Below are positions 1-64,000 of a stretch of DNA of 64,000 nt, piece after piece; the stretch's first letter is position 1; every line of letters starts with the position of its first letter. Both the position numbers and the translations under genes were made by a program. The notes under the pieces are model-generated. The model saw only the letters and a program-made list of their open reading frames with translations, did not search any database and was not told where the DNA came from. Source of the DNA: Zoogloea sp. (GTDB taxonomy: Bacteria > Pseudomonadota > Gammaproteobacteria > Burkholderiales > Rhodocyclaceae); the NCBI GenBank assembly GCA_016703645.1, contig JADJBR010000007.1:186001-250000 (forward strand), written 5' to 3'.

Positions 1-1
1 G

Positions 2-172
2 GAGGATGCGGTCGGCTCGCGCAAGCCTGGCGACAAGGCGGCGTCCCTGGCGCGCATGCGGGCCCATGGGGTTGAGGTGGTGACGCGCGAGATGGTTGCC
101 TTCGAGTGGCTGAAGCGCAGCGCGACCGAGCTCTTCCGGGAGGTGAGCCGGGACTTCATCCGCGACAACTAG
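2..172 (+). CDS. Isochorismatase-like cysteine hydrolase, C-terminal end only
   Basis: Only the last 56 codons are in the window; the gene begins to the left. The visible tail reads EDAVGSRKPGDKAASLARMR followed by an 'HGVEVVTREMVAFEWL' stretch. This matches the C-terminal helices of the isochorismatase-like (YcaC-type) hydrolase superfamily, where a residue run like 'R...RM...G..v.tsEMvlFeLl' closes the alpha/beta fold. The catalytic Asp-Lys-Cys residues would lie upstream and cannot be checked, so the substrate is unknown. A GC-rich hairpin follows the stop. Family assignment is from the tail alone. Confidence 0.6.
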   Translation, partial: EDAVGSRKPGDKAASLARMRAHGVEVVTREMVAFEWLKRSATELFREVSRDFIRDN

Positions 173-196
173 GTCTGGTATCGACGGTCGTGACCT

Positions 197-229
197 CCCC
201 CGGAAGCCCTTTGGACCGGCTTTCGGGGG
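197..229 (+). terminator. GC-rich hairpin between the hydrolase and pyrG
   Basis: A 12-bp stem (CCCCCGGAAGCC pairing with GGCTTTCGGGGG, one G-U pair) with a 9-nt loop sits 24 bp after the upstream stop codon. There is no T-run after it, so it is either a weak or Rho-assisted terminator or an mRNA 3' end-stabilising hairpin. Confidence 0.4.
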
Positions 230-243
230 TGACTGATCGCTGA

Positions 244-1949
<1,706 letters not shown>

Positions 1950-1960
1950 AAGGAAAGTCC

Positions 1961-2800
1961 ATGAAACTCTGCGGCTTCGACGTCGGTATCGACAAGCCTT
2001 TCTTCCTGATTGCCGGGCCCTGCGTGATCGAGTCCCGCGAGATGGCCTTTGAGACCGCCAAGGCCCTCAAGGACATCTGCGGCGAGCTGGGTATCCCCTT
2101 CATCTACAAGTCCAGCTACGACAAGGCCAACCGCAGTTCCGGCAAGTCCTATCGGGGCATGGGCATGGAGAAGGGGCTGGAGATCCTCGGTGAGGTCCGT
2201 GAGCAGCTAGGTGTTCCGGTGCTGACCGATGTACACACCGAGGCCGAAGTGCCCCATGTGGCTGCGGTTGTCGACGTGCTGCAGACGCCGGCCTTTCTGT
2301 GCCGCCAGACCGACTTCATCCACGCGGTGGCGGCCTCCGGCAAGCCGGTGAATATCAAGAAGGGGCAGTTCCTCGCCCCGGGCGACATGAAAAACGTCGT
2401 AGACAAGGCCCGCGAAGCCAACGGTGGCGCAGACACCATCATGGTGTGCGAGCGTGGTGCATCGTTCGGCTACAACAACCTCGTCTCTGACATGCGTTCC
2501 CTGGCGATCATGCGCGAGACGGGCTGCCCGGTGGTGTTCGACGCCACCCACTCAGTCCAGCTGCCGGGCGGGCAGGGTACCGTTTCCGGCGGTCAGCGGG
2601 AGTTCGTCCCCGTGCTGGCCCGGGCGGCCGTGGCGGTCGGCGTCGCCGGCCTGTTCATGGAGACCCACCCTGATCCTGCCAAGGCTTTCTCCGACGGTCC
2701 CAATGCGTGGCCGCTGCCCCGGCTCAAGGCCTTGCTGGCCACCCTCAAGGCGATCGATTCGCTGGTCAAGGCCGAGGGGCTTGAAGAGCTGAAAGCCTGA
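1961..2800 (+). CDS. kdsA: 3-deoxy-8-phosphooctulonate (KDO-8-P) synthase
   Basis: This enzyme condenses phosphoenolpyruvate with D-arabinose 5-phosphate to KDO-8-phosphate, the first committed step of KDO synthesis for lipopolysaccharide. At 279 residues it has normal family length. The DAHP synthase/KdsA barrel is recognisable from [14 protein letters not shown] near the N-terminus, the [14 protein letters not shown] motif, and [13 protein letters not shown] and DATHSVQ in the second half. The start follows an AGGAAAG ribosome site. It lies 11 bp after pyrG and 83 bp before eno, the conserved betaproteobacterial order, so pyrG-kdsA-eno are probably co-transcribed. PEP supplied or consumed by enolase links the neighbours metabolically. 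Confidence 0.96.
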
Positions 2801-2871
2801 GCCTGAGGGCGATTTTCCGGTTTCGAAGTTAGAGGCGGCCGGAAGGTCGCCGCTGTAAATATCAGTGATAA

Positions 2872-4173
<1,302 letters not shown>

Positions 4174-4223
4174 TTGCAGGAGAGGTGGCTGGTGGCCTTT
4201 GCAGGTCGCCAGCCACCGATGGC

Positions 4224-4499
4224 ATGCGCTGGCCCGTCCTCGTTCTCATCCTTCTGGCTCTTGTCTTGCAGTATCCCCTGTGGATCGGCAAGGGGGGCTG
4301 GCTGCGCGTATGGGAAGTCGAGAAGCAGCTAGCGGCCCAGAAAGAGGGCAATCGCAAGCTGGAGCAGCGCAATACGGGGCTGGAAGCGGAAGTCCGCGAT
4401 CTGAAGACGGGCTATGAGGCTGTCGAAGAACGGGCGCGCTTTGAACTTGGCCTGACCAAACCGGACGAAATCTTCGTCCAGACGCCGCAGCAAAAGTAA
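4224..4499 (+). CDS. ftsB: Cell division protein FtsB
   Basis: FtsB is a bitopic inner-membrane protein that bridges FtsL and FtsQ in the divisome. The 91-residue product has one N-terminal membrane helix (WPVLVLILLALVLQYPLW), a periplasmic coiled coil (LRVWEVEKQLAAQKEGNRKL), and the C-terminal 'ERARFELGLTKPDEIFVQ' stretch typical of FtsB. I chose the ATG at 4224 (MRWPVL) because it places the helix at the start as in other FtsB proteins. An in-frame TTG at 4170 overlapping the eno stop would add 18 unconserved residues. Position directly after eno is classic for this family. Confidence 0.92.
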   Translation: MRWPVLVLILLALVLQYPLWIGKGGWLRVWEVEKQLAAQKEGNRKLEQRNTGLEAEVRDLKTGYEAVEERARFELGLTKPDEIFVQTPQQK

Positions 4500-4574
4500 G
4501 CCCGAAAAGTAAATCCGGGAAGGTCGGCGAGCGTACCGGCTGCCCAGTGCCGCTGAATGGCCGCTGAAGTGCTT

Positions 4575-6200
4575 TCAGTCGCGGCGATAAAGTTTGAACG
4601 TCTCCGCTTTGCGGCCTCCTCCCAGGCGACGCTCCCATACGGGCTGCCATTCTGATGGAACGCTCCGTGTGCTTCCCCCGACGTTGTAGGTAAGCAGCAG
4701 CTTGCAGTCTTTGGCCGCGTCGTACCGAACGGTCCGGATACTGGCAAAGTAATCCAGCGCTGCACGCTGTGTGTCGCCCAGATTCCGGCGCTTGATGCAG
4801 TCGGCTTCGGGGCCGATGACTTGGCGAAGTTCTGCGGCGAGGGGCTGGTAGTTCTTGGTATGGGCAAACCACGGTTGCCATAGGGTTACCGCGAGGCACC
4901 ACAGGAGTGTCATGCCAAGCGCCCAGTTGGTGGCACCTCGCTGAACGGAGTGTTGGGTGGCCAGTGGCAGGATGACCAGCATCAGGCTAAGGGTCAGGCC
5001 AATCAGCGCACCAGCAAGCCACGCACCGTGCTGGAAATCGGGGGCCATGCGGGCGACCTGGCGGGCGAGTCCGGGAGGCCAGCCAAAATGCAGGGCGCTC
5101 CATCCCAGCCAGACCACGATGCCGAAAAATATGAAGGTCATGACGCCGAACCAGTCAAAGGCGTTGGCCGCTCCGCGACGCAGGCTGCTCACGCCGAAGG
5201 CGGCCAGCAGACAAAGGGGAGGGAGCACGGGAAGCAGCCCCGCCGTGCGCAGACCACCGGTTGTGGCGACCAGAAAGATGGCGAGGACGCTGCCCGTCAG
5301 CGGGAGGGCCAGCTGGGGGCTGGCGATGGCCTGACGGTTGCGCCATACCGCCCATCCCGCGATGGGCCAAAGGGGCCAGGCAAACCAGCCAAAGAGCTGA
5401 AGTAATTTTCCAATCTCGGAAAAATGGCTGGCATGGGGGAGGGTGGAGGCCAACTCCTCCTGCCACCAGAGCGTGACCTCGCCCGGGGCGTGGTGGGCTA
5501 CGGCACTTAGCCAAAGGGCGCTGATGAGTGCGGTGAGGCCAAGCCCCAGGGCGATGCTCCCCAAAGCCGTGCGGCTACGGCAGCGGGCGCACAGAAGAGG
5601 GGTCAGGACGATGACCGGGATCGTAAAGGCGAGGCCCGACAGGCCACTGGCGAGAAAGGCGAGGGCTGCGCCCAGTCCGGCCTGGATGCCTGCCCGTCGG
5701 GGATGTTCGGAGAGTTCCCCGAGGCCGGCAAAACACAATGCCATTCCTGCGAGTTGGGCAAGCTGGGGCTGTGTTTCGTGGGCATGCACCACCAGCCCCA
5801 GGGAGCCCATGCCGAGCAGGATGGCGGGCGCAAAGGACGCCTCACCGTAGAGTCGCCTTGCAGCCAAGCCCGTCCAGTAGAGGGTGGCGGCGCAGAACAG
5901 GGTGGTGGCGAGGCGGGCTGCGTCATGCACGGGCAGGAGCCAGCCCAGGAGCTGCGCCAGCAGGGCGCCCGCCCAGTAGTAGAGGGGCGAGGCGCCGCGA
6001 TAAATTTCGCCTGCAATCTCGGGGAGGAGCCAGCTACCACCCTGAAGGATGGCGTGAATTGGCCCCAGGTGGGTCATGTCGTCGCCCCGCCAGGGGAGAT
6101 GCCCTGTGGTGCCTACCAGCAGGTAAATGGCCAGTAGGAACGCAAGCGGCCAGCCTGTCAAAGGGGCAGGAAGCGAGAAGCGGGAGTGGGCGAGAGGCAT
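4575..6200 (-). CDS. ArnT/PMT-like membrane glycosyltransferase (GT39/GT83 superfamily)
   Basis: A 541-residue polytopic membrane protein with roughly ten or more hydrophobic helices and a soluble C-terminal domain. The first periplasmic loop carries WRGDDMTHLG, the acidic motif that in ArnT and protein-mannosyltransferase enzymes contacts the sugar-phosphate donor. These enzymes move a sugar from an undecaprenyl or dolichyl carrier to lipid A or protein on the outer face of the inner membrane. The donor and acceptor here cannot be told from sequence. It is transcribed toward ftsB (convergent) and lies downstream of the rpmE terminator, so it probably has its own promoter. Confidence 0.75.
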   Translation of the reverse strand: MPLAHSRFSLPAPLTGWPLAFLLAIYLLVGTTGHLPWRGDDMTHLGPIHAILQGGSWLLPEIAGEIYRGASPLYYWAGALLAQLLGWLLPVHDAARLATTLFCAATLYWTGLAARRLYGEASFAPAILLGMGSLGLVVHAHETQPQLAQLAGMALCFAGLGELSEHPRRAGIQAGLGAALAFLASGLSGLAFTIPVIVLTPLLCARCRSRTALGSIALGLGLTALISALWLSAVAHHAPGEVTLWWQEELASTLPHASHFSEIGKLLQLFGWFAWPLWPIAGWAVWRNRQAIASPQLALPLTGSVLAIFLVATTGGLRTAGLLPVLPPLCLLAAFGVSSLRRGAANAFDWFGVMTFIFFGIVVWLGWSALHFGWPPGLARQVARMAPDFQHGAWLAGALIGLTLSLMLVILPLATQHSVQRGATNWALGMTLLWCLAVTLWQPWFAHTKNYQPLAAELRQVIGPEADCIKRRNLGDTQRAALDYFASIRTVRYDAAKDCKLLLTYNVGGSTRSVPSEWQPVWERRLGGGRKAETFKLYRRD

Positions 6201-6224
6201 GGTGGCTAGGTTCGGGCGGACAAC

Positions 6225-6251
6225 AAAAAAGGCAGCCGCGGCTGCCTTTTT
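6225..6251 (-). terminator. Bidirectional terminator downstream of rpmE
   Basis: A perfect GGCAGCC-GC-GGCTGCC stem is flanked by A6 on one side and T5 on the other. Read on the minus strand it ends the rpmE transcript with a T6 run, 28 bp after the rpmE stop. Confidence 0.85.
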
Positions 6252-6278
6252 CGGTCGATCCCGGCTACAGAGCGGAAA

Positions 6279-6497
6279 TCAGCCCAGACGCTGAACGGAA
6301 CCGTACTTTTGACGGAAGCGCTCGACACGGCCGGCGGTGTCGACGATCTTCTGCTTGCCGGTATAGAACGGGTGGCAGGCGGCGCAGACTTCCACGTGAT
6401 ACTGGGGCTTGCCCATGGTGGAGCGGGTGGTGAAAGTGTTGCCACAGGAGCAGGTCACTTGCACGTCGTTGTAATTCGGGTGGGTATCGGCTTTCAT
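6279..6497 (-). CDS. rpmE: 50S ribosomal protein L31 (zinc-binding type)
   Basis: L31 bridges the large subunit to the small-subunit head. The 72-residue protein has the zinc-binding cysteines of the C+ form: CSC near residue 16 and CAAC near residue 37, plus the HPNY N-terminal motif and [29 protein letters not shown] ribosome site precedes the ATG. It is monocistronic, with a strong terminator downstream. Confidence 0.96.
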
Positions 6498-6606
6498 CGC
6501 TTTATCCTTTGGGGTACGTGGGTGGTGAATTTGGCCACCCGAAAGCGGAGCATTCTGAACTATTTCAGCCCCTTATGCAAGGTTTCTTCCGCGACTTGCA
6601 AAGGCT

Positions 6607-7869
6607 TCAGATAAACCTCGCGATGAACGCGCCGACACATCCGGCGGGCAGGGGGAGCCAGGCGCGATGGTCGCTGCCGGGGACACGGGTAATGGCATCG
6701 CCCTGTGCGTTGTGTATCCGCTCGACACGGACCTCGAGATTGCCCGAAGGGTGAACCAGCTCGAGGCGATCACCCACGGCGAAGGCGTTCTTGGAAGCAA
6801 CTTCTGCCAGACCCCGCTCGGCATCGTAGGCCACTACGTCACCCACGTAGAGGCTGCGGCCGGATTCCGAGTGGCCGCGCAGGTAGTTCTGGGTTTCGTG
6901 GGGAGTATGGCGCTGCAGGAATCCGTCGGTGTATCCACGGTTGGCGAGGCCTTCCAGTTGCCCCAGCAGGGCCGGGTCAAGGCCACGGCCGGCAATGGCG
7001 TCGTCGATGGCCTGACGATAGGCCTGGCAGGTGCGGGCCACGTAATAGGGGCTCTTGGTACGTCCTTCGATCTTGAGCGAATCGATGCCGATCTCGACCA
7101 GGCGCTGGACGTGTTCAATGGCGCGTAGATCTTTGGAGTTGAGAATGTAGGTGCCGTGCTCGTCTTCTTCGATGGGCATGTACTCACCGGCCCGCTTGTG
7201 GGGCTCTTCGATGAGATGCACGTCGCCGGCGCCGCAGGTCTTCGCCTCGTGGGTCTTGAAATCCCAGCGGCAGGAATTGGTGCAGCTACCCTGGTTGGGG
7301 TCCCGGTGGTTGAAATAGCCGGAAAGCAGGCAACGGCCCGAGTAGGCAATGCACAGGGCACCGTGGATGAAGACCTCGAGTTCGGTATCGGGGCAGTCCT
7401 GGCGGATGCTGGCGATTTCGTCGAGGGACAGTTCCCGGGACAGGATCACACGGGAGATGCCCGCTGACTTCCAGAAACGCACCGCTGCAGCATTCACCGT
7501 GTTGGCCTGTACCGAGAGGTGGATGGGCATCTCCGGGAAGTTCTCGCGGACCATCAGGATGAGCCCTGGGTCGGACATGATCAGGGCGTCGGGCTTGAGG
7601 GCGATGACCGGGGCGATATCCTTGATGAAGGTCTTGATCTTGGCGCCGTGGGGATAGATGTTGGCAACCACGTAGAAGTGTTTGCCCAGCGCCCGGGCTC
7701 GGTTGATGCCGTCGGCCAGTACCGGCAGATCGCCGAAGTCGTTGTTGCGGACGCGCAGGGAATAGCGCGGCTGACCGGCGTAGATGGCCGTGGCGCCGAA
7801 GGCGAAAGCGGTGTCGAGCATGGCCAGGGATCCGGCCGGTGCGAGGAGTTCTGGGGTCTTGAGGGGCAT
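6607..7869 (-). CDS. trhP: tRNA 5-hydroxyuridine modification protein TrhP (peptidase U32 family, YegQ-like)
   Basis: U32-family protein of the TrhP/YegQ group, which hydroxylates U34 in certain tRNAs using prephenate-dependent chemistry. It opens with ELLAPAGSLAMLDTAFAFGA and AIYAGQPRYSLR, the U32 signature. It has a cysteine cluster at CIAYSGRCLLSG and GSCTNSCRWDF that fits the iron-sulfur ligands proposed for the family. At 420 residues it is of YegQ rather than UbiU/UbiV length. I chose the ATG at 7869 (MPLKTPELL); the upstream extension would need a TTG start. An alternative is a ubiquinone-hydroxylation U32 paralog, but length and C-terminal domain favour TrhP. Confidence 0.88.
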   Translation of the reverse strand: MPLKTPELLAPAGSLAMLDTAFAFGATAIYAGQPRYSLRVRNNDFGDLPVLADGINRARALGKHFYVVANIYPHGAKIKTFIKDIAPVIALKPDALIMSDPGLILMVRENFPEMPIHLSVQANTVNAAAVRFWKSAGISRVILSRELSLDEIASIRQDCPDTELEVFIHGALCIAYSGRCLLSGYFNHRDPNQGSCTNSCRWDFKTHEAKTCGAGDVHLIEEPHKRAGEYMPIEEDEHGTYILNSKDLRAIEHVQRLVEIGIDSLKIEGRTKSPYYVARTCQAYRQAIDDAIAGRGLDPALLGQLEGLANRGYTDGFLQRHTPHETQNYLRGHSESGRSLYVGDVVAYDAERGLAEVASKNAFAVGDRLELVHPSGNLEVRVERIHNAQGDAITRVPGSDHRAWLPLPAGCVGAFIARFI

Positions 7870-7926
7870 GAATTGGGGCGCTGATGGGGTCAAGGGGCTG
7901 GCAAAACTTGTCGGCTGATCGCAATG

Positions 7927-8919
7927 TCAGCGATTCTGTTTGAGGGTGTCGCGCCAGCGGGCCAGGGCGGGGCTTTGGTCATCCAGTTGTTGATGGAGAA
8001 CCTGGTCGGCCATGTCGAGCAGGGCTTTTTGTTCCTTGCTCAGGAAACGGGGGTAGTGCACCTGGAGGTGAGCAACAAGGTCTCCGGCGTGGCGGCGGCC
8101 GCGGGCGGGGAAGCCGGCACCGGGCAGCCGGATCTCACCGGCGGTGGAGGATTCCGGCAGCAGGGCTTCCTGGACACCGCTCAGGGTGGGAACATCCACC
8201 ACGCCACCGGCAAGCACCCGGAAGATGCTGACCGGCAAGTCCACGTGGATGTCCCGACCTTCGAGGCGAAAGAGAGGGTGGGGCCGGGCGTGCAGGACGA
8301 GGTAGAGGTCGCCCGGTTCCCCGTCCTCCGGCGCGGGGCCACCCTGACCGGCAACACGGAGTTCCTCGCCAGGCATCATTGCGGGAGGAATACTGACGGC
8401 GAGCTGCCGGTCGAGTGGATTCCAGCCACGCCCTTCACAGTCTGGGCAACGGTTGTCGGTGAAGTATCCCTTGCCCTTGCAGGACGGACAGGACTTGAGG
8501 CCACCGTCGCTGCGGACGCGTCCGCTGCCGTGGCAGGCACCGCACATGGTCGTCCGGCCGTAGCTGCGTCTTCCGCTGCCTTCGCAGGTCGTACAGGTCG
8601 CGCGCCCCTCCAGGGTAACGGTTACGATGCCACCGAATGCGGCTTCCTTGAGATCCAGGTCCACATCAAGGCGGCGGTCATCGCCCTTCGGACGCTGGGC
8701 CGGGGGCTTTTCTTCAGCATCCACCGGAGGGTCGGTTTCCCGCAGCCCGGTGAGATGCTCGAAGGCCTCCCGTGCAAGGCGGAATTGCTCGTGGGCCTGG
8801 GGATCGGCGTTGCGGTCAGGGTGCCAGCGCATGGCCAGCCGCTTGAAGGCGCGCTTGATCTCGGCCGCGCTGGCACTGGGGGGGATCCCCAGAATCTGGT
8901 GGAAATCGGGTTGGGACAT
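7927..8919 (-). CDS. DnaJ-like co-chaperone lacking the Gly/Phe linker
   Basis: A 330-residue Hsp40. The N-terminal J domain (residues 4-60) has the HPD tripeptide at 33-35, needed to stimulate DnaK ATPase. Four CxxCxGxG repeats (residues about 109-165: CTTCEGSG, CGACHGSG, CPSCKGKG, CPDCEGRG) form the two zinc sites, followed by beta-barrel substrate domains. The Gly/Phe-rich linker of true DnaJ is replaced by a short charged, Pro-rich segment (about residues 61-82). It is thus a DnaJ paralog rather than the housekeeping dnaJ, which is normally beside dnaK and grpE. It is divergent from the beta-helix gene with only 50 bp between the starts. Confidence 0.85.
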   Translation of the reverse strand: MSQPDFHQILGIPPSASAAEIKRAFKRLAMRWHPDRNADPQAHEQFRLAREAFEHLTGLRETDPPVDAEEKPPAQRPKGDDRRLDVDLDLKEAAFGGIVTVTLEGRATCTTCEGSGRRSYGRTTMCGACHGSGRVRSDGGLKSCPSCKGKGYFTDNRCPDCEGRGWNPLDRQLAVSIPPAMMPGEELRVAGQGGPAPEDGEPGDLYLVLHARPHPLFRLEGRDIHVDLPVSIFRVLAGGVVDVPTLSGVQEALLPESSTAGEIRLPGAGFPARGRRHAGDLVAHLQVHYPRFLSKEQKALLDMADQVLHQQLDDQSPALARWRDTLKQNR

Positions 8920-8969
8920 TTCAGTATTCTAATCGGCACGGGCCGATTGATGGCCGAAACGGGGGATGC

Positions 8970-10181
8970 ATGGTTGAACAGTGGCGTTTTCCGGGATGTT
9001 TGGGGCTGGTCTTGATCGGGCTCCTTCCCCTCGGGGTGGCGGCCGAGACCTGGCGGGTCGGGCCAGACGAAGCGCTGCGGTCGGTTGCCGAGGCGGCTGC
9101 GCTGGCCCGGGATGGTGACAGTGTGGAGATCGTCGCAGCGACCTACGTGGACGACGTGGCTGTGTGGCCTCAGAAGCGCTTGACCATCCGTGGTGTGGGC
9201 GGTCGGCCGCGCCTGGTGGCGGCGGGACGTGTTGCGGAGGGGAAGGGAATCTGGGTGATGCGCGGCGATGAAGTGGTGGTGGAAAACATCGCCTTCGAGG
9301 GCGCGCGGGGGCCCAATCGCAATGGTTCGGGGATTCGCCATGAGGAGGGCGCACTAACGGTGCGCAACTGCGTGTTTCGCGACAATGAGATGGGCATCCT
9401 GAGTGCGAACAAGCTATCGCTGAGCCTGGTGGTGGAAGATTCCGAGTTCTCCCACGGCGTCCTGGTGACGCCACGGATCAGCCATCTGCTCTACGCGGGG
9501 CGTATGAGCCGGTTGGAGGTGCGAGGGAGTTATTTCCACCATGGCCGGGTCGGACATCTGTTGAAGAGCCGGGCCCGGGTGAATCTGATCGAATACAACC
9601 GCCTCACCGACGAGGCTGAAGGGCAGGCCAGCTACGAGATGGACTTTCCCGATGGCGGACAGGTCTTCCTGATCGGCAATCTGGTCAGGCAGTCAGTGGG
9701 TACCGAAAACCGGCGCATGATCTCCTTCGGGGCGGAGGGCCTGCAGCATGACGACAATGTGCTGGTGCTGGCCAGCAATACGCTGGTGGATGACGTGCCG
9801 GACGGCGGCGAGTTTGTGGCCGTGTGGTCGCCCGAGCGGGTGAAGGTGGTGGCGGTGAACAACCTGCTGGTGGGCGGCTGCGTCGGCAGCGTGTGCCCGG
9901 ATGCGGTGTTCCGGCGTAGCCTGCCTGATAACACGGGCGAGACCGCCGCGGTGGAGGGCGAGGGAAATCTGCAGGTGGTTGGCGTGAACACGCGGGCGGA
10001 GCTTGAAAAGCGGGGTTTTCGCCCGGTGGCGGGCAAGCCCTGGAGGGTGAGGCCTGCAGGGCCTGAATGGTTTCGCGGGTGGGCGCTTGTTCCATCCCGG
10101 GAATACACCCCGCCCGTTGGAACCCGGACGCTGCCCGGCACTGGGGGGCGGATCACGGTGCCGGGCGCTTTTCAGCCTTAG
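8970..10181 (+). CDS. Secreted right-handed beta-helix repeat protein
   Basis: A 403-residue protein with an N-terminal signal peptide (CLGLVLIGLLPLGVAAET, predicted cleavage after VAA). The body consists of repeated short strands with an alternating hydrophobic pattern: VVVENIAFEGARG, LTVRNCVFRDNEMGI, LSLVVEDSEFSHG, RLEVRGSYFHHG, and VNLIEYNRLTDE. That is the parallel beta-helix pattern of pectate-lyase-like and periplasmic copper-binding folds. I see no catalytic motif that identifies a substrate. The start follows a GGGGGATG-type ribosome site. Its stop codon abuts the stop of the convergent SpoVR-family gene, with no spacer between them. Confidence 0.75.
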   Translation: MVEQWRFPGCLGLVLIGLLPLGVAAETWRVGPDEALRSVAEAAALARDGDSVEIVAATYVDDVAVWPQKRLTIRGVGGRPRLVAAGRVAEGKGIWVMRGDEVVVENIAFEGARGPNRNGSGIRHEEGALTVRNCVFRDNEMGILSANKLSLSLVVEDSEFSHGVLVTPRISHLLYAGRMSRLEVRGSYFHHGRVGHLLKSRARVNLIEYNRLTDEAEGQASYEMDFPDGGQVFLIGNLVRQSVGTENRRMISFGAEGLQHDDNVLVLASNTLVDDVPDGGEFVAVWSPERVKVVAVNNLLVGGCVGSVCPDAVFRRSLPDNTGETAAVEGEGNLQVVGVNTRAELEKRGFRPVAGKPWRVRPAGPEWFRGWALVPSREYTPPVGTRTLPGTGGRITVPGAFQP

Positions 10182-11717
10182 TCAGTTCTTGTCTGTCTTG
10201 CGCCTGTCCTGGTGGCGTTCATACAGGACTTCGATACGTCCATCCTCGTGGGCGACCTCCATCTTTACGGCAAAACCCCACAGGCGTGCGACGTGCTTGA
10301 TGACCTCGTCGGCGGCGTCGCTCAGGGGGCGGCGCAGGTAGGCCTGGTGACGCAGGGTGAGGGAGCGGTCGCCACGCAGGTCCACGTTCCAGACCTGCAG
10401 GTTGGGTTCCCGGCTGCCAAGGTTGTAGTTGTCGGAGAGGATCTCGCGCACCTTGCGGTAGCCCGCTTCGTCGTGGATGGCCGAGACCTTGAGTTTGCCT
10501 TCATGGTCGTCATCCAGAATTGCGAACAGGCGGAAATCGCGCATGACCTTCGGTGACAGGAACTGGGCGATGAAGCTTTCATCCTTGAAGTTGCGCATGG
10601 CGAAATCGAAGGTCTCACGCCAGTTGCTGCCGGCGATGTCCGGGAACCAGTAGCGGTCTTCGTCGGTGGGGTGCTCGCAGATGCGCCGGATGTCCTGCCA
10701 CATGGCAAAGCCCAGGGCGTAGGGGTTGAGGCCCCGATACCAGGGCTCGTTGTAGGCCGGCTGATAGACGACATTGGTGTGGGAGTGGAGAAACTCCATC
10801 ATGAAGCTGTCGGTAAGCAGACCTTCGTCGAAAAGGGTGTTGATGAGCGTGTAGTGCCAGTAGGTGGCCCAGCCTTCGTTCATCACCTGGGTCTGCCGCT
10901 GCGGAAAGAAGTACTGGCCGATCTTGCGCACGATGCGCACGACTTCCCGTTGCCAGGGCTCAAGGAGCGGCGCGTTCTTCTCGATGAAATAGAGCAGGTT
11001 TTCCTGGGGCTCGGGTGGAAAGCGCCGGGTTTCGACGGCTTGGGTCTTGATCTGTTGGGTGGGCAGGGTGCGCCACAAGTCGTTGACCTGGCTCTGGAGG
11101 TATTCGGCCCTTTCGCGCTGCCGCGTGAGTTCCTTGGTCAGGGAGAGTTTGGCAGGGCGCTTGTAGCGATCGACCCCCACGTTCATCAGGGCATGGCAGG
11201 AGTCGAGGAGGAGTTCCACTTCTTCCTCGCCGTAGCGCTCCTCACACTCGCTGAGGTAATTGCGGGCGAAGAGCAGGTAGTCAACGATGGCGTCGGCGTT
11301 GGTCCATTGCCGGAAAAGGTAGTTGCCCTTGAAGAAGCTGTTGTGACCGTAGGCGGCGTGGGCAATCACCAGGGCCTGCATCGTCATGGTGTTTTCTTCC
11401 ATGAGGTAGGCGATGCAGGGGTTGGAGTTGATGACGATCTCGTAGGCCAGGCCCATCTGCCCGCACCGGTAGCCTTTTTCGGTTTGCAGGAAGCTCTTGC
11501 CGAAAGACCAGTGGTGATAGTTCACCGGCATGCCTACCGACGAGTAGGCGTCCATCATCTGCTCGGAGGTGATCAGCTCAATCTGGTTAGGATAGGTGTC
11601 CAGCCCGTAGCTGCGCGCCACCCGGTCGATCTCGACGTGGTAGGCCTCGATGAGTTCGAAGGTCCATTCGCCGGGAGCCGGCAGGGGCTGTTTGCGCTTC
11701 TGTCGTTTGGCGCTCAT
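10182..11717 (-). CDS. ycgB: SpoVR family protein (YcgB-like)
   Basis: A 511-residue SpoVR/YcgB protein, third gene of the conserved prkA-yeaH-spoVR stress operon. The name comes from a Bacillus spore-cortex phenotype. In Proteobacteria the gene is RpoS or nutrient-stress controlled and its biochemical role is unknown. Family marks include ELIEAYHVEIDRVARSYGLD, YPNQIELITSEQMMDAYS, VNYHHWSFGKSF, and MNEGWATYWHYTLINTLFDEG, a metalloprotease-like segment with conserved His and Glu. Its ATG overlaps the stop of the upstream yeaH by 4 nt (ATGA), indicating translational coupling. Confidence 0.93.
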   Translation of the reverse strand: MSAKRQKRKQPLPAPGEWTFELIEAYHVEIDRVARSYGLDTYPNQIELITSEQMMDAYSSVGMPVNYHHWSFGKSFLQTEKGYRCGQMGLAYEIVINSNPCIAYLMEENTMTMQALVIAHAAYGHNSFFKGNYLFRQWTNADAIVDYLLFARNYLSECEERYGEEEVELLLDSCHALMNVGVDRYKRPAKLSLTKELTRQRERAEYLQSQVNDLWRTLPTQQIKTQAVETRRFPPEPQENLLYFIEKNAPLLEPWQREVVRIVRKIGQYFFPQRQTQVMNEGWATYWHYTLINTLFDEGLLTDSFMMEFLHSHTNVVYQPAYNEPWYRGLNPYALGFAMWQDIRRICEHPTDEDRYWFPDIAGSNWRETFDFAMRNFKDESFIAQFLSPKVMRDFRLFAILDDDHEGKLKVSAIHDEAGYRKVREILSDNYNLGSREPNLQVWNVDLRGDRSLTLRHQAYLRRPLSDAADEVIKHVARLWGFAVKMEVAHEDGRIEVLYERHQDRRKTDKN

Positions 11718-12982
11718 GCGAGTTTCTTCTTGAAGAGTTCGCGAAATACCGGGTAGATGTCCGGCAGGCCTTCAATGTGCTGCATGGCGAAATTGGCGTG
11801 GGCGCCCACCAGTTTTTCGTATTCGCGCCAGAGGTTCTGGGGCTCGCCCGGGGTGATCTCGATATAGGCGAAGTACTGGAGGAAGGGCAGGATTGCGGTG
11901 GAAAGCAGTTCGCGGCAGTGGGGCGAATCGTTCTCCCAGTTGTCGCCGTCCGAGGCCTGGGCGCCGTAGACGTTCCAGGCGCCATTGAGGTAACGCTGGT
12001 GCAGGATCTCCTTCATCAGCTCGATGGCGCTGGAAACGACGGTGCCGCCGGACTCCCGGGAGTGGAAGAAATCTTCCTCGTTCACTTCCTTTGCCACCGT
12101 GTGATGGCGGATGAAGACCACCTCGATGTGTTCGTAGGTTCGGGTCAGGAAGAGGTAGAGGAGCATGAAGAAGCGTTTGGCGGTGGCCTTCTTGCCCTCG
12201 TCCATGGAGCCGGACACGTCCATGATGCAGAACATCACGGCCTGGGTCGTCGGCTTGGGGATCTTGATCCGGTTGTTGTAGCGCAGGTCGAAGCTGTCAA
12301 TGAAGGGGATGGCTTCGATCTTGGCCCGCAGGATGCCGATCTCATCCTTGAGGCGGATGATCTCGGGGTCGTCTTCCGGGCGGGTTTCGAGCAGTTCGGC
12401 GATCTGCTTCTGCAGCTCCCGCAGGCGCCCCTGATAGGGGGAGGCGAGGGCCAGACGACGTCCCAGCGCGCCGCGCAGGGAGCGCACCACGTTGATGTTG
12501 GCCGGTGTGCCGTCGTTGGTGAAGCCGGCACGCTGGTTCTTGTATTCCTGGATGCGGGCAAGCTGGGTTTTGACCAGGTTGGGGAGCGCCAGGTCGTCGA
12601 AGAATACGTCCAGGAACTCCTCGCGGGAGAGGTTGAAGACAAAGTCGTCTTCCCCTTCGCCGTCCTTGCTGGCCTTGCCCTTGCCGGATCCACCCCCCCC
12701 GCCGCCTTGCGGGCGGTTGATCTGGTCGCCGGAGGAAAACTGGTCATTGCCGGTGAATACCGTTTCCCAGATGCCCCCCTTGCCATGATGGAACTGGGGT
12801 TCGGACAAGTCCTTCGAGGGAATGGAGACACTTTCGCCATTGTCCAGATCCTTGATGGAGCGACCGGCAATGGCGTCGGCCACGGCCTCCCGGATCTGGC
12901 CCTTGAAGCGGCGCATGAATCGCTGCCGGTTCACAGCACTCTTGTTCTTGCTGTCGAACCGGCGGTCGATGATACGTACCAT
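11714..12982 (-). CDS. yeaH: YeaH/YhbH family protein (DUF444, von Willebrand A-like)
   Basis: A 422-residue DUF444 protein. The N-terminus (IDRRFDSKNKSAVNRQRFMR) is diagnostic for the family. A Gly-rich low-complexity segment (around residues 85-110) is followed by a VWA-like domain with the MIDAS-type motif DVSGSMDEG near residue 255. VWA proteins paired with AAA-type ATPases often act as adaptors, which fits its pairing with the PrkA kinase. It is the middle gene of the kinase-YeaH-SpoVR operon: ATGA overlap with the gene downstream and a 61-bp gap holding a hairpin after the kinase gene. Confidence 0.93.
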   Translation of the reverse strand: MVRIIDRRFDSKNKSAVNRQRFMRRFKGQIREAVADAIAGRSIKDLDNGESVSIPSKDLSEPQFHHGKGGIWETVFTGNDQFSSGDQINRPQGGGGGGSGKGKASKDGEGEDDFVFNLSREEFLDVFFDDLALPNLVKTQLARIQEYKNQRAGFTNDGTPANINVVRSLRGALGRRLALASPYQGRLRELQKQIAELLETRPEDDPEIIRLKDEIGILRAKIEAIPFIDSFDLRYNNRIKIPKPTTQAVMFCIMDVSGSMDEGKKATAKRFFMLLYLFLTRTYEHIEVVFIRHHTVAKEVNEEDFFHSRESGGTVVSSAIELMKEILHQRYLNGAWNVYGAQASDGDNWENDSPHCRELLSTAILPFLQYFAYIEITPGEPQNLWREYEKLVGAHANFAMQHIEGLPDIYPVFRELFKKKLA

Positions 12983-13011
12983 TCGAGCCTCCCGAATCAG
13001 CTACGTGGGCA

Positions 13012-13029
13012 GCCCGCCAAAGGGCGGGC
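13012..13029 (-). promoter_or_regulatory. Intercistronic hairpin between the kinase and yeaH
   Basis: GCCCGCC pairs with GGCGGGC across a 4-nt loop in the 61-bp gap of the operon. There is no T-run, so it is more likely an mRNA processing or stability element giving different levels of kinase and downstream mRNA than a terminator. Confidence 0.4.
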
Positions 13030-13043
13030 GAGCCGGTGGGGCC

Positions 13044-14966
13044 TCACGATGACTTGCGGACGCGCAAGTACCATTCGCACAGCAGGCGGACCTGCTTCTC
13101 GGTGTAGCCCTTCTCGATCATGCGGTTGACGAAGTTCTGGTGCTTCTTCTGGTCGTCGCCGCTGGCCTTGGCATTGAAGCTGATGACCGGCAGCAGATCC
13201 TCGGTGTTGGAGAACATCTTTTTCTCGATCACCGCACGCAGCTTTTCGTAACTCGTCCAGCTCGGGTTCTTGCCCGCATTTTTGGCGCGGGCGCGCAGCA
13301 CGAAGTTGACCACCTCGTTGCGGAAATCCTTGGGGTTGCTGATGCCGGCCGGCTTCTCGATCTTCTCGAGTTCGTCGTTGAGGGCATTGCGGTCGAGGAT
13401 CTCGCCGGTGTTCTGATCCCGGTATTCCTGGTCCTGGATCCAGAAGTCTGCATACGTGACGTAGCGGTCGAAGATGTTCTGCCCGTATTCGCTGTAGCTT
13501 TCAAGGTAGGCCGTCTGGATCTCCTTGCCGATGAACTCGGCGTAGCGCGGGGCGAGGAATTCCTTGATGAAGGCCAGGTACCTGGATTCGTTTTCGGGCG
13601 GATATTGCTCCTGGGCGATCTGCTGTTCCAGCACGTACATCAGGTGCACGGGGTTGGCGGCCACTTCCCGGTGGTCGAAGTTGAACACCTTGGATAAGAC
13701 CTTGAAGGCAAAGCGGGTGGACAGGCCGGTCATGCCTTCATCGACGCCGGCGTAGTCGCGGTATTCCTGATAGCTCTTGGCCTTGGGGTCGGTGTCTTTC
13801 AGGTTCTCGCCGTCATAGACGCGCATCTTGGAGAAGAGGCTCGAGTTCTCAGGCTCCTTGACCCGGGACAGCACGGCAAACTGGGCCATCATGCGCAGGG
13901 TGTCAGGAGCGCACGGTGCCTGGGACAGGGAGCTATGGGCGAGGAGCTTGTCGTAGATGCGGATCTCGTCGGACACGCGCAGGCAGTACGGTACCTTGAC
14001 GGTGTAGATCCGGTCGAGGAAGGCCTCGTTGTTGCGGTTATTGCGGAAGGCCACCCATTCGGACTCATTGGAGTGGGCCATCACGATGCCGTCAAACGGA
14101 ATTGCACCGAAACCTTCAGTGCCCTTGTAATTGCCTTCCTGGGTGGCGGTGAGGAGGGGGTGCAAGACCTTGATGGGCGCCTTGAACATCTCGACGAATT
14201 CGAGCAGCCCCCGGTTGGCCAGGCACAGGCCGCCGGAGTAGGAGTAGGCATCCGGATCATCCTGGGAGAATTGCTCGAGCATCCGGATGTCGATCTTGCC
14301 GACCAGGGAAGAGATGTCCTGGTTGTTTTCGTCGCCCGGTTCGGTCTTGGCCACGGCGATCTGGCGCAGTACCGAGGGGCGCAGCTTGACGACCCGGAAG
14401 CGGGTCACATCGCCGTTGAATTCATGCAGGCGCTTGACGGCCCACGGGCTCATGATCGTGTTGAGGTAACGCCGGGGGATTCCGTAGTCGTCCTCGAGAA
14501 TGGCGCCATCCTCTTCGGGGCTGAACAAGCCCAGAGGTGACTCGTGCACCGGGGATCCCTTGATTGCATAGAAGGGGATCTTCTCGACCAACGTCTTGAG
14601 CTTTTCTGCAAGAGAGCTCTTGCCGCCGCCGACCGGACCCAGGAGGTAGAGGATTTGTTTCTTTTCCTCCAGACCCTGCGCTGCATGTCGGAAATACGAC
14701 ACGATGTGCTCGATCGACTCCTCCATTCCGTAGAAGTCATGGAAGGCCGGATAGATCTTGATCATCTTGTTGGAGAAGATGCGCGACAGACGCGGATCCA
14801 GTCGGGTATCGACCAGTTCCGGTTCGCCGATGGCCTGCAGCATGCGCTCTGCAGACGTGGCGTAGGCCATGGGATCGGTCTTGCAGAGTTCCAGGTATTC
14901 CTGGACCGACATTTCCTCTTCCCGGGCAGACTCGAAACGGGCCTGGAAGCTGGTGAAGATACTCAT
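13044..14966 (-). CDS. yeaG: PrkA family serine protein kinase (YeaG-like)
   Basis: A 640-residue PrkA protein: an AAA+-type ATPase domain (Walker A GPVGGGKS at about residues 110-117) followed by the C-terminal PrkA kinase-like domain. The Bacillus and E. coli homologues are linked to sporulation, and to nitrogen starvation and stress survival. I chose the ATG at 14966 (MSIFTSFQARFE) because it has an AGGAGA ribosome site 7 nt upstream and matches the family N-terminus; a longer frame adds 25 unconserved residues. It is first in the operon with yeaH and ycgB. The 380-bp upstream region contains an inverted repeat that may control it. Confidence 0.94.
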   Translation of the reverse strand: MSIFTSFQARFESAREEEMSVQEYLELCKTDPMAYATSAERMLQAIGEPELVDTRLDPRLSRIFSNKMIKIYPAFHDFYGMEESIEHIVSYFRHAAQGLEEKKQILYLLGPVGGGKSSLAEKLKTLVEKIPFYAIKGSPVHESPLGLFSPEEDGAILEDDYGIPRRYLNTIMSPWAVKRLHEFNGDVTRFRVVKLRPSVLRQIAVAKTEPGDENNQDISSLVGKIDIRMLEQFSQDDPDAYSYSGGLCLANRGLLEFVEMFKAPIKVLHPLLTATQEGNYKGTEGFGAIPFDGIVMAHSNESEWVAFRNNRNNEAFLDRIYTVKVPYCLRVSDEIRIYDKLLAHSSLSQAPCAPDTLRMMAQFAVLSRVKEPENSSLFSKMRVYDGENLKDTDPKAKSYQEYRDYAGVDEGMTGLSTRFAFKVLSKVFNFDHREVAANPVHLMYVLEQQIAQEQYPPENESRYLAFIKEFLAPRYAEFIGKEIQTAYLESYSEYGQNIFDRYVTYADFWIQDQEYRDQNTGEILDRNALNDELEKIEKPAGISNPKDFRNEVVNFVLRARAKNAGKNPSWTSYEKLRAVIEKKMFSNTEDLLPVISFNAKASGDDQKKHQNFVNRMIEKGYTEKQVRLLCEWYLRVRKSS

Positions 14967-15346
14967 CTCATGTCTCCTGGGGCACATGCCCGGGCCAGGC
15001 GCCGGGCTCGCCATCGCTCTTCCGTGTAGAAAACGGCTCAATCCCTGAATGCTTTAGAACTCCCTTTTCAGGTGCAGCTATCAGATGAAACGGGAGCACC
15101 CTCATTTCAACCCATCTGATATCCAAAACGCGAGGGGAGTTCCACCTCCGCACAAGCAGTTTTTCACACCTCGGGGCTGGAAGCCAAGCGCCGGCGCGGG
15201 GGCTGCGAGCGGATTCAGGGGCTGTGTTAGACTAAAGGTTTTTCCGACGACCTCACGAAGGGATTTTTCCAGGAGGCACACGTTTTGCTACGTGTTTCCT
15301 GTCCTGTTCGTAAGGCGTTTTTGTTAAGACCGATCAGGGAATTTTC
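14967..15346. promoter_or_regulatory. Divergent intergenic region (yeaG / tig) with a 9-bp inverted repeat
   Basis: No gene is supported in these 380 bp. It must hold the promoters of the kinase operon (leftward) and of tig (rightward). TATCAGATG at 15079-15087 and CATCTGATA at 15113-15121 form a perfect inverted repeat with a 25-bp spacer, about 120 bp upstream of the kinase start. It could be a regulator dimer-of-dimers site or a cruciform. Short reading frames here lack ribosome sites and conserved features. Confidence 0.4.
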
Positions 15347-16648
15347 ATGAGCAATCAGGTTACCGTGAGCGCGCTGGAGCGCCGTATCGACATGTCCGTG
15401 CCGCTGGCCGAAATCGACAAGGATGTGGAGGCCCGTCTGAAGAAGATGGCCCGCACCGTCAAGATGCCGGGCTTCCGCCCGGGTAAGGTCCCCTATCGCA
15501 TGGTCGCCCAGTCCTACGGCCCGCAAGCCCGTTCCGAAGCCATTGGTGCCGCGGTTGAGAAGGCGCTGGGCGAGCAGATCCGTGCGCAAAGTCTGCGTGT
15601 GGCGGGGTACCCCAATATCGAGCCGAAGGATGCTTCCGGTACCGATGCCCTCGAATTCACCGCCGTGTTCGAGGTCTATCCGGAGATCGTGATTGCTGAT
15701 GTGAGCGGCCAGGACGTGGAGCGTCCCCAGTTGTCCGTGACCGACGCCGAGGTGGACAAGACGCTTGATGTTCTGCGCAAGCAACGCACCACTTTTGTGC
15801 CTGTCGAGCGTGCTGCCCAGGACGCTGACCGTGTCGTGGTGGATTTTATCGGCCGCAAGGACGGTGAAGAGTTCGAAGGTGGCAAGGCCGTGGATTTCGC
15901 CTTCGTCATCGGCGGTGGACAGATGCTCAAGGATTTCGAAACCGCGGTGCTGGGCCTCGTCGCGGGCGAAAGCAAGACCTTCGACATGACCTTCCCGGCG
16001 GATTACCACGCTACGCATCTGGCCGGTCAGACCGTTCAGTTTGAAGTGGTCCTGAAGAAGGTCGAGGAGCCCAAGCTCCCCGAAGTCGATGCCGAGTTTG
16101 CCAAGTCCCTGGGCATCGTCGATGGTGACGTGGCCAAGATGCGTGAAGAAGTGAAGGCCAATCTGGAACGTGAAGTGAAGCGTCGCATCCAGGCCAAGGT
16201 CAAGGAGCGCGTCATGAACGTGCTGATCGAGACCCACCCGATTGAAGTGCCGAAGGCGCTGGTGGAGCAGGAGTCTGCCCAGCTCGCCGAGAACGCCAAG
16301 AAGGATTTCGAAGCGCGTGGCATGAAGACCAAGGATCTGCCGATCGAGCCCGCCTGGTTTGCCGAGCAGGCCGTGCGTCGCGTCAAGCTGGGCCTGATCA
16401 TGTCCGAGCTGGTCAAGTCGAAGGAACTGCACGCCAAGCCCGAACAGATCCGCGCGATCATCGAAGATTTTGCGGCCAGTTACGAAGACCCGAGCGAGGT
16501 CGTGAGCTGGTATTACTCTCAACCCCAGCGCCTGGCCCAGGCTGAAGCGCTGGTGATTGAGGACAATGTGGTGCAGTGGGTTGTCAGCAACGCAAAGACG
16601 ACCGATGTCACTGCATCTTTTGACGACTTGATGGGTAATGCGGCTTAA
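15347..16648 (+). CDS. tig: Trigger factor
   Basis: Ribosome-bound peptidyl-prolyl isomerase and chaperone that meets nascent chains at the exit tunnel. The protein has 433 residues. The N-terminal ribosome-binding domain carries GFRPGKVPYRMV (family consensus GFRxGKxP). An FKBP-type domain follows (VVVDFIGRKDGEEFEGG and the FVIGGGQMLKDFE segment), and then a long helical C-terminal substrate-binding part ending near 'VVQWVVSNAKTTDV'. It heads the tig-clpP-clpX-lon proteostasis cluster; clpP starts 22 bp after its stop. Confidence 0.97.
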   Translation: MSNQVTVSALERRIDMSVPLAEIDKDVEARLKKMARTVKMPGFRPGKVPYRMVAQSYGPQARSEAIGAAVEKALGEQIRAQSLRVAGYPNIEPKDASGTDALEFTAVFEVYPEIVIADVSGQDVERPQLSVTDAEVDKTLDVLRKQRTTFVPVERAAQDADRVVVDFIGRKDGEEFEGGKAVDFAFVIGGGQMLKDFETAVLGLVAGESKTFDMTFPADYHATHLAGQTVQFEVVLKKVEEPKLPEVDAEFAKSLGIVDGDVAKMREEVKANLEREVKRRIQAKVKERVMNVLIETHPIEVPKALVEQESAQLAENAKKDFEARGMKTKDLPIEPAWFAEQAVRRVKLGLIMSELVKSKELHAKPEQIRAIIEDFAASYEDPSEVVSWYYSQPQRLAQAEALVIEDNVVQWVVSNAKTTDVTASFDDLMGNAA

Positions 16649-16669
16649 TCCCGCAGAAAGCGACGGCAA

Positions 16670-17314
16670 ATGAATCCCCTGACACCCCCGAATTCTCGTA
16701 GTGACTGGGATCCGGTCGGCCTCGGCCTGATTCCGATGGTTGTCGAACAGAGCGGTCGCGGTGAGCGCTCCTACGACATCTATTCGCGCCTGCTCAAGGA
16801 GCGGGTGGTGTTCCTGGTGGGGCCGGTGAATGACGTGACGGCCAACCTGATCGTAGCCCAGTTGCTGTTCCTTGAATCGGAAAATCCGGACAAGGACATC
16901 TACTTCTACATCAACTCTCCGGGTGGTTCCGTCACGGCGGGCATGGCGATCTACGACACCATGCAGTTCATCAAGCCGAACGTCAGCACCCTGTGCATCG
17001 GGCAGGCGGCCAGCATGGGCGCCTTCCTGCTCGCGGCTGGTGAGAAGGGCAAGCGCTTCTCCCTGCCCAACTCCCGCATCATGATCCATCAGCCCCTTGG
17101 CGGGTTCCAGGGCCAGGCTTCGGATATCGAAATCCACGCCCGGGAAATCCTGTCCCTGCGTGCCAAGCTCAATGGCATGCTGGCAAAACACACGGGCCAG
17201 CCGGTTGAGAGCATCGAAAGGGATACCGACCGGGACAATTTCATGTCCGCGGAAGAGGCGGTGCGCTATGGTCTGGTGGACAAGGTTCTGACCAGCCGCA
17301 GTGAAGTGGCTTGA
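16670..17314 (+). CDS. clpP: ATP-dependent Clp protease proteolytic subunit
   Basis: Serine peptidase subunit that forms the double heptameric chamber and works with ClpX or ClpA. The 214-residue protein has the nucleophile in [14 protein letters not shown] and the histidine in [12 protein letters not shown], with the aspartate downstream in the '[13 protein letters not shown]' region. The N-terminal propeptide is short (start MNPLTPPNS), followed by the usual [20 protein letters not shown] segment. It lies between tig and clpX with short gaps, consistent with an operon. Confidence 0.97.
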
Positions 17315-17352
17315 TCATCCCCTAGCTTCAGATACAGAGAGAAAGGGCAGTA

Positions 17353-18624
<1,272 letters not shown>

Positions 18625-18667
18625 CATCAAGCAGAAGTTTTTGGCTGGACTGCTTGAATTGATGTCA

Positions 18668-18691
18668 CTAGGGCCCCATATGGGGCCTTAG
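18668..18691 (+). terminator. Palindromic hairpin between clpX and lon
   Basis: A perfect 16-bp palindrome GGCCCCATATGGGGCC, extended by CTA/TAG arms, lies 20 bp before the lon start. It is followed by 'TTAGTGCCTTT' rather than a T-run. It could be a partial terminator letting lon be expressed separately (for example from a heat-shock promoter), or an operator. Confidence 0.45.
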
Positions 18692-18710
18692 TGCCTTTAA
18701 AGGAAAAATC

Positions 18711-21129
18711 ATGTCGAGCACGCTTGACCTCCCCGAAGAACTGATCGAACTCCCGCTGCTGCCCGCTGCGGGACGTGGTCGTGTTCCCGCATATGGTGAT
18801 CCCGCTGTTCGTGGGTCGCCCCAAGTCCATCAAGGCACTCGAGAATGCGATGGAAGCCGGCAAGAGCATCCTGCTGGTGGCCCAAAAGTCCGCCGCCAAG
18901 GATGAGCCGTCCGCTGAGGATCTGTACGATCTTGGCTGTATCGCCAATATCCTCCAGATGCTCAAGCTGCCGGACGGCACCGTGAAGGTGCTTGTCGAAG
19001 GTGTGCAGCGTGCCCGCGTGGTGTCGGTTGAAGATCTGCGCACGTTGTTTGTTGCCAAGGCCAGCCCGATGCCGGCCGCCGAGGCACCGAACAACGAAGT
19101 CGAGGCCATGCGCCGGGCGATCATCAGCCAGTTCGACCAGTACGTTAAGCTCAACAAGAAGATTCCTCCCGAGATCCTCAGCTCGTTGTCGGGTATCGAG
19201 GAGCCGGGCCGGCTTGCGGACACCATCGCCGCGCACCTCCCGCTGAAGCTTGAACAGAAGCAGGAAATCCTCGAGATGCTGGATGCGGGTGAGCGCCTTG
19301 AGCGCCTCCTCAACCAGCTCGAGACCGAGCTGGATATCCTCCAGGTTGAAAAGCGCATCCGCGGCCGCGTCAAGCGCCAGATGGAGAAGAGCCAGCGCGA
19401 GTACTACCTGAACGAACAGGTCAAGGCCATCCAGAAGGAACTCGGCGAAGGCGAAGACGGCGCCGATCTGGAGGAGATGGACAAGAAGATCAAGTCTGCC
19501 GGGATGACCAAGGAGGCCATGGCCAAGGCCCAGGCCGAGCTCAAGAAGCTGCGTCTGATGTCGCCCATGTCGGCCGAAGCCACCGTGGTGCGCAACTACA
19601 TCGAGACCCTGGTCGGCCTGCCCTGGAAGAAGAAGTCCCGCATCAGCAAGGATCTGGCAGAGGCTGAAAAAGTGCTGGATACCGAGCACTACGGTCTCGA
19701 GAAGGTCAAGGAGCGCATCCTTGAATATCTCGCTGTGCAACAGCGCGTGGACAAGCTCAAGGCGCCGATCCTGTGTCTGGTCGGCCCCCCGGGTGTCGGC
19801 AAGACCTCCCTTGGTCAGTCGGTGGCCCGCGCCACCAACCGCAAGTTTGTGCGCATGAGCCTGGGTGGTGTGCGTGACGAAGCCGAGATCCGTGGCCACC
19901 GTCGCACCTACATCGGCTCGATGCCCGGCAAGATCCTGCAGAACATGTCCAAGGTTGCCGTGCGCAATCCCTTGTTCCTGCTGGATGAGGTGGACAAGAT
20001 GGGGCAGGACTTCCGCGGCGATCCGTCCTCGGCCCTGCTTGAGGTACTGGACCCCGAACAGAACTCGACCTTTGTCGATCATTACATCGAGGTTGAGTAC
20101 GACCTGTCCGACGTGATGTTCGTGGCTACGGCCAACACCCTCAACATCCCTGCGCCGCTGCTGGATCGTATGGAACTGATTCGTTTGTCCGGCTACACGG
20201 AAGACGAAAAGGTCAACATCGCCCAACGCTATCTCGTTCCGAAGCAAATGAAGAACAACGGGATCAAGCGTGAGGAGCTGTCGGTCACCGAAGATGCGAT
20301 CCGCGACATTGTCCGTTTCTACACCCGTGAGGCGGGGGTTCGGGGGCTCGAGCGCGAGATCTCGAAGGTCTGTCGCAAGGTTGTGAAGGCCTTGGTGCTG
20401 GGCAAACGCAAAGCCAAGGTAGTGGTCAATTCCAAGAACATCGACAAGTACCTGGGTGTGCACAAGTACAGCTTTGGTGTGGCCGAGAAGGAGAACCAGA
20501 TTGGTCAGGTGACCGGGCTGGCGTGGACCGAAGTGGGTGGTGAGCTGCTGACCGTCGAAGCCGTGGCCCTGCCGGGCAAGGGCAAGATCATGACGACCGG
20601 CAAGCTGGGCGAGGTGATGCAGGAGTCCATCCAGGCCGCACTTTCCGTGGTGCGTCGTCGCTCAAGGTCGCTGGGGATCCAGGAGGATTTTTACCAGAAG
20701 TCGGATATTCACATCCACCTGCCCGAGGGCGCCATTCCCAAGGATGGTCCGTCGGCTGGTATCGCCATCTGTACGGGTCTGGTTTCGGTTCTGACCGGTA
20801 TCCCTGTCCGTTGCGACGTTGCAATGACGGGTGAGATCACCTTGCGCGGTGAAGTGCTGCCCATCGGCGGTCTCAAGGAGAAGCTGCTTGCTGCCGTACG
20901 CGGCGGCATCCGCATCGCGCTGATTCCGCAGGAGAACGTCAAGGATCTCACCGAGATTCCTGACAACGTCAAGAACGGTCTTGAGATCATCCCCGTGAAG
21001 TGGATTGATCAGGTACTTGAGCACGCACTGGCGCGCATGCCGGAAGCGTTGCCCGACGTGCCTGTGGGTGAGGCGGCAGTGGCATCGCCGACGGAGCCGC
21101 TGGTGAATGGTGAGTTCGTCAAGCACTGA
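18711..21129 (+). CDS. lon: Lon protease (endopeptidase La), with a 1-nt insertion near 18763
   Basis: ATP-dependent protease that degrades misfolded and regulatory proteins. The frame starting at 18711 (MSSTLDLPEELIELPLLP) shifts after 'ctgctgcccgctgcggg', which has one C more than needed for LPLLPLRDVVVFPHMV. The rest is open from there to 21129. With the extra C removed the protein has 805 residues, the usual length. The LON substrate-binding domain is followed by AAA+ Walker A GPPGVGKTSLGQ, and a protease domain with the catalytic Ser in KDGPSAGIAI and Lys in GGLKEKLLAA. Without correction, translation would have to start at an internal site (18775), removing the first LON-domain strand. 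Most likely a base-calling error. Confidence 0.93.
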
Positions 21130-21146
21130 AACCCGTTGTTGATCCG

Positions 21147-21172
21147 AAAAGCCGGCAGATCTGCCGGCTTTT
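21147..21172 (+). terminator. Terminator of the lon transcript
   Basis: GCCGGCAGATCTGCCGGC palindrome flanked by AAAA and TTTT, 18 bp after the lon stop. Confidence 0.85.
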
Positions 21173-21235
21173 CGCTGTGCATGGGTACGTGATCATGGCA
21201 TTCTGTTTGCTGCGCAGTTAGAATGCCGCGCTTCG

Positions 21236-21310
21236 CTCTCCGTAGTTCAATGGATAGAACGAGCGCCTCCTAAGCGCTAGATACAGGTTCGATTCCTGTC
21301 GGGGGGACCA
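21236..21310 (+). tRNA. tRNA-Arg (anticodon CCT)
   Basis: A 75-nt cloverleaf with encoded CCA. D-arm GTTC-AATGGATA-GAAC, anticodon arm AGCGC-CTCCTAA-GCGCT, T-arm ACAGG-TTCGATT-CCTGT, acceptor CTCTCCG/CGGGGGG with two U-G pairs. The anticodon CCT reads the rare arginine codon AGG. Confidence 0.93.
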
Positions 21311-21342
21311 GTCGGTTTCCTGTTTCCCTGCTGCGATGACTG

Positions 21343-21367
21343 AAAGCCCGCGTATGCGGGCTTTTTT
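21343..21367 (+). terminator. Terminator after tRNA-Arg
   Basis: AAAGCCCGC-GTAT-GCGGGCTTTTTT: 9-bp stem, 4-nt loop and T6 run, about 33 bp after the tRNA. Confidence 0.9.
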
Positions 21368-21424
21368 CAGGGCTTCTTCATTGCGGGAGTGCTTCTTTTC
21401 GCCCATTCGGTGCGACTCGGTTCC

Positions 21425-21454
21425 TTGACATCCCGTTTTTTAGCGCGTTATATA
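21425..21454 (+). promoter_or_regulatory. Sigma-70-type promoter for hupB
   Basis: TTGACA at 21425-21430 (perfect -35) is followed, 18 bp later, by TATATA at 21449-21454, about 100 bp upstream of the HU gene. The region is markedly more AT-rich than its surroundings. It falls in the 245-bp gap between tRNA-Arg and hupB, which otherwise holds only the tRNA terminator. Confidence 0.7.
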
Positions 21455-21555
21455 AAGACCATCAGTGGCCTTTGCGTGTCTTGAAATACGTTCGGTTTTT
21501 TGGCGGTTGATGTCGGAGTGTCCTGTTTGTCAATTTCCATAACGAGGGGGCGAGT

Positions 21556-21828
21556 ATGAATAAATCCGAGTTGATTGATCAGATTGCGGCAGAAGCCGAG
21601 ATTTCCAAGGCAGCAGCAGGGCGAGCACTTGATGCGGCGGTCGCGGCGGTGAAGCAGACCCTGAAGAAGGGGGGAACCGTGACCTTGGTGGGGTTCGGAA
21701 CGTTTCATGTGGGCAAGCGCGCTGCGCGTGCGGGGCGCAATCCGCGTACCGGCGCAACAATCAAGATCAAGTCAGCAAAAATTCCTAAATTCAGACCTGG
21801 CAAAGCGCTTAAAGATGCGCTAAACTAA
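21556..21828 (+). CDS. hupB: DNA-binding protein HU-beta
   Basis: Small histone-like protein that bends and compacts DNA as a dimer. The 90-residue product ([20 protein letters not shown]) has the HU signature [21 protein letters not shown], whose arms insert into the minor groove, and a conserved proline in the arm tip region. Position directly after lon and before tRNA-Val and tRNA-Asp is conserved in Betaproteobacteria. A GAGGGGGCG-type ribosome site precedes the ATG. Confidence 0.96.
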
Positions 21829-21868
21829 TTGGCTGTTGATTTCGCTGGTTATCTCCAGCGAAATGATC

Positions 21869-21944
21869 GGGTGCTTAGCTCAGTTGGTAGAGCGTCGCCC
21901 TTACAAGGCGAATGTCGGCGGTTCGACCCCGTCAGCACCCACCA
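21869..21944 (+). tRNA. tRNA-Val (anticodon TAC)
   Basis: A 76-nt cloverleaf with encoded CCA: acceptor GGGTGCT/AGCACCC, D-arm with AGCTCAGTTGGTAGAGC, anticodon loop CTTACAA, T-loop GTTCGACCC. It is 40 bp after hupB and 26 bp before tRNA-Asp. Confidence 0.96.
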
Positions 21945-21970
21945 CCTTGATTCAGGTGGCTGGTCAGTTT

Positions 21971-22047
21971 GGAGTGGTAGTTCAGTTGGTTAGAATACCG
22001 GCCTGTCACGCCGGGGGTCGCGGGTTCGAGTCCCGTCCACTCCGCCA
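21971..22047 (+). tRNA. tRNA-Asp (anticodon GTC)
   Basis: A 77-nt cloverleaf with encoded CCA: acceptor GGAGTGG/CCACTCC, anticodon loop CTGTCAC, T-loop GTTCGAGTC. It is co-transcribed with tRNA-Val, with the terminator 26 bp downstream. Confidence 0.96.
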
Positions 22048-22072
22048 ATTCAAGTGTTTGATGTCAAAAAAG

Positions 22073-22097
22073 AGGCCGCAGATGTGGCCTTTTTTTG
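22073..22097 (+). terminator. Terminator of the tRNA-Val/tRNA-Asp transcript
   Basis: AGGCCGC-AGAT-GTGGCCT stem (one G-U pair) followed by seven further T residues. Confidence 0.85.
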
Positions 22098-22138
22098 TTG
22101 TCGCCCATGGCGTTAAATGTCGTGGTTTATCTTGATGT

Positions 22139-22321
22139 GCTCTGGACTTGGCTGCAGGACTTGTTCGTCAATCCGGCAGCAGGTAGACTTCCGTCGCTTT
22201 GATCGTGCGGCTTTGGATCGGGAAGCCCGCTGCGATCAGGGTGCGTGAATTGACCTGGCAGCAGAGCGGCGCTTGAATAGCTGTCGCACTTCATTAGGCG
22301 AACGCAAGTTCGCCTTTTTTG
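22139..22321 (+). ncRNA. Candidate structured small RNA with its own terminator
   Basis: The 325 bp between tRNA-Asp and ppiD carry no convincing reading frame but a strongly foldable unit. GCTCT (22139-22143) pairs with AGAGC (22263-22267). Inside, GCTGC pairs with GCAGC and GTCAAT with ATTGAC, and an apical hairpin runs from GATCG/GCGGCTT to AAGCCCGC/CGATC. The whole is one long imperfect rod with bulges. It ends in an intrinsic terminator AGGCGAAC-GCAA-GTTCGCCT plus T-run (22296-22322). The preceding tRNA unit has its own terminator, so this would be an independent transcript of about 180 nt. A weak -10-like TATCTT lies at 22128. I cannot name the family; the rod shape recalls 6S RNA but I see no diagnostic sequence. 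Confidence 0.5.
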
Positions 22322-22322
22322 C
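22296..22322 (+). terminator. Terminator of the candidate RNA upstream of ppiD
   Basis: AGGCGAAC-GCAA-GTTCGCCT hairpin with a T-run, ending 50 bp before the ppiD start. There is no protein gene in front of it on this strand. Confidence 0.85.
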
Positions 22323-22372
22323 ATTTGTCGTTCAATAGTTCATCCGCCGTATGCAGCAACCGAGGATCCAGC

Positions 22373-24280
22373 ATGTTTGACGCCGTACGCAACAACAAGA
22401 GGATTGTTCAGATCTTCCTGCTTCTCATCACGCTTCCTTTCGCTTTCTGGGGTGTTGATTCCTACGTCAAGAATGCAGGCAGTGGTGGCGAGTTGGCTTC
22501 GGTTGGCGGCACTCCCGTTTCCCAGCTGGATTTCCAGCAGGCCATGCGCGAGCAGCAGGAGCGACTGCGCACCGCGATGGGCGAGAACTTCAATCCGGCG
22601 ATGCTGGAGACGGTCGAGGCACGCAAGGCTGTTCTGGACAATCTGATCAACCAGCGTCTGCTCGCCCTGGATGCCGCTCAGCGGCGTCTGAGCGTTTCTG
22701 ATCAGCAGATGCGGGAGACGATTGCGGGCATTCCTGCATTTCAGGAGAACGGTCAGTTCTCCCTGCCGCGTTATGAGGCAGTTCTCAAGGCTCAGGGCAT
22801 GGGCCAGCCGACGTTTGAGTCCCGTCTTCGCAACGATCTTGCGCTGAAGCAGGTTGTTGCTGCGGTTGCGGAGGGGACGATTGTTTCAGGGGCCTCCGCT
22901 GAGCGCGTTTTCGCTGTTCAGTTCGAGGAACGTCAGGTCAGCGAAGTCCGCCTTGGTGCCCAGCAATACGCCGCTTCCGTCAAACTGGCCGATGGGGCGG
23001 CTCAGAAGTTCTACGACACCAATCGTAGTCGGTTCGAGATTCCCGCCCAGGTTCGTGTCGAGTATCTGGTGCTCAGTCAGGAGGCACTTGCCGGGCAATT
23101 GAGTTTGAGCGATGCGGATCTGCGCAAGGAGTACGACGCCCATCCGGAGCGCTTCCGGCAAGGCGAGGAGCGGCGCGTCAGCCATATTCTGATTCAGGCG
23201 CCCAAGGATGCCGGTGAGGTGGCACTCAAGGCTGCCCGGGAGAAGATTGAAGGTCTGCTCGTGAAGGTGAAGGCCAGCCCGGCTGATTTTGCCAAGCTTG
23301 CCAAGGAGAACTCGCAGGATCCGGGTTCTGCCGAAAGAGGCGGTGACCTGGGCTTCTTCGGACGTGGCGCAATGGTCAAGCCATTCGAGGAGGCGGCTTT
23401 CGGTCTGGCCAAAGAGGGAGACGTGTCGGGGGTGGTGCAGTCGGATTTTGGATTCCACATCATCAAGCTGGCTGGGGTGAAGGCGGAGCAGGTCCGGCCT
23501 TTCGAGGATGTCCGCAACGAGCTTGCGGCCGAGCTCAAGAAGGCTGAGGCTGGCCGCAAGTTTGCGGAGTTGGCGGAAGGCTTCACCAACATGGTGTACG
23601 AGCAGGCAGACAGCCTCAAGCCCGCTGCGGAGAAGTACAAGCTTACGGTTCAGACCAGTGGATGGTTTGCGCGAAATGGCAAGGCGCCTGCGCCCTTCGA
23701 CAACGAAAAGCTTGTCGCGGCCGTGTTTTCCGATGACTCACTGAAGAACAAGCGCAATACCGATGCCGTTGATGTGGGCAAGGGCGTTCTCGTTGCGGCC
23801 AGAGTCCTTGAGTCCAAGCCCGCAGCCTTGCGCCCGTTTGACGAGGTCCGTGCCGATATCGAGAAGATGCTTGTCCAGGAAGAGGCCGCCGTGCTTGCCG
23901 AAAAGGATGGCGAGAAGAAGCTGGCTCAGCTCGTCAAGGGGGACGCAGTGCCCCTCGATTGGGGGGCTTCCCGTCCGGTCAAGCGGATGGAGCAGGGTTT
24001 CCCGCCCGAGATCCTGCGGACGATCTTCCGGGCTCCGGCTGACAAGTTGCCAAGCTACGCGGGCGTAAAGCTTCCCGGCATGGGTTATGTGGTCTTTCGT
24101 GTCGAGAAGATTACCCGCCCGACCGCGGCGGGGGCCGACGATCCCCGTCTTCAGGCCATCAAGAAGCAGTATGCACGCCTGCAGGCCGAGCAGGACTTTG
24201 CGGCCTATCTGTCGGCACTGCGCAAGCGCCATGGGGTGACGGTCAACGCGGCCATGCTGGAGAGCGCCAAGGACAAGTGA
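22373..24280 (+). CDS. ppiD: Peptidyl-prolyl isomerase/periplasmic chaperone PpiD
   Basis: Inner-membrane-anchored folding factor at the SecYEG exit. The 635-residue protein starts at [19 protein letters not shown], giving a short cytoplasmic tail and one membrane helix. A SurA_N-like chaperone region follows, then one parvulin domain ([12 protein letters not shown] ... [21 protein letters not shown] ... [12 protein letters not shown]). The C-terminal part resembles the second, inactive domain of PpiD. I chose the ATG at 22373 because a longer frame would start inside the preceding terminator. Position after hupB and the tRNAs is the usual one. A strong bidirectional terminator follows. Confidence 0.93.
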
Positions 24281-24293
24281 TTGGCATGGCATC

Positions 24294-24329
24294 AAAAAAA
24301 GGCCCCGGTTGATCCGGGGCCTTTTTTTT
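24294..24329. terminator. Bidirectional terminator between ppiD and fabI
   Basis: GGCCCCGG-TTGAT-CCGGGGCC flanked by A7 and T8; serves both convergent genes. Confidence 0.92.
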
Positions 24330-24377
24330 GACTTGTGCGCCTAGGGCAGGCGCATTTCGGAGGTCATGGAATCCTGT

Positions 24378-25172
24378 TCAGCTACCTTGGTCGGGGTTGC
24401 CGAGTGCCGTGATATTGAAGCCGCCGTCCACGTACATGATTTCACCGGTAATGCCACTGGCGAGGCTGGAGCACAGGAAAGCCGCGGCATTGCCGACTTC
24501 CTCGATGGTGACATTGCGGCGCAGCGGTGCATTGCGCTCATTAAAGGCCAGCAATTTGCCAAAGCTGCCAATGCCGGAGGCTGCCAGGGTCTTGATTGGG
24601 CCGGCAGATACGGCATTGACGCGCGTGCCTTCGGGGCCGAGGCTGACGGCCATGTAGCGCACGGCCGCTTCGAGGCTGGCTTTTGCGAGGCCCATGATGT
24701 TGTAGTTGGGCATGGTGCGTTCAGCACCGAGGTAGGACATGGTCAGCATGCAGCCATTGCGACCCTTCATCATCGGTCGGGCTGCCTTGGCAAGGGCGGG
24801 GAAACTGTAGGCGCTGATCTCATGGGCAACGCGAAAGGCTTCGCGGCTTGCGCTATCGAGGAAGTCGCCTTCCAGTGCCTCACTCGGGGCGAAAGCGATC
24901 GAATGAACAAGCCCATCGAGACCATCCCATTGCTGGCCGAGCCGATCGAAGAGACTGGCAATTTCGTCGTCGCTCTGCACGTCGCAGGGATATACCTGCG
25001 TAGTGCCGAATTCGGCAGCCATCTTGGTGACACGTTCCTGAAAGCGTTCGTTCTGGTAGGTGAAGGCGAGTTCGGCACCTTCCCGGTGCATGGCTTTTGC
25101 GATCCCGTAGGAGATCGAGCGGTTTGACAGCAATCCGGTGATCAGAATGCGTTTGCCGGCGAGAAAGCCCAT
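24378..25172 (-). CDS. fabI: Enoyl-ACP reductase (NADH) FabI
   Basis: Reduces trans-2-enoyl-ACP in the last step of each fatty-acid elongation cycle; the target of triclosan and isoniazid-type inhibitors. The 264-residue short-chain dehydrogenase has the FabI-type N-terminus ([20 protein letters not shown]). It has [21 protein letters not shown], whose Tyr-x6-Lys supplies the catalytic pair. It is the classical FabI rather than FabV or FabK. It is convergent with ppiD and shares a terminator. Confidence 0.96.
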
Positions 25173-25267
25173 GTAAGGTGTCTCCAGTGAATAACCCTTT
25201 AATTATAACGGATGCTTTCTCGGGCGCGCGTTGTCGCGGATTTCAGCACATCCGGTAGACTGAGGAC

Positions 25268-27430
25268 ATGCGCGCGATGACTCGATACCTTGCAAGCTTC
25301 CTCCTGGCTACCATGGCGACAGGCTGTGGCCAGGTCTGGAATGATCCCTATCCGGCAGCCGAGCGGGGCGAGAATATTCTTTATTCCGCCTTCACCCAGC
25401 GTCCCAAGCATCTCGACCCGGTGCAGTCCTACAGTGAGGATGAGGCGACTTTCCTGTATCAGATCTACGAGCCGCCGCTTCAGTATCACTACCTCAAGCG
25501 ACCGTTCCAGCTCGGCACTGCGACGGCCCGGGCGATGCCGGTCGTACGTCAATACGATGAGAGCGGCCATCTGCTGCCCGCAGATGTCGACCCGGCGAAG
25601 GTGGCCCGCAGCGAGTACGAGATTCAGATCCAGCCTGGTATCCGTTACCAGCCTCATCCTGCCTTTGCTACCGATAGTGCCGGAAAGCCGGTCTATCTTG
25701 ATCTTGGCCCGGACGCGCTGGCGGGAAAGCGCAACCTTGGCGACTTCCCGCTGACGGGTACGCGAGAGCTGACTGCCGAGGACTACGTCTATCAGATCAA
25801 GCGTCTGGCCCATCCGAGACTGCATTCACCGGTGCTTGAGCTGATGGGGGACTACATCATCGGCTTGAAGGATCTCCATGCGTTGCTTGTGGCTGGTGAG
25901 AAGGCCAGCAAGGAGAAGCCGGGCTGGATCGATCTGCGCAGTTATCCGATGAGCGGTGTGGAGGTTGTGGATCGCTACACTTACAGGGTCCGGATCAAGG
26001 GCGCCTATCCCCAGTTTCCCTACTGGTTGGCCATGCCTTTCTTTGCGCCGGTCCCCTTTGAAGTGGACCGTTTTTTCTCACAGCCCGGCATGGCCGAGCG
26101 CAATCTGACCCTTGACTGGTGGCCGGTCGGTACGGGCCCCTACATGCTGCAGGAAAACAATCCCAACGCCCGCATGGTGTTGGTGAGAAACCCCAATTAT
26201 CACGGCGAGACCTATCCCTGCGAGGGGGAGGAAGACGACAAGGCGGCCGAACTGCTGAGGGATTGCGGAGAGCCGCTTCCCTTCATCGACAAGGTGGTGT
26301 TTACGCGGGAGAAGGAGAGCATTCCCTACTGGAACAAGTTCCTGCAGGGTTATTACGACGCCTCGGGGGTGTCGTCGGACAACTTTGACCAGGCGGTCCA
26401 GATGGGGGGGCAGGGTGACGTCACGCTCAGCGACGAGATGGTCACCAAGGGAATCCGGCTCAACACGTCCGTGGCGCCGACGGTCATGTACATGGGTTTC
26501 AACATGCTTGATCCGGTGGTGGGGGGCAACAGCGAGCGTGCACGCAAGCTGCGCCTTGCCATCTCGATTGCGATCGACCAGGAGGAGTTCATTGCTGTCT
26601 TCCAGAATGGTCGGGGCGTTCCCGCGATGCATCCGATTCCGCCGGGGATCTTTGGTTACCGCGCCGACAAGGCGGGGATCAACCCCCATGTTTATGACTG
26701 GGTCGATGGTCGGCCGCAGCGCAAGTCCGTTGAGGAGGCCCGGCGCCTGCTGGCCGAGGCGGGTTATCCCGCCGGGCGGGATGCCAGGACAGGTGAGCCG
26801 CTGGTGGTCAATCTGGACACCACGGGCAGTGGCATGGGCGACAAGTCCACCGTAGATTGGCTTTCCAAGCAATTCCGCAAGCTGGATGTTCAACTCGTGG
26901 TTCGTGCGACGGATTACAACCGCTTTCAGGACAAGATCCGCAAGGGCAATGCGCAACTGTTTTACTGGGGGTGGAATGCCGACTACCCGGATCCTGAGAA
27001 TTTCCTGTTCCTGCTTTATGGCGCCCAGGGCAAGGTAAAGAGTCAGGGTGAGAATGCGGCCAACTACGAGAACGCCGAGTACGATCGCTTGTTCGAACGC
27101 ATGAAAGCCATGCCCGACGGCCCCGAGCGGCAGGCGATCATCGAGCGCATGCTGGGCATTTTGCAGCATGACGCGCCGTGGGTTTGGGGGCTGTACGAGA
27201 AGGCCTACACCTTGCAGCATGGCTGGCTGCTCAATCGCAAGCCGGGCAAGATCATCCGTAACAGTCTCAAGTATCAGCGCATCGATGTGGCCGAGCGTCA
27301 GCGCCTGCGGGCGGAGTGGAACCGGCCAGTGGTCTGGCCGTTGATTCTGGTGGGCTTGCTGGGGGCGGTGGTGGTGGCACCGGCGGTGATTCACTATCGG
27401 CGCAGGGAACGGGCCGGGGCTGGCGGCTGA
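25268..27430 (+). CDS. Lipoprotein substrate-binding protein of the peptide/nickel ABC family, with a C-terminal membrane helix
   Basis: A 720-residue SBP_bac_5-family protein. The N-terminus is a lipoprotein signal (LASFLLATMATGC, Cys at about residue 20). The body has the family's layout, including YWLAMPFFAPVPFEV, VGTGPYMLQENNPNARMVLVR-type strands and VQLVVRATDYNRF. The C-terminus adds a hydrophobic helix (WPLILVGLLGAVVVAPAVI) followed by a basic tail (HYRRRERAG), so the protein is probably held in the inner membrane at both ends. No permease or ATPase genes lie beside it. The ligand is probably a peptide or similar compound but cannot be read from sequence. Confidence 0.8.
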   Translation: MRAMTRYLASFLLATMATGCGQVWNDPYPAAERGENILYSAFTQRPKHLDPVQSYSEDEATFLYQIYEPPLQYHYLKRPFQLGTATARAMPVVRQYDESGHLLPADVDPAKVARSEYEIQIQPGIRYQPHPAFATDSAGKPVYLDLGPDALAGKRNLGDFPLTGTRELTAEDYVYQIKRLAHPRLHSPVLELMGDYIIGLKDLHALLVAGEKASKEKPGWIDLRSYPMSGVEVVDRYTYRVRIKGAYPQFPYWLAMPFFAPVPFEVDRFFSQPGMAERNLTLDWWPVGTGPYMLQENNPNARMVLVRNPNYHGETYPCEGEEDDKAAELLRDCGEPLPFIDKVVFTREKESIPYWNKFLQGYYDASGVSSDNFDQAVQMGGQGDVTLSDEMVTKGIRLNTSVAPTVMYMGFNMLDPVVGGNSERARKLRLAISIAIDQEEFIAVFQNGRGVPAMHPIPPGIFGYRADKAGINPHVYDWVDGRPQRKSVEEARRLLAEAGYPAGRDARTGEPLVVNLDTTGSGMGDKSTVDWLSKQFRKLDVQLVVRATDYNRFQDKIRKGNAQLFYWGWNADYPDPENFLFLLYGAQGKVKSQGENAANYENAEYDRLFERMKAMPDGPERQAIIERMLGILQHDAPWVWGLYEKAYTLQHGWLLNRKPGKIIRNSLKYQRIDVAERQRLRAEWNRPVVWPLILVGLLGAVVVAPAVIHYRRRERAGAGG

Positions 27431-27472
27431 GCGTGGCGCTGCCCCGGGTGCGGTAGCTTGGTACCCGATTGC

Positions 27473-28099
27473 TCAGCGGGACGGGAGCAGGCCTTCCGAC
27501 TTCAGTTTTCCCCCCACCAGGGTGATGAGCTCTTCGACCACTTGGGCGGATGATCTTGGATTGAGGGTTTCACTGACGGCAGTCCATACCGGCTTGCCTT
27601 CCGGCAGGCGGTACAGCAGGGTTTCAACGACCACCGTGGTGTTATCTACGGTATAGGCCGGCGTGGTGTAGACGTAGGGGTAGAAACTGTAGAAGGAACC
27701 AAAGCGGGGGCCGAAACGCCGGAACATCGGATCGTAGGCGTATTGGGTCTGAGCGGGCACGACGGTCTGGGACTTGTCCACCGAGACCAGTCGGGAGAGC
27801 AGGGCAGCATCAAAACCCTGTTCTTTCAGGCGGGCCCGGACTTCCTCGGTTTCAAGCTTCGGGTCAAGGTTGAGGGTGTGGCCGGCCGTGGCGCTGGTGC
27901 CCGGGGGGATCGACTGCAGCACCCGGTTCTCTGCCATTCGGCGCAGGTTGTCGTCCTTGACCGAAACAAAGACCACCAGCTTGCGCGGAGTGGTACCCAA
28001 GTCGGTCTCGTCACGCCAGGTGGACCTGAGGGTTGAACTGGCGCATCCCGCGAGCAGGATTCCTGCAACAAGCAGGGCGATGATGCGTTGAAGTGTCAT
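27473..28099 (-). CDS. Conserved lipoprotein (DUF4136-like)
   Basis: A 208-residue lipoprotein with a clear lipobox (LLVAGILLAGC, Cys at residue 19). The mature part resembles small envelope lipoproteins of the DUF4136 type: an N-terminal strand/helix unit (KLVVFVSVKDDNLRRMAEN), then an aromatic-rich stretch (FGSFYSFYPYVYTTPAYTV), and a C-terminal segment beginning VVVETLLYRLPEGKPVWTA. It lies convergent with the binding-protein gene, 42 bp from its stop. The function is unknown. Confidence 0.65.
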   Translation of the reverse strand: MTLQRIIALLVAGILLAGCASSTLRSTWRDETDLGTTPRKLVVFVSVKDDNLRRMAENRVLQSIPPGTSATAGHTLNLDPKLETEEVRARLKEQGFDAALLSRLVSVDKSQTVVPAQTQYAYDPMFRRFGPRFGSFYSFYPYVYTTPAYTVDNTTVVVETLLYRLPEGKPVWTAVSETLNPRSSAQVVEELITLVGGKLKSEGLLPSR

Positions 28100-28159
28100 G
28101 GCGGTCTCCGGTGCCGGATGTTCTGTGCATCGCGTCAGACCGCAAGATTAGCCCAGGAT

Positions 28160-31100
28160 TCAATGAAAATCCCGGCTTCGTGCCGCGAGCCGGCCTAGCT
28201 GGCTCGAGCGGTCGACGACCCGCTTGGCATAGAGATGCACCACGCTGCCCTGGCGGGTGATCTGCCCATAGACGCCCAGCAGGCGTGCACCCAGCAGAAT
28301 CTGCCGATCTGCCTCGAGGAGCTCCGGCCGGACGATCACATTGACCCAGCCGGTTTCGTCTTCCAGGGTGACGAACATGGTGCCCTTGGCTGTGCCCGGG
28401 CGCTGGCGACAGGTGACGATGCCGGCGGCCCGGGCCAGCTTTCGATCAGGGCAGATGGCGATCTCGGCGGCGCTCAGGAAGCGTTCTGCACGCAGCAGGC
28501 CACGAAGAAAGCTGAGGGGGTGGCGTCCCAGGCTGAAGCCCAGCCGTGCGTAATCGGCGATCACTTCCTGGGTCTCATCGGGGGCCGGCAGGGGGGGCAT
28601 GGTCTCGGGAACGGGGATTTCCCGGAGGAGCTCCGGTGCGGCCTGGCAGCCGGCAGCGGCCCAGCACGCCTGATGACGATGGCCCGCCAGCGTCTGCAGG
28701 GCCCCCGCGTTCGCCAGTGCCCGGAGCTCCGCGGCAGACAGCGCGGCACGTCGGGCCAGATCCTCGACATCCTGAAAAGGGTGTAGCTGTCTGGCTTTGG
28801 CAATGCGTTCGGCCGCTTTGCGGTTGAATCCCTTGACCAGACACAAACCAAGGCGGGCGGCCGGATGCGCGGGGTCGGAGGAGGAGGGTACCTGGGTACA
28901 CTCCCAGTCACTCCAGGCCGCATCTGCCGGCAGCACTTCCACGTGATGACGACGGGCATCCTGGATCAGTTGGGACGGACCATAGAAACCCATGGGTTGG
29001 CTGTTGAGCAGCCCGCACAGGAAGGCGGCAGGTTCGAAGCATTTGATCCAGGCTGATACGTACACCAGCAGGGCGAAGCTCGCAGCGTGGGATTCCGGGA
29101 AGCCATAGCTCCCGAAGCCCTGGATCTGGCGTCCCAGGGCTTCAGCAAAATCGGCGCTGTAACCCCGGGCCAGCATGCCGGCAGCGAGCTTGTCCTGATA
29201 GCGGGTCAGTTCTCCCTTGCGGCCCCAGGCGCCCATGGCCCGGCGTAGCTGGTCGGCCTCGCCGGCCGTGAAACCGGCTGCAACCATGGCCAGCTGCATC
29301 ACCTGCTCCTGAAAGATCGGCACGCCATGGGTTCGGCGCAGCACCGGCTCGATTTCGGGCTGAGGGTAGATGATTGCTTCTCCCCGGGCCAGTGTGTCCC
29401 GGGCCGTGAGGTAAGGGTGAACCATGCCGCCCTGGATCGGACCTGGCCGCACGATGGCGACCTCCACCACCAGATCGTAATAGCAGCGTGGGCGCAGGCG
29501 CGGCAGCATGCTCATCTGGGCCCGGGACTCGACCTGGAAGACGCCCATGGCGTCAGCCTCGCAGAGCATGTCGTAGACCGCCGCCTCGTTCCGGGGGATG
29601 TCACTCATCTTGAAGGTGCACTGCCGCCATTCCCCGATCAGCGCCAAACTGCGGCGGATCGCGGACAGCATGCCGAGGGCGAGCACGTCCACCTTCAGCA
29701 GCCCCAGCGTTTCCAGGTCATCCTTGTCCCACTGGATGACGGTGCGGCCTTCCATGGCTGCATTTTCCACTGGCACCAGCTCGGACAGGGGGCCCCGGGA
29801 GATCACGAAACCGCCCACGTGCTGGGATAGATGCCGGGGAAAGCCGATGAGTGCATTGGCCACGTCGAGTAACAGTTTGATCCGCGGATTGTCGGGGTCG
29901 AGGCCTGCTTCGCGAATTCGTTCGGGGGCGATCCGGAGCCCATCCCACCAGGCCAGACGGCGGACGAACTGGTCTAACTGGCTGCTATCGAACCCCAGTG
30001 CGCGGCCCGCGTCGCGCAGGGCGCTGCGCGGACGGTAGCGGATCACGGTGGCGGCCAGGGCGGCCCGATCGCGGCCATACTTGGTGTAGATGTACTGGAT
30101 GACTTCTTCGCGCCGGTCGTGTTCAAAATCCACATCGATGTCAGGTGGTTCATTGCGCTCCCGGGAGATGAAACGCTCGAACAGCAGGCTGGCTTCAGCC
30201 GGTGCCACTTCGGTGATTCCCAGGGCGTAGCAGACGACGGAATTGGCTGCCGATCCCCGCCCCTGGCACAGGATGTCCTGGCTGCGGGCGAAGCGCACGA
30301 TGTCTTCGACCGTGAGAAAAAAGGCCTCGTAACGCAGCTCGGCAATCAGGGCCAGCTCCTTGTCCACCTGCTGGCGGATACCCTCCGGCAGAGGGGCGTT
30401 GCCGGAGGCCCAGGCCGGGTAGCGACGACCCAGCCCCTGTTCCACCAGGGCCCGTAGATGACTTGCAGCCGTAGCTCCGGGAGGGACGATTTCTTCCGGG
30501 TACTCGTAGCGCAGCGTGTCCAGGTTGAAATGGCAGCGTGCCGCGATCCGCAGGGATTCGGCCAGCCATGCCGCCGGATGGCGCAGACCCAGCACTTCAC
30601 GGGGCAGTAGATGCGCCTCGCAATTGGGGGCCAGACGATAGCCGGCTTCGTCCAGACTGCAGCGGTGACGCAATGCCCCCAGCACATCGGCCAGGGGCCT
30701 GCGTTCCGGGCTGTGCATCAGAGGCGCACAGGTGCTCACTACCGGGATGTCAGCCCTGCTGGCGGCATCGCTAATCCAGCGGCAGCGCCAGGCGTCGTCA
30801 GGCCCCAGGGGCAGGGAGGCCGCCAGCCAGCTTGAACCCGGAAAGCACCCGGCCAGCCAGCGGGCATCGGCGGCTAATGCATCGATTCCGCCATCGGCCG
30901 AATCAGGGGGGAGCAGCAGGGCCAGGCAACCGGGCACACCGCCTGCCAGATCGCTGCGTTGCAGGTGATAGGCACCCTTTGCGGCGGCGCGTCGCCCCGT
31001 GCTGATCAGTTTGGACAGGCCACCATAAGCTGCCCGGTCGGTGGCGATCAATACCAGCCGGGGTCCATCCGCGAGCTGTAGTGACGTGCCGATCAAGAGT

Positions 31101-31303
31101 TGCAGGGCATCCGGCTGCTGCCGCCATTGGGCGTGGGCCCGGACCACGCCGGCCAGGGAGCATTCGTCGGTGATCGCCAGGGCTGAGTAGCCCAGGGCGG
31201 TGGCCTGGGCGACCAGCTCCTCTGGATGCGAGGCGCCCGTCAGAAAGCTGAAGTTGCTGCGGCAGTAGAGTTCGGCAAAACACGGAGGGGAGGATGGCTT
31301 CAT
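28160..31303 (-). CDS. dnaE2: Error-prone DNA polymerase DnaE2 (ImuC)
   Basis: Second C-family DNA polymerase alpha subunit, used for SOS mutagenesis and translesion synthesis. The 1047-residue protein has the PHP domain (from AELYCRSNFSFLTGASHPEE), the polymerase core with GRGSAANSVVCYALGI and the catalytic aspartates of PPDIDVDFEHDRREEV, and a C-terminal OB-fold (GIVTCRQRPGTAKGTMFVTL). The usual partners imuA and imuB are not next to it. A LexA box lies 7 nt upstream of the chosen ATG (31303, MKPSSPP). That start has no Shine-Dalgarno sequence, so a leaderless mRNA is possible. An in-frame ATG at 31330 has a GGAAG site but would put the LexA box inside the coding region. Confidence 0.92.
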   Translation of the reverse strand: MKPSSPPCFAELYCRSNFSFLTGASHPEELVAQATALGYSALAITDECSLAGVVRAHAQWRQQPDALQLLIGTSLQLADGPRLVLIATDRAAYGGLSKLISTGRRAAAKGAYHLQRSDLAGGVPGCLALLLPPDSADGGIDALAADARWLAGCFPGSSWLAASLPLGPDDAWRCRWISDAASRADIPVVSTCAPLMHSPERRPLADVLGALRHRCSLDEAGYRLAPNCEAHLLPREVLGLRHPAAWLAESLRIAARCHFNLDTLRYEYPEEIVPPGATAASHLRALVEQGLGRRYPAWASGNAPLPEGIRQQVDKELALIAELRYEAFFLTVEDIVRFARSQDILCQGRGSAANSVVCYALGITEVAPAEASLLFERFISRERNEPPDIDVDFEHDRREEVIQYIYTKYGRDRAALAATVIRYRPRSALRDAGRALGFDSSQLDQFVRRLAWWDGLRIAPERIREAGLDPDNPRIKLLLDVANALIGFPRHLSQHVGGFVISRGPLSELVPVENAAMEGRTVIQWDKDDLETLGLLKVDVLALGMLSAIRRSLALIGEWRQCTFKMSDIPRNEAAVYDMLCEADAMGVFQVESRAQMSMLPRLRPRCYYDLVVEVAIVRPGPIQGGMVHPYLTARDTLARGEAIIYPQPEIEPVLRRTHGVPIFQEQVMQLAMVAAGFTAGEADQLRRAMGAWGRKGELTRYQDKLAAGMLARGYSADFAEALGRQIQGFGSYGFPESHAASFALLVYVSAWIKCFEPAAFLCGLLNSQPMGFYGPSQLIQDARRHHVEVLPADAAWSDWECTQVPSSSDPAHPAARLGLCLVKGFNRKAAERIAKARQLHPFQDVEDLARRAALSAAELRALANAGALQTLAGHRHQACWAAAGCQAAPELLREIPVPETMPPLPAPDETQEVIADYARLGFSLGRHPLSFLRGLLRAERFLSAAEIAICPDRKLARAAGIVTCRQRPGTAKGTMFVTLEDETGWVNVIVRPELLEADRQILLGARLLGVYGQITRQGSVVHLYAKRVVDRSSQLGRLAARSRDFH

Positions 31304-31310
31304 GGGTTGA

Positions 31311-31326
31311 CTGTATAAATAAACAG
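31311..31326 (-). promoter_or_regulatory. LexA (SOS) box of dnaE2
   Basis: CTGTATAAATAAACAG (top strand) matches the CTGT-N8-ACAG LexA consensus exactly. It sits immediately before the dnaE2 start, where it would cover the -10 region (TATACA on the minus strand). Confidence 0.9.
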
Positions 31327-31387
31327 TCATTCAATCAAGTCTTCCTTCCCTCTCCCCGTGTAGGCCGGAGATCGTGCTCGTCCGGGG

Positions 31388-33232
31388 TCAGCCCTTCAGG
31401 CGTCGTCCTGTTGCCAGGGCCGCCAGGGCAAGAAAGGCCATCAGGCTGGCGGGGTCAAGGGCACCGCCACCGCCGCCGGAGGACTTGGCCGCCACGGACT
31501 GCACCTCGAAAGTCGCCTGCCCGGTGCCCTGGCGCCCGCTGTCATCGGTAACGGTCAGACCCACCACGTAGGTGCCTGCCACAGGGGCCGTGAAGGAGGG
31601 GGCGGCGACACTGTCGGAACTGAAACTCCCGCTACCGGGCCCGCTGATCTGGATCCACTTCCAGGCGACCAAGTGGGCTCCACCCGTGGCTGCGCTGCCG
31701 CCGCCATCAAGGCTGAAGGCCGTGCCCACCACCCGGGAGGTGGCGACGCCGATGCTGACGGAAGGGTTGGCCGCAGCGACAGCCGCCGTCACCGCCGAGC
31801 CCGTGTTGAGCATGCCCGCTCCGCAGGTGGTGGTGGTGCAGTTGCACTGGCCATCGGCGGAGATGAGGGGGCAGGTGGGCAGTGTGCTGTCCAGCGGGAA
31901 GGGGGTGGCGCTGCTCTTGATCAGCGCGCCCACATCCGTTTCCGTCAGTGCCGGGTTGGCCGCCAGCATGAGTGCCGCGGTACCGGCCACCAGCGGAGCG
32001 GCGAAACTGGTGCCCACGGTGTTGTCCCCCGTCCCGGTGTAGGTGTTTCCCGTCGGGCTCGTGCTGCCCTGGTTGGTCGGATTGATAAAGGGGAACAGGC
32101 AGGGTTGCCCTACCTGGACATTCACGCAGTTGCCGGCCGGTGCGCTGACCCCCACCTCCACACCGTGACTTGAGTAACCCACTTTGGTGCCCACGTGGCG
32201 GATGCCGGCTACGGCAAGCACCCCGGGGCAGTTGGCAGGCTCATTGACGGCGCCCGACTCGTTGCCGGCCGCCGCGACGATGAGCGTGCCGGCGGCCCTG
32301 ATTTCGGCAATGGCCGAGCGATAGGCAGCGCTACAGGTGCCGGCTCCGGCGAGACTCAGGTTGATGACCCGGGCCGGCGTAGGATTGCTGGGCACCCCGG
32401 GTACGCTCAAGCCAGCCGCCCAGCGCATGCCGGCGATGATGTCCGAGTCGAAGCCACCGCACTTGCCGAGTACGCGGACGGGCAGCACACGGGTGGCGCC
32501 CCCCATGCCGGCAATACCCCGGGAGTTGTTGGTTTCGGCCGCCAGAATGCCGGCCACCTGGGTGCCGTGCCAACTGCTGCCTTGCACGCTCAGGGTGCCG
32601 CACAGGGCGGTCAGGGCGGCATTGTTGCGGTCGGCCGCCGAGACGTAGTCCCCCGGGTCGGAAGCATTGGCATCCCGGCCGCTCTGGCCATCGTTGGCAT
32701 TGAGATCATCGGTGATGAAGTCGTAGCCCGCCACCAGGCGGGGGGCCAGATCCTCGTGATCGAAGCGCACGCCAGAGTCCACTACGGCCACCACCACCTT
32801 GCTGCTGCCACTGGTCATGTCCCAGGCGGCCTGGGCATTGGTGGCCGCGAGGCGGGTGGTGTCGGGCGCCTGCAGGTACCACTGGAATCCGTACAGGGGG
32901 TCGTTGGGCAGGGCGCTGATCTTCTTGATACGGTCAGGCACCGCGTATTCCACGTCGGCATCTCCGGCCAGTCTTGCGGCCAGCGCCTCCGATGTCAGGC
33001 CGCTGGCGCGCATGACGTGCAGATCCCGACCGGGCTGGCTGACCATGTGCGCCTTCACTCCCATCCGCGTGCCGAGGGTTTCGACGCGACCCGCGGCCTG
33101 GATCTGCTTGAGCACGGAGCTGGCCTTGAGTTTGACAATCACCCGGGCTTCGAGGCCGTCGGCGGCCTGGGTGAATGACGGTGCGGCAACCAGGGCGCAC
33201 AGGGCCAGGCCGATTCGCGGGAGCATGGTCAT
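31388..33232 (-). CDS. Secreted S8 (subtilisin-like) serine protease with GlyGly-CTERM-like tail
   Basis: A 614-residue preproprotease. The signal peptide (MLPRIGLALCALVAAPSFTQA) is followed by a propeptide-like region (residues about 25-105) and the S8 catalytic domain. The triad is Asp152 (VVDSGVRFDHED), His222 (SSWHGTQVAGIL) and Ser409 (GTSFAAPLVAGTAAL). A PKD/Ig-like domain follows (about 515-580). The C-terminus is SSGGGGGALDPASL, then a hydrophobic helix and RRLKG. This resembles the GlyGly-CTERM sorting signal cleaved by rhombosortase in type II-secreting bacteria. The ATG overlaps the stop of the upstream small lipoprotein gene (ATGA), so the two are translationally coupled. Confidence 0.9.
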   Translation of the reverse strand: MTMLPRIGLALCALVAAPSFTQAADGLEARVIVKLKASSVLKQIQAAGRVETLGTRMGVKAHMVSQPGRDLHVMRASGLTSEALAARLAGDADVEYAVPDRIKKISALPNDPLYGFQWYLQAPDTTRLAATNAQAAWDMTSGSSKVVVAVVDSGVRFDHEDLAPRLVAGYDFITDDLNANDGQSGRDANASDPGDYVSAADRNNAALTALCGTLSVQGSSWHGTQVAGILAAETNNSRGIAGMGGATRVLPVRVLGKCGGFDSDIIAGMRWAAGLSVPGVPSNPTPARVINLSLAGAGTCSAAYRSAIAEIRAAGTLIVAAAGNESGAVNEPANCPGVLAVAGIRHVGTKVGYSSHGVEVGVSAPAGNCVNVQVGQPCLFPFINPTNQGSTSPTGNTYTGTGDNTVGTSFAAPLVAGTAALMLAANPALTETDVGALIKSSATPFPLDSTLPTCPLISADGQCNCTTTTCGAGMLNTGSAVTAAVAAANPSVSIGVATSRVVGTAFSLDGGGSAATGGAHLVAWKWIQISGPGSGSFSSDSVAAPSFTAPVAGTYVVGLTVTDDSGRQGTGQATFEVQSVAAKSSGGGGGALDPASLMAFLALAALATGRRLKG

Positions 33233-33561
33233 TGCGAGTCCTTTCCTCTGTCGATGCTGACGTAGTCGATTCCGGGCTGGCCTCGCAGCGCGTCCAGCAC
33301 CTTGTCGCAGGCCGGATCGACCGGGGGGCACGTCAGCCGGTAGCTGTGGCTGCGGGACGAGAGACTGCTGACAAAGCGGGCATCGGTTGCACCCGCCTTC
33401 TTCAGTCTCTCCAGGGCTTCGGGAGCATCGCCGGGCGTGGCGAGGGTGAAGCCGACGATCACGGACCGGCTTGAACCGCCGCTCAAGGGGGCTGCGGCGC
33501 AGGCTGTGATGGCAAGCAGAAAGGGCAGCAACAGCCCGCTTCGGCAGAGGTGCGATGTCAA
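33229..33561 (-). CDS. Small lipoprotein coupled to the S8 protease, possible propeptide-like inhibitor or chaperone
   Basis: A 110-residue lipoprotein if started at the TTG at 33561 (MTSHLCRSGLLLPFLLAITAC; lipobox ITAC). A longer frame begins at 33609 without a ribosome site. The mature part (VIVGFTLATPGDAPEALERL ... YRLTCPPVDPACDKVLDALR ... GIDYVSIDRG) has the beta-alpha-beta pattern and length of the subtilisin propeptide/inhibitor I9 fold. Its stop overlaps the protease ATG. I infer that it helps fold or inhibits the protease; no direct motif proves it. Confidence 0.6.
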   Translation of the reverse strand: MTSHLCRSGLLLPFLLAITACAAAPLSGGSSRSVIVGFTLATPGDAPEALERLKKAGATDARFVSSLSSRSHSYRLTCPPVDPACDKVLDALRGQPGIDYVSIDRGKDSQ

Positions 33562-33657
33562 GATGGTTTCCCCGGAAGGTGACAAATGCCCAGTCTGGGA
33601 AAGGGCCACGCCGCACCAGGCGAAGCGGCGTTCATCCTTGCCGGGCCTGTCCGCCCC

Positions 33658-33909
33658 TCAGCGGCGCCGACGCCCCGGGGCGGGCCCCCCCGTTGGCGTG
33701 GCGGGGGCCGGCTTTCCGTACTCCTTGAACACCCGTTTTGCGTCCTGCTCGGCGCGCAACTGGGTGCACAGGCTGGGATCATCATCGTGGTCACTAAAAT
33801 AACCTGCCGCCTGAGCCTTCATCACGAGCTGGATCGCTGCGTGCTCGCTGAGGCCGAAGCGTTCGAAAATGAGGGTGGTGACTTCATCCAGATGCTCTTC
33901 GTAGGTCAT
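33658..33909 (-). CDS. Conserved hypothetical small protein
   Basis: An 83-residue soluble, acidic protein (MTYEEHLDEVTTLIFERFGL) with a Pro/Gly/Arg-rich tail ending RRRR. It is predicted mostly helical over residues 1-60 and has two histidines and a single cysteine (LCTQL). The start ATG is followed by normal codon use. It lies between the protease pair and the divergent MOSC gene. I recognise no domain. Confidence 0.55.
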   Translation of the reverse strand: MTYEEHLDEVTTLIFERFGLSEHAAIQLVMKAQAAGYFSDHDDDPSLCTQLRAEQDAKRVFKEYGKPAPATPTGGPAPGRRRR

Positions 33910-34025
33910 GATGGGGATAATGGCGTGACAGGCCCCGTATTGTAACGGCAGGTGGGCCCCTGTCCTTGCCCGCCTGCCCGGGCCCCGGGGATAATCGTCT
34001 CCGTCCTCCAGCCCATGAATCCGCC

Positions 34026-34826
34026 ATGACCGATACCCGGCCTGTCCTCTCTGCCCTTTACTGCCATCCCGTCAAGTCCATGCGTGGCCAGCGTCTGGAT
34101 GCCAGCCCGGTCAGTGCGGCGGGCCTGCCCTTTGACCGCATGTGGATGGTGGGGGATGCCAATGGCAGATTTGTGACGGGACGCGAGTATCCGGAGCTGG
34201 TGCTGATCGATGCTCAAGCGTCGGCACTGGGCGTCACGCTCTCGGCGTCCGGGCGGGCGCCGCTCTTCGTGCCCAACAGTGCCTTTGACGATCCCGCCCC
34301 GGTGACTGTCTGGGGCGACCGCTTTTCCGCCTGGCGGGGTGCCGTCGAGGCGGACGAGTGGATATCCGCCTACATCGGTGCCCGGCTGACGCTCATGTGG
34401 ACCGGGGCGGAGACCGCAAGGCGGGTGAAGGCGGAACAGCAAGTGCCCTTGTCCTTTGCCGACGGTTTTCCGCTGCTGATCATCGGCCAGGCGTCCCTTG
34501 ACGACCTGTCCGCGCGGGTTGGCCGCCCGCTGGCCATGGAGCGTTTCCGGCCCAATCTTGTGGTGTCCGGCGCCCCGGCCTTTGCCGAGGATGGATGGAA
34601 GCGCATCCGCATCGGCACATGCACCTTCCGCATCGTCAAGCCCTGCGAGCGCTGTGTCTTCACCACCGTCGACCCGGACACCGGTCGCAAGGCGCTCGAC
34701 CAGGAACCCTTGCGAACCTTGGCCAAATACCGCAAGACCCCGGATGGCGTGATCTTCGGGCAAAACGTGATTGCCGAAGGTGATGGCGAATTGCGCTGCG
34801 GAATGGACGTGGAAATTCTCGAATGA
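34026..34826 (+). CDS. MOSC-domain protein (YcbX-like, N-terminal beta-barrel plus MOSC)
   Basis: A 266-residue protein with an N-terminal MOSC_N beta-barrel (LSALYCHPVKSMRGQRL, LPFDRMWMVGDANGRF) and a C-terminal MOSC domain. The MOSC domain contains FRPNLVVSGAPAFAEDGW and the conserved cysteine in IVKPCERCVFTTVDPDTG. Such proteins bind the molybdenum cofactor and reduce N-hydroxylated compounds (YcbX, mARC relatives). The short form here lacks the ferredoxin domain of E. coli YcbX and so would need a separate electron donor. I chose the ATG at 34026 (MTDTRPV) because the 20 residues before it are not conserved. Confidence 0.88.
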   Translation: MTDTRPVLSALYCHPVKSMRGQRLDASPVSAAGLPFDRMWMVGDANGRFVTGREYPELVLIDAQASALGVTLSASGRAPLFVPNSAFDDPAPVTVWGDRFSAWRGAVEADEWISAYIGARLTLMWTGAETARRVKAEQQVPLSFADGFPLLIIGQASLDDLSARVGRPLAMERFRPNLVVSGAPAFAEDGWKRIRIGTCTFRIVKPCERCVFTTVDPDTGRKALDQEPLRTLAKYRKTPDGVIFGQNVIAEGDGELRCGMDVEILE

Positions 34827-34888
34827 GACGTGCGTGAAGTCCTGATGGCAAGGGCTGGCGGTTGCCGGTCTGCGCTTGCCCTCTTCCA

Positions 34889-34956
34889 GAAAAAAACCCG
34901 AGGGCCGTGAGGCGCTCGGGTTGAAATCCACACCAAAGGAGGAGGGTGGAGGAGAC
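34889..34956 (-). ncRNA. Candidate CU-rich sRNA with anti-Shine-Dalgarno motifs
   Basis: Read on the minus strand, this stretch begins TTGTCTCCTCCACCCTCCTC, with two CCTCC anti-Shine-Dalgarno motifs. It ends in a stem-loop ACCCGAG...CTCGGGT followed by T7, the usual 3' end of an Hfq-dependent sRNA. A -10-like TATCAT lies at 34963-34968 and a TTGTGC 19 bp upstream of it. No reading frame is present. It lies 104 bp beyond the VIT-transporter stop on the same strand, so it could also be a 3'-UTR product of that gene. Confidence 0.5.
34895..34922 (-). terminator. Intrinsic terminator (minus strand)
   Basis: AACCCGAG/CTCGGGTT stem followed on the minus strand by T7. It ends either the VIT-transporter transcript or the candidate sRNA. 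Confidence 0.8.
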
Positions 34957-35059
34957 AACTGAATGATAGATCAAATTTTGGTGCGGTGCACAATTATTTG
35001 TTGAATCGACGCGTGCTCCACCAACTTTGTCACGGATTCAGCGACGATCCGAATCCGCC

Positions 35060-35761
35060 TCAAAGCACAGTACCGAATGCCCGCCCGATGACTGTCGTGA
35101 GTGCCATGGCAAGGGCGCTCCAAAAGGCCACCCTGCCCGCACCGACCCACGGCCTCGCGCCTCCCACCCGGGCGGCCAGCGCGCCGAGCATGGCAAGAAA
35201 GAGCAGGCTGGTGGCTGAGAGGGCGGGAATCAAGCGCTCACCGGAGACCAGCAATGCCACCCCAAGGGGCAGGGCCGCGCCCGCTGCAAAACTCGCAGCC
35301 GAGGCGAAGGCTGCCTGGATCGGTCGTGCTTCGAGCACTTCTGAAAGGCCCAGCTCATCACGGGCATGGGCTCCAAGGGCGTCGTGCTGGGTGAGTTGCC
35401 GGGCGACCTGCTGCGCCAGCGCGGGGTCAAGCCCCCGCCCTACGTAGATCGCCGCCAGCTCCAGAAGCTCCGCATCGGGTGCGTTCGCCAGTTCGAGTCT
35501 CTCCCGCGACAGATCGGCCTTCTCGACATCCGCCTGGGAGTGTACCGAGACGTACTCGCCTGCCGCCATCGACATTGCCCCGGCAACCAGTCCTGCAACC
35601 CCCGTGAGCACCACCGTGCCGTGATCCGCATTTGCTGCCGCGACCCCCAAGAGCAGGCTTGCGGTGGACACGATCCCGTCGTTGGCACCCAATACTGCCG
35701 CTCGCAGCCAGCCTATGCGGTCGCTGCGATGGCGTTCGTCGTGGCGATGTCCAGGGGGCAT
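35060..35761 (-). CDS. VIT/CCC1 family metal transporter
   Basis: A 233-residue membrane protein of the VIT1/CCC1 family, which moves Fe2+ or Mn2+. The N-terminus has the family motif LRAAVLGANDGIVSTASLLL. A second helix has VAGLVAGAMSMAAGEYVSV, then an acidic/histidine cytoplasmic segment (ELLELAAIYVGRGL, LTQHDALGAHARDEL) where metals bind, then three further helices. In bacteria these genes protect against iron or manganese excess. The gene has a long 5' region (35762-36163) with a large hairpin and an intrinsic terminator, suggesting attenuation control. Confidence 0.9.
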   Translation of the reverse strand: MPPGHRHDERHRSDRIGWLRAAVLGANDGIVSTASLLLGVAAANADHGTVVLTGVAGLVAGAMSMAAGEYVSVHSQADVEKADLSRERLELANAPDAELLELAAIYVGRGLDPALAQQVARQLTQHDALGAHARDELGLSEVLEARPIQAAFASAASFAAGAALPLGVALLVSGERLIPALSATSLLFLAMLGALAARVGGARPWVGAGRVAFWSALAMALTTVIGRAFGTVL

Positions 35762-35897
35762 GGAAGGGGGCTCGTGGAATAAGGGTGGACGGGCTTGGGT
35801 ATCAGGTCCGCGTTCATTGACAGACTACAGGTCTTTACCTTGATCGTCCCTGATCTCCATCGTCTGATGAGTCGATACGTGAAGAGCGCGGCGTCTT

Positions 35898-35927
35898 AAA
35901 AAGCGACCGACCCTTTGGGGGCCGGCC
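35898..35927 (-). terminator. Leader terminator upstream of the VIT transporter
   Basis: On the minus strand GGCCGGCCC-CCAAA-GGGTCGGTC (9 bp with G-U pairs) is followed by GCTTTTTAAG. It lies 137 bp before the VIT start, so a transcript from further upstream would be stopped or attenuated here. Confidence 0.55.
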
Positions 35928-35929
35928 GG

Positions 35930-36002
35930 ACTCACGAGGAGAGCAAGGTGACGGCGGAGCGGTGGGAAAAGCTTGGAGAGCACGCCGCCGCACCTCATGA
36001 GT
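35930..36002. promoter_or_regulatory. Large structured element in the VIT/CBS intergenic region
   Basis: This is the main content of the 402-bp gap between the VIT and CBS-domain genes. ACTCA (35930) pairs with TGAGT (35998). GGTG-A-CGGCGG (35947-35957) pairs with CCGCCG-CACC (35985-35994), giving a 10-bp helix with one bulged A. A 27-nt purine-rich apical segment remains. On the minus strand it directly precedes the leader terminator, the arrangement of a transcription-attenuating leader. On the plus strand it is followed by a T-rich run. A second inverted repeat AAGCTT-CGG-AAGCTT lies at 36027-36040. No known riboswitch consensus was recognised. Confidence 0.4.
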
Positions 36003-36105
36003 TTATTTTGTTATAGACAAAAATCAAGCTTCGGAAGCTTCGCCTGTGTTTTTGTGAATTAAGTTAATGAAAAATAAAGATAAATTATTAAACTGATTTT
36101 TTGCG

Positions 36106-36146
36106 TTGAAACTATATTTTTGAATGCTATATTTGTCCTGGACAAA
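36106..36146 (+). promoter_or_regulatory. Promoter and palindromic operator of the CBS-domain gene
   Basis: TTGAAA (36106-36111), 16 bp, TATATT (36128-36133) form a good sigma-70 promoter. A perfect palindrome TTTGTCC-T-GGACAAA (36132-36146) overlaps the -10 end and the expected transcription start, the position of a repressor site. AAGGAG at 36152 is the ribosome site. Confidence 0.6.
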
Positions 36147-36163
36147 CACACAAGGAGACAGAC

Positions 36164-36601
36164 ATGCCCACTCGTAAAGTTTCCAAAGTCCTTGGCAACC
36201 GGGACTTCCTGGCCGTCACCCCTGCAACCCCCGCCAGCGATGTGGCGGTCATGATGCGTGCTGCCGGCCAGGGGGCGGCGGTTGTCGTGGACCGCGCAGG
36301 CCGCCTGCTGGGCATCTGCACGGAGCGCGATCTGGTTTTCCGGGTGCTGGCCGAGGGGCGGGATCCTGGTGCCACCCCCGTGAGGACTGTCATGTCGCCG
36401 GAGCCGCAAACAGTGCGGGCCGACATGCTCTTTGGCCATGCACTGCATCTGATGCACGAAGCGGGGGTCCGGCACATGCCCGTCGTGGACGGTTTCGGCC
36501 GTCCCCTCGGCATCGTCTCTTCAAGGGATGCGCTGAGTCTCGAGATCGCTCACCTTGGCAGGGAGCTGGAGCAAAGGGAGTGCATTGCGGCAATCCTCTG
36601 A
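36164..36601 (+). CDS. Tandem CBS-domain protein
   Basis: A 145-residue stand-alone CBS pair (Bateman module). CBS1 runs from VTPATPASDVAVMMRAAG to LLGICTERDLVFRVLAEG, and CBS2 from VMSPEPQTVRADMLFGHALH to PLGIVSSRDALSLEI. These modules bind adenine nucleotides such as AMP, ATP or NAD and sense energy state. The partner is unknown. It has a clear promoter, palindromic operator and ribosome site upstream and a strong bidirectional terminator downstream, so it is a regulated single-gene unit. Confidence 0.85.
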   Translation: MPTRKVSKVLGNRDFLAVTPATPASDVAVMMRAAGQGAAVVVDRAGRLLGICTERDLVFRVLAEGRDPGATPVRTVMSPEPQTVRADMLFGHALHLMHEAGVRHMPVVDGFGRPLGIVSSRDALSLEIAHLGRELEQRECIAAIL

Positions 36602-36714
36602 TGCTTGAGTCAGGAAACGGAGTTGATTGCGCTACCGCGGCCCATTCACAGGTGCCCGGGCTGGCATCCGGCGCAATCTGCATCGCGCCGGCTTGGTTTG
36701 TTCGCGTAAGCACG

Positions 36715-36748
36715 AAAAAGGCCCACCTCCAGAGAGGTGGGCCTTTTT
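36715..36748. terminator. Bidirectional terminator between the CBS gene and nrdJ
   Basis: GGCCCACCTC-CAGA-GAGGTGGGCC flanked by A5 and T5; 10-bp perfect stem shared by the two convergent genes. Confidence 0.92.
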
Positions 36749-36821
36749 CGTATTCGCTTGCGCCCGTGGCTTGAAAGCGGCCCCGAACCCCCGCAGGGGA
36801 TTGCCAGGGCCTCGGTCCGTG

Positions 36822-39746
36822 TCAGCCGCAGGTGCCCACAGCGCCACAGGCGGTGCAGAAATCGCAGCCGTCCTTGCGGATCACCGAGTGGTTGCCGCAT
36901 TCGCTGCACAGGGCGCCCTGCATCAGCCGGGGTTCGTTTTCGTCGCGGGGGGCTTCGAGAATGCCCATCTCGCGAGTCGGGTAGCCGGCTTCGTCAAGCA
37001 CGCCGAGCATGGCGTAGCGGTGGATGATCAGCGCGGCCAGGTAGGCGACGGTGGAGGGCCAGTTCTGCTGACGGCGGGTGCCGGGCACGAAGGCCATGAA
37101 GTCGCCCAGGGGTTCCGGGTAGTCGATCAGCTTGCGCAGCTTCATGCCGATCCAGGCCGGGTCCATCACGCGCATGTCGAGGGACAGGATGCGCGACAGG
37201 CCATCCAGGGCGCGCGGGTAGTTGCCCGACAGCCACATGGAGTAGGGGCGGGTGACGCCGTCCGGCAGGGTGATCTCCTTGAGGCCGAGCACGAAGTCTT
37301 CGCCGGTGGCCGGGTTCTGGATATCCACCGTCCAGGACAGGGTGCCGTCGGTGCCGGTCTTGGGCTCCTGCAGGCTGAACACGCTGTCGAGCACCGGGGT
37401 CGGCAGGTCGCCGTCGAGGGCATTGAGCTTCTCGCAGCGGTAGCGCACCACCTGGGCAAAGGCAGCCACCACGCCGGGCATCAACTTTTGTTCACCGTGC
37501 GGCGGGAAGCGCAGTTCGAAGGGCTTCTCGCCGATGGTCTTGGACAGGGCTTCGAGCTTGAGCTTGAGCCAGCCACGGTCGTTGGCGCGCATGTCCATGG
37601 AGAGGGTCTTGGCCACTGCACCCAGGCCGCGGGGCTGGTCGGCACCGTTCACCCACACTTCGAAGGGGAAGGCCCCCTTGGCGGGGCTGTCCTCGACCGG
37701 ATCCATATGGCCGACGAAGAGGGCGAAGTTACCCTGGGGCGTGTTGAGCATGTAAGTCCAGGCGGCGTTGCCGTCCGGCAGGTCCGGGCGGCCGGGCCAG
37801 CGCAGGGAGGACAGCACCGGTGCAGGCAGGCTCTTGATGGAGAGGCGACGGTTGGTGTCGTCGGACATCTCCACGTCCTGGGGCTGCTTCTGCTCGCTGC
37901 TCGGGGTGACCGACAGCACGGAGCCCAGCACGCTGTTGGGACGGTAGGTGGCCAGCCCCTTGAGGCCGGACTTCCAGGCGTCGAGGTAGAGGTTCTCGAA
38001 CTCGGTGTAGGGGTAGTCGGCGGGGACGTTCACCGTCTTGGAGATGGACGTGTCCACATAGGGCGCCACGGCGGCAACCATGTCCTTGTGGGCCTTGGCG
38101 GAGATCTCCAGGGCGGTCACGAAGTAGTCGGGCAGCTTGGTGACATCACCCCCCAGATGCTTGTACAGGCGCCAGGCGTAATCCTCGACCGCATGCTCCT
38201 TGAAGGTGCCGTCGGCCATGCGCTTCTTGCGGGTGTAGGTGTAGGAGAACGGGGGCTCGATGCCGTTGGAGGCGTTGTCGGCGAAGGCCAGGCTGATCGT
38301 GCCGGTGGGGGCGATGGACAGCAGGTGGGAGTTGCGCAGGCCGTGCTTGCGGATCTTGTCCTTCACCTCGACCGGCAGGCGGGAGGCGAAGTTGCCTCCG
38401 GAGAGGTAGAGATCGGCATTGAACAGGGGGAAGGCGCCGCGCTCCCGGGCCAGTTCGACGGAGGCCAGGTAGGCCTGGTCGCGCATGAATTCGGAGATCC
38501 GGGTGGCCATGGCGCGGGCTTCGTCGGTGTCGTAGCGCAGGCGCAGCATGGCCAGGGCGTTACCCAGGCCGGTAAAGCCAAGGCCGACACGGCGCTTGGA
38601 CTGGGCTTCGGCATGCTGCTGCTCAAGAGGCCAGTGGGTGGCTTCCAGCACGTTGTCGAGCATGCGGATGGAGGTTTCAACGGTCTTGCCGAAGGCGGCG
38701 AAGTCGAAGGTGGCCTTGTCGCTGAAGGCGTCCTTCACGTAGAGCGTCAGGTTGATGGAACCCAGGCAGCAGCAGCCGTAGGAGGGCAGGGGCTGCTCGG
38801 CGCAGGGGTTGGTGGCCTCGATGGTTTCGCAGTAGTAAAGGTTGTTGTCCTTGTTCATGCGATCGAGGAACAGGATGCCCGGCTCGGCATGGTCGTAGGT
38901 GGAGCGCATGACCTGGTCCCACAGGTCACGGGCCGGCACCTTGCGGTAGACCCAATGGCCATCCTCGCGCTGGTAGCCGCCGGCCGCCTTGATGTCGGCG
39001 GAGGGCTCGGCCTTGTGGGCCAGTTCCACGTCGCCACCTGCCTCAACCGCCTGCATGAACTGGTCGGTCACGGCGATGGAGACATTGAAGTTGGTCAGGT
39101 CGCCGTGATCCTTGGCGTGGATGAAGTCTTCGATGTCCGGGTGGTCGCAGCGCAGCACGCCCATCTGGGCGCCACGGCGGGAGCCGGCGGACTCGACGGT
39201 TTCGCAGGAGCGGTCGAAGACACGCATGTAGGACACGGGGCCCGACGCGTTGGACTGGGTACCGCGCACCATCGCACCCTTGGGGCGAATGGAAGAGAAG
39301 TCGTAGCCGACACCGCCACCCCGGCGCATGGTTTCAGCAGATTGGGCCAGCGCGGTGTAGATGCCGCAGCGGCCGTCCACGGACTCGGTGATGGAGTCGC
39401 CCACCGGCTGTACAAAGCAGTTGATCAGCGTGGCAGCCAGATTGGTGCCAGCGGCCGAGTTGATGCGGCCGGCGGGTACGAAACCGCGCTCCTGGGCTTC
39501 GAGAAAGCGTGCCTCCCAGAAGGCGCGCTTGTCTTCCGCTTCCATGGCGGCCAGGGCGCGGGCGACGCGCAGACGGACATCGGCAACATTCTGCTCGTTG
39601 CCCTTGGCGTATTTCTCGAGCAGAACCTCGCCGGAGATCTCCTGCGGTTCGAGGTTGGCGGCAGAGGCGGGCTGGACTTTGGCGGGTTTCGTCGTGGCGG
39701 TCATGGCTTTTTTCTGGCTGATCGGGAGGTGTGTGGGACGGCGCAT
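36822..39746 (-). CDS. nrdJ: Adenosylcobalamin-dependent (class II) ribonucleotide reductase
   Basis: Reduces ribonucleotides to deoxyribonucleotides with a B12-derived radical, so it works with or without oxygen. The 974-residue protein has [20 protein letters not shown] near residue 100 (substrate-site cysteine region), [16 protein letters not shown], the [20 protein letters not shown] active-site loop with the thiyl-radical cysteine, and [10 protein letters not shown]. The C-terminus has a zinc-ribbon-like end ([22 protein letters not shown]). I kept the ATG at 39746 because GAGGT lies 5 nt upstream; the internal ATG at 39704 has no ribosome site. The upstream region is strongly AT-rich with a direct repeat. 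No cobalamin riboswitch was seen. Confidence 0.95.
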
Positions 39747-39791
39747 AGCTTACCTCGAAGCTTTAAATTAACACAAATTTTTTAGTTGTTT

Positions 39792-39819
39792 AAAATCAAT
39801 AGCTTAAAAAAATCAATAG
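39792..39819 (-). repeat. AT-rich direct repeat upstream of nrdJ
   Basis: AAAATCAATAG occurs at 39792-39802 and 39809-39819 (17-bp period), each copy followed by GCTTAAAA (39802 and 39823). The repeats lie 45-80 bp upstream of the nrdJ start within an AT-rich stretch and may be tandem regulator sites (for example NrdR-type boxes), though I see no exact match to a known consensus. Confidence 0.4.
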
Positions 39820-39829
39820 TGTGCTTAAA

Positions 39830-40326
39830 AGTTTTTTTCTACTACATTTAGTAGGCAATTCAGCCGCAAAAATCAACCAAAAGATCTGCATTTACGTGCC
39901 AGTGCCTTGATTTATCGGGAAAATGGCGGCGGTGGGGGGCCTTGTCGACGGGCGTGCAGAAGCCTGGCTCGCCGAAGTAAGGGACGGCGGATGGCATGCA
40001 ACTGTCGTTCGGGATGCGAGCCCATCACCTGTCGGACAGCGTCGTCGGCAGGCGCCCGCGGATTTGGGTTGAGACGTTCGATTGGCCGGGCCGTGTGGGC
40101 CGAATGCCGGTAGGTGCCGTCGACCATTGCGGTCGGGCTAAGGCGTCAGTGGGCCGGTTTCCCCATCGGTGCTGATGGGGGCGCAACCCTATCGCCACTG
40201 CGTCAGGGAGGTCGCCTGCTCAACGCTTCTGCCATGGGGAGAGCGGTGGCCGGTGGGATTGCGACGGGTTTGCGACGGGATTGCGACGGATTTGCGCCGA
40301 TGGGGCGCATGCCCGTCGGGCTTCAA
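39830..40326. other. Intergenic region upstream of nrdJ, no supported gene; contains an 11-bp tandem repeat
   Basis: Reading frames here (for example 39907-40113) lack ribosome sites and have no recognisable product. The left edge is AT-rich, with a short hairpin CTACT-ACATTT-AGTAG at 39839. Four 11-bp units of TTGCGACGGGA type run from 40259 to 40302. The remaining sequence is GC-rich and featureless to me. Confidence 0.5.
40259..40302 (+). repeat. Four-copy 11-bp tandem repeat
   Basis: TTGCGACGGGT, TTGCGACGGGA, TTGCGACGGAT, TTGCGCCGATG: exact 11-bp period, last copy degenerate. It lies 25 bp beyond the stop of the Cys-repeat protein gene. A period of about one helical turn would place any bound protein on one DNA face. 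Confidence 0.8.
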
Positions 40327-40938
40327 TTACAGTTCAAGGCGGCTCTTGGCTGCCTTGATACAAGCGGCTTTCGGATCCCCGGACATGGCATCGCACTTTT
40401 CCTTGGCGACTTCATAGGCTGCATCTCGCTTATCGAGTGCCGCGTCCTTCCGGACGTTGCTTGTCTTTTCCTGGGCAGAGGCATTGGCTTCGTTGGTCTT
40501 CTCGCGGGCCATGGCATTCGCGTCGGAAGTCTTCTCAGCCACCTTTGCATCGGCCTTGGCCGTCACGTGGGCCGCCTCGGCTTCCTTTCGGCAGACGTCC
40601 TTGGCATTGCCGGCCATGTCGTCGCATTTTTCCCTGGCGACGTGATAGACAGCGTCAGCCTTCGCCACCCGGACTTCGTAGTTGTGTTTGACAGACGGCT
40701 CGTAGCTTGCCTCAAGCTCCGCCTTCGCAATGTTCTCGCGGCCCTTGGCTTCTTCGATGCAGATGTCCTTGGCGTTGTCCCGCTTGCTGCCGCACGCAAG
40801 CTTGTCAGCTGAATATTGGCGGGAAACGGAATCCTTGCCTGATTTGTACTCGGCTTTCGAGATCGGTGCGGCGATGGCCGAGCTGCTGAAGGCCAGGAAG
40901 ATAGCGCTGGCCAACAGCGCCGATTGCAGGTTTTTCAT
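40327..40938 (-). CDS. Secreted Lys/Ala-rich protein with three Cys-pair repeats
   Basis: A 203-residue protein with a clean Sec signal (LQSALLASAIFLAFSSSAIA, cleaved before APISK). The mature part is helical and highly charged. It contains a degenerate repeat with paired cysteines three times: KLACGSKRDNAKDICIEEAK, REKCDDMAGNAKDVCRKEAE, KEKCDAMSGDPKAACIKAAK. The spacing would allow each repeat to form one disulfide in the periplasm. I chose the ATG at 40938 because AAGGA precedes it and the signal starts there. Neighbours are stress genes (OsmB-like, Dps). The function is unknown. Confidence 0.8.
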   Translation of the reverse strand: MKNLQSALLASAIFLAFSSSAIAAPISKAEYKSGKDSVSRQYSADKLACGSKRDNAKDICIEEAKGRENIAKAELEASYEPSVKHNYEVRVAKADAVYHVAREKCDDMAGNAKDVCRKEAEAAHVTAKADAKVAEKTSDANAMAREKTNEANASAQEKTSNVRKDAALDKRDAAYEVAKEKCDAMSGDPKAACIKAAKSRLEL

Positions 40939-41285
40939 GGTCAATCCTTCTGGAAATGTACCGGTTCGCTGGAGTGCGCCCGGCTTCGAGTGAGGATGGG
41001 CCAGAGGAATGCCGGGGTCGGTACGCTGGCGCACGGAATAGCCGGCTTGACCCGCGCAGCATGAGTGTTCGTGGTGACTGCACCGCCCCGTCCCGACGCT
41101 GGCAGGCACCAATCGTCGACGACGAACACGTGAAGGAAAAGACAATGCCCCTCGTTAGACGTGGTTTCAACAAGCTCACCCTGGTCTCCGCTGCTGCGTT
41201 CTCTCTTGGCGCCTCATGTGCACCACGATCTGCCGCATCAAGCGCTGATGCTGGCCGCTATTTCTTCTCTATAAGGAGTTCTGTC
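40939..41285. other. Divergent intergenic region with a leftover signal-peptide ORF
   Basis: Holds the promoters of the Cys-repeat gene (left) and the OsmB-like gene (right). An ATG at 41145 with an AAGGA ribosome site opens a frame (FNKLTLVSAAAFSLGASCAP) that looks like a second lipoprotein signal and runs in frame, without a stop, into the OsmB-like gene at 41286. It may be the remnant of a deleted gene or an alternative longer start. Confidence 0.4.
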
Positions 41286-41501
41286 ATGAAACGAATTCAC
41301 AGATTCACCCCTGGCATGATGGCAGCGGCCCTGGTGATGGGCCTGGGTGGTTGTGCCGGAATGTCTGCGCAGGATAGGAGCACCGCCATCGGTGCGGGCG
41401 TCGGCGCGGTGGGCGGCGCGGTAGTGACCGGGGGCAGCGCGGCCGGAACCATCGGCGGCGCCGCGGTTGGCGGCATTATCGGACACGAGATCAAGAAATA
41501 G
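41286..41501 (+). CDS. osmB: OsmB-like glycine-zipper lipoprotein
   Basis: A 71-residue lipoprotein very close in length and layout to E. coli OsmB: lipobox MGLGGC at residues 18-23, then DRSTAIGAGVGAVGGAVVTG and a Gly/Ala zipper ending GGAAVGGIIGHEIKK. OsmB is an outer-membrane lipoprotein induced by osmotic and stationary-phase stress. AAGGAG lies upstream of the ATG at a good distance. It neighbours Dps and other stress genes. The same frame extends upstream to an ATG at 41145, which would give a 118-residue protein with two signal peptides in tandem; I consider the shorter form real. Confidence 0.85.
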   Translation: MKRIHRFTPGMMAAALVMGLGGCAGMSAQDRSTAIGAGVGAVGGAVVTGGSAAGTIGGAAVGGIIGHEIKK

Positions 41502-41963
41502 TCTTGATCCCATCTTTCCGGGTCATGCATCCCCTTGCGCCGGGTGGGTGTGGCTTACAGCGAGGCGAAGGCATATTCGGCTCGCTGCACGAGGAGGTCT
41601 CCATGCACGATCCGATCGAATTGGGCACGAGCCACGCATCCTCGTAGCGTGCTTTTGAACAGCGGGGCGCAACGGGCGCGTGCGCCGTACGCCATCTATC
41701 CGAGTCGTACCGAAGGCGGCGACATTCCGAGTTTCCGTTCTGCTGCGGTGCGATTGTTCCGTTGGGCTCCGGGTCGCTGAAGGTAAGTGCGATGGCGCAC
41801 CGACGGACGATCCCATCAACGGCAATGTTGATCCGCCATTGCCCCACACCCCACAGACCACGGTGTTGTGTGGCGGCCCCAACTGCAGGTCGATGCCACC
41901 AAGCCTCGCAGTCAGGCATGCACCGCGCGGCACTTCCGCCGCCGGAAAACCGTTGATGAGGAT
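41502..41963. other. Intergenic region between osmB and dps, no supported gene
   Basis: 462 bp with no conserved reading frame. An AGGAGG site followed by ATG at 41603 starts a 14-codon frame (MHDPIELGTSHASS) that then stops. It could be a leader peptide or a gene remnant. Longer frames in this stretch are Arg/Pro/Ala-rich shadows. Confidence 0.4.
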
Positions 41964-42518
41964 ATGAGCATGAGCAAGACCGAAGACAGCAGAAACGAGA
42001 CTCTTACGGAGAAACGTCATGGGGTGCTTGCGACACCTACCGACTTGAAAGGCAAGGCCATCCGCGACATTGCCGGCGCCATGAATGCGATCCTTGCGGA
42101 CGTGTTCGGCATCTACCTCAAGACCAAGAACTTCCACTGGCACATGAGCGGGCCCCATTTCAGGGACTACCACCTCCTGCTCGACGAGCATGCAGACCAG
42201 CTTTTCGCGATGACCGACCCGATTGCCGAACGGGTTCGCAAGCTGGGGGGCAGCACGCTCCGGTCCATCGGACACATTTCCCGCCTGCAGCGCATGTCGG
42301 ACAACGATGCCGAGTACGTCGAGCCTCTCGACATGCTTGCGGAGCTGTGCGAGGACAACACGATGCTCGCCACGCGCCTTCGCGAGGTTCACGATCTGTG
42401 CGCTGAGCATCGGGATATCGCCACGGCGAGTCTGATCGAAGCCTGGATTGATGAAACGGAAAAACGTACTTGGTTCTTGTTTGAATCAAGCCGCAAGGGC
42501 CGTTCGTCCGGGCACTGA
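41964..42518 (+). CDS. dps: Dps-family DNA-protecting ferritin-like protein
   Basis: Forms a 12-mer that oxidises and stores Fe2+ with H2O2 and protects DNA under starvation and oxidative stress. The 184-residue protein has the Dps ferroxidase motif: NFHWHMSGPHFRDYHLLLDE followed by HADQLF. Further down it has PIAERVRKLGG and the C-terminal helices ending in 'WIDETEKRTWFL'. The ATG at 41964 is taken, but the second ATG at 41970 (MSKTED) is better placed relative to GAGG. It lies among stress genes, next to a convergent PHA synthase. Confidence 0.92.
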   Translation: MSMSKTEDSRNETLTEKRHGVLATPTDLKGKAIRDIAGAMNAILADVFGIYLKTKNFHWHMSGPHFRDYHLLLDEHADQLFAMTDPIAERVRKLGGSTLRSIGHISRLQRMSDNDAEYVEPLDMLAELCEDNTMLATRLREVHDLCAEHRDIATASLIEAWIDETEKRTWFLFESSRKGRSSGH

Positions 42519-42732
42519 GTCCAACGCTCCCCAGGAGTGGTCTGTGGTGGTCGGCCATTCGTTGGGGGCCACATGGTCTTCGAGATCGTGCGCAGGGCGC
42601 CTGTGCGTCTGAACTCTCCTTGCAGGACAGGTCGGCCCGAAAGGGGGATAGGGCCGACGCCACGGCGGCGCGAGCGGCCCGATGGGTTTGCCCGCCTGCC
42701 CATGGAGCGGGTAGCGAATCTTGGTGCCTGAC

Positions 42733-44474
42733 TCAGGTTTGCAGCACATACGTGCCTGGTGCCTGGCACAAGGGGGCTATGCCTGCGGCAACGTTCCCCA
42801 TGGGGGGCGGTGCCGCGGTGGGTTCGCCTGAACGTGCATCAAGCCATGCGGTCCATTCCGGCCACCAGGATCCATCATGGGTGGGGGCGGCCTTGAGCCA
42901 TGCTTCCGGATCAAGATAGCGGCCGTCGTGAGGGCGGGTAAGGACTTGGTAGCTGCGGCCCGCCACGCCGGGTGGATTGACGATGCCCACATTGTGGCCG
43001 CCGGAGCTGAGCAGGAACGTGATGGGGACATCGGCTAGCAGGTGGAGTTTGTGCACCGAACGCCAGGGGGCAACGTGGTCTCGCAGGGTGGCAACACAGA
43101 AGATCGGGCAGGTGATGTCGGTCAGTGCCACCGGCAGCGTGCCCACCGGGTAGCGCCCGCTGGCCAGCTCATTGTCGAGAAACAGGCGCCGCAGGTACTC
43201 ACTGTGCATTCGGTAGGGTAGGCGCGTTCCGTCGGCATTCCAGGCCATGAGATCGGTTGTCGGGCGCCGATCACCCATCAGGTAGTCCTTGAGCATTCGC
43301 GACCACACCAGATCGCGGGAATTGAGCAATTGGAAGGCGCCGGCCATCTGCGTGCTGTCCAGGTAGCCCCGGTCCCACATGATGTCCTCAAGGAAGCTGA
43401 CCTGGCTGTTGTCAATGAAGAGGGCAAGCTCTCCCGGCTCGGTGAAGTCGGTCTGTGCAGCCAGCATCGACATGGATGCCAGGCGTGTGTCCTCATCGCG
43501 CCCCATCGCCGCAGCGGCAATGGCCAGCAGGGTGCCGCCCAGGCAGTAGCCCACGCCGTGGATCTGCTGTCCCGGCACGATCTGCGCCACTGCATCAAGC
43601 GCGTCCATCACGCCCGAGCGCAGGTAGTCATCCATGCCCAGATTGCGCCCGTCGCTGCCGGGATTGGCCCAGGAGATGGCGAACACTGTGTACCCGTGAT
43701 CCACCAGGAAACGGATCAAGGAGTTGCTTGGCGAGAGATCAAGGATGTAGTACTTCATGATCCACGACGGAACGATCAGGATCGGTTCGGGCCGTACGTG
43801 TGCCCGTTGGGGGTGTATTGGATCAGTTCGATCAGGTGGTTTCGGTAAATGACTTGACCCGGAGTGACGGCCACCTCCCGCCCTACCCGAAAGCCCGACG
43901 TCGCCGACCGGGAACTCGGCTGCCGATCCGACTGATCGGCGATCAGATTGCGCAGACCCCGGAGTAGATTGGCCCCACCGGATTGGACGGTGTGCTCCAG
44001 CAACTCCGGATTGGTCCCCAGAAAGTTCGCCGGGGATAGTGTGTCGAGCAACTGCCTGACGGTGAAGCTGACGACGTTTTCATGGTGCGGCGAAACCCCG
44101 CGTATGCCGGTTGTTGCGCTCCGCCACCACGCTTCGGTGAGTAGAAAGGACTGACTCCACAGATTGAATGGCCAAGCCTGCCACCCCGGATGGGTGAAAC
44201 GACGGTCGGGCAGGGAGGGGTCAAGGCCCAGCGTGCCGGCAGGGCGGGGAGGCTGCTGCAGGCGGCCGGGAAATTCCATGAGGGCCTGGAGGAGTCCTTG
44301 GACAAGCTCGGCCTGTTGTGCCGGATTCCGCGACAGGTGCATGAACCAGTCTTCAAACGCCATGACCAGCGCCTCGGGCGAAATGCCGCCCGTCAGACGC
44401 GCTAGCTGTGCGTGGGCGAATCGGTCCACGTTGCTGCCCGGCAGGGGGATTTCGGCGGAGGGAATACGGTTCAT
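42733..44474 (-). CDS. phaC: Polyhydroxyalkanoate synthase, interrupted by a 1-nt frameshift near 43791
   Basis: PHA synthase polymerises hydroxyacyl-CoA into storage granules. The N-terminal half is read from 44474 (MNRIPSAEIPLPG) to the segment YRNHLIELIQYTP. The C-terminal half is in another frame, beginning EPILIVPSWIMKYYILDLSP. The catalytic triad is intact: Cys in GYCLGGT, Asp in TLRDHVAPW, His in SSGGHNVGIVNPPG. At the junction the minus strand reads TACGGCCCGAACC; adding one G (TAC GGC GCC GAA CC) joins the frames into about 580 residues, a normal class I length. It may be a sequencing error or a decayed paralog. The ATG at 44474 is preferred to the longer 44663 frame on homology. Confidence 0.85.
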
Positions 44475-44719
44475 CGGGAGTTCTCTTTCTCGGGGCGATT
44501 GACGGAAATCATCTTCGCCATCCGCCGCGCCCGCGTCTGTATGGTGGCGTACAGAGTCTGGCTGCGTGGTGCTGCGTTTCGGCGGGATGTGCGTCAGCGT
44601 ACGGATGGTGGTGACCGACTGTTCCATAGTGGGTCGAGTCCTCAGTTTCATTGGCTGTTGCACTCACCATGCTCATCCGCCAGACCGGCGGCTCGCTGGA
44701 TATCACTCCAAGGAAAATC

Positions 44720-45223
44720 ATGGACAAGGAACACATTCCCTTTTATGTCTTCAATACGCATGTTGAAGCCGAAGACGCCATCCAATCGCTCAATCGCGCA
44801 GGCTTCGACGTCAAGAAGCTCTCGTTGATCGGCAAGGGCTATCACAGTGAGGAGCATCCAATGGGCTTCTACACGACAGGTGACAGGATCAAGTCGTGGG
44901 GCGGTCTTGGGGCCTTCTGGGGGGCCATCTGGGGTCTCCTGCTCGCGCCGGCGGTGTTCGTGCTGCCTGGTGTGGGTTTGGTGGCAATGGCAGGGCCTGT
45001 CGTGGCCGCGCTGGCGAGCGCGCTTGAAGGGGCGGTCGTTGTGGGTGGCGTATCGGCTCTCGGCGCGGCCTTGGCCCAGATCGGCTTTCCCAAGGATCAG
45101 ATCATCAAGTTCGAAACGGCCCTCAAGGCGGACAAATATGTACTGGCCGTGCATGGAACGGCCGATGAGGTACTCAAGGCGCGGGCCGTGCTGAGTGACG
45201 CCAAGGCTTGGAAGGCGGCATAG
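44720..45223 (+). CDS. General-stress-type membrane-associated protein
   Basis: A 167-residue protein. The N-terminal part (YVFNTHVEAEDAIQSLNRAG, VKKLSLIGKGYHSEEH) has the ferredoxin-like fold seen in 'general stress protein 17M'-type domains. The middle has two hydrophobic Gly/Ala-rich helices (WGAIWGLLLAPAVFVLPGVG, ALASALEGAVVVGGVSALG). The C-terminal part (FETALKADKYVLAVHGTADE) resembles the N-terminal fold again. AAGGAAA precedes the ATG at 44720. Such proteins recur in stress islands with Dps and phasin/PHA genes, but no biochemical role is known. Confidence 0.7.
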   Translation: MDKEHIPFYVFNTHVEAEDAIQSLNRAGFDVKKLSLIGKGYHSEEHPMGFYTTGDRIKSWGGLGAFWGAIWGLLLAPAVFVLPGVGLVAMAGPVVAALASALEGAVVVGGVSALGAALAQIGFPKDQIIKFETALKADKYVLAVHGTADEVLKARAVLSDAKAWKAA

Positions 45224-45329
45224 CGAGGGGCTGCATCGTTGAGCGGGGGCATGCCGTCACGCGTGCTGCCGCCTCTTTGCGCGAGTGTTGTTCTCCTGAT
45301 GCCCGGGATGACGGGCACCCGGCCTCCGG

Positions 45330-46226
45330 TCATCCCAGGTGCCACAGATGGGCGGCCACCAGGGTGCGCCAGGGGGAGAAGGCTTCCAGCCACGCGGCGG
45401 TGTCGACGGCGGAGGGTTTCTCCGCGAGCCCGAGCAGGGTCTGCAGGCCGCGTCGCACGGCCACGTCGCCATGGAGGGAAGCATCCGCATGGCCAAAGCC
45501 GCGCAGCAGGGTGTAGTCGGTTGTCCATGGGCCAATGCCGCGGATGGCCAGCAGGCTTTCGCGGATCATCCCGGCCGGCGCGCGGTGATTCCACCAATCA
45601 TCCAGCGGCAGGCTGCCGTCACGAACACCCCCGGCCACCGCCAGAATCGCGGCGGCCTTGCTGCGGGAAAGGCCGGCATCGGTGAATCGCGTCGCGGATA
45701 GGGCGAGCACCGCGTCGGCATCCGGGAAGCAGGCCAGGTCGCCCCGGCGGCAGCCACACGCCTCAATGAAGCGGCTGCGCAGGGTGATGGCGGCGGCCAA
45801 ACTGATCTGCTGCCCGATGATGGCCCAGGCCAGGGCCTCGAAGGGTGTGGCGGCCTGGGGGATGCGCAGGTCGGGGCAGGCGCGGATCAAGGGGCCGAGC
45901 AGGGGATGCGTGGACAAGGCCGCTTCGAAGGCGGCGACCGGCTGGTCCAGGCCCAGGAGACGGCTCGCCCAGTAAGGGAAATCGGCTTGGGTCTCCATGG
46001 CCGGGTCGTCCACATGGAGCTGCAGTCGGGCCACGCCTTCCTGGAAGCCCAGGCTGAGCCGGGCGGGCCGGCCCTGCCACATCAGCCCCTTGTCCAGTCC
46101 ATCGGCGTGGACATGCTCGGCCAGGCGCTGCGGGTCGCGGGCGTGGAAGGCCAGCAGATCGTCGCGGCGGTAGGTGGTGGGCAGGGGCAGGGTGCATTCC
46201 GCCACGGGTTGGCCGGGAGGGGTCAA
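45330..46226 (-). CDS. alkA: DNA-3-methyladenine glycosylase II (AlkA family)
   Basis: Base-excision glycosylase that removes alkylated purines. The 298-residue protein has an N-terminal AlkA_N-like region, then the HhH-GPD core: EALAWAIIGQQISLAAAITL, the helix-hairpin-helix LLAIRGIGPWTTDYTLL, and the catalytic aspartate in HGDVAVRRG. The start is an unusual TTG at 46226 that overlaps the ada stop codon (TTGA), so alkA translation is probably coupled to ada and both belong to one adaptive-response operon induced by methylated Ada. Confidence 0.9.
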   Translation of the reverse strand: MTPPGQPVAECTLPLPTTYRRDDLLAFHARDPQRLAEHVHADGLDKGLMWQGRPARLSLGFQEGVARLQLHVDDPAMETQADFPYWASRLLGLDQPVAAFEAALSTHPLLGPLIRACPDLRIPQAATPFEALAWAIIGQQISLAAAITLRSRFIEACGCRRGDLACFPDADAVLALSATRFTDAGLSRSKAAAILAVAGGVRDGSLPLDDWWNHRAPAGMIRESLLAIRGIGPWTTDYTLLRGFGHADASLHGDVAVRRGLQTLLGLAEKPSAVDTAAWLEAFSPWRTLVAAHLWHLG

Positions 46227-47401
46227 TGCCCCGCTTCCCGGTCCAGCAGGGCGCGCTTGCGCTCAATGCCCCAGCGGTAGCCCGCCAGGGCGCCGTCGTT
46301 GCGTACCACCCGGTGGCAGGGAACGATCACCGCCAGCAGATTGGCGGCACAGGCACTGGCCACCGCACGCACGGCGCCGGGCGCCCCGATACGCCGGGCC
46401 AGCTCGGTGTAGCTGAGGGTGCTGCCCGGGGGGATGGCCTGGAGCGCCTGCCAGACGCGCTGCTGAAAGGCCGTGCCACGGATGTCGAGGGGCAGGGCGG
46501 CTGCGCTTGCCGGGTCTTCCACCCGTTCGATGACCCGGGCGAGCATTGACTCGAAGGCCGGGTCGCCACCCATCAGGCGCGCCTGGGGAAAGCGGGCGTG
46601 GAGCTCTTCGACCAGTGCCTCCGGCCCGTCACCCAGGCTGATGGCGCAGATGCCGGCAGGGCTGGCGGCAACCAGCACGCAGCCCAGGCTGCTGTGCCCG
46701 ACGGCGTAGTGGATGTGGGCATCGGCGCCGCCGGCCCGGTAGCGGCCCGGGGCCATGCCGAGCAGCTCGGTGGAATGGGCATAGAAGCCGGAGGCTGAGC
46801 CGAAGCCGGCCCCGTGCAGCGCCTCGGTCACGGTCTCGCCCCGGGTCAGGCGGGCTTGCACCCGGTGGGTGCGCAGGGCGGCCCCGTACTGACGGGGGGT
46901 GAGGCCCGTGGCGGCCTTGAAGATCCGTTGCAGATGCCAGGGGCTGAAGCCGGCCTCGTGGGCCAGCACCGCCAGGGAGGGTGGGGTTTCGGCCTGCTCC
47001 AGATGGCGGCACAGGGTGGTGACCAGTGCCGCGTGGCGTTCGGCCAGGGGCGGCTGGTCTGGCTGGCAGCGCCGGCAGGGACGGAACCCGGCCGCCTCGG
47101 CCTCGGCGAGGGTGGCAAAGAAGCTGACGTTTTCGGGGCGGGGGTGCCGGGCACCGCAGGCGGGGCGGCAGTACACCCCGGTGGTGCTCACCGCATAGAA
47201 GAAGTGGCCGTCGGCCTTGCCATCCCGGGCAAGAACGGCCGCCCAGCGCGGGTCGGCCACTACAAGGGCAGCGTGGTTGGCGGCGGAGACGGTAGGTGAA
47301 CGGGCGGTGGCCCGCGGATGGCCCTGCATGGTGGCCTGCCTTTCCGGGAGAGCGTCGAGGGCGCTCAATGTAGCCGTGCCGTCCTGCCCGCGCATCCGCA
47401 T
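46223..47401 (-). CDS. ada: Ada: bifunctional AraC-type regulator and O6-methylguanine-DNA methyltransferase
   Basis: Master regulator of the adaptive response to alkylation. Its three parts are all visible. The N-terminal Ada zinc domain has its metal and acceptor cysteines in VYCRPACGARHP and FRPCRRCQP. The AraC-type HTH contains SLAVLAHEAGFSPWHLQRIF and ALHGAGFGSASGFY. The C-terminal methyltransferase has the active-site Cys in IVPCHRVV. 392 residues from 47401; an in-frame ATG at 47329 (MQGHPRA) has an AGGCAGG site and may be the true start (368 residues). It lies 30 bp after the 257-residue partner of the CHAT protein and overlaps alkA. Confidence 0.93.
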   Translation of the reverse strand: MRMRGQDGTATLSALDALPERQATMQGHPRATARSPTVSAANHAALVVADPRWAAVLARDGKADGHFFYAVSTTGVYCRPACGARHPRPENVSFFATLAEAEAAGFRPCRRCQPDQPPLAERHAALVTTLCRHLEQAETPPSLAVLAHEAGFSPWHLQRIFKAATGLTPRQYGAALRTHRVQARLTRGETVTEALHGAGFGSASGFYAHSTELLGMAPGRYRAGGADAHIHYAVGHSSLGCVLVAASPAGICAISLGDGPEALVEELHARFPQARLMGGDPAFESMLARVIERVEDPASAAALPLDIRGTAFQQRVWQALQAIPPGSTLSYTELARRIGAPGAVRAVASACAANLLAVIVPCHRVVRNDGALAGYRWGIERKRALLDREAGH

Positions 47402-47431
47402 TCTTGCGTCCGAATTCGTCCCGATGGTCCG

Positions 47432-48205
47432 TCAGAGGGGAAGGTCGGCAATAAAGTCCTGGGCTTCCTGGCCCAGCTTGCGCTCAACGGCATCACGCAG
47501 GGTGGCGTACTGGGTGGTGTTGAGGGTCAGGCGTTGGGCGGCGGTCCAGAATTCCAGTTGCTGGGCGCCCCATTTGACAAAGAGCACGCGCCGCCGCGCG
47601 TCGTGGCTCTTGAAATGGAAAGCGCCCAAGGCCAGGGACAGGGCACCGTTATTGGCGGTCTGCACGGCGCCGATCTGAAAGTTGCCGCTGGCCTGGGTCG
47701 AGGTGTGGAAGTCGAAAAGGCGCAGGGTCTTGTCGTCCTCGGCCAGCTTTTCCAAGGCCTGGATCGCTTCGTTGAGCACTGCCAGCTGGTTCTGGGTGGC
47801 GATGGCGGCGATCAGGGCCAGGGCGGCCTGATCCATGCGCAGCTCGCCCTCCTGCTGGTCGTAACGGGCAAAGGCAAACTGCTCCGAGGTCCAGCCCAGG
47901 CGCTCGAGGATCTCGGTGTACTTCTTGTACCAGGCCTCGGTCTGCGCAAAGCGGTCGAAGGCCCCGCTCGCGCCCCGCAGGGCCAGTTGAACCGAAAACA
48001 ACACGTCGTCCCGTTGCTGGGGGGTGATGCCATCCACGAAGGACAGCAGCGCATTGCCGTCCACCGCTGGGGCCGGAGCGTCCGACGGGGCGCGGGCACT
48101 GCGGCTCACGGCCCGCCGCTGTGCCGACAGGGAGGCGTCAAGGCCCGTATCCAGGCGCGGCACGGGGGCTAGGGTCAGGGCGTCGATGTAGCGGAGGCTG
48201 GACAT
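47432..48205 (-). CDS. Unrecognised 257-residue protein paired with the CHAT/STAND gene
   Basis: I do not recognise this family. It has no signal peptide. Residues about 28-50 are Ala/Pro/Ser-rich and probably unstructured. Residues 50-150 are predicted helical (ALLSFVDGITPQQRDDVLFS ... MDQAALALIAAIATQNQLAV ... LNEAIQALEKLAEDD), and 160-235 look beta-rich (GNFQIGAVQTANNGALSLAL, RRRVLFVKWGAQQLEFW). It starts 47 bp after the CHAT gene stop on the same strand, so the two are very likely co-transcribed. By analogy with protease-effector pairs it may be the CHAT substrate or effector. That is inference only, and it shows no gasdermin motif. Confidence 0.7.
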   Translation of the reverse strand: MSSLRYIDALTLAPVPRLDTGLDASLSAQRRAVSRSARAPSDAPAPAVDGNALLSFVDGITPQQRDDVLFSVQLALRGASGAFDRFAQTEAWYKKYTEILERLGWTSEQFAFARYDQQEGELRMDQAALALIAAIATQNQLAVLNEAIQALEKLAEDDKTLRLFDFHTSTQASGNFQIGAVQTANNGALSLALGAFHFKSHDARRRVLFVKWGAQQLEFWTAAQRLTLNTTQYATLRDAVERKLGQEAQDFIADLPL

Positions 48206-48252
48206 GGCGGGCTCCTTGAGGGTGAGGGCGCGGGGGAGAGGTGCTTGGTATT

Positions 48253-51200
48253 TCAGTTTGGCCCGGCAATCATCGCGCGCAAGGTCGCGATGCGGGCGAT
48301 GCCCTGCGTGTTTCCGAGCTTGGTCCAGGCCTGTTCGGCGGCGTCGAGCACGCCGAGTGCTTCGTCCTTGAGACCGCCCATGGCGAGCACCTGGGCCAGC
48401 AGATCACCTACTCCCCCGATGAAGTCAGGCCGGCCAAGCTTGATGGACAGAGCGAAGGCCGTTGCCAGGTCATTGTGGATGGACTGGAGCTCACCCCGTT
48501 GATGGTCACCTCTTTCAAGGCGGATCCGGGCGCTGAGGAAGCCGATATGAGCCAGACTGTCCAGGTCGCCCAGACTTTCGGCGATGGGTCTTCGCTGTTC
48601 ATTGAGTGCCAGGGCTTGATCGAGCTCGCCCCGCGCTTGATGGATCTGGGCGATCTGGCCGAGGGTGACCGCCCGCGAGCGCACGTCGCCGAGCTTTTCG
48701 AAGACGGGCAACAGTTGGTCGATCAGGATGCGCGGGGCCGCGTCGAGCTCGCCGCGGGCGTAATGGATGTCGGCGATCTTGCCGAGGGTGACCGCCCGCG
48801 AGCGCACGTCACCGAGCTTTTCGTACACCGGCATTTCTTCCTCGATGCGGATGCGCAGGGCCTCGTCGAGCTCGCCGCGGGCGAAATGGATGTCGGCGAT
48901 CCTGCCGAGGGTGACCGCCCGCGAGTGCACGTCGCCGAGCTTTTCGAAGACGGGCAACTGTTCGTCGATGCGGATGCGCAGGGCCTCGTCGAGCTCGCCG
49001 CGGGCGAAATGGATGTCGGCGATTTTGCCGAGGGTGACCGCCCGCGAGCGCACGTCGCCGAGCTTTCCGAAGACGGGCAACTGTTCGTCGATGCGGATGC
49101 GCAGGGCCTCGTCGAGCTCGCCGCGGGCGTAATGGATGTCGGCGATCTCGCCGAGGGCAATGGCTCGATCACGTATGGCACCGGCTTTGTCGAACTGGGT
49201 GGCGGCCTCGGTGAAAGCGGTGTGGGCTGCGGAGGGGTTGCCGAGGGTGGATTGCCGATATCCCCGGCGCAGGAGCACCGAACCCAGGGTCGAGGCGTCA
49301 CCTTCCAGGCCGGTACAGGCGTCGAGCACCTGATCAAGCACGGTCACTTCGCCCAGACGTTCAGCACAATCGGCGGCGATAAGAAACAAGCCGGTGCTGG
49401 GAGGAACGGACTGGGCCTTCAGGCGCTGCATGGCGGGTTGAAGCAGGGTGTGGAGGGCCTGCCGGGCATCTTTTTGGCTATGGAACAGAAATAAGGCGGC
49501 GGAGGTTGTCGCGTCGTTCAGGAGATTCGCTGCGGGCGTGGTGGCGGCCAGGGCGAGGTGCGCGACTTCGACGGCGCGAAGGCTGAGCGGAAAGGCACCG
49601 TCACTTGCGCGCCAGTGCCGCTCCAGTTGCGGCAGGGCGGCGTCGGCGAGTCGGGCGCGCAGGGTGTCATCCAGCGGGATCGCCAGGGGGCGGGCGAGGG
49701 GGTTGGTGGCCACCTGGGCGACCGTGTCTTCCTGCCCCCAGTCGTCCACCAGCCCCAGCCCGATCAGGCGATCGAGTGCGGCGGCGGGGGCGCTGACGCC
49801 GGCGGCCTGCCCGGCCGCCTCCAGCGCGCTGCGGGGAACCGGCAGCCCGGGGGAGAACAGGCAGGCCGCCCGCAGCAGCTCGGCCTGGGCGGGGGTGAGG
49901 GCCTGGCGGTAGGCGTGAAAGGCCATGCGCTTGAAGAAGGCCAGGGTGGCGTTGCCGGTATCCGCCGCTGCGCCCTGGTCGATCAGGCGCTGGATGTCGG
50001 CGGGCGGTACGCCGTGCTGCTGGTAGTGCCCGATGTGGGCCATGGCCTGGGCGGCCACCTCGGTTTCGCCGACAAGGATGGGGCGGGTGAGGACGGCCTG
50101 AAGGCCCGGATTGCCGTCGGCGAGCAGCTGGGCCTGATGCAGCAGGGCCTTATCCACCGTGGCCGGGCCGTTCTGCCGGGCCAGGCGCGCGGCGCTGCGC
50201 AACTGCTTGCGCCGGTCGGTCTCGTCCATGGGCTGGAGCGGAATGGCGACGAGGGTGTCCGCCAGATCGTCGCCCCGGGGGGCGGGCAGGCTGAAGCGGT
50301 AGCGGCTGGTGACCAGGAGGCGCGATTCGGTGCGTGCGCGCCGGAAGGCGTGGAGGACGGCGGCGAGGGGGGCGCGAAAATCCGCCCTGAGCGGCGTGGC
50401 GGTGGCATCGGACGGGCTCGGCGCTTCCAGGATGCGCTCCAGGTCGTCGATGACCAGCAGGATGGGGCGGGTGTCGAAGGGGCCATCGAGCAGGGCCTCC
50501 AGGGCATCCGCAAGCTCGCCAGCGTTGGCGAGGACGGCGTTGCGCCAGGTGTCGATGACCGGCCTCCGTTCCGCAGCCGGCAAGGCCTCGCAGAGCCGGT
50601 CGAAAATGGCGAGGGCGTCGTAGCGGCCGAAGACCACCACTTTGGTGTGGCGGGGGTGGCGGGTGGCAATGCGGTAGGCCAGGCTGGACTTGCCCAGGTT
50701 GCCCATGCCGTGAATCAGCACGCCCTTTTCGCCGCTCCGGAAGGCGCGGATCACATCCTGGGTGGGGCGCCTGCGCCCGACGAACTCGCCCCGCCCTGCA
50801 ACGGGCACCTGCTGGTGGGCGGCGTCGAGGAACTGTTCCTCGCCACCGGCGGGCTTGCGCTTGGGCTTGCCCCGGGCGGCAAGGGGGCCGCCGCCTTGGG
50901 GGCCGAGGTAGAGACGGGCCAGGTGCCAGTGCCGGCCTTCCTGCGGATTGCCCAACTGGCGCTGGCGCAGGGCCTGCCGGGCGACGGCCGCCGCACGGGG
51001 TGCGCACTGCAGGCTGGCAAGCTCGCCATAGAAGTGCTCGGCAAAGGCGAGGGCGTCGCTGTCGTAAACCGATCCGTCCCAGCCCAGTACGTTGGCGATA
51101 CCGGCGCGGATGAGTTCGCGCACGAAGGGTTCGCTGCTGCGGGGGCCGGTGTCAGCCTGCTCGGCTGTCCGACAGGCCGACAGGAAAACCAGGGGCAGCG

Positions 51201-51924
51201 CGCGGGGGTCGCCCAGCGCACCCACAAGCTGGCCCACGGTGGTCAGCGCCAGGGCGCCCGTTTCATCCTCCAGGGCCAGGACTGGCCCCTGGGCCGGGTC
51301 GATGTCGCCATGGCAGGAGAGGTGCAAGGCTTCAAAAGGGCCGTCCAGGTCGAGGCGTTCACCCAGGGGGCCGGGGGCGCCACTCTCTTCGACCACCAGG
51401 TGCAGGGGCAGGCGCTGGGTGGCGGTGAGGATGGCTGATTCCTCCTCCTCGAAGCTGAGGGGGTGTTCCCCCCGGGGTGCGGCGGCCATGAAGAGCAGTT
51501 GCAGGTCGGCATGGCGGGGCTCGGGAGGCGGGGCTTCTTCGCCAATGCGCCGGGCCAGTTCAAAGAGCTGGACGCTGTCGTCGGCCAGATGGCCCTCGGG
51601 AAGGGCGAGGAGTTCCCAGGGGGCGTCGAGCAGGGCCAGGGCGAGGGGGGAATCAACGCCGGTGACGCGGATTTCCAGCTCGCGTGGGCCACCGCCCCGC
51701 GCCCAGGCGCCGGCCCAGCCGCTCGGGTCCAGCCATTCGAACAGCTCCCGCCCGATGGCCAGCAAGGCTGCGTCATCGCCCCGTCGGCAGGCAATGTCAT
51801 AGCGGGCAGCCCAGCCCTGGAGCGCGGGCAGGGCGCCGCTTCCGTCGAGGCGGGATTCGGGGTGGGTGCTGTCCTGGCTGCGGCAAAGGAGGTCGGTGCC
51901 GAGAATCCGGATGGAGGCTTTCAT
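48253..51924 (-). CDS. CHAT protease - STAND NTPase - TPR repeat protein
   Basis: A 1223-residue multidomain sensor. Residues 1-130 form an N-terminal region (DSPLALALLDAPWELLALPE) often found before CHAT domains. The CHAT (caspase-like) protease domain spans about 140-340 with His205 (ALHLSCHGD) and Cys251 (LVFLSACRTAE). A STAND/NB-ARC-like NTPase follows from about 380 (FVGRRRPTQD), with Walker A GMGNLGKSS at 406-414 and Walker B ILLVIDD at 488-494. A winged-helix/helical region leads to TPR repeats. Five 41-residue units at about 910-1105 (consensus RSRAVTLGKIADIHFARGEL) are nearly identical. Start at 51924 (MKASIRILG). It is followed by an unknown 257-residue gene and then ada-alkA. Such architectures occur in bacterial conflict and programmed-death systems; the trigger and target here are unknown. 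Confidence 0.88.
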   Translation of the reverse strand: MKASIRILGTDLLCRSQDSTHPESRLDGSGALPALQGWAARYDIACRRGDDAALLAIGRELFEWLDPSGWAGAWARGGGPRELEIRVTGVDSPLALALLDAPWELLALPEGHLADDSVQLFELARRIGEEAPPPEPRHADLQLLFMAAAPRGEHPLSFEEEESAILTATQRLPLHLVVEESGAPGPLGERLDLDGPFEALHLSCHGDIDPAQGPVLALEDETGALALTTVGQLVGALGDPRALPLVFLSACRTAEQADTGPRSSEPFVRELIRAGIANVLGWDGSVYDSDALAFAEHFYGELASLQCAPRAAAVARQALRQRQLGNPQEGRHWHLARLYLGPQGGGPLAARGKPKRKPAGGEEQFLDAAHQQVPVAGRGEFVGRRRPTQDVIRAFRSGEKGVLIHGMGNLGKSSLAYRIATRHPRHTKVVVFGRYDALAIFDRLCEALPAAERRPVIDTWRNAVLANAGELADALEALLDGPFDTRPILLVIDDLERILEAPSPSDATATPLRADFRAPLAAVLHAFRRARTESRLLVTSRYRFSLPAPRGDDLADTLVAIPLQPMDETDRRKQLRSAARLARQNGPATVDKALLHQAQLLADGNPGLQAVLTRPILVGETEVAAQAMAHIGHYQQHGVPPADIQRLIDQGAAADTGNATLAFFKRMAFHAYRQALTPAQAELLRAACLFSPGLPVPRSALEAAGQAAGVSAPAAALDRLIGLGLVDDWGQEDTVAQVATNPLARPLAIPLDDTLRARLADAALPQLERHWRASDGAFPLSLRAVEVAHLALAATTPAANLLNDATTSAALFLFHSQKDARQALHTLLQPAMQRLKAQSVPPSTGLFLIAADCAERLGEVTVLDQVLDACTGLEGDASTLGSVLLRRGYRQSTLGNPSAAHTAFTEAATQFDKAGAIRDRAIALGEIADIHYARGELDEALRIRIDEQLPVFGKLGDVRSRAVTLGKIADIHFARGELDEALRIRIDEQLPVFEKLGDVHSRAVTLGRIADIHFARGELDEALRIRIEEEMPVYEKLGDVRSRAVTLGKIADIHYARGELDAAPRILIDQLLPVFEKLGDVRSRAVTLGQIAQIHQARGELDQALALNEQRRPIAESLGDLDSLAHIGFLSARIRLERGDHQRGELQSIHNDLATAFALSIKLGRPDFIGGVGDLLAQVLAMGGLKDEALGVLDAAEQAWTKLGNTQGIARIATLRAMIAGPN
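48600..49200 (-). repeat. 123-bp tandem repeats encoding TPR units
   Basis: GAGGGTGACC-type anchor sequences recur at 48661, 48784, 48907, 49030 and (slightly diverged, GAGGGCAATG) 49153, an exact 123-bp period encoding 41 residues. The units starting at 48907 and 49030 differ at only about five of 123 positions. Such DNA-level identity points to recent duplication or gene conversion, and the array length may vary between strains. Confidence 0.9.
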
Positions 51925-52380
51925 CGTGCGGGCCGTTGGCAAGGGCTTGGGGTGGAGGGCAGGAAGAAGTCTATCCGAAACGCCTATGCCGGAGGTCTGG
52001 CCGGACGCGGAGGGAGGGCGATGAGTGGGGGCACCCGTGCCCAGGTCGACCACGCGGATTCGGGCTTGAGACGGAGGCTGTCAGGGCAATGGCACCCGTG
52101 CGTCTTGTAAATTGATACAAACTGCAAAAACAAAGTATTTGACCAAAACGCAGGAGGTGATAACTTTGCTGGCAAATTTGAGGTTTGTTTTGGCTTCTTG
52201 CAGGTGAATTTGATGTTTGTGCCGGTGTGGGGGCGTTTGCAGCGACACCGGCCAAGGGAGTGCGCCCGGAATTTCCACTGCTGATGCTCTTTCGTGTCCC
52301 GCTACATGTGTTGCTGCGGGATGATTTTCACAGATTTAAGCGTGGCCAATCGACTGGCCAGGTGCGGAGCGGACAACCGT
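51925..52380. promoter_or_regulatory. Divergent region between the CHAT gene and the heparinase gene
   Basis: 456 bp with an AT-rich core (about 52100-52215). TTGTA-AATTGA-TACAA at 52105-52120 is an inverted repeat of the kind bound by small HTH repressors and may control the CHAT operon. AGGAGGTGATAAC at 52151-52163 is an almost perfect complement of the 16S rRNA 3' end, but is followed only by a TTG-started 13-codon frame ending in TGA. I see no real gene. Confidence 0.4.
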
Positions 52381-54369
52381 ATGTCGAGCTTGACCCAGGT
52401 GGGGTGGTATTGGAACCGGCTGCGCTGCATGTCTGTTGCAGAGATCGTCGAGCGCGCCGGTTCATCGGCAAGCCGGGCCGTGGTGCGGCGGCGCCCGGCC
52501 AAGGCGGCCGCGGTGCCTGCGGCACGTCTGGACAAGGTGGGGGCAGTCTGGTTGCCGAAGCTGGAGCCGGCCTTCCACGGGCTTGCCCTCAAACGTGCCG
52601 ACGAGGTGCTTTCCGGGCAATGGCGGGTGTTCTCGCGCCTGCTGGGGCTGGGCTTTCCGCCCGAGTGGAACCGCAACCCGGACAAGGAGGGGCTGCTTCC
52701 CCTGGGGGATGGCAGGCGCATGGACGTGCACGACGCAGCGGCGTTTGGTGACATCAAATACCTGCGCGAACTCAATCGCCATCGGGAGCTGGTGGTGCTG
52801 GCCCAGGCCTGGCAGCTCACCGGGCGGGAGCGCTACCTGGACGGGATCGCGCTGCTCCTGGAGAGCTGGTTTGTTCAGTGCCCCCATCCGCGGGGGGCCA
52901 ACTGGTCGAGCGCCCTTGAGGCGGCCATCCGTCTGATCAACTGGGCGACGGTATGGCAGCTGATCGGCGGCATGCAGTCACCGCTCTTCAAGCGTCCGGT
53001 AGGCAAGGTGCTACGCATCGATTGGCTCAGTAGTGTGTGGCGGCATGCGGAGTTCATCCGCGGCTTCCGTTCCCGCGAGTCGAACGGCGGTCACGCCTTG
53101 ATCGGCGAGCTGGCCGGGCTTTACGTGGCCGGTGCCACGTGGCCCTTGTGGCCTGAAGCCCGTTTGTGGCGGCGGGCAAGGCGGGAAGGGCTGGAGCAAG
53201 AGGTGCTGCACCAGTGCACGGTGGATGGTGTGCACAAGGAGCAGTCCACCGGCTACCAGCAGTTTGTTTGGGATTTCCTGCTGCTGGCCGGTCTGGCGGC
53301 GCGGGGGTCGGGCAAGCCCTTTTCCACCGACTACTGGCAGCGCATGGAGGCCATGCTCGAGTACGTGGCGGGCATCATGGATGCGGGTGGCAACGTTCCC
53401 TCTTTTGGTGATGCGGACGATGGCGTGGTGTCGGGCTTGTCGTTCGGCGCAGGAGGTTGCCCCTTCCATTCCCAGCTGGCTACCGGCGCCCTGTTGTTCG
53501 GCAATCCGTCCCTGGCGCGCAAGGCCGGGGTGCTGGACACGCGCACGGTGTGGCTGCTCGGGGCGGATGCCTGCTCACGCTTCGACACTTTGTTGCTGAA
53601 GGGGGTGCCTGCGACCCGCCGCACGGATTTCCCGGAAGGAGGGGTGTTCGTGCTGGGGAGCCGGCTGGACACGCCCGACGAGTTCCGGGTGGTGGCGGAT
53701 GCGGGGCCGCTGGGCCTCGGGGGCGTTGCCGCCCATGGCCACGCAGATGCCCTGTCCTTCACCCTGTCCGTGGCGGGGCGGCAGTTTCTGATTGATCCCG
53801 GGACGGGAACCTACCACGGGCCGGCGAAGTGGCGGCATGGCTTTCGGGGGAGCGCCATGCACAATACGCTGGTGTTGGGGAGGGACGACCAGGCCTTGTC
53901 CGGGGGGCGTTTCGTGTGGCTACGGCGCTTTCGCACGACACTGCTTGAGCGGGCCGGTGTTGCCACCAGTGGCGCGGATCGTCTGGTGGCCGAGCATGAT
54001 GGCTATCGCCGCCTGCCGGGCAAGCCGGTGCACCGCCGCAGTTGGCAGATGGATAGTCGCGGTACCTGTCTTACCGTGCAGGATCAGGTCCTGGGCAGCG
54101 CGTCGCAGAGCGTCAGCCTGTACTGGCATTTCAGCGAGGACTGCAACGTCACCTGCACTCCCGACGGCCTGATCGTGTCCAACGGACCGATCCGGCTGGG
54201 CATGTCGCTCCCGGAAGGGGGAGACGTGAGCGTGTTGCACGGTTCGGAGGTGCCCATGGCCGGATGGGTGTCGCGGGCCTACGATGTGATCGAGCCGAGT
54301 ACCACGGTGGTGTGGCGGGGTAGCGTGATGGCCGGGGAGCCCCTGGAGACGGTCTTCCGCCGGCTCTGA
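52381..54369 (+). CDS. Heparinase II/III family polysaccharide lyase
   Basis: A 662-residue protein of the heparinase II/III-alginate lyase type. An N-terminal toroid of helices (GWYWNRLRCMSVAEIVERA, WSSALEAAIRLINWATVW, NGGHALIGELAGLYVAG) is followed by a C-terminal beta-sandwich. That part contains FVLGSRLDTPDEFRVVADAG, AAHGHADALSFTLSV with the catalytic-region histidines, FLIDPGTGTYHG and SAMHNTLVL. Such proteins cleave or process uronic-acid exopolysaccharides; no clear signal peptide is visible at the chosen ATG. I chose 52381 (MSSLTQVGWYW) because homologues begin at the GWYWNR segment. No other exopolysaccharide genes are adjacent. Confidence 0.87.
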   Translation: MSSLTQVGWYWNRLRCMSVAEIVERAGSSASRAVVRRRPAKAAAVPAARLDKVGAVWLPKLEPAFHGLALKRADEVLSGQWRVFSRLLGLGFPPEWNRNPDKEGLLPLGDGRRMDVHDAAAFGDIKYLRELNRHRELVVLAQAWQLTGRERYLDGIALLLESWFVQCPHPRGANWSSALEAAIRLINWATVWQLIGGMQSPLFKRPVGKVLRIDWLSSVWRHAEFIRGFRSRESNGGHALIGELAGLYVAGATWPLWPEARLWRRARREGLEQEVLHQCTVDGVHKEQSTGYQQFVWDFLLLAGLAARGSGKPFSTDYWQRMEAMLEYVAGIMDAGGNVPSFGDADDGVVSGLSFGAGGCPFHSQLATGALLFGNPSLARKAGVLDTRTVWLLGADACSRFDTLLLKGVPATRRTDFPEGGVFVLGSRLDTPDEFRVVADAGPLGLGGVAAHGHADALSFTLSVAGRQFLIDPGTGTYHGPAKWRHGFRGSAMHNTLVLGRDDQALSGGRFVWLRRFRTTLLERAGVATSGADRLVAEHDGYRRLPGKPVHRRSWQMDSRGTCLTVQDQVLGSASQSVSLYWHFSEDCNVTCTPDGLIVSNGPIRLGMSLPEGGDVSVLHGSEVPMAGWVSRAYDVIEPSTTVVWRGSVMAGEPLETVFRRL

Positions 54370-54389
54370 AGAGGCTCCGAGGAGGCCAA

Positions 54390-55247
54390 TCAGCCCTGAC
54401 CGGGGAAGAACAGGGCGATGACGGCGGCGCTTTCCTCCCGGGCGGCGGCGCGGATGGCGGCCAGCCGGCTGACCTCGACCTCGAAGCGGGCGAGGGTCAT
54501 GGGGTCGATCAGCGCCAGAGCGGCTTCATTGGGGTCGGTGCAGGCATCGTCCTCGGTGGCGAGGATCTGGTTGGCGATGTTGAGAAGGGCCGCCTCGGTG
54601 GCATGGGGGCCACCCATTGCCGGGTTGAGCTGGGCGCCGATGGCGGTTGCGAAGCCGGAGGGCAGGTGCCAGGCGGTGGCCAGGGCTGCGCCCACTTCGG
54701 CGAAATTGCAGCCGACGATGTCGTCCTCAATCTGGTGAATGGGGGCCTGGCTGCGGCGGGATTCGGTCAGGGCGGCATCGGCGGCCTCCGGCACGGCCTG
54801 GAACATCACCAGGTGGCCGATGTCGGCAAGCAGCCCTTCCACAAACATGCGTTCCGGATCGCCGACGCCGAGTTCGCGGGCGGCTGCCCGGGCCGCCAGC
54901 CCGCGGAACACGCAGTCCTTCCAGAAGCGGACCATGTGCATGCGTGCGGGGCGGATGCCGGAGAAGGCGCCGATCACCGAGGTGCTGAGGACCAGATCAT
55001 GGACCTGTTGCATGCCCATCAGGTTGACCGCCCGTGCGACGGTCTCGATCTTGCCCGGAAAGCCATACAGGACGCTGTTGACGGCCCGCAGCACGCGGGC
55101 GGTGATGCCCGCATCACTGGATACGGCGTTGGCGAGATCCTGCACGGAGCTGTCCGGATCGTCGAGAAGGGCCCGGATGCGGTGATAGACGGCGGGGAGG
55201 CTGGCGAGCCTTTCGACGCAGGCGACGAGTTCTTGGGGTGTGCTCAT
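54390..55247 (-). CDS. HDOD domain protein
   Basis: A 285-residue single-domain HDOD protein (HD-related output domain; regulatory, usually without phosphohydrolase residues). Typical segments are LPAVYHRIRALLDDPDSSVQ, LANAVSSDAGITARVLRAVN and GFPGKIETVARAVNLMGMQQ. Further on, FVEGLLADIGHLVMFQAVPE and DIVGCNFAEVGAALATAWHL contain the degenerate HD positions. HDOD proteins act in signalling, often with c-di-GMP or chemotaxis pathways, but no partner domain is attached. It is convergent with the heparinase gene, 20 bp from its stop. Confidence 0.88.
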   Translation of the reverse strand: MSTPQELVACVERLASLPAVYHRIRALLDDPDSSVQDLANAVSSDAGITARVLRAVNSVLYGFPGKIETVARAVNLMGMQQVHDLVLSTSVIGAFSGIRPARMHMVRFWKDCVFRGLAARAAARELGVGDPERMFVEGLLADIGHLVMFQAVPEAADAALTESRRSQAPIHQIEDDIVGCNFAEVGAALATAWHLPSGFATAIGAQLNPAMGGPHATEAALLNIANQILATEDDACTDPNEAALALIDPMTLARFEVEVSRLAAIRAAAREESAAVIALFFPGQG

Positions 55248-55507
55248 GGGGGTGGTCGTTGGCGGGTGACATGCGGGTTTACGGCAGGGCAGTGACCGTC
55301 TTGAGCGTGCCGGGGCGATCCCGGGCGGCCCGTCAGCGTGACAAAAATCCCGGATTTTTCATGCACCTGCAGCGCATTCGGCAATTGAGCACGGCAGTGC
55401 GCGGATAGGGGAGGAGGCGGACGCGCGGCCTTGCTATGCTCGATTCCAACGATCCCGTTACGGCTTGGCCGGCGTGGATCGATGACCATGGAGAACGGGC
55501 TTTTTCA

Positions 55508-56368
55508 ATGAAGCTATTGATCTGGAACATTCAGTGGGGCCGTGGCGCAGATGGCGTTGTGGATCTGCAGCGCACGATTGCCGCCATTCGCACGCTGGGA
55601 GAGTTCGACGTGCTGTGCCTGCAGGAGGTGTCCATCGGCTTTGCCGGCCTCCACGATGATGGCCAGCCCCTTGATGAAGTGGCGTTGCTGGCTGAGGCCT
55701 TCCCGGGCTACAGCGCCCACTTTGCGGCCGGGGTGGATGTGCCCGATGGCGCCGGCGGCAGGAGCCGCTTCGGCAACCTGACCCTGTCGCGTCTGCCGGT
55801 GGGTCAGGTATTTCGCCATAGCCTGCCGCGCCCGCCGGAAGAGGGCGTGCCGAGCATGCCGCGGGTTTGCCTGGAGGTGGTGGTGGATACGCCTGCCGGT
55901 GCCCTGCGGGTGCTCAACACCCATCTTGAGTACTACTCGCGGATCCAGCGCATGACCCAGATCGTGGCCCTGCATACCCTGCAGTGCGACGCGGTGCGCC
56001 TTGCCAGCATGGGCGGCCAGGCAGGGCGGGACTGTGCGCCCGACTCGCCGTTTGCGGTGTGGCCGCGCCCGGCATCGGCCCTGGTGTGCGGGGATTTCAA
56101 CTGCGAGCCGGGCAGCCCGGAGTTCTACCGCATGACCGCCCCCATCAGCGCCGACGTGTCGGGCTGGGAGGACGCCTGGCGCGCCTGCTATGGCGATATC
56201 CCGCATCTCAATACGGTGGGGCTCAACGGGGCCGAGTGGCCCGACCGGGCCTATTGCTGCGATTATTTCTTTGTCAGCGCCGATCTGGTGGACCGGGTGG
56301 AGGCGGTGTCGGTGGACCAGGCCACGGCCGCCTCGGATCACCAACCGGTGATTCTCACGCTGCAGTGA
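55508..56368 (+). CDS. Endonuclease/exonuclease/phosphatase (EEP) family protein
   Basis: A 286-residue cytoplasmic EEP-fold hydrolase. The N-terminal KLLIWNIQWGRGADG and DVLCLQEVSIG give the metal-binding Asn and Glu. RVLNTHLEYYSRIQR gives the His/Glu region, LVCGDFNCEPGSPEFY the Asp/Asn pair, and the C-terminal AASDHQPVILTL the catalytic Asp-His. The family includes exonuclease III, lipid phosphatases and nocturnin-like enzymes; the substrate is not evident. I chose the ATG at 55508 (MKLLIWN) because the fold starts there; upstream in-frame codons are not conserved. Confidence 0.86.
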   Translation: MKLLIWNIQWGRGADGVVDLQRTIAAIRTLGEFDVLCLQEVSIGFAGLHDDGQPLDEVALLAEAFPGYSAHFAAGVDVPDGAGGRSRFGNLTLSRLPVGQVFRHSLPRPPEEGVPSMPRVCLEVVVDTPAGALRVLNTHLEYYSRIQRMTQIVALHTLQCDAVRLASMGGQAGRDCAPDSPFAVWPRPASALVCGDFNCEPGSPEFYRMTAPISADVSGWEDAWRACYGDIPHLNTVGLNGAEWPDRAYCCDYFFVSADLVDRVEAVSVDQATAASDHQPVILTLQ

Positions 56369-56432
56369 ATGCAACAGGGCTGGATGTCCGCAGATATCCA
56401 GCCCTGTGTCGTCCTTGCCGGGCCTGCAGCGC

Positions 56433-56954
56433 TTACAGCTTGACCAGATCTTCCTGGTAGCGCAGCGCATTCTCCACGTAGCCGTCGGCGCTGGCCTTGA
56501 GACGGCTGATCTCGTGGTCGGTGAGTTCGCGGATGATGCGGCCCGGCGAACCGCATACCAGCGAGCGCTCGGGAATCACCTTGCCTTCGGGAATCAGTGA
56601 ATTTGCACCGATCAGGCAGTTCTTGCCGATCACCGCCCGGTTGAGGACCACGGCATTGATGCCGATCAGGGAGCCTTCGCCGATGGTGCAGCCGTGCAGC
56701 ATGACCTTGTGGCCGATGGTGACGTTGGCGCCGATGTCCAGGGGCACGCCGTCATCCGTATGCAGTACGGAGCCATCCTGCACGTTGGTGTTCTCGCCGA
56801 TGGTGATCGGGTCGTTGTCTCCCCGGAGAATCGCACCGAACCATACGTTTACATTCTTGCCGAGGCGAACGTCACCAATGACGGTCGCGTTGTCGGCAAT
56901 CCATACACCCTCCTGCATCTCCGGGGCGCGTTCTCCGAGGCGATAAATCGGCAT
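56433..56954 (-). CDS. Gamma-class carbonic anhydrase-like hexapeptide protein (YrdA family)
   Basis: A 173-residue left-handed beta-helix protein built of hexapeptide turns ([49 protein letters not shown]). The metal-ligand histidines are visible in [10 protein letters not shown] and [10 protein letters not shown]. In proteobacteria such proteins are annotated as gamma carbonic anhydrase or YrdA; activity is not proven for most. The C-terminal helix ([16 protein letters not shown]) is normal. It is divergent from the enoyl-CoA hydratase gene. Confidence 0.88.
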
Positions 56955-57157
56955 GTTATTTTTCCTGTTATGGTGGTTTCAGCCGTGCCGCCGAATGGCC
57001 GACTGAAGAGCGCGCCATAATAACAGGGTAACGTTCGAGTGCAAGGGGAGCCGGACTCATTGTGGGTCAGATTCGGCACGGGAAAGAAGGGCTTATACCC
57101 ATACGGCGGGCCTGTCAGGACGATGGGCGCTGCCGGCGAAGCGAGGAGGCGTGCAAT

Positions 57158-57949
57158 ATGGAAGCAAGTGATTTTGTGGTTTTTGAACAACAGGACGGTA
57201 TCGTCACCCTGACCCTGAATGCCCCCGGGGAGCGCAACGCGTTGTCCAGCCAGATCCAGTGGGATGGGGTGGTGGAGGCTTGCGAACGGGTGCAGCGGGA
57301 TGCATCGGTGAAGGTGGTCATCCTGACGGGGGCGGGCAGTGCCTTCTGTGCGGGTGGCAACGTCAAGGATTTTCGCGACAAGCGGGGTCTGGCTGCGGGG
57401 GATGGCATGGCGGTGCGGGAGAACTACCGCAACGGTATCCAGCGCATCCCGCTGGCTTTCTACCGTCTCGATGTGCCGACGATTGCCGCGGTGAATGGGC
57501 CGGCCATCGGTGCAGGGTGTGACCTGGCCTGCATGGCCGATATCCGCATTGCGTCGGAGAAGGCCAGTTTTGCCGAGAGCTTCGTCAAGCTCGGGCTGAT
57601 CCCGGGTGACGGTGGCGCGTGGCTGTTGCAACGGGTGGTGGGGTATGCCCGGGCGGCAGAAATGAGCTTTACGGGTGACCTGCTGGATGCCCGGCAGGCG
57701 CTGGAGGCCGGGCTGGTGTCCCGCGTGGTGCCGGCGGAGCGGCTGCTTGACGAGGCCCGGGCCCTGGCCACGCGCATCGCCGCCAATCCGGGCCAGGCCC
57801 TGCGCATGACCAAGCGCCTGATGCGCGAGGCCCAGACCACGCGTCTTGATTCGATCCTGGAGCTGTCGGCGGCCTACCAGGCCCTCACCCACACGTCTGA
57901 AGAGCACGATCTCGCGGTGGCCGCCTTTCTCGACAGCAGGAAGACCTGA
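57158..57949 (+). CDS. Enoyl-CoA hydratase/isomerase family protein
   Basis: A 263-residue crotonase-fold enzyme. It has the CoA-binding strand GIVTLTLNAPGERNALSSQI and the oxyanion-hole segments SAFCAGGNVKDF and AVNGPAIGAGCDLACMADIR. The second catalytic region reads KLGLIPGDGGAWLLQRVVGY; here the position of Glu164 (crotonase numbering) is Asp or Gly-rich, so isomerase or other acyl-CoA chemistry is possible. The GAGGAGG ribosome site sets the start at 57158; a longer frame to 57062 is not conserved. A MazG-like gene follows after 3 bp, so the two are probably co-transcribed. Confidence 0.88.
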   Translation: MEASDFVVFEQQDGIVTLTLNAPGERNALSSQIQWDGVVEACERVQRDASVKVVILTGAGSAFCAGGNVKDFRDKRGLAAGDGMAVRENYRNGIQRIPLAFYRLDVPTIAAVNGPAIGAGCDLACMADIRIASEKASFAESFVKLGLIPGDGGAWLLQRVVGYARAAEMSFTGDLLDARQALEAGLVSRVVPAERLLDEARALATRIAANPGQALRMTKRLMREAQTTRLDSILELSAAYQALTHTSEEHDLAVAAFLDSRKT

Positions 57950-57952
57950 GCC

Positions 57953-58312
57953 GTGGCCGCCGATCTGGACGCACTGACCCAAAAGGTCGCAGCCTTCCGG
58001 GATGCGCGGGACTGGGCCCAGTTCCATTCCTTGCGCAATCTGATCGTGTCCCTCAACCTGGAGGCCGGTGAGTTGCTTGAGCTGACCCAGTGGAAGAGCG
58101 ATGCGGAGGTGGCGGATCTGCCGAACGAGCTGCATGCCCGGGAGGCCCTGGAGGACGAGTGCGCCGACGTGTTGCTCTATCTTCTCCTGATCGCCGACAG
58201 GGCCGGCATTGATCTGGAGGCCGCCACGCTGGCCAAGCTTGCCAAGAACGAGGCCAAGTATCCCGTGGACCGGTTCAAGGGCTCCCGGCGCAAGTACGAT
58301 GCCGCCGAGTGA
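57953..58312 (+). CDS. MazG-like nucleotide pyrophosphohydrolase
   Basis: A 119-residue all-alpha NTP pyrophosphohydrolase. It has the metal-binding pattern E-x-x-E in SLNLEAGELLELTQW and E-x-x-D in LEDECADVLLYLLLIADRAG. It probably hydrolyses non-canonical or excess (d)NTPs to NMP and PPi (house-cleaning). The start is GTG at 57953 directly after the upstream stop, which suggests coupling. Small MazG/RS21-C6-like proteins of this length work as tetramers. Confidence 0.88.
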   Translation: MAADLDALTQKVAAFRDARDWAQFHSLRNLIVSLNLEAGELLELTQWKSDAEVADLPNELHAREALEDECADVLLYLLLIADRAGIDLEAATLAKLAKNEAKYPVDRFKGSRRKYDAAE

Positions 58313-58392
58313 CGGGCAGGGAGGCGGTGGTGTGGGGGAGGTGGTAGCATCGCGCCCCTGATCTTTCGTTCCCGTGTCCGGGTGCATCCGCC

Positions 58393-59238
58393 ATGCTGAG
58401 TTATCGCCATGCCTTTCACGCCGGCAACCATGCCGACGTGCTCAAGCACTTTGTCCTCGTCCAGTTGCTCGAGTATTTCAATCAGAAGGACAAGCCTTAC
58501 TGGTACATCGATACCCATGCCGGTGCGGGGTGCTATTCCCTCGATGAGGCCTTTGCCCGCAAGAACGCCGAGTTCGAGGACGGCGTGGGCCGACTGCTCG
58601 GGCGCAAGGATGTGCCCAAGGAGCTGAAGAGCTATCTGAAGCTCGTGCGTGATCTCAACGAGAGCGGCAAGCTGCGCCTCTACCCGGGTTCGCCGTGCTG
58701 TGCGGCACCCCTTCTTCGGGAAGAGGACCGGATGCGTCTGTTTGAGCTGCACCCGGCCGACCGGCGGCTGCTGCAGAAGACCTTCGATGAGGCGGGCAGC
58801 AAGGCCATCGTGCTGGAGCAGGACGGTTTTACCGGGATCAACGCCTTTCTGCCCCCGCCGACCCGGCGGGCCCTGGTGCTGATCGATCCGCCCTATGAAA
58901 TCAAGACTGACTACCGCACTGTGCTTGCGGCGCTCAAGGAGTGCCTGCGCCGCTTCGCGACCGGAACCTACGTCGTGTGGTACCCCAAACTGCACTCCAT
59001 GCAGTCGCGGGAGCTGCCGGACAAGCTCAAGCGCCTGCCGATCACCAGCTGGCTGCATGTGAGCCTGGACGTGCGCAAGCCGTCGGACGACGGCTTCGGC
59101 ATGCATGGCAGTGGTCTCTTCGTCATCAACCCGCCCTGGACACTGCCGGCCACGCTGAAGAAGGTGATGCCCTATCTGGTGTCCGTGCTGGGGCTGGACG
59201 ATGGTGCCACCTTCACTCTCGAAGCCGAAATGCCCTGA
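58393..59238 (+). CDS. rlmJ: 23S rRNA (adenine(2030)-N6)-methyltransferase
   Basis: SAM-dependent enzyme that methylates A2030 of 23S rRNA. The 281-residue protein starts MLSYRHAFHAGNHADVLKHF, the family signature. It has the SAM-binding segment YIDTHAGAGCYSL and the catalytic DPPY motif in LVLIDPPYEIKTDY, followed by WYPKLHSMQSRELPDK-type sequence. The length is typical. It is followed by a bidirectional terminator. Confidence 0.95.
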   Translation: MLSYRHAFHAGNHADVLKHFVLVQLLEYFNQKDKPYWYIDTHAGAGCYSLDEAFARKNAEFEDGVGRLLGRKDVPKELKSYLKLVRDLNESGKLRLYPGSPCCAAPLLREEDRMRLFELHPADRRLLQKTFDEAGSKAIVLEQDGFTGINAFLPPPTRRALVLIDPPYEIKTDYRTVLAALKECLRRFATGTYVVWYPKLHSMQSRELPDKLKRLPITSWLHVSLDVRKPSDDGFGMHGSGLFVINPPWTLPATLKKVMPYLVSVLGLDDGATFTLEAEMP

Positions 59239-59286
59239 GGGGCATTCCCCGCGGGGTGGATTCCCCCATCACACGATCTGTTGGGT

Positions 59287-59325
59287 AAAAAAGACAACGC
59301 CCCGGAAAACCGGGGCGTTGTCTTT
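59287..59325. terminator. Bidirectional terminator between rlmJ and the CoA-transferase gene
   Basis: GACAACGCCCCGG-AAAA-CCGGGGCGTTGTC: 13-bp stem flanked by A6 (T6 on the minus strand) and T3. Confidence 0.92.
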
Positions 59326-59339
59326 GCTGCGATGCCGGA

Positions 59340-60635
59340 TTACAGCAGGTGCATCTTCTTGGCCGACTCCGTCAGTTCGGCACGGAAATCCGGGTGGGCG
59401 ATGGCGATCAGGGCCTGGCAGCGCTGTTTGGCCGTCTTGCCACGCAGTTGCGCCACGCCGTACTCGGTCACCACGTAGTTGATGTCGTTCTTGCTGGTGG
59501 ATACGTGGGTGCCCGGCGTCAGGGTCGGAACGATTCGCGAGATGGCGCCGTCCTTGGCCGTGGAGGGCAGGACGATGAAGGCCTTGCCGCCCTTGGACCG
59601 GTTGGCGGCACGGACGAAGTCGGCCTGACCACCCGTGCCGGAGTACGGGATGGGGCCCAGGCTCTCGGAGCCGCACTGGCCAAGGAAGTCGATTTCCAGG
59701 GTGGCGTTGATGGCGATCAGGTTGTCGTTCTGGCCGGCCAGATAGGGGTCATTGGTGAAATCCACCGGATGCATTTCGAACATCGGGTTGCGATCAACCC
59801 AGTCGTAGAGCTTCTTGGACCCGAGTGCAAAGGTGGCCACCATCTTGCCCGGCAGGTAGTTTTTGCGCCGATTGGTGACTGCGCCGGATTCCACGAGGGT
59901 CAGGATGCCGTCGCCGATCATCTCGGTGTGGATGCCCAGATCCTTCTTGTGGGTGAGCTGCATCACCACTGCGTCCGGAATGCCGCCGTAGCCGATCTGG
60001 AGCGTGGAACCATCGTCGATCAGGTCGGCGACGTACTTGCCGATGGCTTCCTGGACAGGGCCGATGGTGGGGAGGCCGACTTCGAGAACGGGCTCGTTGT
60101 TCTCAACCAAGGCGGTGACCTGGGAGATGTGAAGGTGGCAGTTGCCAAAGGCAAAGGGCACGTTTTCGTTGACTTCGACGATCACGGCACGGGCCTTGCG
60201 GATGGCTGCCATGGTGTAGTCGGCCGCGATGCCCAGGGAGAAGTAACCGTGCTGATCCATCGGCGAGACCTGGGTGAACACCACCTCGGCGGGCATCAGG
60301 CCGCGTTCGATCAGCTGGGGCATCTCGGAAAAAAAGCTCGGCGTGAAATCGACCACGCCCTCACGGAAGCCCGGACGGGTGGCGCCGCTGAAGAAGTAGG
60401 CGACGTGGCGGACGTGCTCGGCGGTCGTGGGATCCAGGTAACCGAACTTGCGAACGGCCAGGATCTGGGACACCTTCACATCGTGGAAATCACGGCGGTG
60501 CTCGGACAGTGCGGTAAGAAGGGCAGGCGGTTCGGCAACGGCGGTCGGCACCACGATGGTGTCGCCGTTATGCACGTTGCGGACGGCCTCGGCCGGCGTG
60601 ACGCGTTTTGCTGCGTACTGCTCCTGGTAATTCAT
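59340..60635 (-). CDS. Acetyl-CoA hydrolase/transferase family CoA-transferase (4-hydroxybutyrate/acyl-CoA:acetate type)
   Basis: A 431-residue class I-like CoA-transferase of the Cat1/AbfT group, exchanging CoA between acetate and short acyl-CoAs. Family segments include ITPAEAVRNVHNGDTIVVPT-like start, FTQVSPMDQHGYFSLGIAAD, GIPDAVVMQLTHKKDLGIHT followed by EMIGDG (catalytic glutamate region), and GTGGQADFVRAANRSKGGKA. Further on, TPGTHVSTSKNDINYVVTEY and GVAQLRGKT are typical of the C-terminal domain. I chose the ATG at 60635 (MNYQEQY), 9 nt after GGGAG; the ATG at 60650 is also possible. The exact acyl group is unknown. Confidence 0.88.
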   Translation of the reverse strand: MNYQEQYAAKRVTPAEAVRNVHNGDTIVVPTAVAEPPALLTALSEHRRDFHDVKVSQILAVRKFGYLDPTTAEHVRHVAYFFSGATRPGFREGVVDFTPSFFSEMPQLIERGLMPAEVVFTQVSPMDQHGYFSLGIAADYTMAAIRKARAVIVEVNENVPFAFGNCHLHISQVTALVENNEPVLEVGLPTIGPVQEAIGKYVADLIDDGSTLQIGYGGIPDAVVMQLTHKKDLGIHTEMIGDGILTLVESGAVTNRRKNYLPGKMVATFALGSKKLYDWVDRNPMFEMHPVDFTNDPYLAGQNDNLIAINATLEIDFLGQCGSESLGPIPYSGTGGQADFVRAANRSKGGKAFIVLPSTAKDGAISRIVPTLTPGTHVSTSKNDINYVVTEYGVAQLRGKTAKQRCQALIAIAHPDFRAELTESAKKMHLL

Positions 60636-60895
60636 GTGCTTATCTCCCACGGTCGTTGTTTTGGCGCAAATTAAACCACGCCTGAAGGGCGTGGCATGTA
60701 CTCGATTGTAAAACCCGCCTATCCCCAGCGCCCTTGGTCCGGATCAAGGACCGGGCTTGTGGATGGATCTGCTGCACGGCCCGATTTCACCCCTGCGGTG
60801 GCGCAAACCCGGGCCTTGCAGGGCTGCGACTCCCGGCGCGAGCCCGAAGCGCTCGCTGCAATGTTTTCGCCAGTGCCGGGCCTGCCGACATATGT

Positions 60896-62176
60896 TCAGG
60901 GCGTAGCTGATCGGTTGCGTCCGAGACAGGTGCGATGGCGCGCGTCCACCCGCTCGGCAAACCAGGCCGTGGTCAGCTTGCGCTGGATCTTGGGGCTCTT
61001 CAGATCGATCCGGGGCATCGTCTCGCGGGGGAGGCGGGTGCCGGTGCGGTTGTCGGCCAGGGCAAAGATCTTGCTGTAAAGCGGTGTGCCGGAGAATCGT
61101 GCCGTCTTTTCCAGGCGCAGGTCGCGCTGCATTTCGGACCGGGACAGGCCAAGCTGGCCCGCCAGACCCTGCAACGCCGCGAGCGTGGCACTGGGCTCCG
61201 CCGCCGGGACGCCGTCGGCATAGCGGAGAAGATCACCGTCCAGGGCCAGGGCTTGACCCGTGAGCTTCGCCACGGCGTCCTGGAAGGCGGCATTCCGGCT
61301 GCTGTAGCGACCGGCATTGAAGTCGGCGAAGCGATATAGCGGCCGGCTGTAGGGGGCAGGGTAGTCGAGGAGGATGGCGATCCCGAAGTACATTCCGCCG
61401 CGGCGGGTGAACACCTCGTCACGCACGCTGCCGCGCCGTGGATAGGGATAGCCCTTTTCCTTCACGTGTTCCTCGGCAAAGGCCACACTCACCTGCATCG
61501 GGCCGCCGGTACGGACCGGGTTGTAGCCGCCAAGCAGGGTCTTGCCGGCGGGCAGTTCCGAGATCATGTCTTCGAACAGGGCGTTCATCTGCTTTTCGGT
61601 ACGCAGGCTGTCGATGCGTGCCTTGTAGCTGCGACCGTCCGGTGAGGTCTTGAGCAAGGCCGCGTCCACCAGCAGTTTCGGCAGGTGGAGGCGCTCCCGC
61701 CGCGTGTCGATTTCCTTCCAGACGATGCGGGACAGTCCGGCCACCTCGGGGTCTGCCTGGAAGGTGGACTCCTGCTCGGTCACGGCAATGGCCGCGCAGA
61801 TGTTGTCGGGGGTGACGGGGATACGCAGGGCGGAAAAGGCCGAGAAGATATCTGCCGCCCAGCCATCGCGGTCTTTCAGGGGAAAGGGCAGGTAGCTGGC
61901 AACCAGGGCCCGGCCTTCATTCTCGTCGGGGTAGGGCGCCGGGGCGGGGCGCGGTGCGGGGAGTGGGGCAGGCTGCGGCGCCGGCACGGGTGCCGGCACA
62001 ACGCGAGGCGGCTCGGCGCTGATGGGCGGCTTGGGGGCCACGGGGGCGGGGCTGGTGCCAGGGGCCGGCGGGAGGTTCGGGGAGGGGTGCGACTCGACGG
62101 GCCCGGTGCTGGCGCAGCCCGCAAGGACCATGACGGCCGCGAACAGGCCGAGCAGCTTGCGGACGGCGGGTTTCAA
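60896..62176 (-). CDS. DUF1615 family lipoprotein
   Basis: A 426-residue lipoprotein (lipobox VLAGC, Cys at residue 21). A long Pro/Ala-rich linker follows (about residues 28-85, many PAP repeats) that probably spans the periplasm. The globular DUF1615 domain begins near 'ALVASYLPFPLKDRDGWAAD' and includes ICAAIAVTEQESTFQADPEV, which resembles the catalytic-Glu region of lytic transglycosylase-like folds. The function is unproven. The start is a TTG at 62176 overlapping the stop of the upstream small membrane-protein gene (TTGA), so translation is probably coupled. Confidence 0.82.
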   Translation of the reverse strand: MKPAVRKLLGLFAAVMVLAGCASTGPVESHPSPNLPPAPGTSPAPVAPKPPISAEPPRVVPAPVPAPQPAPLPAPRPAPAPYPDENEGRALVASYLPFPLKDRDGWAADIFSAFSALRIPVTPDNICAAIAVTEQESTFQADPEVAGLSRIVWKEIDTRRERLHLPKLLVDAALLKTSPDGRSYKARIDSLRTEKQMNALFEDMISELPAGKTLLGGYNPVRTGGPMQVSVAFAEEHVKEKGYPYPRRGSVRDEVFTRRGGMYFGIAILLDYPAPYSRPLYRFADFNAGRYSSRNAAFQDAVAKLTGQALALDGDLLRYADGVPAAEPSATLAALQGLAGQLGLSRSEMQRDLRLEKTARFSGTPLYSKIFALADNRTGTRLPRETMPRIDLKSPKIQRKLTTAWFAERVDARHRTCLGRNRSATP

Positions 62177-62412
62177 GCCTTCTCCGAGCCCTTTTCAAGG
62201 CGCGCGACACGACTCAGGCTGCGGGTGTAAAAGGCGGCATACCCAAGGCCGACCAGGGCCATCACACCGGTGAGGAGTACTGGCCCCTCGGCCGGCTGAC
62301 CGGCCAGCACATTTGCGATGAAGGAATAGCCCAGCACCGAGGCGGCGGCGAAGCCGCCGATGATGCGGACCAGGGCAAAGGTCTTCTGTTGCTTGAGAGA
62401 GGGTGTGGACAT
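62173..62412 (-). CDS. Small two-helix membrane protein
   Basis: A 79-residue protein with two membrane helices (IIGGFAAASVLGYSFIANVL and VLLTGVMALVGLGYAAFYT) and a charged C-terminal tail (LSRVARLEKGSEKA). No family recognised. It overlaps the DUF1615 gene and lies 74 bp after the PiT gene on the same strand, so it could be a membrane partner of the lipoprotein or part of the phosphate operon. Confidence 0.7.
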   Translation of the reverse strand: MSTPSLKQQKTFALVRIIGGFAAASVLGYSFIANVLAGQPAEGPVLLTGVMALVGLGYAAFYTRSLSRVARLEKGSEKA

Positions 62413-62486
62413 CGGCGAAGCGGTAGCTGAAACGGAGTGGCGCGAGGATCGGGCTTCTCCCCGTCCCCGTCAAGCACTCCGGTGCC

Positions 62487-63494
62487 TTAAAAGATGCTCC
62501 GGCCCAGCCAGTAGCCGCCGGCGGCGATCAGGCCCGAGCAGGGAATGGTCAGCACCCAGGCCCACACGATGTTGCCGGCCACCCCCCAGCGCACGGCCGC
62601 CGTGCGTCGCACCGACCCGACCCCGACAATCGCACCCGTGATGGTGTGGGTGGTGGAGACCGGGATGCCCAGGCTGGTTGCCAGGAAGAGGGTGATTGCG
62701 CCACCGGTTTCGGCACAGAAGCCGCCCACCGGCTTGAGCTTGGTGATGCGCTGGCCCATGGTCTTGACGATGCGCCATCCGCCAAAGAGGGTACCGAGGC
62801 CGATGGCCAGGTAGCACAGCACCACCACCCACATGGGTACCGGATCGCCCTGGGCCGTGACGCCGGCCGCGAGCAGCAACATCCAGATGATGCCGACGGT
62901 CTTCTGGGCATCGTTACCCCCGTGGCCGAGGCTGTACATGGCGGCGGAAACCAGTTGCAGGCGGCGAAACCACTTGTCCACCCGGCGTTGGGTCTTGTTG
63001 CGGCAGATCCAGGCGACCACCACCAGGATCAGGGAGCCGAGCACATAACCGAAGAGCGGCGAGATGATGATGAAGGAGACGGTCTTCCAGATTCCCGAGG
63101 CGATCAGCGGATCAGTGCCGGCCTTGGCGATGGCTGCACCGACGATGCCGCCGATGAGGGCGTGGGATGAGCTGGAGGGAATGCCGTAGTACCAGGTCAC
63201 CACGTTCCAGGTGATGGCGCCGAGGAGTGCCCCGAAGATCAGGTAGTGATCCACTACGGAAGGGTCGATGATGCCCTTGCCGACGGTGCTGGCCACCTTC
63301 AGCTGAAACACGAAGAGCGCCACGAAGTTGAAGAAAGCTGCCCAGGCCACGGCCTGATGGGGCTTGAGCACGCCGGTGGAGACGACGGTGGCGATGGCAT
63401 TGGCCGCGTCGTGAAAGCCGTTCATGAAGTCAAAGAGCAGGGCGACCACAACCAGCCCGGCGATGACCCAGAACCCGATCTGTACGGTTTCCAT
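62487..63494 (-). CDS. Inorganic phosphate transporter, PiT family
   Basis: A 335-residue low-affinity phosphate (metal-phosphate) symporter. Both PiT signature repeats are visible: LLFDFMNGFHDAANAIATVV at the N-terminus and GNDAQKTVGIIWMLLLAAG in the second half. GIPSSSSHALIGGIVGAAIA and GIPVSTTHTITGAIVGVGSV are the paired re-entrant segments. It follows the DUF47 gene after 8 bp; the DUF47-PiT pair is a common two-gene phosphate-uptake unit. Confidence 0.94.
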   Translation of the reverse strand: METVQIGFWVIAGLVVVALLFDFMNGFHDAANAIATVVSTGVLKPHQAVAWAAFFNFVALFVFQLKVASTVGKGIIDPSVVDHYLIFGALLGAITWNVVTWYYGIPSSSSHALIGGIVGAAIAKAGTDPLIASGIWKTVSFIIISPLFGYVLGSLILVVVAWICRNKTQRRVDKWFRRLQLVSAAMYSLGHGGNDAQKTVGIIWMLLLAAGVTAQGDPVPMWVVVLCYLAIGLGTLFGGWRIVKTMGQRITKLKPVGGFCAETGGAITLFLATSLGIPVSTTHTITGAIVGVGSVRRTAAVRWGVAGNIVWAWVLTIPCSGLIAAGGYWLGRSIF

Positions 63495-63502
63495 GGTGGT
63501 GC

Positions 63503-64000
63503 TCAGGCGTTTTCGAGCACGATGCCTTCGACGATCTTGGCGACGTCCTCGCAGCGGTCGGTAATCGATTCGAGCTGCTCGTAGATGGCCTTCAGTTTCA
63601 TGACCTGGAGCGCGTCCCGTTCGTCGCGGAAAAGGCGCGACATGGCGCCGCGCATGATGCGGTCGGCGTCGGTTTCGAGGCGGTCGATTTCCTGGCAGGT
63701 CTGGAGGATGGCGCTGGCGTTATCCATGTTGGAGATGAGCCCGACGACGATCTTCACCCGGGTGCAGCAGGACAGGCTCACGTTGGCCAGTTGCAGGGCT
63801 TCCGGGGTGATGCGCTGAATGTGGTAGAGCGTGGTGCACTCGGCAACGTCCTGGATGGTGTCGAGAATGTCGTTCATGGCGTTGATGAGACCGTGGATCT
63901 CATCCCGGTCAAGGGGCGTGATGAAGCTCTTGTGAAGCTGGGCAACGGTCTCGTGGGTGATCTTGTCTGCGGCCTGTTCGATGGCCTCGATGGCGGCGAT
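63503..64000 (-). CDS. DUF47 family (PhoU-like) phosphate transport regulator, 5' part outside the window
   Basis: The last 165 codons are visible; the start lies beyond the right edge. The helical sequence (ITHETVAQLHKSFITPLDRD, EIHGLINAMNDILDTIQDVA, YEQLESITDRCEDVAKIVEG) matches the DUF47/PhoU-like four-helix family that accompanies PiT transporters and modulates phosphate uptake. The frame is open to position 64000. It sits 8 bp upstream of the PiT gene. Confidence 0.92.
   Translation of the reverse strand: MAAIEAIEQAADKITHETVAQLHKSFITPLDRDEIHGLINAMNDILDTIQDVAECTTLYHIQRITPEALQLANVSLSCCTRVKIVVGLISNMDNASAILQTCQEIDRLETDADRIMRGAMSRLFRDERDALQVMKLKAIYEQLESITDRCEDVAKIVEGIVLENA

What the first reader, a model, noticed from the sequence alone, without database searches (positions are those of the whole stretch)
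47432..52120. Two-gene CHAT protease/STAND/TPR system with an unrecognised partner protein
Seen: one intact 1223-residue frame combining a CHAT caspase-like protease with His205 and Cys251, a STAND-type NTPase with Walker A and B, and a TPR array. It is followed 47 bp later by a 257-residue protein I cannot assign. Known: in bacteria, CHAT or caspase-like proteases fused to STAND/TPR sensors act in programmed-death and anti-phage conflict systems, where a neighbouring protein is often cleaved into an effector. Inference: the partner, with a helical front half and a beta-rich back half, is the protease substrate or effector. An inverted repeat TTGTA-N6-TACAA upstream may hold the operon silent.
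Basis: partly seen in the sequence, partly recalled or inferred. Interest (0 to 1): 0.85.

Follow-up and report, generated by a model that had tools for sequence, protein, structure and literature searches.

The report
Protease-receptor gene with an unrecognised partner
A bacterium related to wastewater Zoogloea carries a caspase-like protease built into an immune-receptor-like protein, next to a protein of an unnamed family that in some other bacteria sits beside, or is fused to, proteases and lipid- or wall-cutting enzymes; together they look like a cell-death or defence switch, but this is untested.

Summary
In detail: a 1223-aa CHAT–STAND–TPR gene and, 47 bp on, a 257-aa gene. The partner matched no family significantly in Pfam, PADLOC, PHROGs, NCBIfam or PDB sequences, yet it is a real family. 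Of 17 contexts (my grouping) 8 have a CHAT/caspase or trypsin-type peptidase fused, beside it or two genes away; 9 do not. In one genus of another class it is the C-terminal part of a GDSL–caspase–M15 protein. All 3 of 199 family genomes with this CHAT subfamily (E up to 1e-30) have the partner next door, in both gene orders. Two members 24% identical model alike: confident N-terminal helix, low-confidence linker, alpha/beta core. The TPR array is a 123-bp tandem repeat; in one relative 13 units differ at three codons, all amino-acid changing, as reported for fungal NLR repeats. Two same-genus genomes have an empty site; one close relative has the partner without CHAT. Best reading: a compact NLR-like protease receptor acting on a non-gasdermin executioner. 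Cleavage, toxicity and defence are untested.

The parts
48253..51924 (-). CHAT–STAND–TPR receptor-like protease gene, 1223 aa (alternative GTG start at 52053)
50950..51636 (-). CHAT (caspase-like) domain, residues 97-325; His205 at 51310-51312, Cys251 at 51172-51174
   Evidence: Pfam PF12770 E 1.7e-17; residues checked
50422..50787 (-). STAND/AAA_16 NTPase part, residues 380-501; Walker A 50686-50709, Walker B 50443-50463
   Evidence: Pfam PF13191 E 2e-10; motifs
48574..49188 (-). C-terminal TPR array, five 41-aa units of which the outer two are diverged; Tandem Repeats Finder gives 48620-49157, 123 bp, 4.4 copies, 90% matches
47432..48205 (-). Partner gene, 257 aa, unrecognised family; AAGGAG just upstream of its ATG
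48170..48190 (-). Partner N-terminal motif YIDALTL (residues 6-12), at the end of a short segment modelled at mean pLDDT 91 (residues 1-10)
48083..48151 (-). Arg-rich linker of the partner (residues 19-41, pLDDT below 50): proposed cleavage region (inference)
47435..47455 (-). Partner C-terminal motif FIADLPL (residues 251-257), similar to the N-terminal motif
48234..51945 (.). Segment (the CHAT gene almost exactly) absent from the metagenome-assembled Zoogloea sp. UWPOB_ZOOG2 (L002); similar 18-mers stand at 48216-48233 and 51946-51963
52105..52120 (.). Inverted repeat TTGTA-N6-TACAA upstream; chance-level in the genome, role unsupported; the same 16 bases stand upstream of the partner in L002

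Best explanation
The pair is a compact NLR-like protease-receptor/executioner module. Shown by sequence: an N-terminal CHAT protease with intact His and Cys, a central STAND-type NTPase, a C-terminal TPR array whose copy number differs between relatives, and a partner gene that travels with it. Inferred: (1) the TPR array binds a trigger, with codons 7, 14, 20 and 36 of the unit as candidate contacts; (2) binding lets the STAND part take ATP and oligomerise, which switches on the CHAT protease; (3) the protease cuts the partner in its Arg-rich linker between the N-terminal helix, which I take to be docked as a latch, and the core; (4) loss of that latch lets the core act as executioner, most likely at the cell envelope, because several relatives of the partner sit beside or are fused to lipid- and peptidoglycan-cutting enzymes. 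The outcome would be growth arrest or death of the challenged cell.
For: Domains, catalytic residues and Walker motifs. CHAT subfamily (residues 1-880 as query, E up to 1e-30) in 3 of 199 family genomes, each beside a partner gene, in both gene orders. Other CHAT–partner loci: G012 (DUF7379–LCAT–CHAT–TPR-S protein directly 5' of the partner, patatin gene second downstream) and Rhizobium leguminosarum pRL31b3 (CHAT–TPR-S, GH108 endolysin-type, partner, TIR–nSTAND1–WD40). Partner domain behind GDSL–caspase C14–M15 on one chain in G783 (read and scanned fully); its 15 matching relatives have open frames of 1134-1212 aa at the match, Pfam not run on them. Trypsin_2 genes directly next (G282) or two genes on (Sinorhizobium). 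Same helix–linker–core plan modelled for two members 24% identical. Arg commoner in the linker than in the core in 13 of 15 rows, which are not independent. Repeats: L015 3 nonsynonymous and 0 synonymous-only variable codons in 13 units; L014 4 and 1 in 4 units. Partner dN/dS 0.14 between window and L002. Precedents: caspase-activated pro-nuclease Canu (PMC12799240, abstract, opening and one section); fungal CHAT–TPR protease activating a gasdermin (PMC12881547, passages).
Against: No cleavage, toxicity or phage data. In 9 of 17 contexts I saw no CHAT/caspase or trypsin-type peptidase within two genes (for example a lone gene by cobalamin genes, and tandem paralogues). The partner persists under purifying selection without CHAT in UWPOB_ZOOG2, so it may act without this protease. 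No defence gene among the eight flanking proteins scanned. The window's own array is less uniform (11 nonsynonymous against 3 synonymous-only codons in 3 units; pN/pS 0.93 over 4 units), so the diversity signal rests mainly on L015. The STAND assignment is modest (AAA_16 in the window; nSTAND1 in L014 at 25.9 bits, just below its cut-off of 27.1). That the N-terminal helix is docked is inferred from pLDDT; I had no coordinates.
Confidence: 0.45

Rival explanations
1. The partner is a non-cleaved adaptor that joins a sensor to exchangeable hydrolase effectors (proteases, lipases, wall hydrolases), like the coupling domains described for bacterial conflict systems; the similar motifs at both ends are docking or assembly motifs.
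For: Its neighbours are many unrelated enzymes: CHAT, caspase, trypsin, GDSL, patatin, Amidase_3, M15, GH108, TIR–STAND. It is fused to enzymes in one genus. Similar motif in the N-terminal window of 12 of 17 members and the C-terminal window of 11 of 17, against 6% and 2.5% of interior windows; pattern chosen after seeing the sequences. It lives on without CHAT. Coupling-adaptor precedent (EADs): PMC7159879, passages.
Against: A low-confidence linker between a confident helix and the core is more than a plain adaptor needs. PMC7159879 describes EADs as present on both the core and the stand-alone components; here none of 30 neighbour proteins has the strict terminal motif in its first 24 or last 14 residues.
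Confidence: 0.3
2. The partner is an inhibitor or immunity protein that holds the CHAT protease in check; UWPOB_ZOOG2 keeps an orphan inhibitor after losing the protease.
For: Tight linkage in both gene orders; loss of CHAT but not of the partner in L002, with partner dN/dS 0.14.
Against: The family also stands beside trypsin, GDSL or GH108 genes and, in other genomes, with no peptidase seen. In the fusion it lies on the same chain as the caspase.
Confidence: 0.1
3. The two genes are neighbours of no joint function: an NLR-like gene and an unrelated accessory gene carried in together.
For: In 9 of 17 contexts I saw no CHAT/caspase or trypsin-type peptidase within two genes.
Against: 3 of 3 adjacency within this CHAT subfamily, with the gene order reversed in two genomes of one genus, plus separate CHAT loci and a caspase fusion.
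Confidence: 0.08

Closest known systems
Fungal (and bacterial) gasdermin–protease two-gene clusters
   Same: Two adjacent genes: a receptor-like multidomain protease (CHAT plus NTPase or repeats) and a separate partner; caspase and receptor on one chain; the fungal gasdermin HET-Q1 loses a short end on cleavage (passages in PMC10197012 and PMC12881547).
   Different: The partner has no detectable sequence similarity to any Pfam family or PDB sequence. The proposed latch is N-terminal, whereas gasdermins lose a C-terminal piece. Fold comparison could not be run.
Craspase/CASP (type III-E CRISPR): TPR-CHAT Csx29 with substrate Csx30
   Same: CHAT protease with TPRs and a separately encoded protein substrate cut in a flexible loop (PMC10028731, passages).
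   Different: In the window CHAT is N-terminal and a STAND-type NTPase is present; none of the eight flanking proteins scanned is a Cas protein; P0001 and P0002 have no Cas match in PADLOC.
Canu and trypsin–nuclease pairs in Hachiman and AVAST
   Same: Peptidases of different folds recruited next to one pro-effector family (PMC12799240, abstract, opening and one section).
   Different: The partner family has no nuclease match in Pfam or PADLOC.
Kaur et al. 2020 peptidase conflict systems with Trypco/EAD components
   Same: Peptidase, alpha/beta hydrolase and second-messenger or TIR parts mixed and matched (PMC7159879, passages).
   Different: No MoxR, vWA or VMAP protein among the neighbours scanned; the partner matches no Pfam model.
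Fungal NLRs with highly conserved, hypervariable TPR/WD repeats
   Same: Near-identical TPR units (41 aa here, mostly 42 there), copy-number variation, variation at a few codons (PMC4986451, passages).
   Different: Bacterial; CHAT effector; variation within a species not measured.

Membership tests
NLR-like STAND receptor | N-terminal effector, central NTPase with Walker A and B, C-terminal repeats | tested here: met
NLR-like STAND receptor | Ligand-driven oligomerisation | not testable with these tools
   needs biochemistry
Active CHAT protease | Catalytic His–Cys pair | tested here: met
   His205, Cys251; aligned in 6 of 6 CHAT domains compared; activity itself not tested
Gasdermin–protease two-gene cluster | Receptor-like protease gene adjacent to the executioner gene | tested here: inconclusive
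   adjacency met in 3 of 3 genomes with the subfamily, but that the partner is an executioner is inferred
Gasdermin–protease two-gene cluster | Partner is a gasdermin by sequence | tested here: not met
   no Pfam hit for P0002; 15 family members hit only 5 families, none a gasdermin, best E 0.0072; no PDB sequence at E up to 10, nor by profile at E up to 5
Gasdermin–protease two-gene cluster | Partner has the gasdermin fold | not testable with these tools
   Fold search switched off
Type III-E Craspase | Cas7-11 and Csx30 at the locus | tested here: not met
   eight flanking proteins: Ada, AlkA-type, heparinase II/III, HDOD, exo/endophosphatase, abhydrolase, PhaC N-terminus, YflT; no Cas match of the pair in PADLOC
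Canu (caspase–pro-nuclease) | Partner is a metallo-beta-lactamase-type nuclease | tested here: not met
   no such Pfam hit
Kaur 2020 ternary conflict systems | MoxR–vWA–VMAP core, or a Trypco domain in the partner | tested here: not met
   (eight flanking proteins only); that Trypco1/2 have Pfam models is recalled, from no call
Fungal-type hypervariable repeat receptor | Repeats over 85% alike, few hypervariable codons, excess amino-acid change | tested here: met
   met in the relatives: L015 3 nonsynonymous/0 synonymous-only in 13 units, L014 4/1 in 4 units; weaker in the window itself, 11/3 in 3 units. No formal test of selection was run

The most novel reading that the evidence does not exclude
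The partner founds a new class of protease-unlocked executioner, distinct from gasdermins and pro-nucleases. Its N- and C-terminal motifs are alike, so cutting the linker would free the N-terminal latch and let cores join head to tail (or expose the groove that the C-terminal motif of the next subunit fills). The resulting assembly would open the envelope to cytosolic lipases and endolysin-like enzymes that lack evident export signals. It would be controlled by a bacterial receptor whose TPR repeats diversify by recombination, as in fungal self/non-self NLRs.
Probability: 0.15. Interest if true: 0.92.

Novelty: new variant of a known kind. Interest (0 to 1): 0.68.

Why it matters
If true, it adds a protein family that is absent from the libraries searched here to the short list of families that peptidases of more than one fold keep being paired with, and so a likely new execution step in bacterial cell death. 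On the receptor side, TPR repeats that are nearly identical but differ at a few codons make the question of what bacterial NLR-like proteins recognise directly testable with natural repeat variants. Zoogloea sp. UWPOB_ZOOG2, which has the partner without CHAT, is a natural control.

Tried and rejected
Partner by library: Pfam, PADLOC, PHROGs (best E 0.4), NCBIfam (best E 0.028, diol dehydratase small subunit) and PDB sequences, no significant match. Phage records: none at E up to 0.1. Viral contigs: none by two single-protein scans. Palindrome as regulon: at chance level. A second CHAT locus of the same genome (L073) as a sister system: no partner-family frame in the stretch; neighbours CobW and topoisomerase IV. 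Of 357 genomes of the class of G783 only G783 itself matched; the limit on scored candidates there may hide weak members. Class and phylum samples around the window gave 3 of 369 and 8 of 398, G000 counted in both. No paper describing this partner came up in my ten paper searches, which cannot search by sequence and miss most subscription journals.

The 17 contexts, my own grouping. CHAT/caspase or trypsin-type peptidase fused, beside or two genes away (8): window; G018/G158; G012; G282/G406; G783 and relatives; S. meliloti tandem pair; S. fredii and S. meliloti RCAM1115; R. leguminosarum. None seen (9): UWPOB_ZOOG2/G1305; G130 (GDSL; short contig of 4749 bases); G150/G067/G115; G785/G832/G856/G890 (cobalamin genes read in G856 only, same frame lengths in the others); G680; G922; Vibrio; Curtobacterium; Qingshengfaniella. 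Pfam was run on selected neighbours only, so 'none seen' is not 'none'. No matched random-gene control for nearby peptidases was run.
Full report
What is there. On the minus strand a 1223-aa gene (51924..48253) is followed after 47 bp by a 257-aa gene (48205..47432). The first carries CHAT (97-325), an AAA_16/STAND part (380-501) and TPRs. The window lies in a 4.99-Mb genome of the same genus as a record named Zoogloea sp.; the partner occurs once in it and CHAT domains at five places.

The partner is a real but unnamed family. P0002 has no significant match in Pfam, PADLOC, PHROGs, NCBIfam or PDB sequences. Homologues were found in 8 of 199 genomes of the family, 3 of 369 of the class, 8 of 398 of the phylum and 16 of 61 relatives of G783, with G000 or G783 counted in these; in 49 plasmid records at E up to 0.1, 45 of them Sinorhizobium; and in no phage record. 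W92, G104, W105 and F164 are invariant or nearly so.

Company it keeps. All 3 of 199 family genomes with this CHAT–STAND–TPR subfamily (E up to 1e-30) have the partner adjacent; the window has CHAT then partner, G018 and G158 (one genus) have partner then CHAT. Separate CHAT loci are G012 and R. leguminosarum pRL31b3, in the latter with a GH108 gene between. In G783, of another class, the partner is the C-terminal part of a GDSL–caspase C14–M15 protein, and 15 relatives have open frames of 1134-1212 aa at the match (Pfam run on G783 only). Trypsin_2 genes stand next (G282) or two genes on (Sinorhizobium). Lipid- or wall-type enzymes nearby are GDSL, Amidase_3, M15, GH108, LCAT-like and patatin. 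The GH108 protein, the two GDSL–amidase–M15 proteins and the fusion have no hydrophobic stretch over the crude threshold used. Of my 17 contexts, 8 have a CHAT/caspase or trypsin-type peptidase fused, beside or two genes away; in 9 I saw none. No random-gene control was run.

Partner anatomy. AlphaFold2 models of P0002 (pLDDT 80.6, pTM 0.82) and of the G012 member, 24% identical (83.2, 0.86), agree: a short N-terminal helix with high confidence, a low-confidence linker, then strand–helix–helix–strand–three helices–three long strands–helices and a C-terminal strand. A motif (hydrophobic pair, two residues, L-x-L) near the N-terminus recurs at the C-terminus: a loose form in 12 of 17 N-terminal and 11 of 17 C-terminal windows against 6% and 2.5% of interior windows; a strict form in 10 and 6 of 17 against 0.14% and 0. 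The pattern was chosen after looking and the rows are related, so this is a lead. None of 30 neighbour proteins has the strict form in its first 24 or last 14 residues. Arg is commoner in the linker than in the core in 13 of 15 rows.

Receptor anatomy. The TPR region is a 123-bp in-frame tandem repeat: 4.4 copies in the window (90% matches), 4.9 in L014 (97%), 13.8 in L015 (98%). In L015, 13 units differ at codons 7, 14 and 36 only, all amino-acid changing, with no synonymous-only codon; in L014, 4 units differ at 7, 14, 20 and 36, plus one synonymous codon; in the window, 3 units have 11 nonsynonymous (14, 20 and 36 among them) and 3 synonymous-only codons. For these counts I left out the diverged outer units (before and after the array; in the window those at residues 913 and 1077). 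With the last unit kept, pN/pS was 0.93 (window), 1.16 (L014) and 1.38 (L015); no formal test of selection was run. L014 and L015 are from one genus and are not independent. Near-identical repeats with hypervariable positions are what PMC4986451 reports for fungal NLRs (passages).

History. Of 19 same-genus genomes with the neighbouring heparinase (of 23 searched) I fetched the upstream stretch of 11, the window's own not among them. Two (L102, L103) have heparinase and ada as neighbours with neither gene between. One (L101, G1305) has the partner at 93% identity and no CHAT. The other eight, two of them short contig ends, show neither gene and no ada, so they say nothing about the site. L101 matches Zoogloea sp. 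UWPOB_ZOOG2 (L002) in identity and in contig length (45602), so I take them as one genome. L002 lacks window 48234-51945, almost exactly the CHAT gene. The partner there has dN/dS 0.14, like heparinase 0.146 (Ada 0.274). Part of that divergence may predate the loss, and the record is a metagenome assembly. So the partner is kept without CHAT, which fits a latent substrate or an adaptor better than a free toxin.

How it most likely works. The trigger binds the TPR array, the STAND part oligomerises, CHAT is switched on and cuts the partner's linker, and the unlatched core acts at the envelope. Only the parts list, the linkage and the modelled helix–linker–core plan are shown; every step of the action is inference. 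The nearest published logic is the fungal CHAT–gasdermin cluster (PMC10197012, PMC12881547, passages), Canu (PMC12799240, abstract, opening and one section) and Csx29–Csx30 (PMC10028731, passages). PMC8195603 and PMC10907252 were also looked at in passages. The chief rival is an uncut adaptor.

Verdict. It is a new variant of a known kind: an NLR-like protease receptor with a so far unnamed partner family.

Noticed in passing
window 42733-44663 (-): PhaC (PHB polymerase) looks split into a 295-aa frame with PhaC_N and a 341-aa abhydrolase frame: a frame break or a sequencing error; not looked into.
   Followed up: no
L015:4957-6651, L014:12361-12965, window:48620-49157: 123-bp TPR repeat differs in copy number between relatives (13.8, 4.9, 4.4), with variation focused on a few codons in L014 and L015.
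   Followed up: yes
L016, L017, L046 (three copies), L018 (two found), L020/L024: Partner family in tandem paralogues, three in a row in L016, L017 and L046, hinting at hetero-oligomers.
   Followed up: partly
L046:571-7596: A TcdA/TcdB pore-and-glycosyltransferase-type gene lies near the partner triplet in G680; described only.
   Followed up: no
L041:8714-15432: Operon-like row in G783: 738-aa protein of no Pfam match, GDSL–caspase–M15–partner fusion, 366-aa hydrophobic protein.
   Followed up: partly
L019:827-14340: Island in G012 of TPR-S proteins, LCAT–CHAT–TPR-S, partner, hydrophobic protein and patatin phospholipase.
   Followed up: partly
G000 C4:468970, C7:519517, C9:1137287, C7:1891991: Four further CHAT matches in the same genome, none with a partner-family frame in the stretch fetched.
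   Followed up: partly
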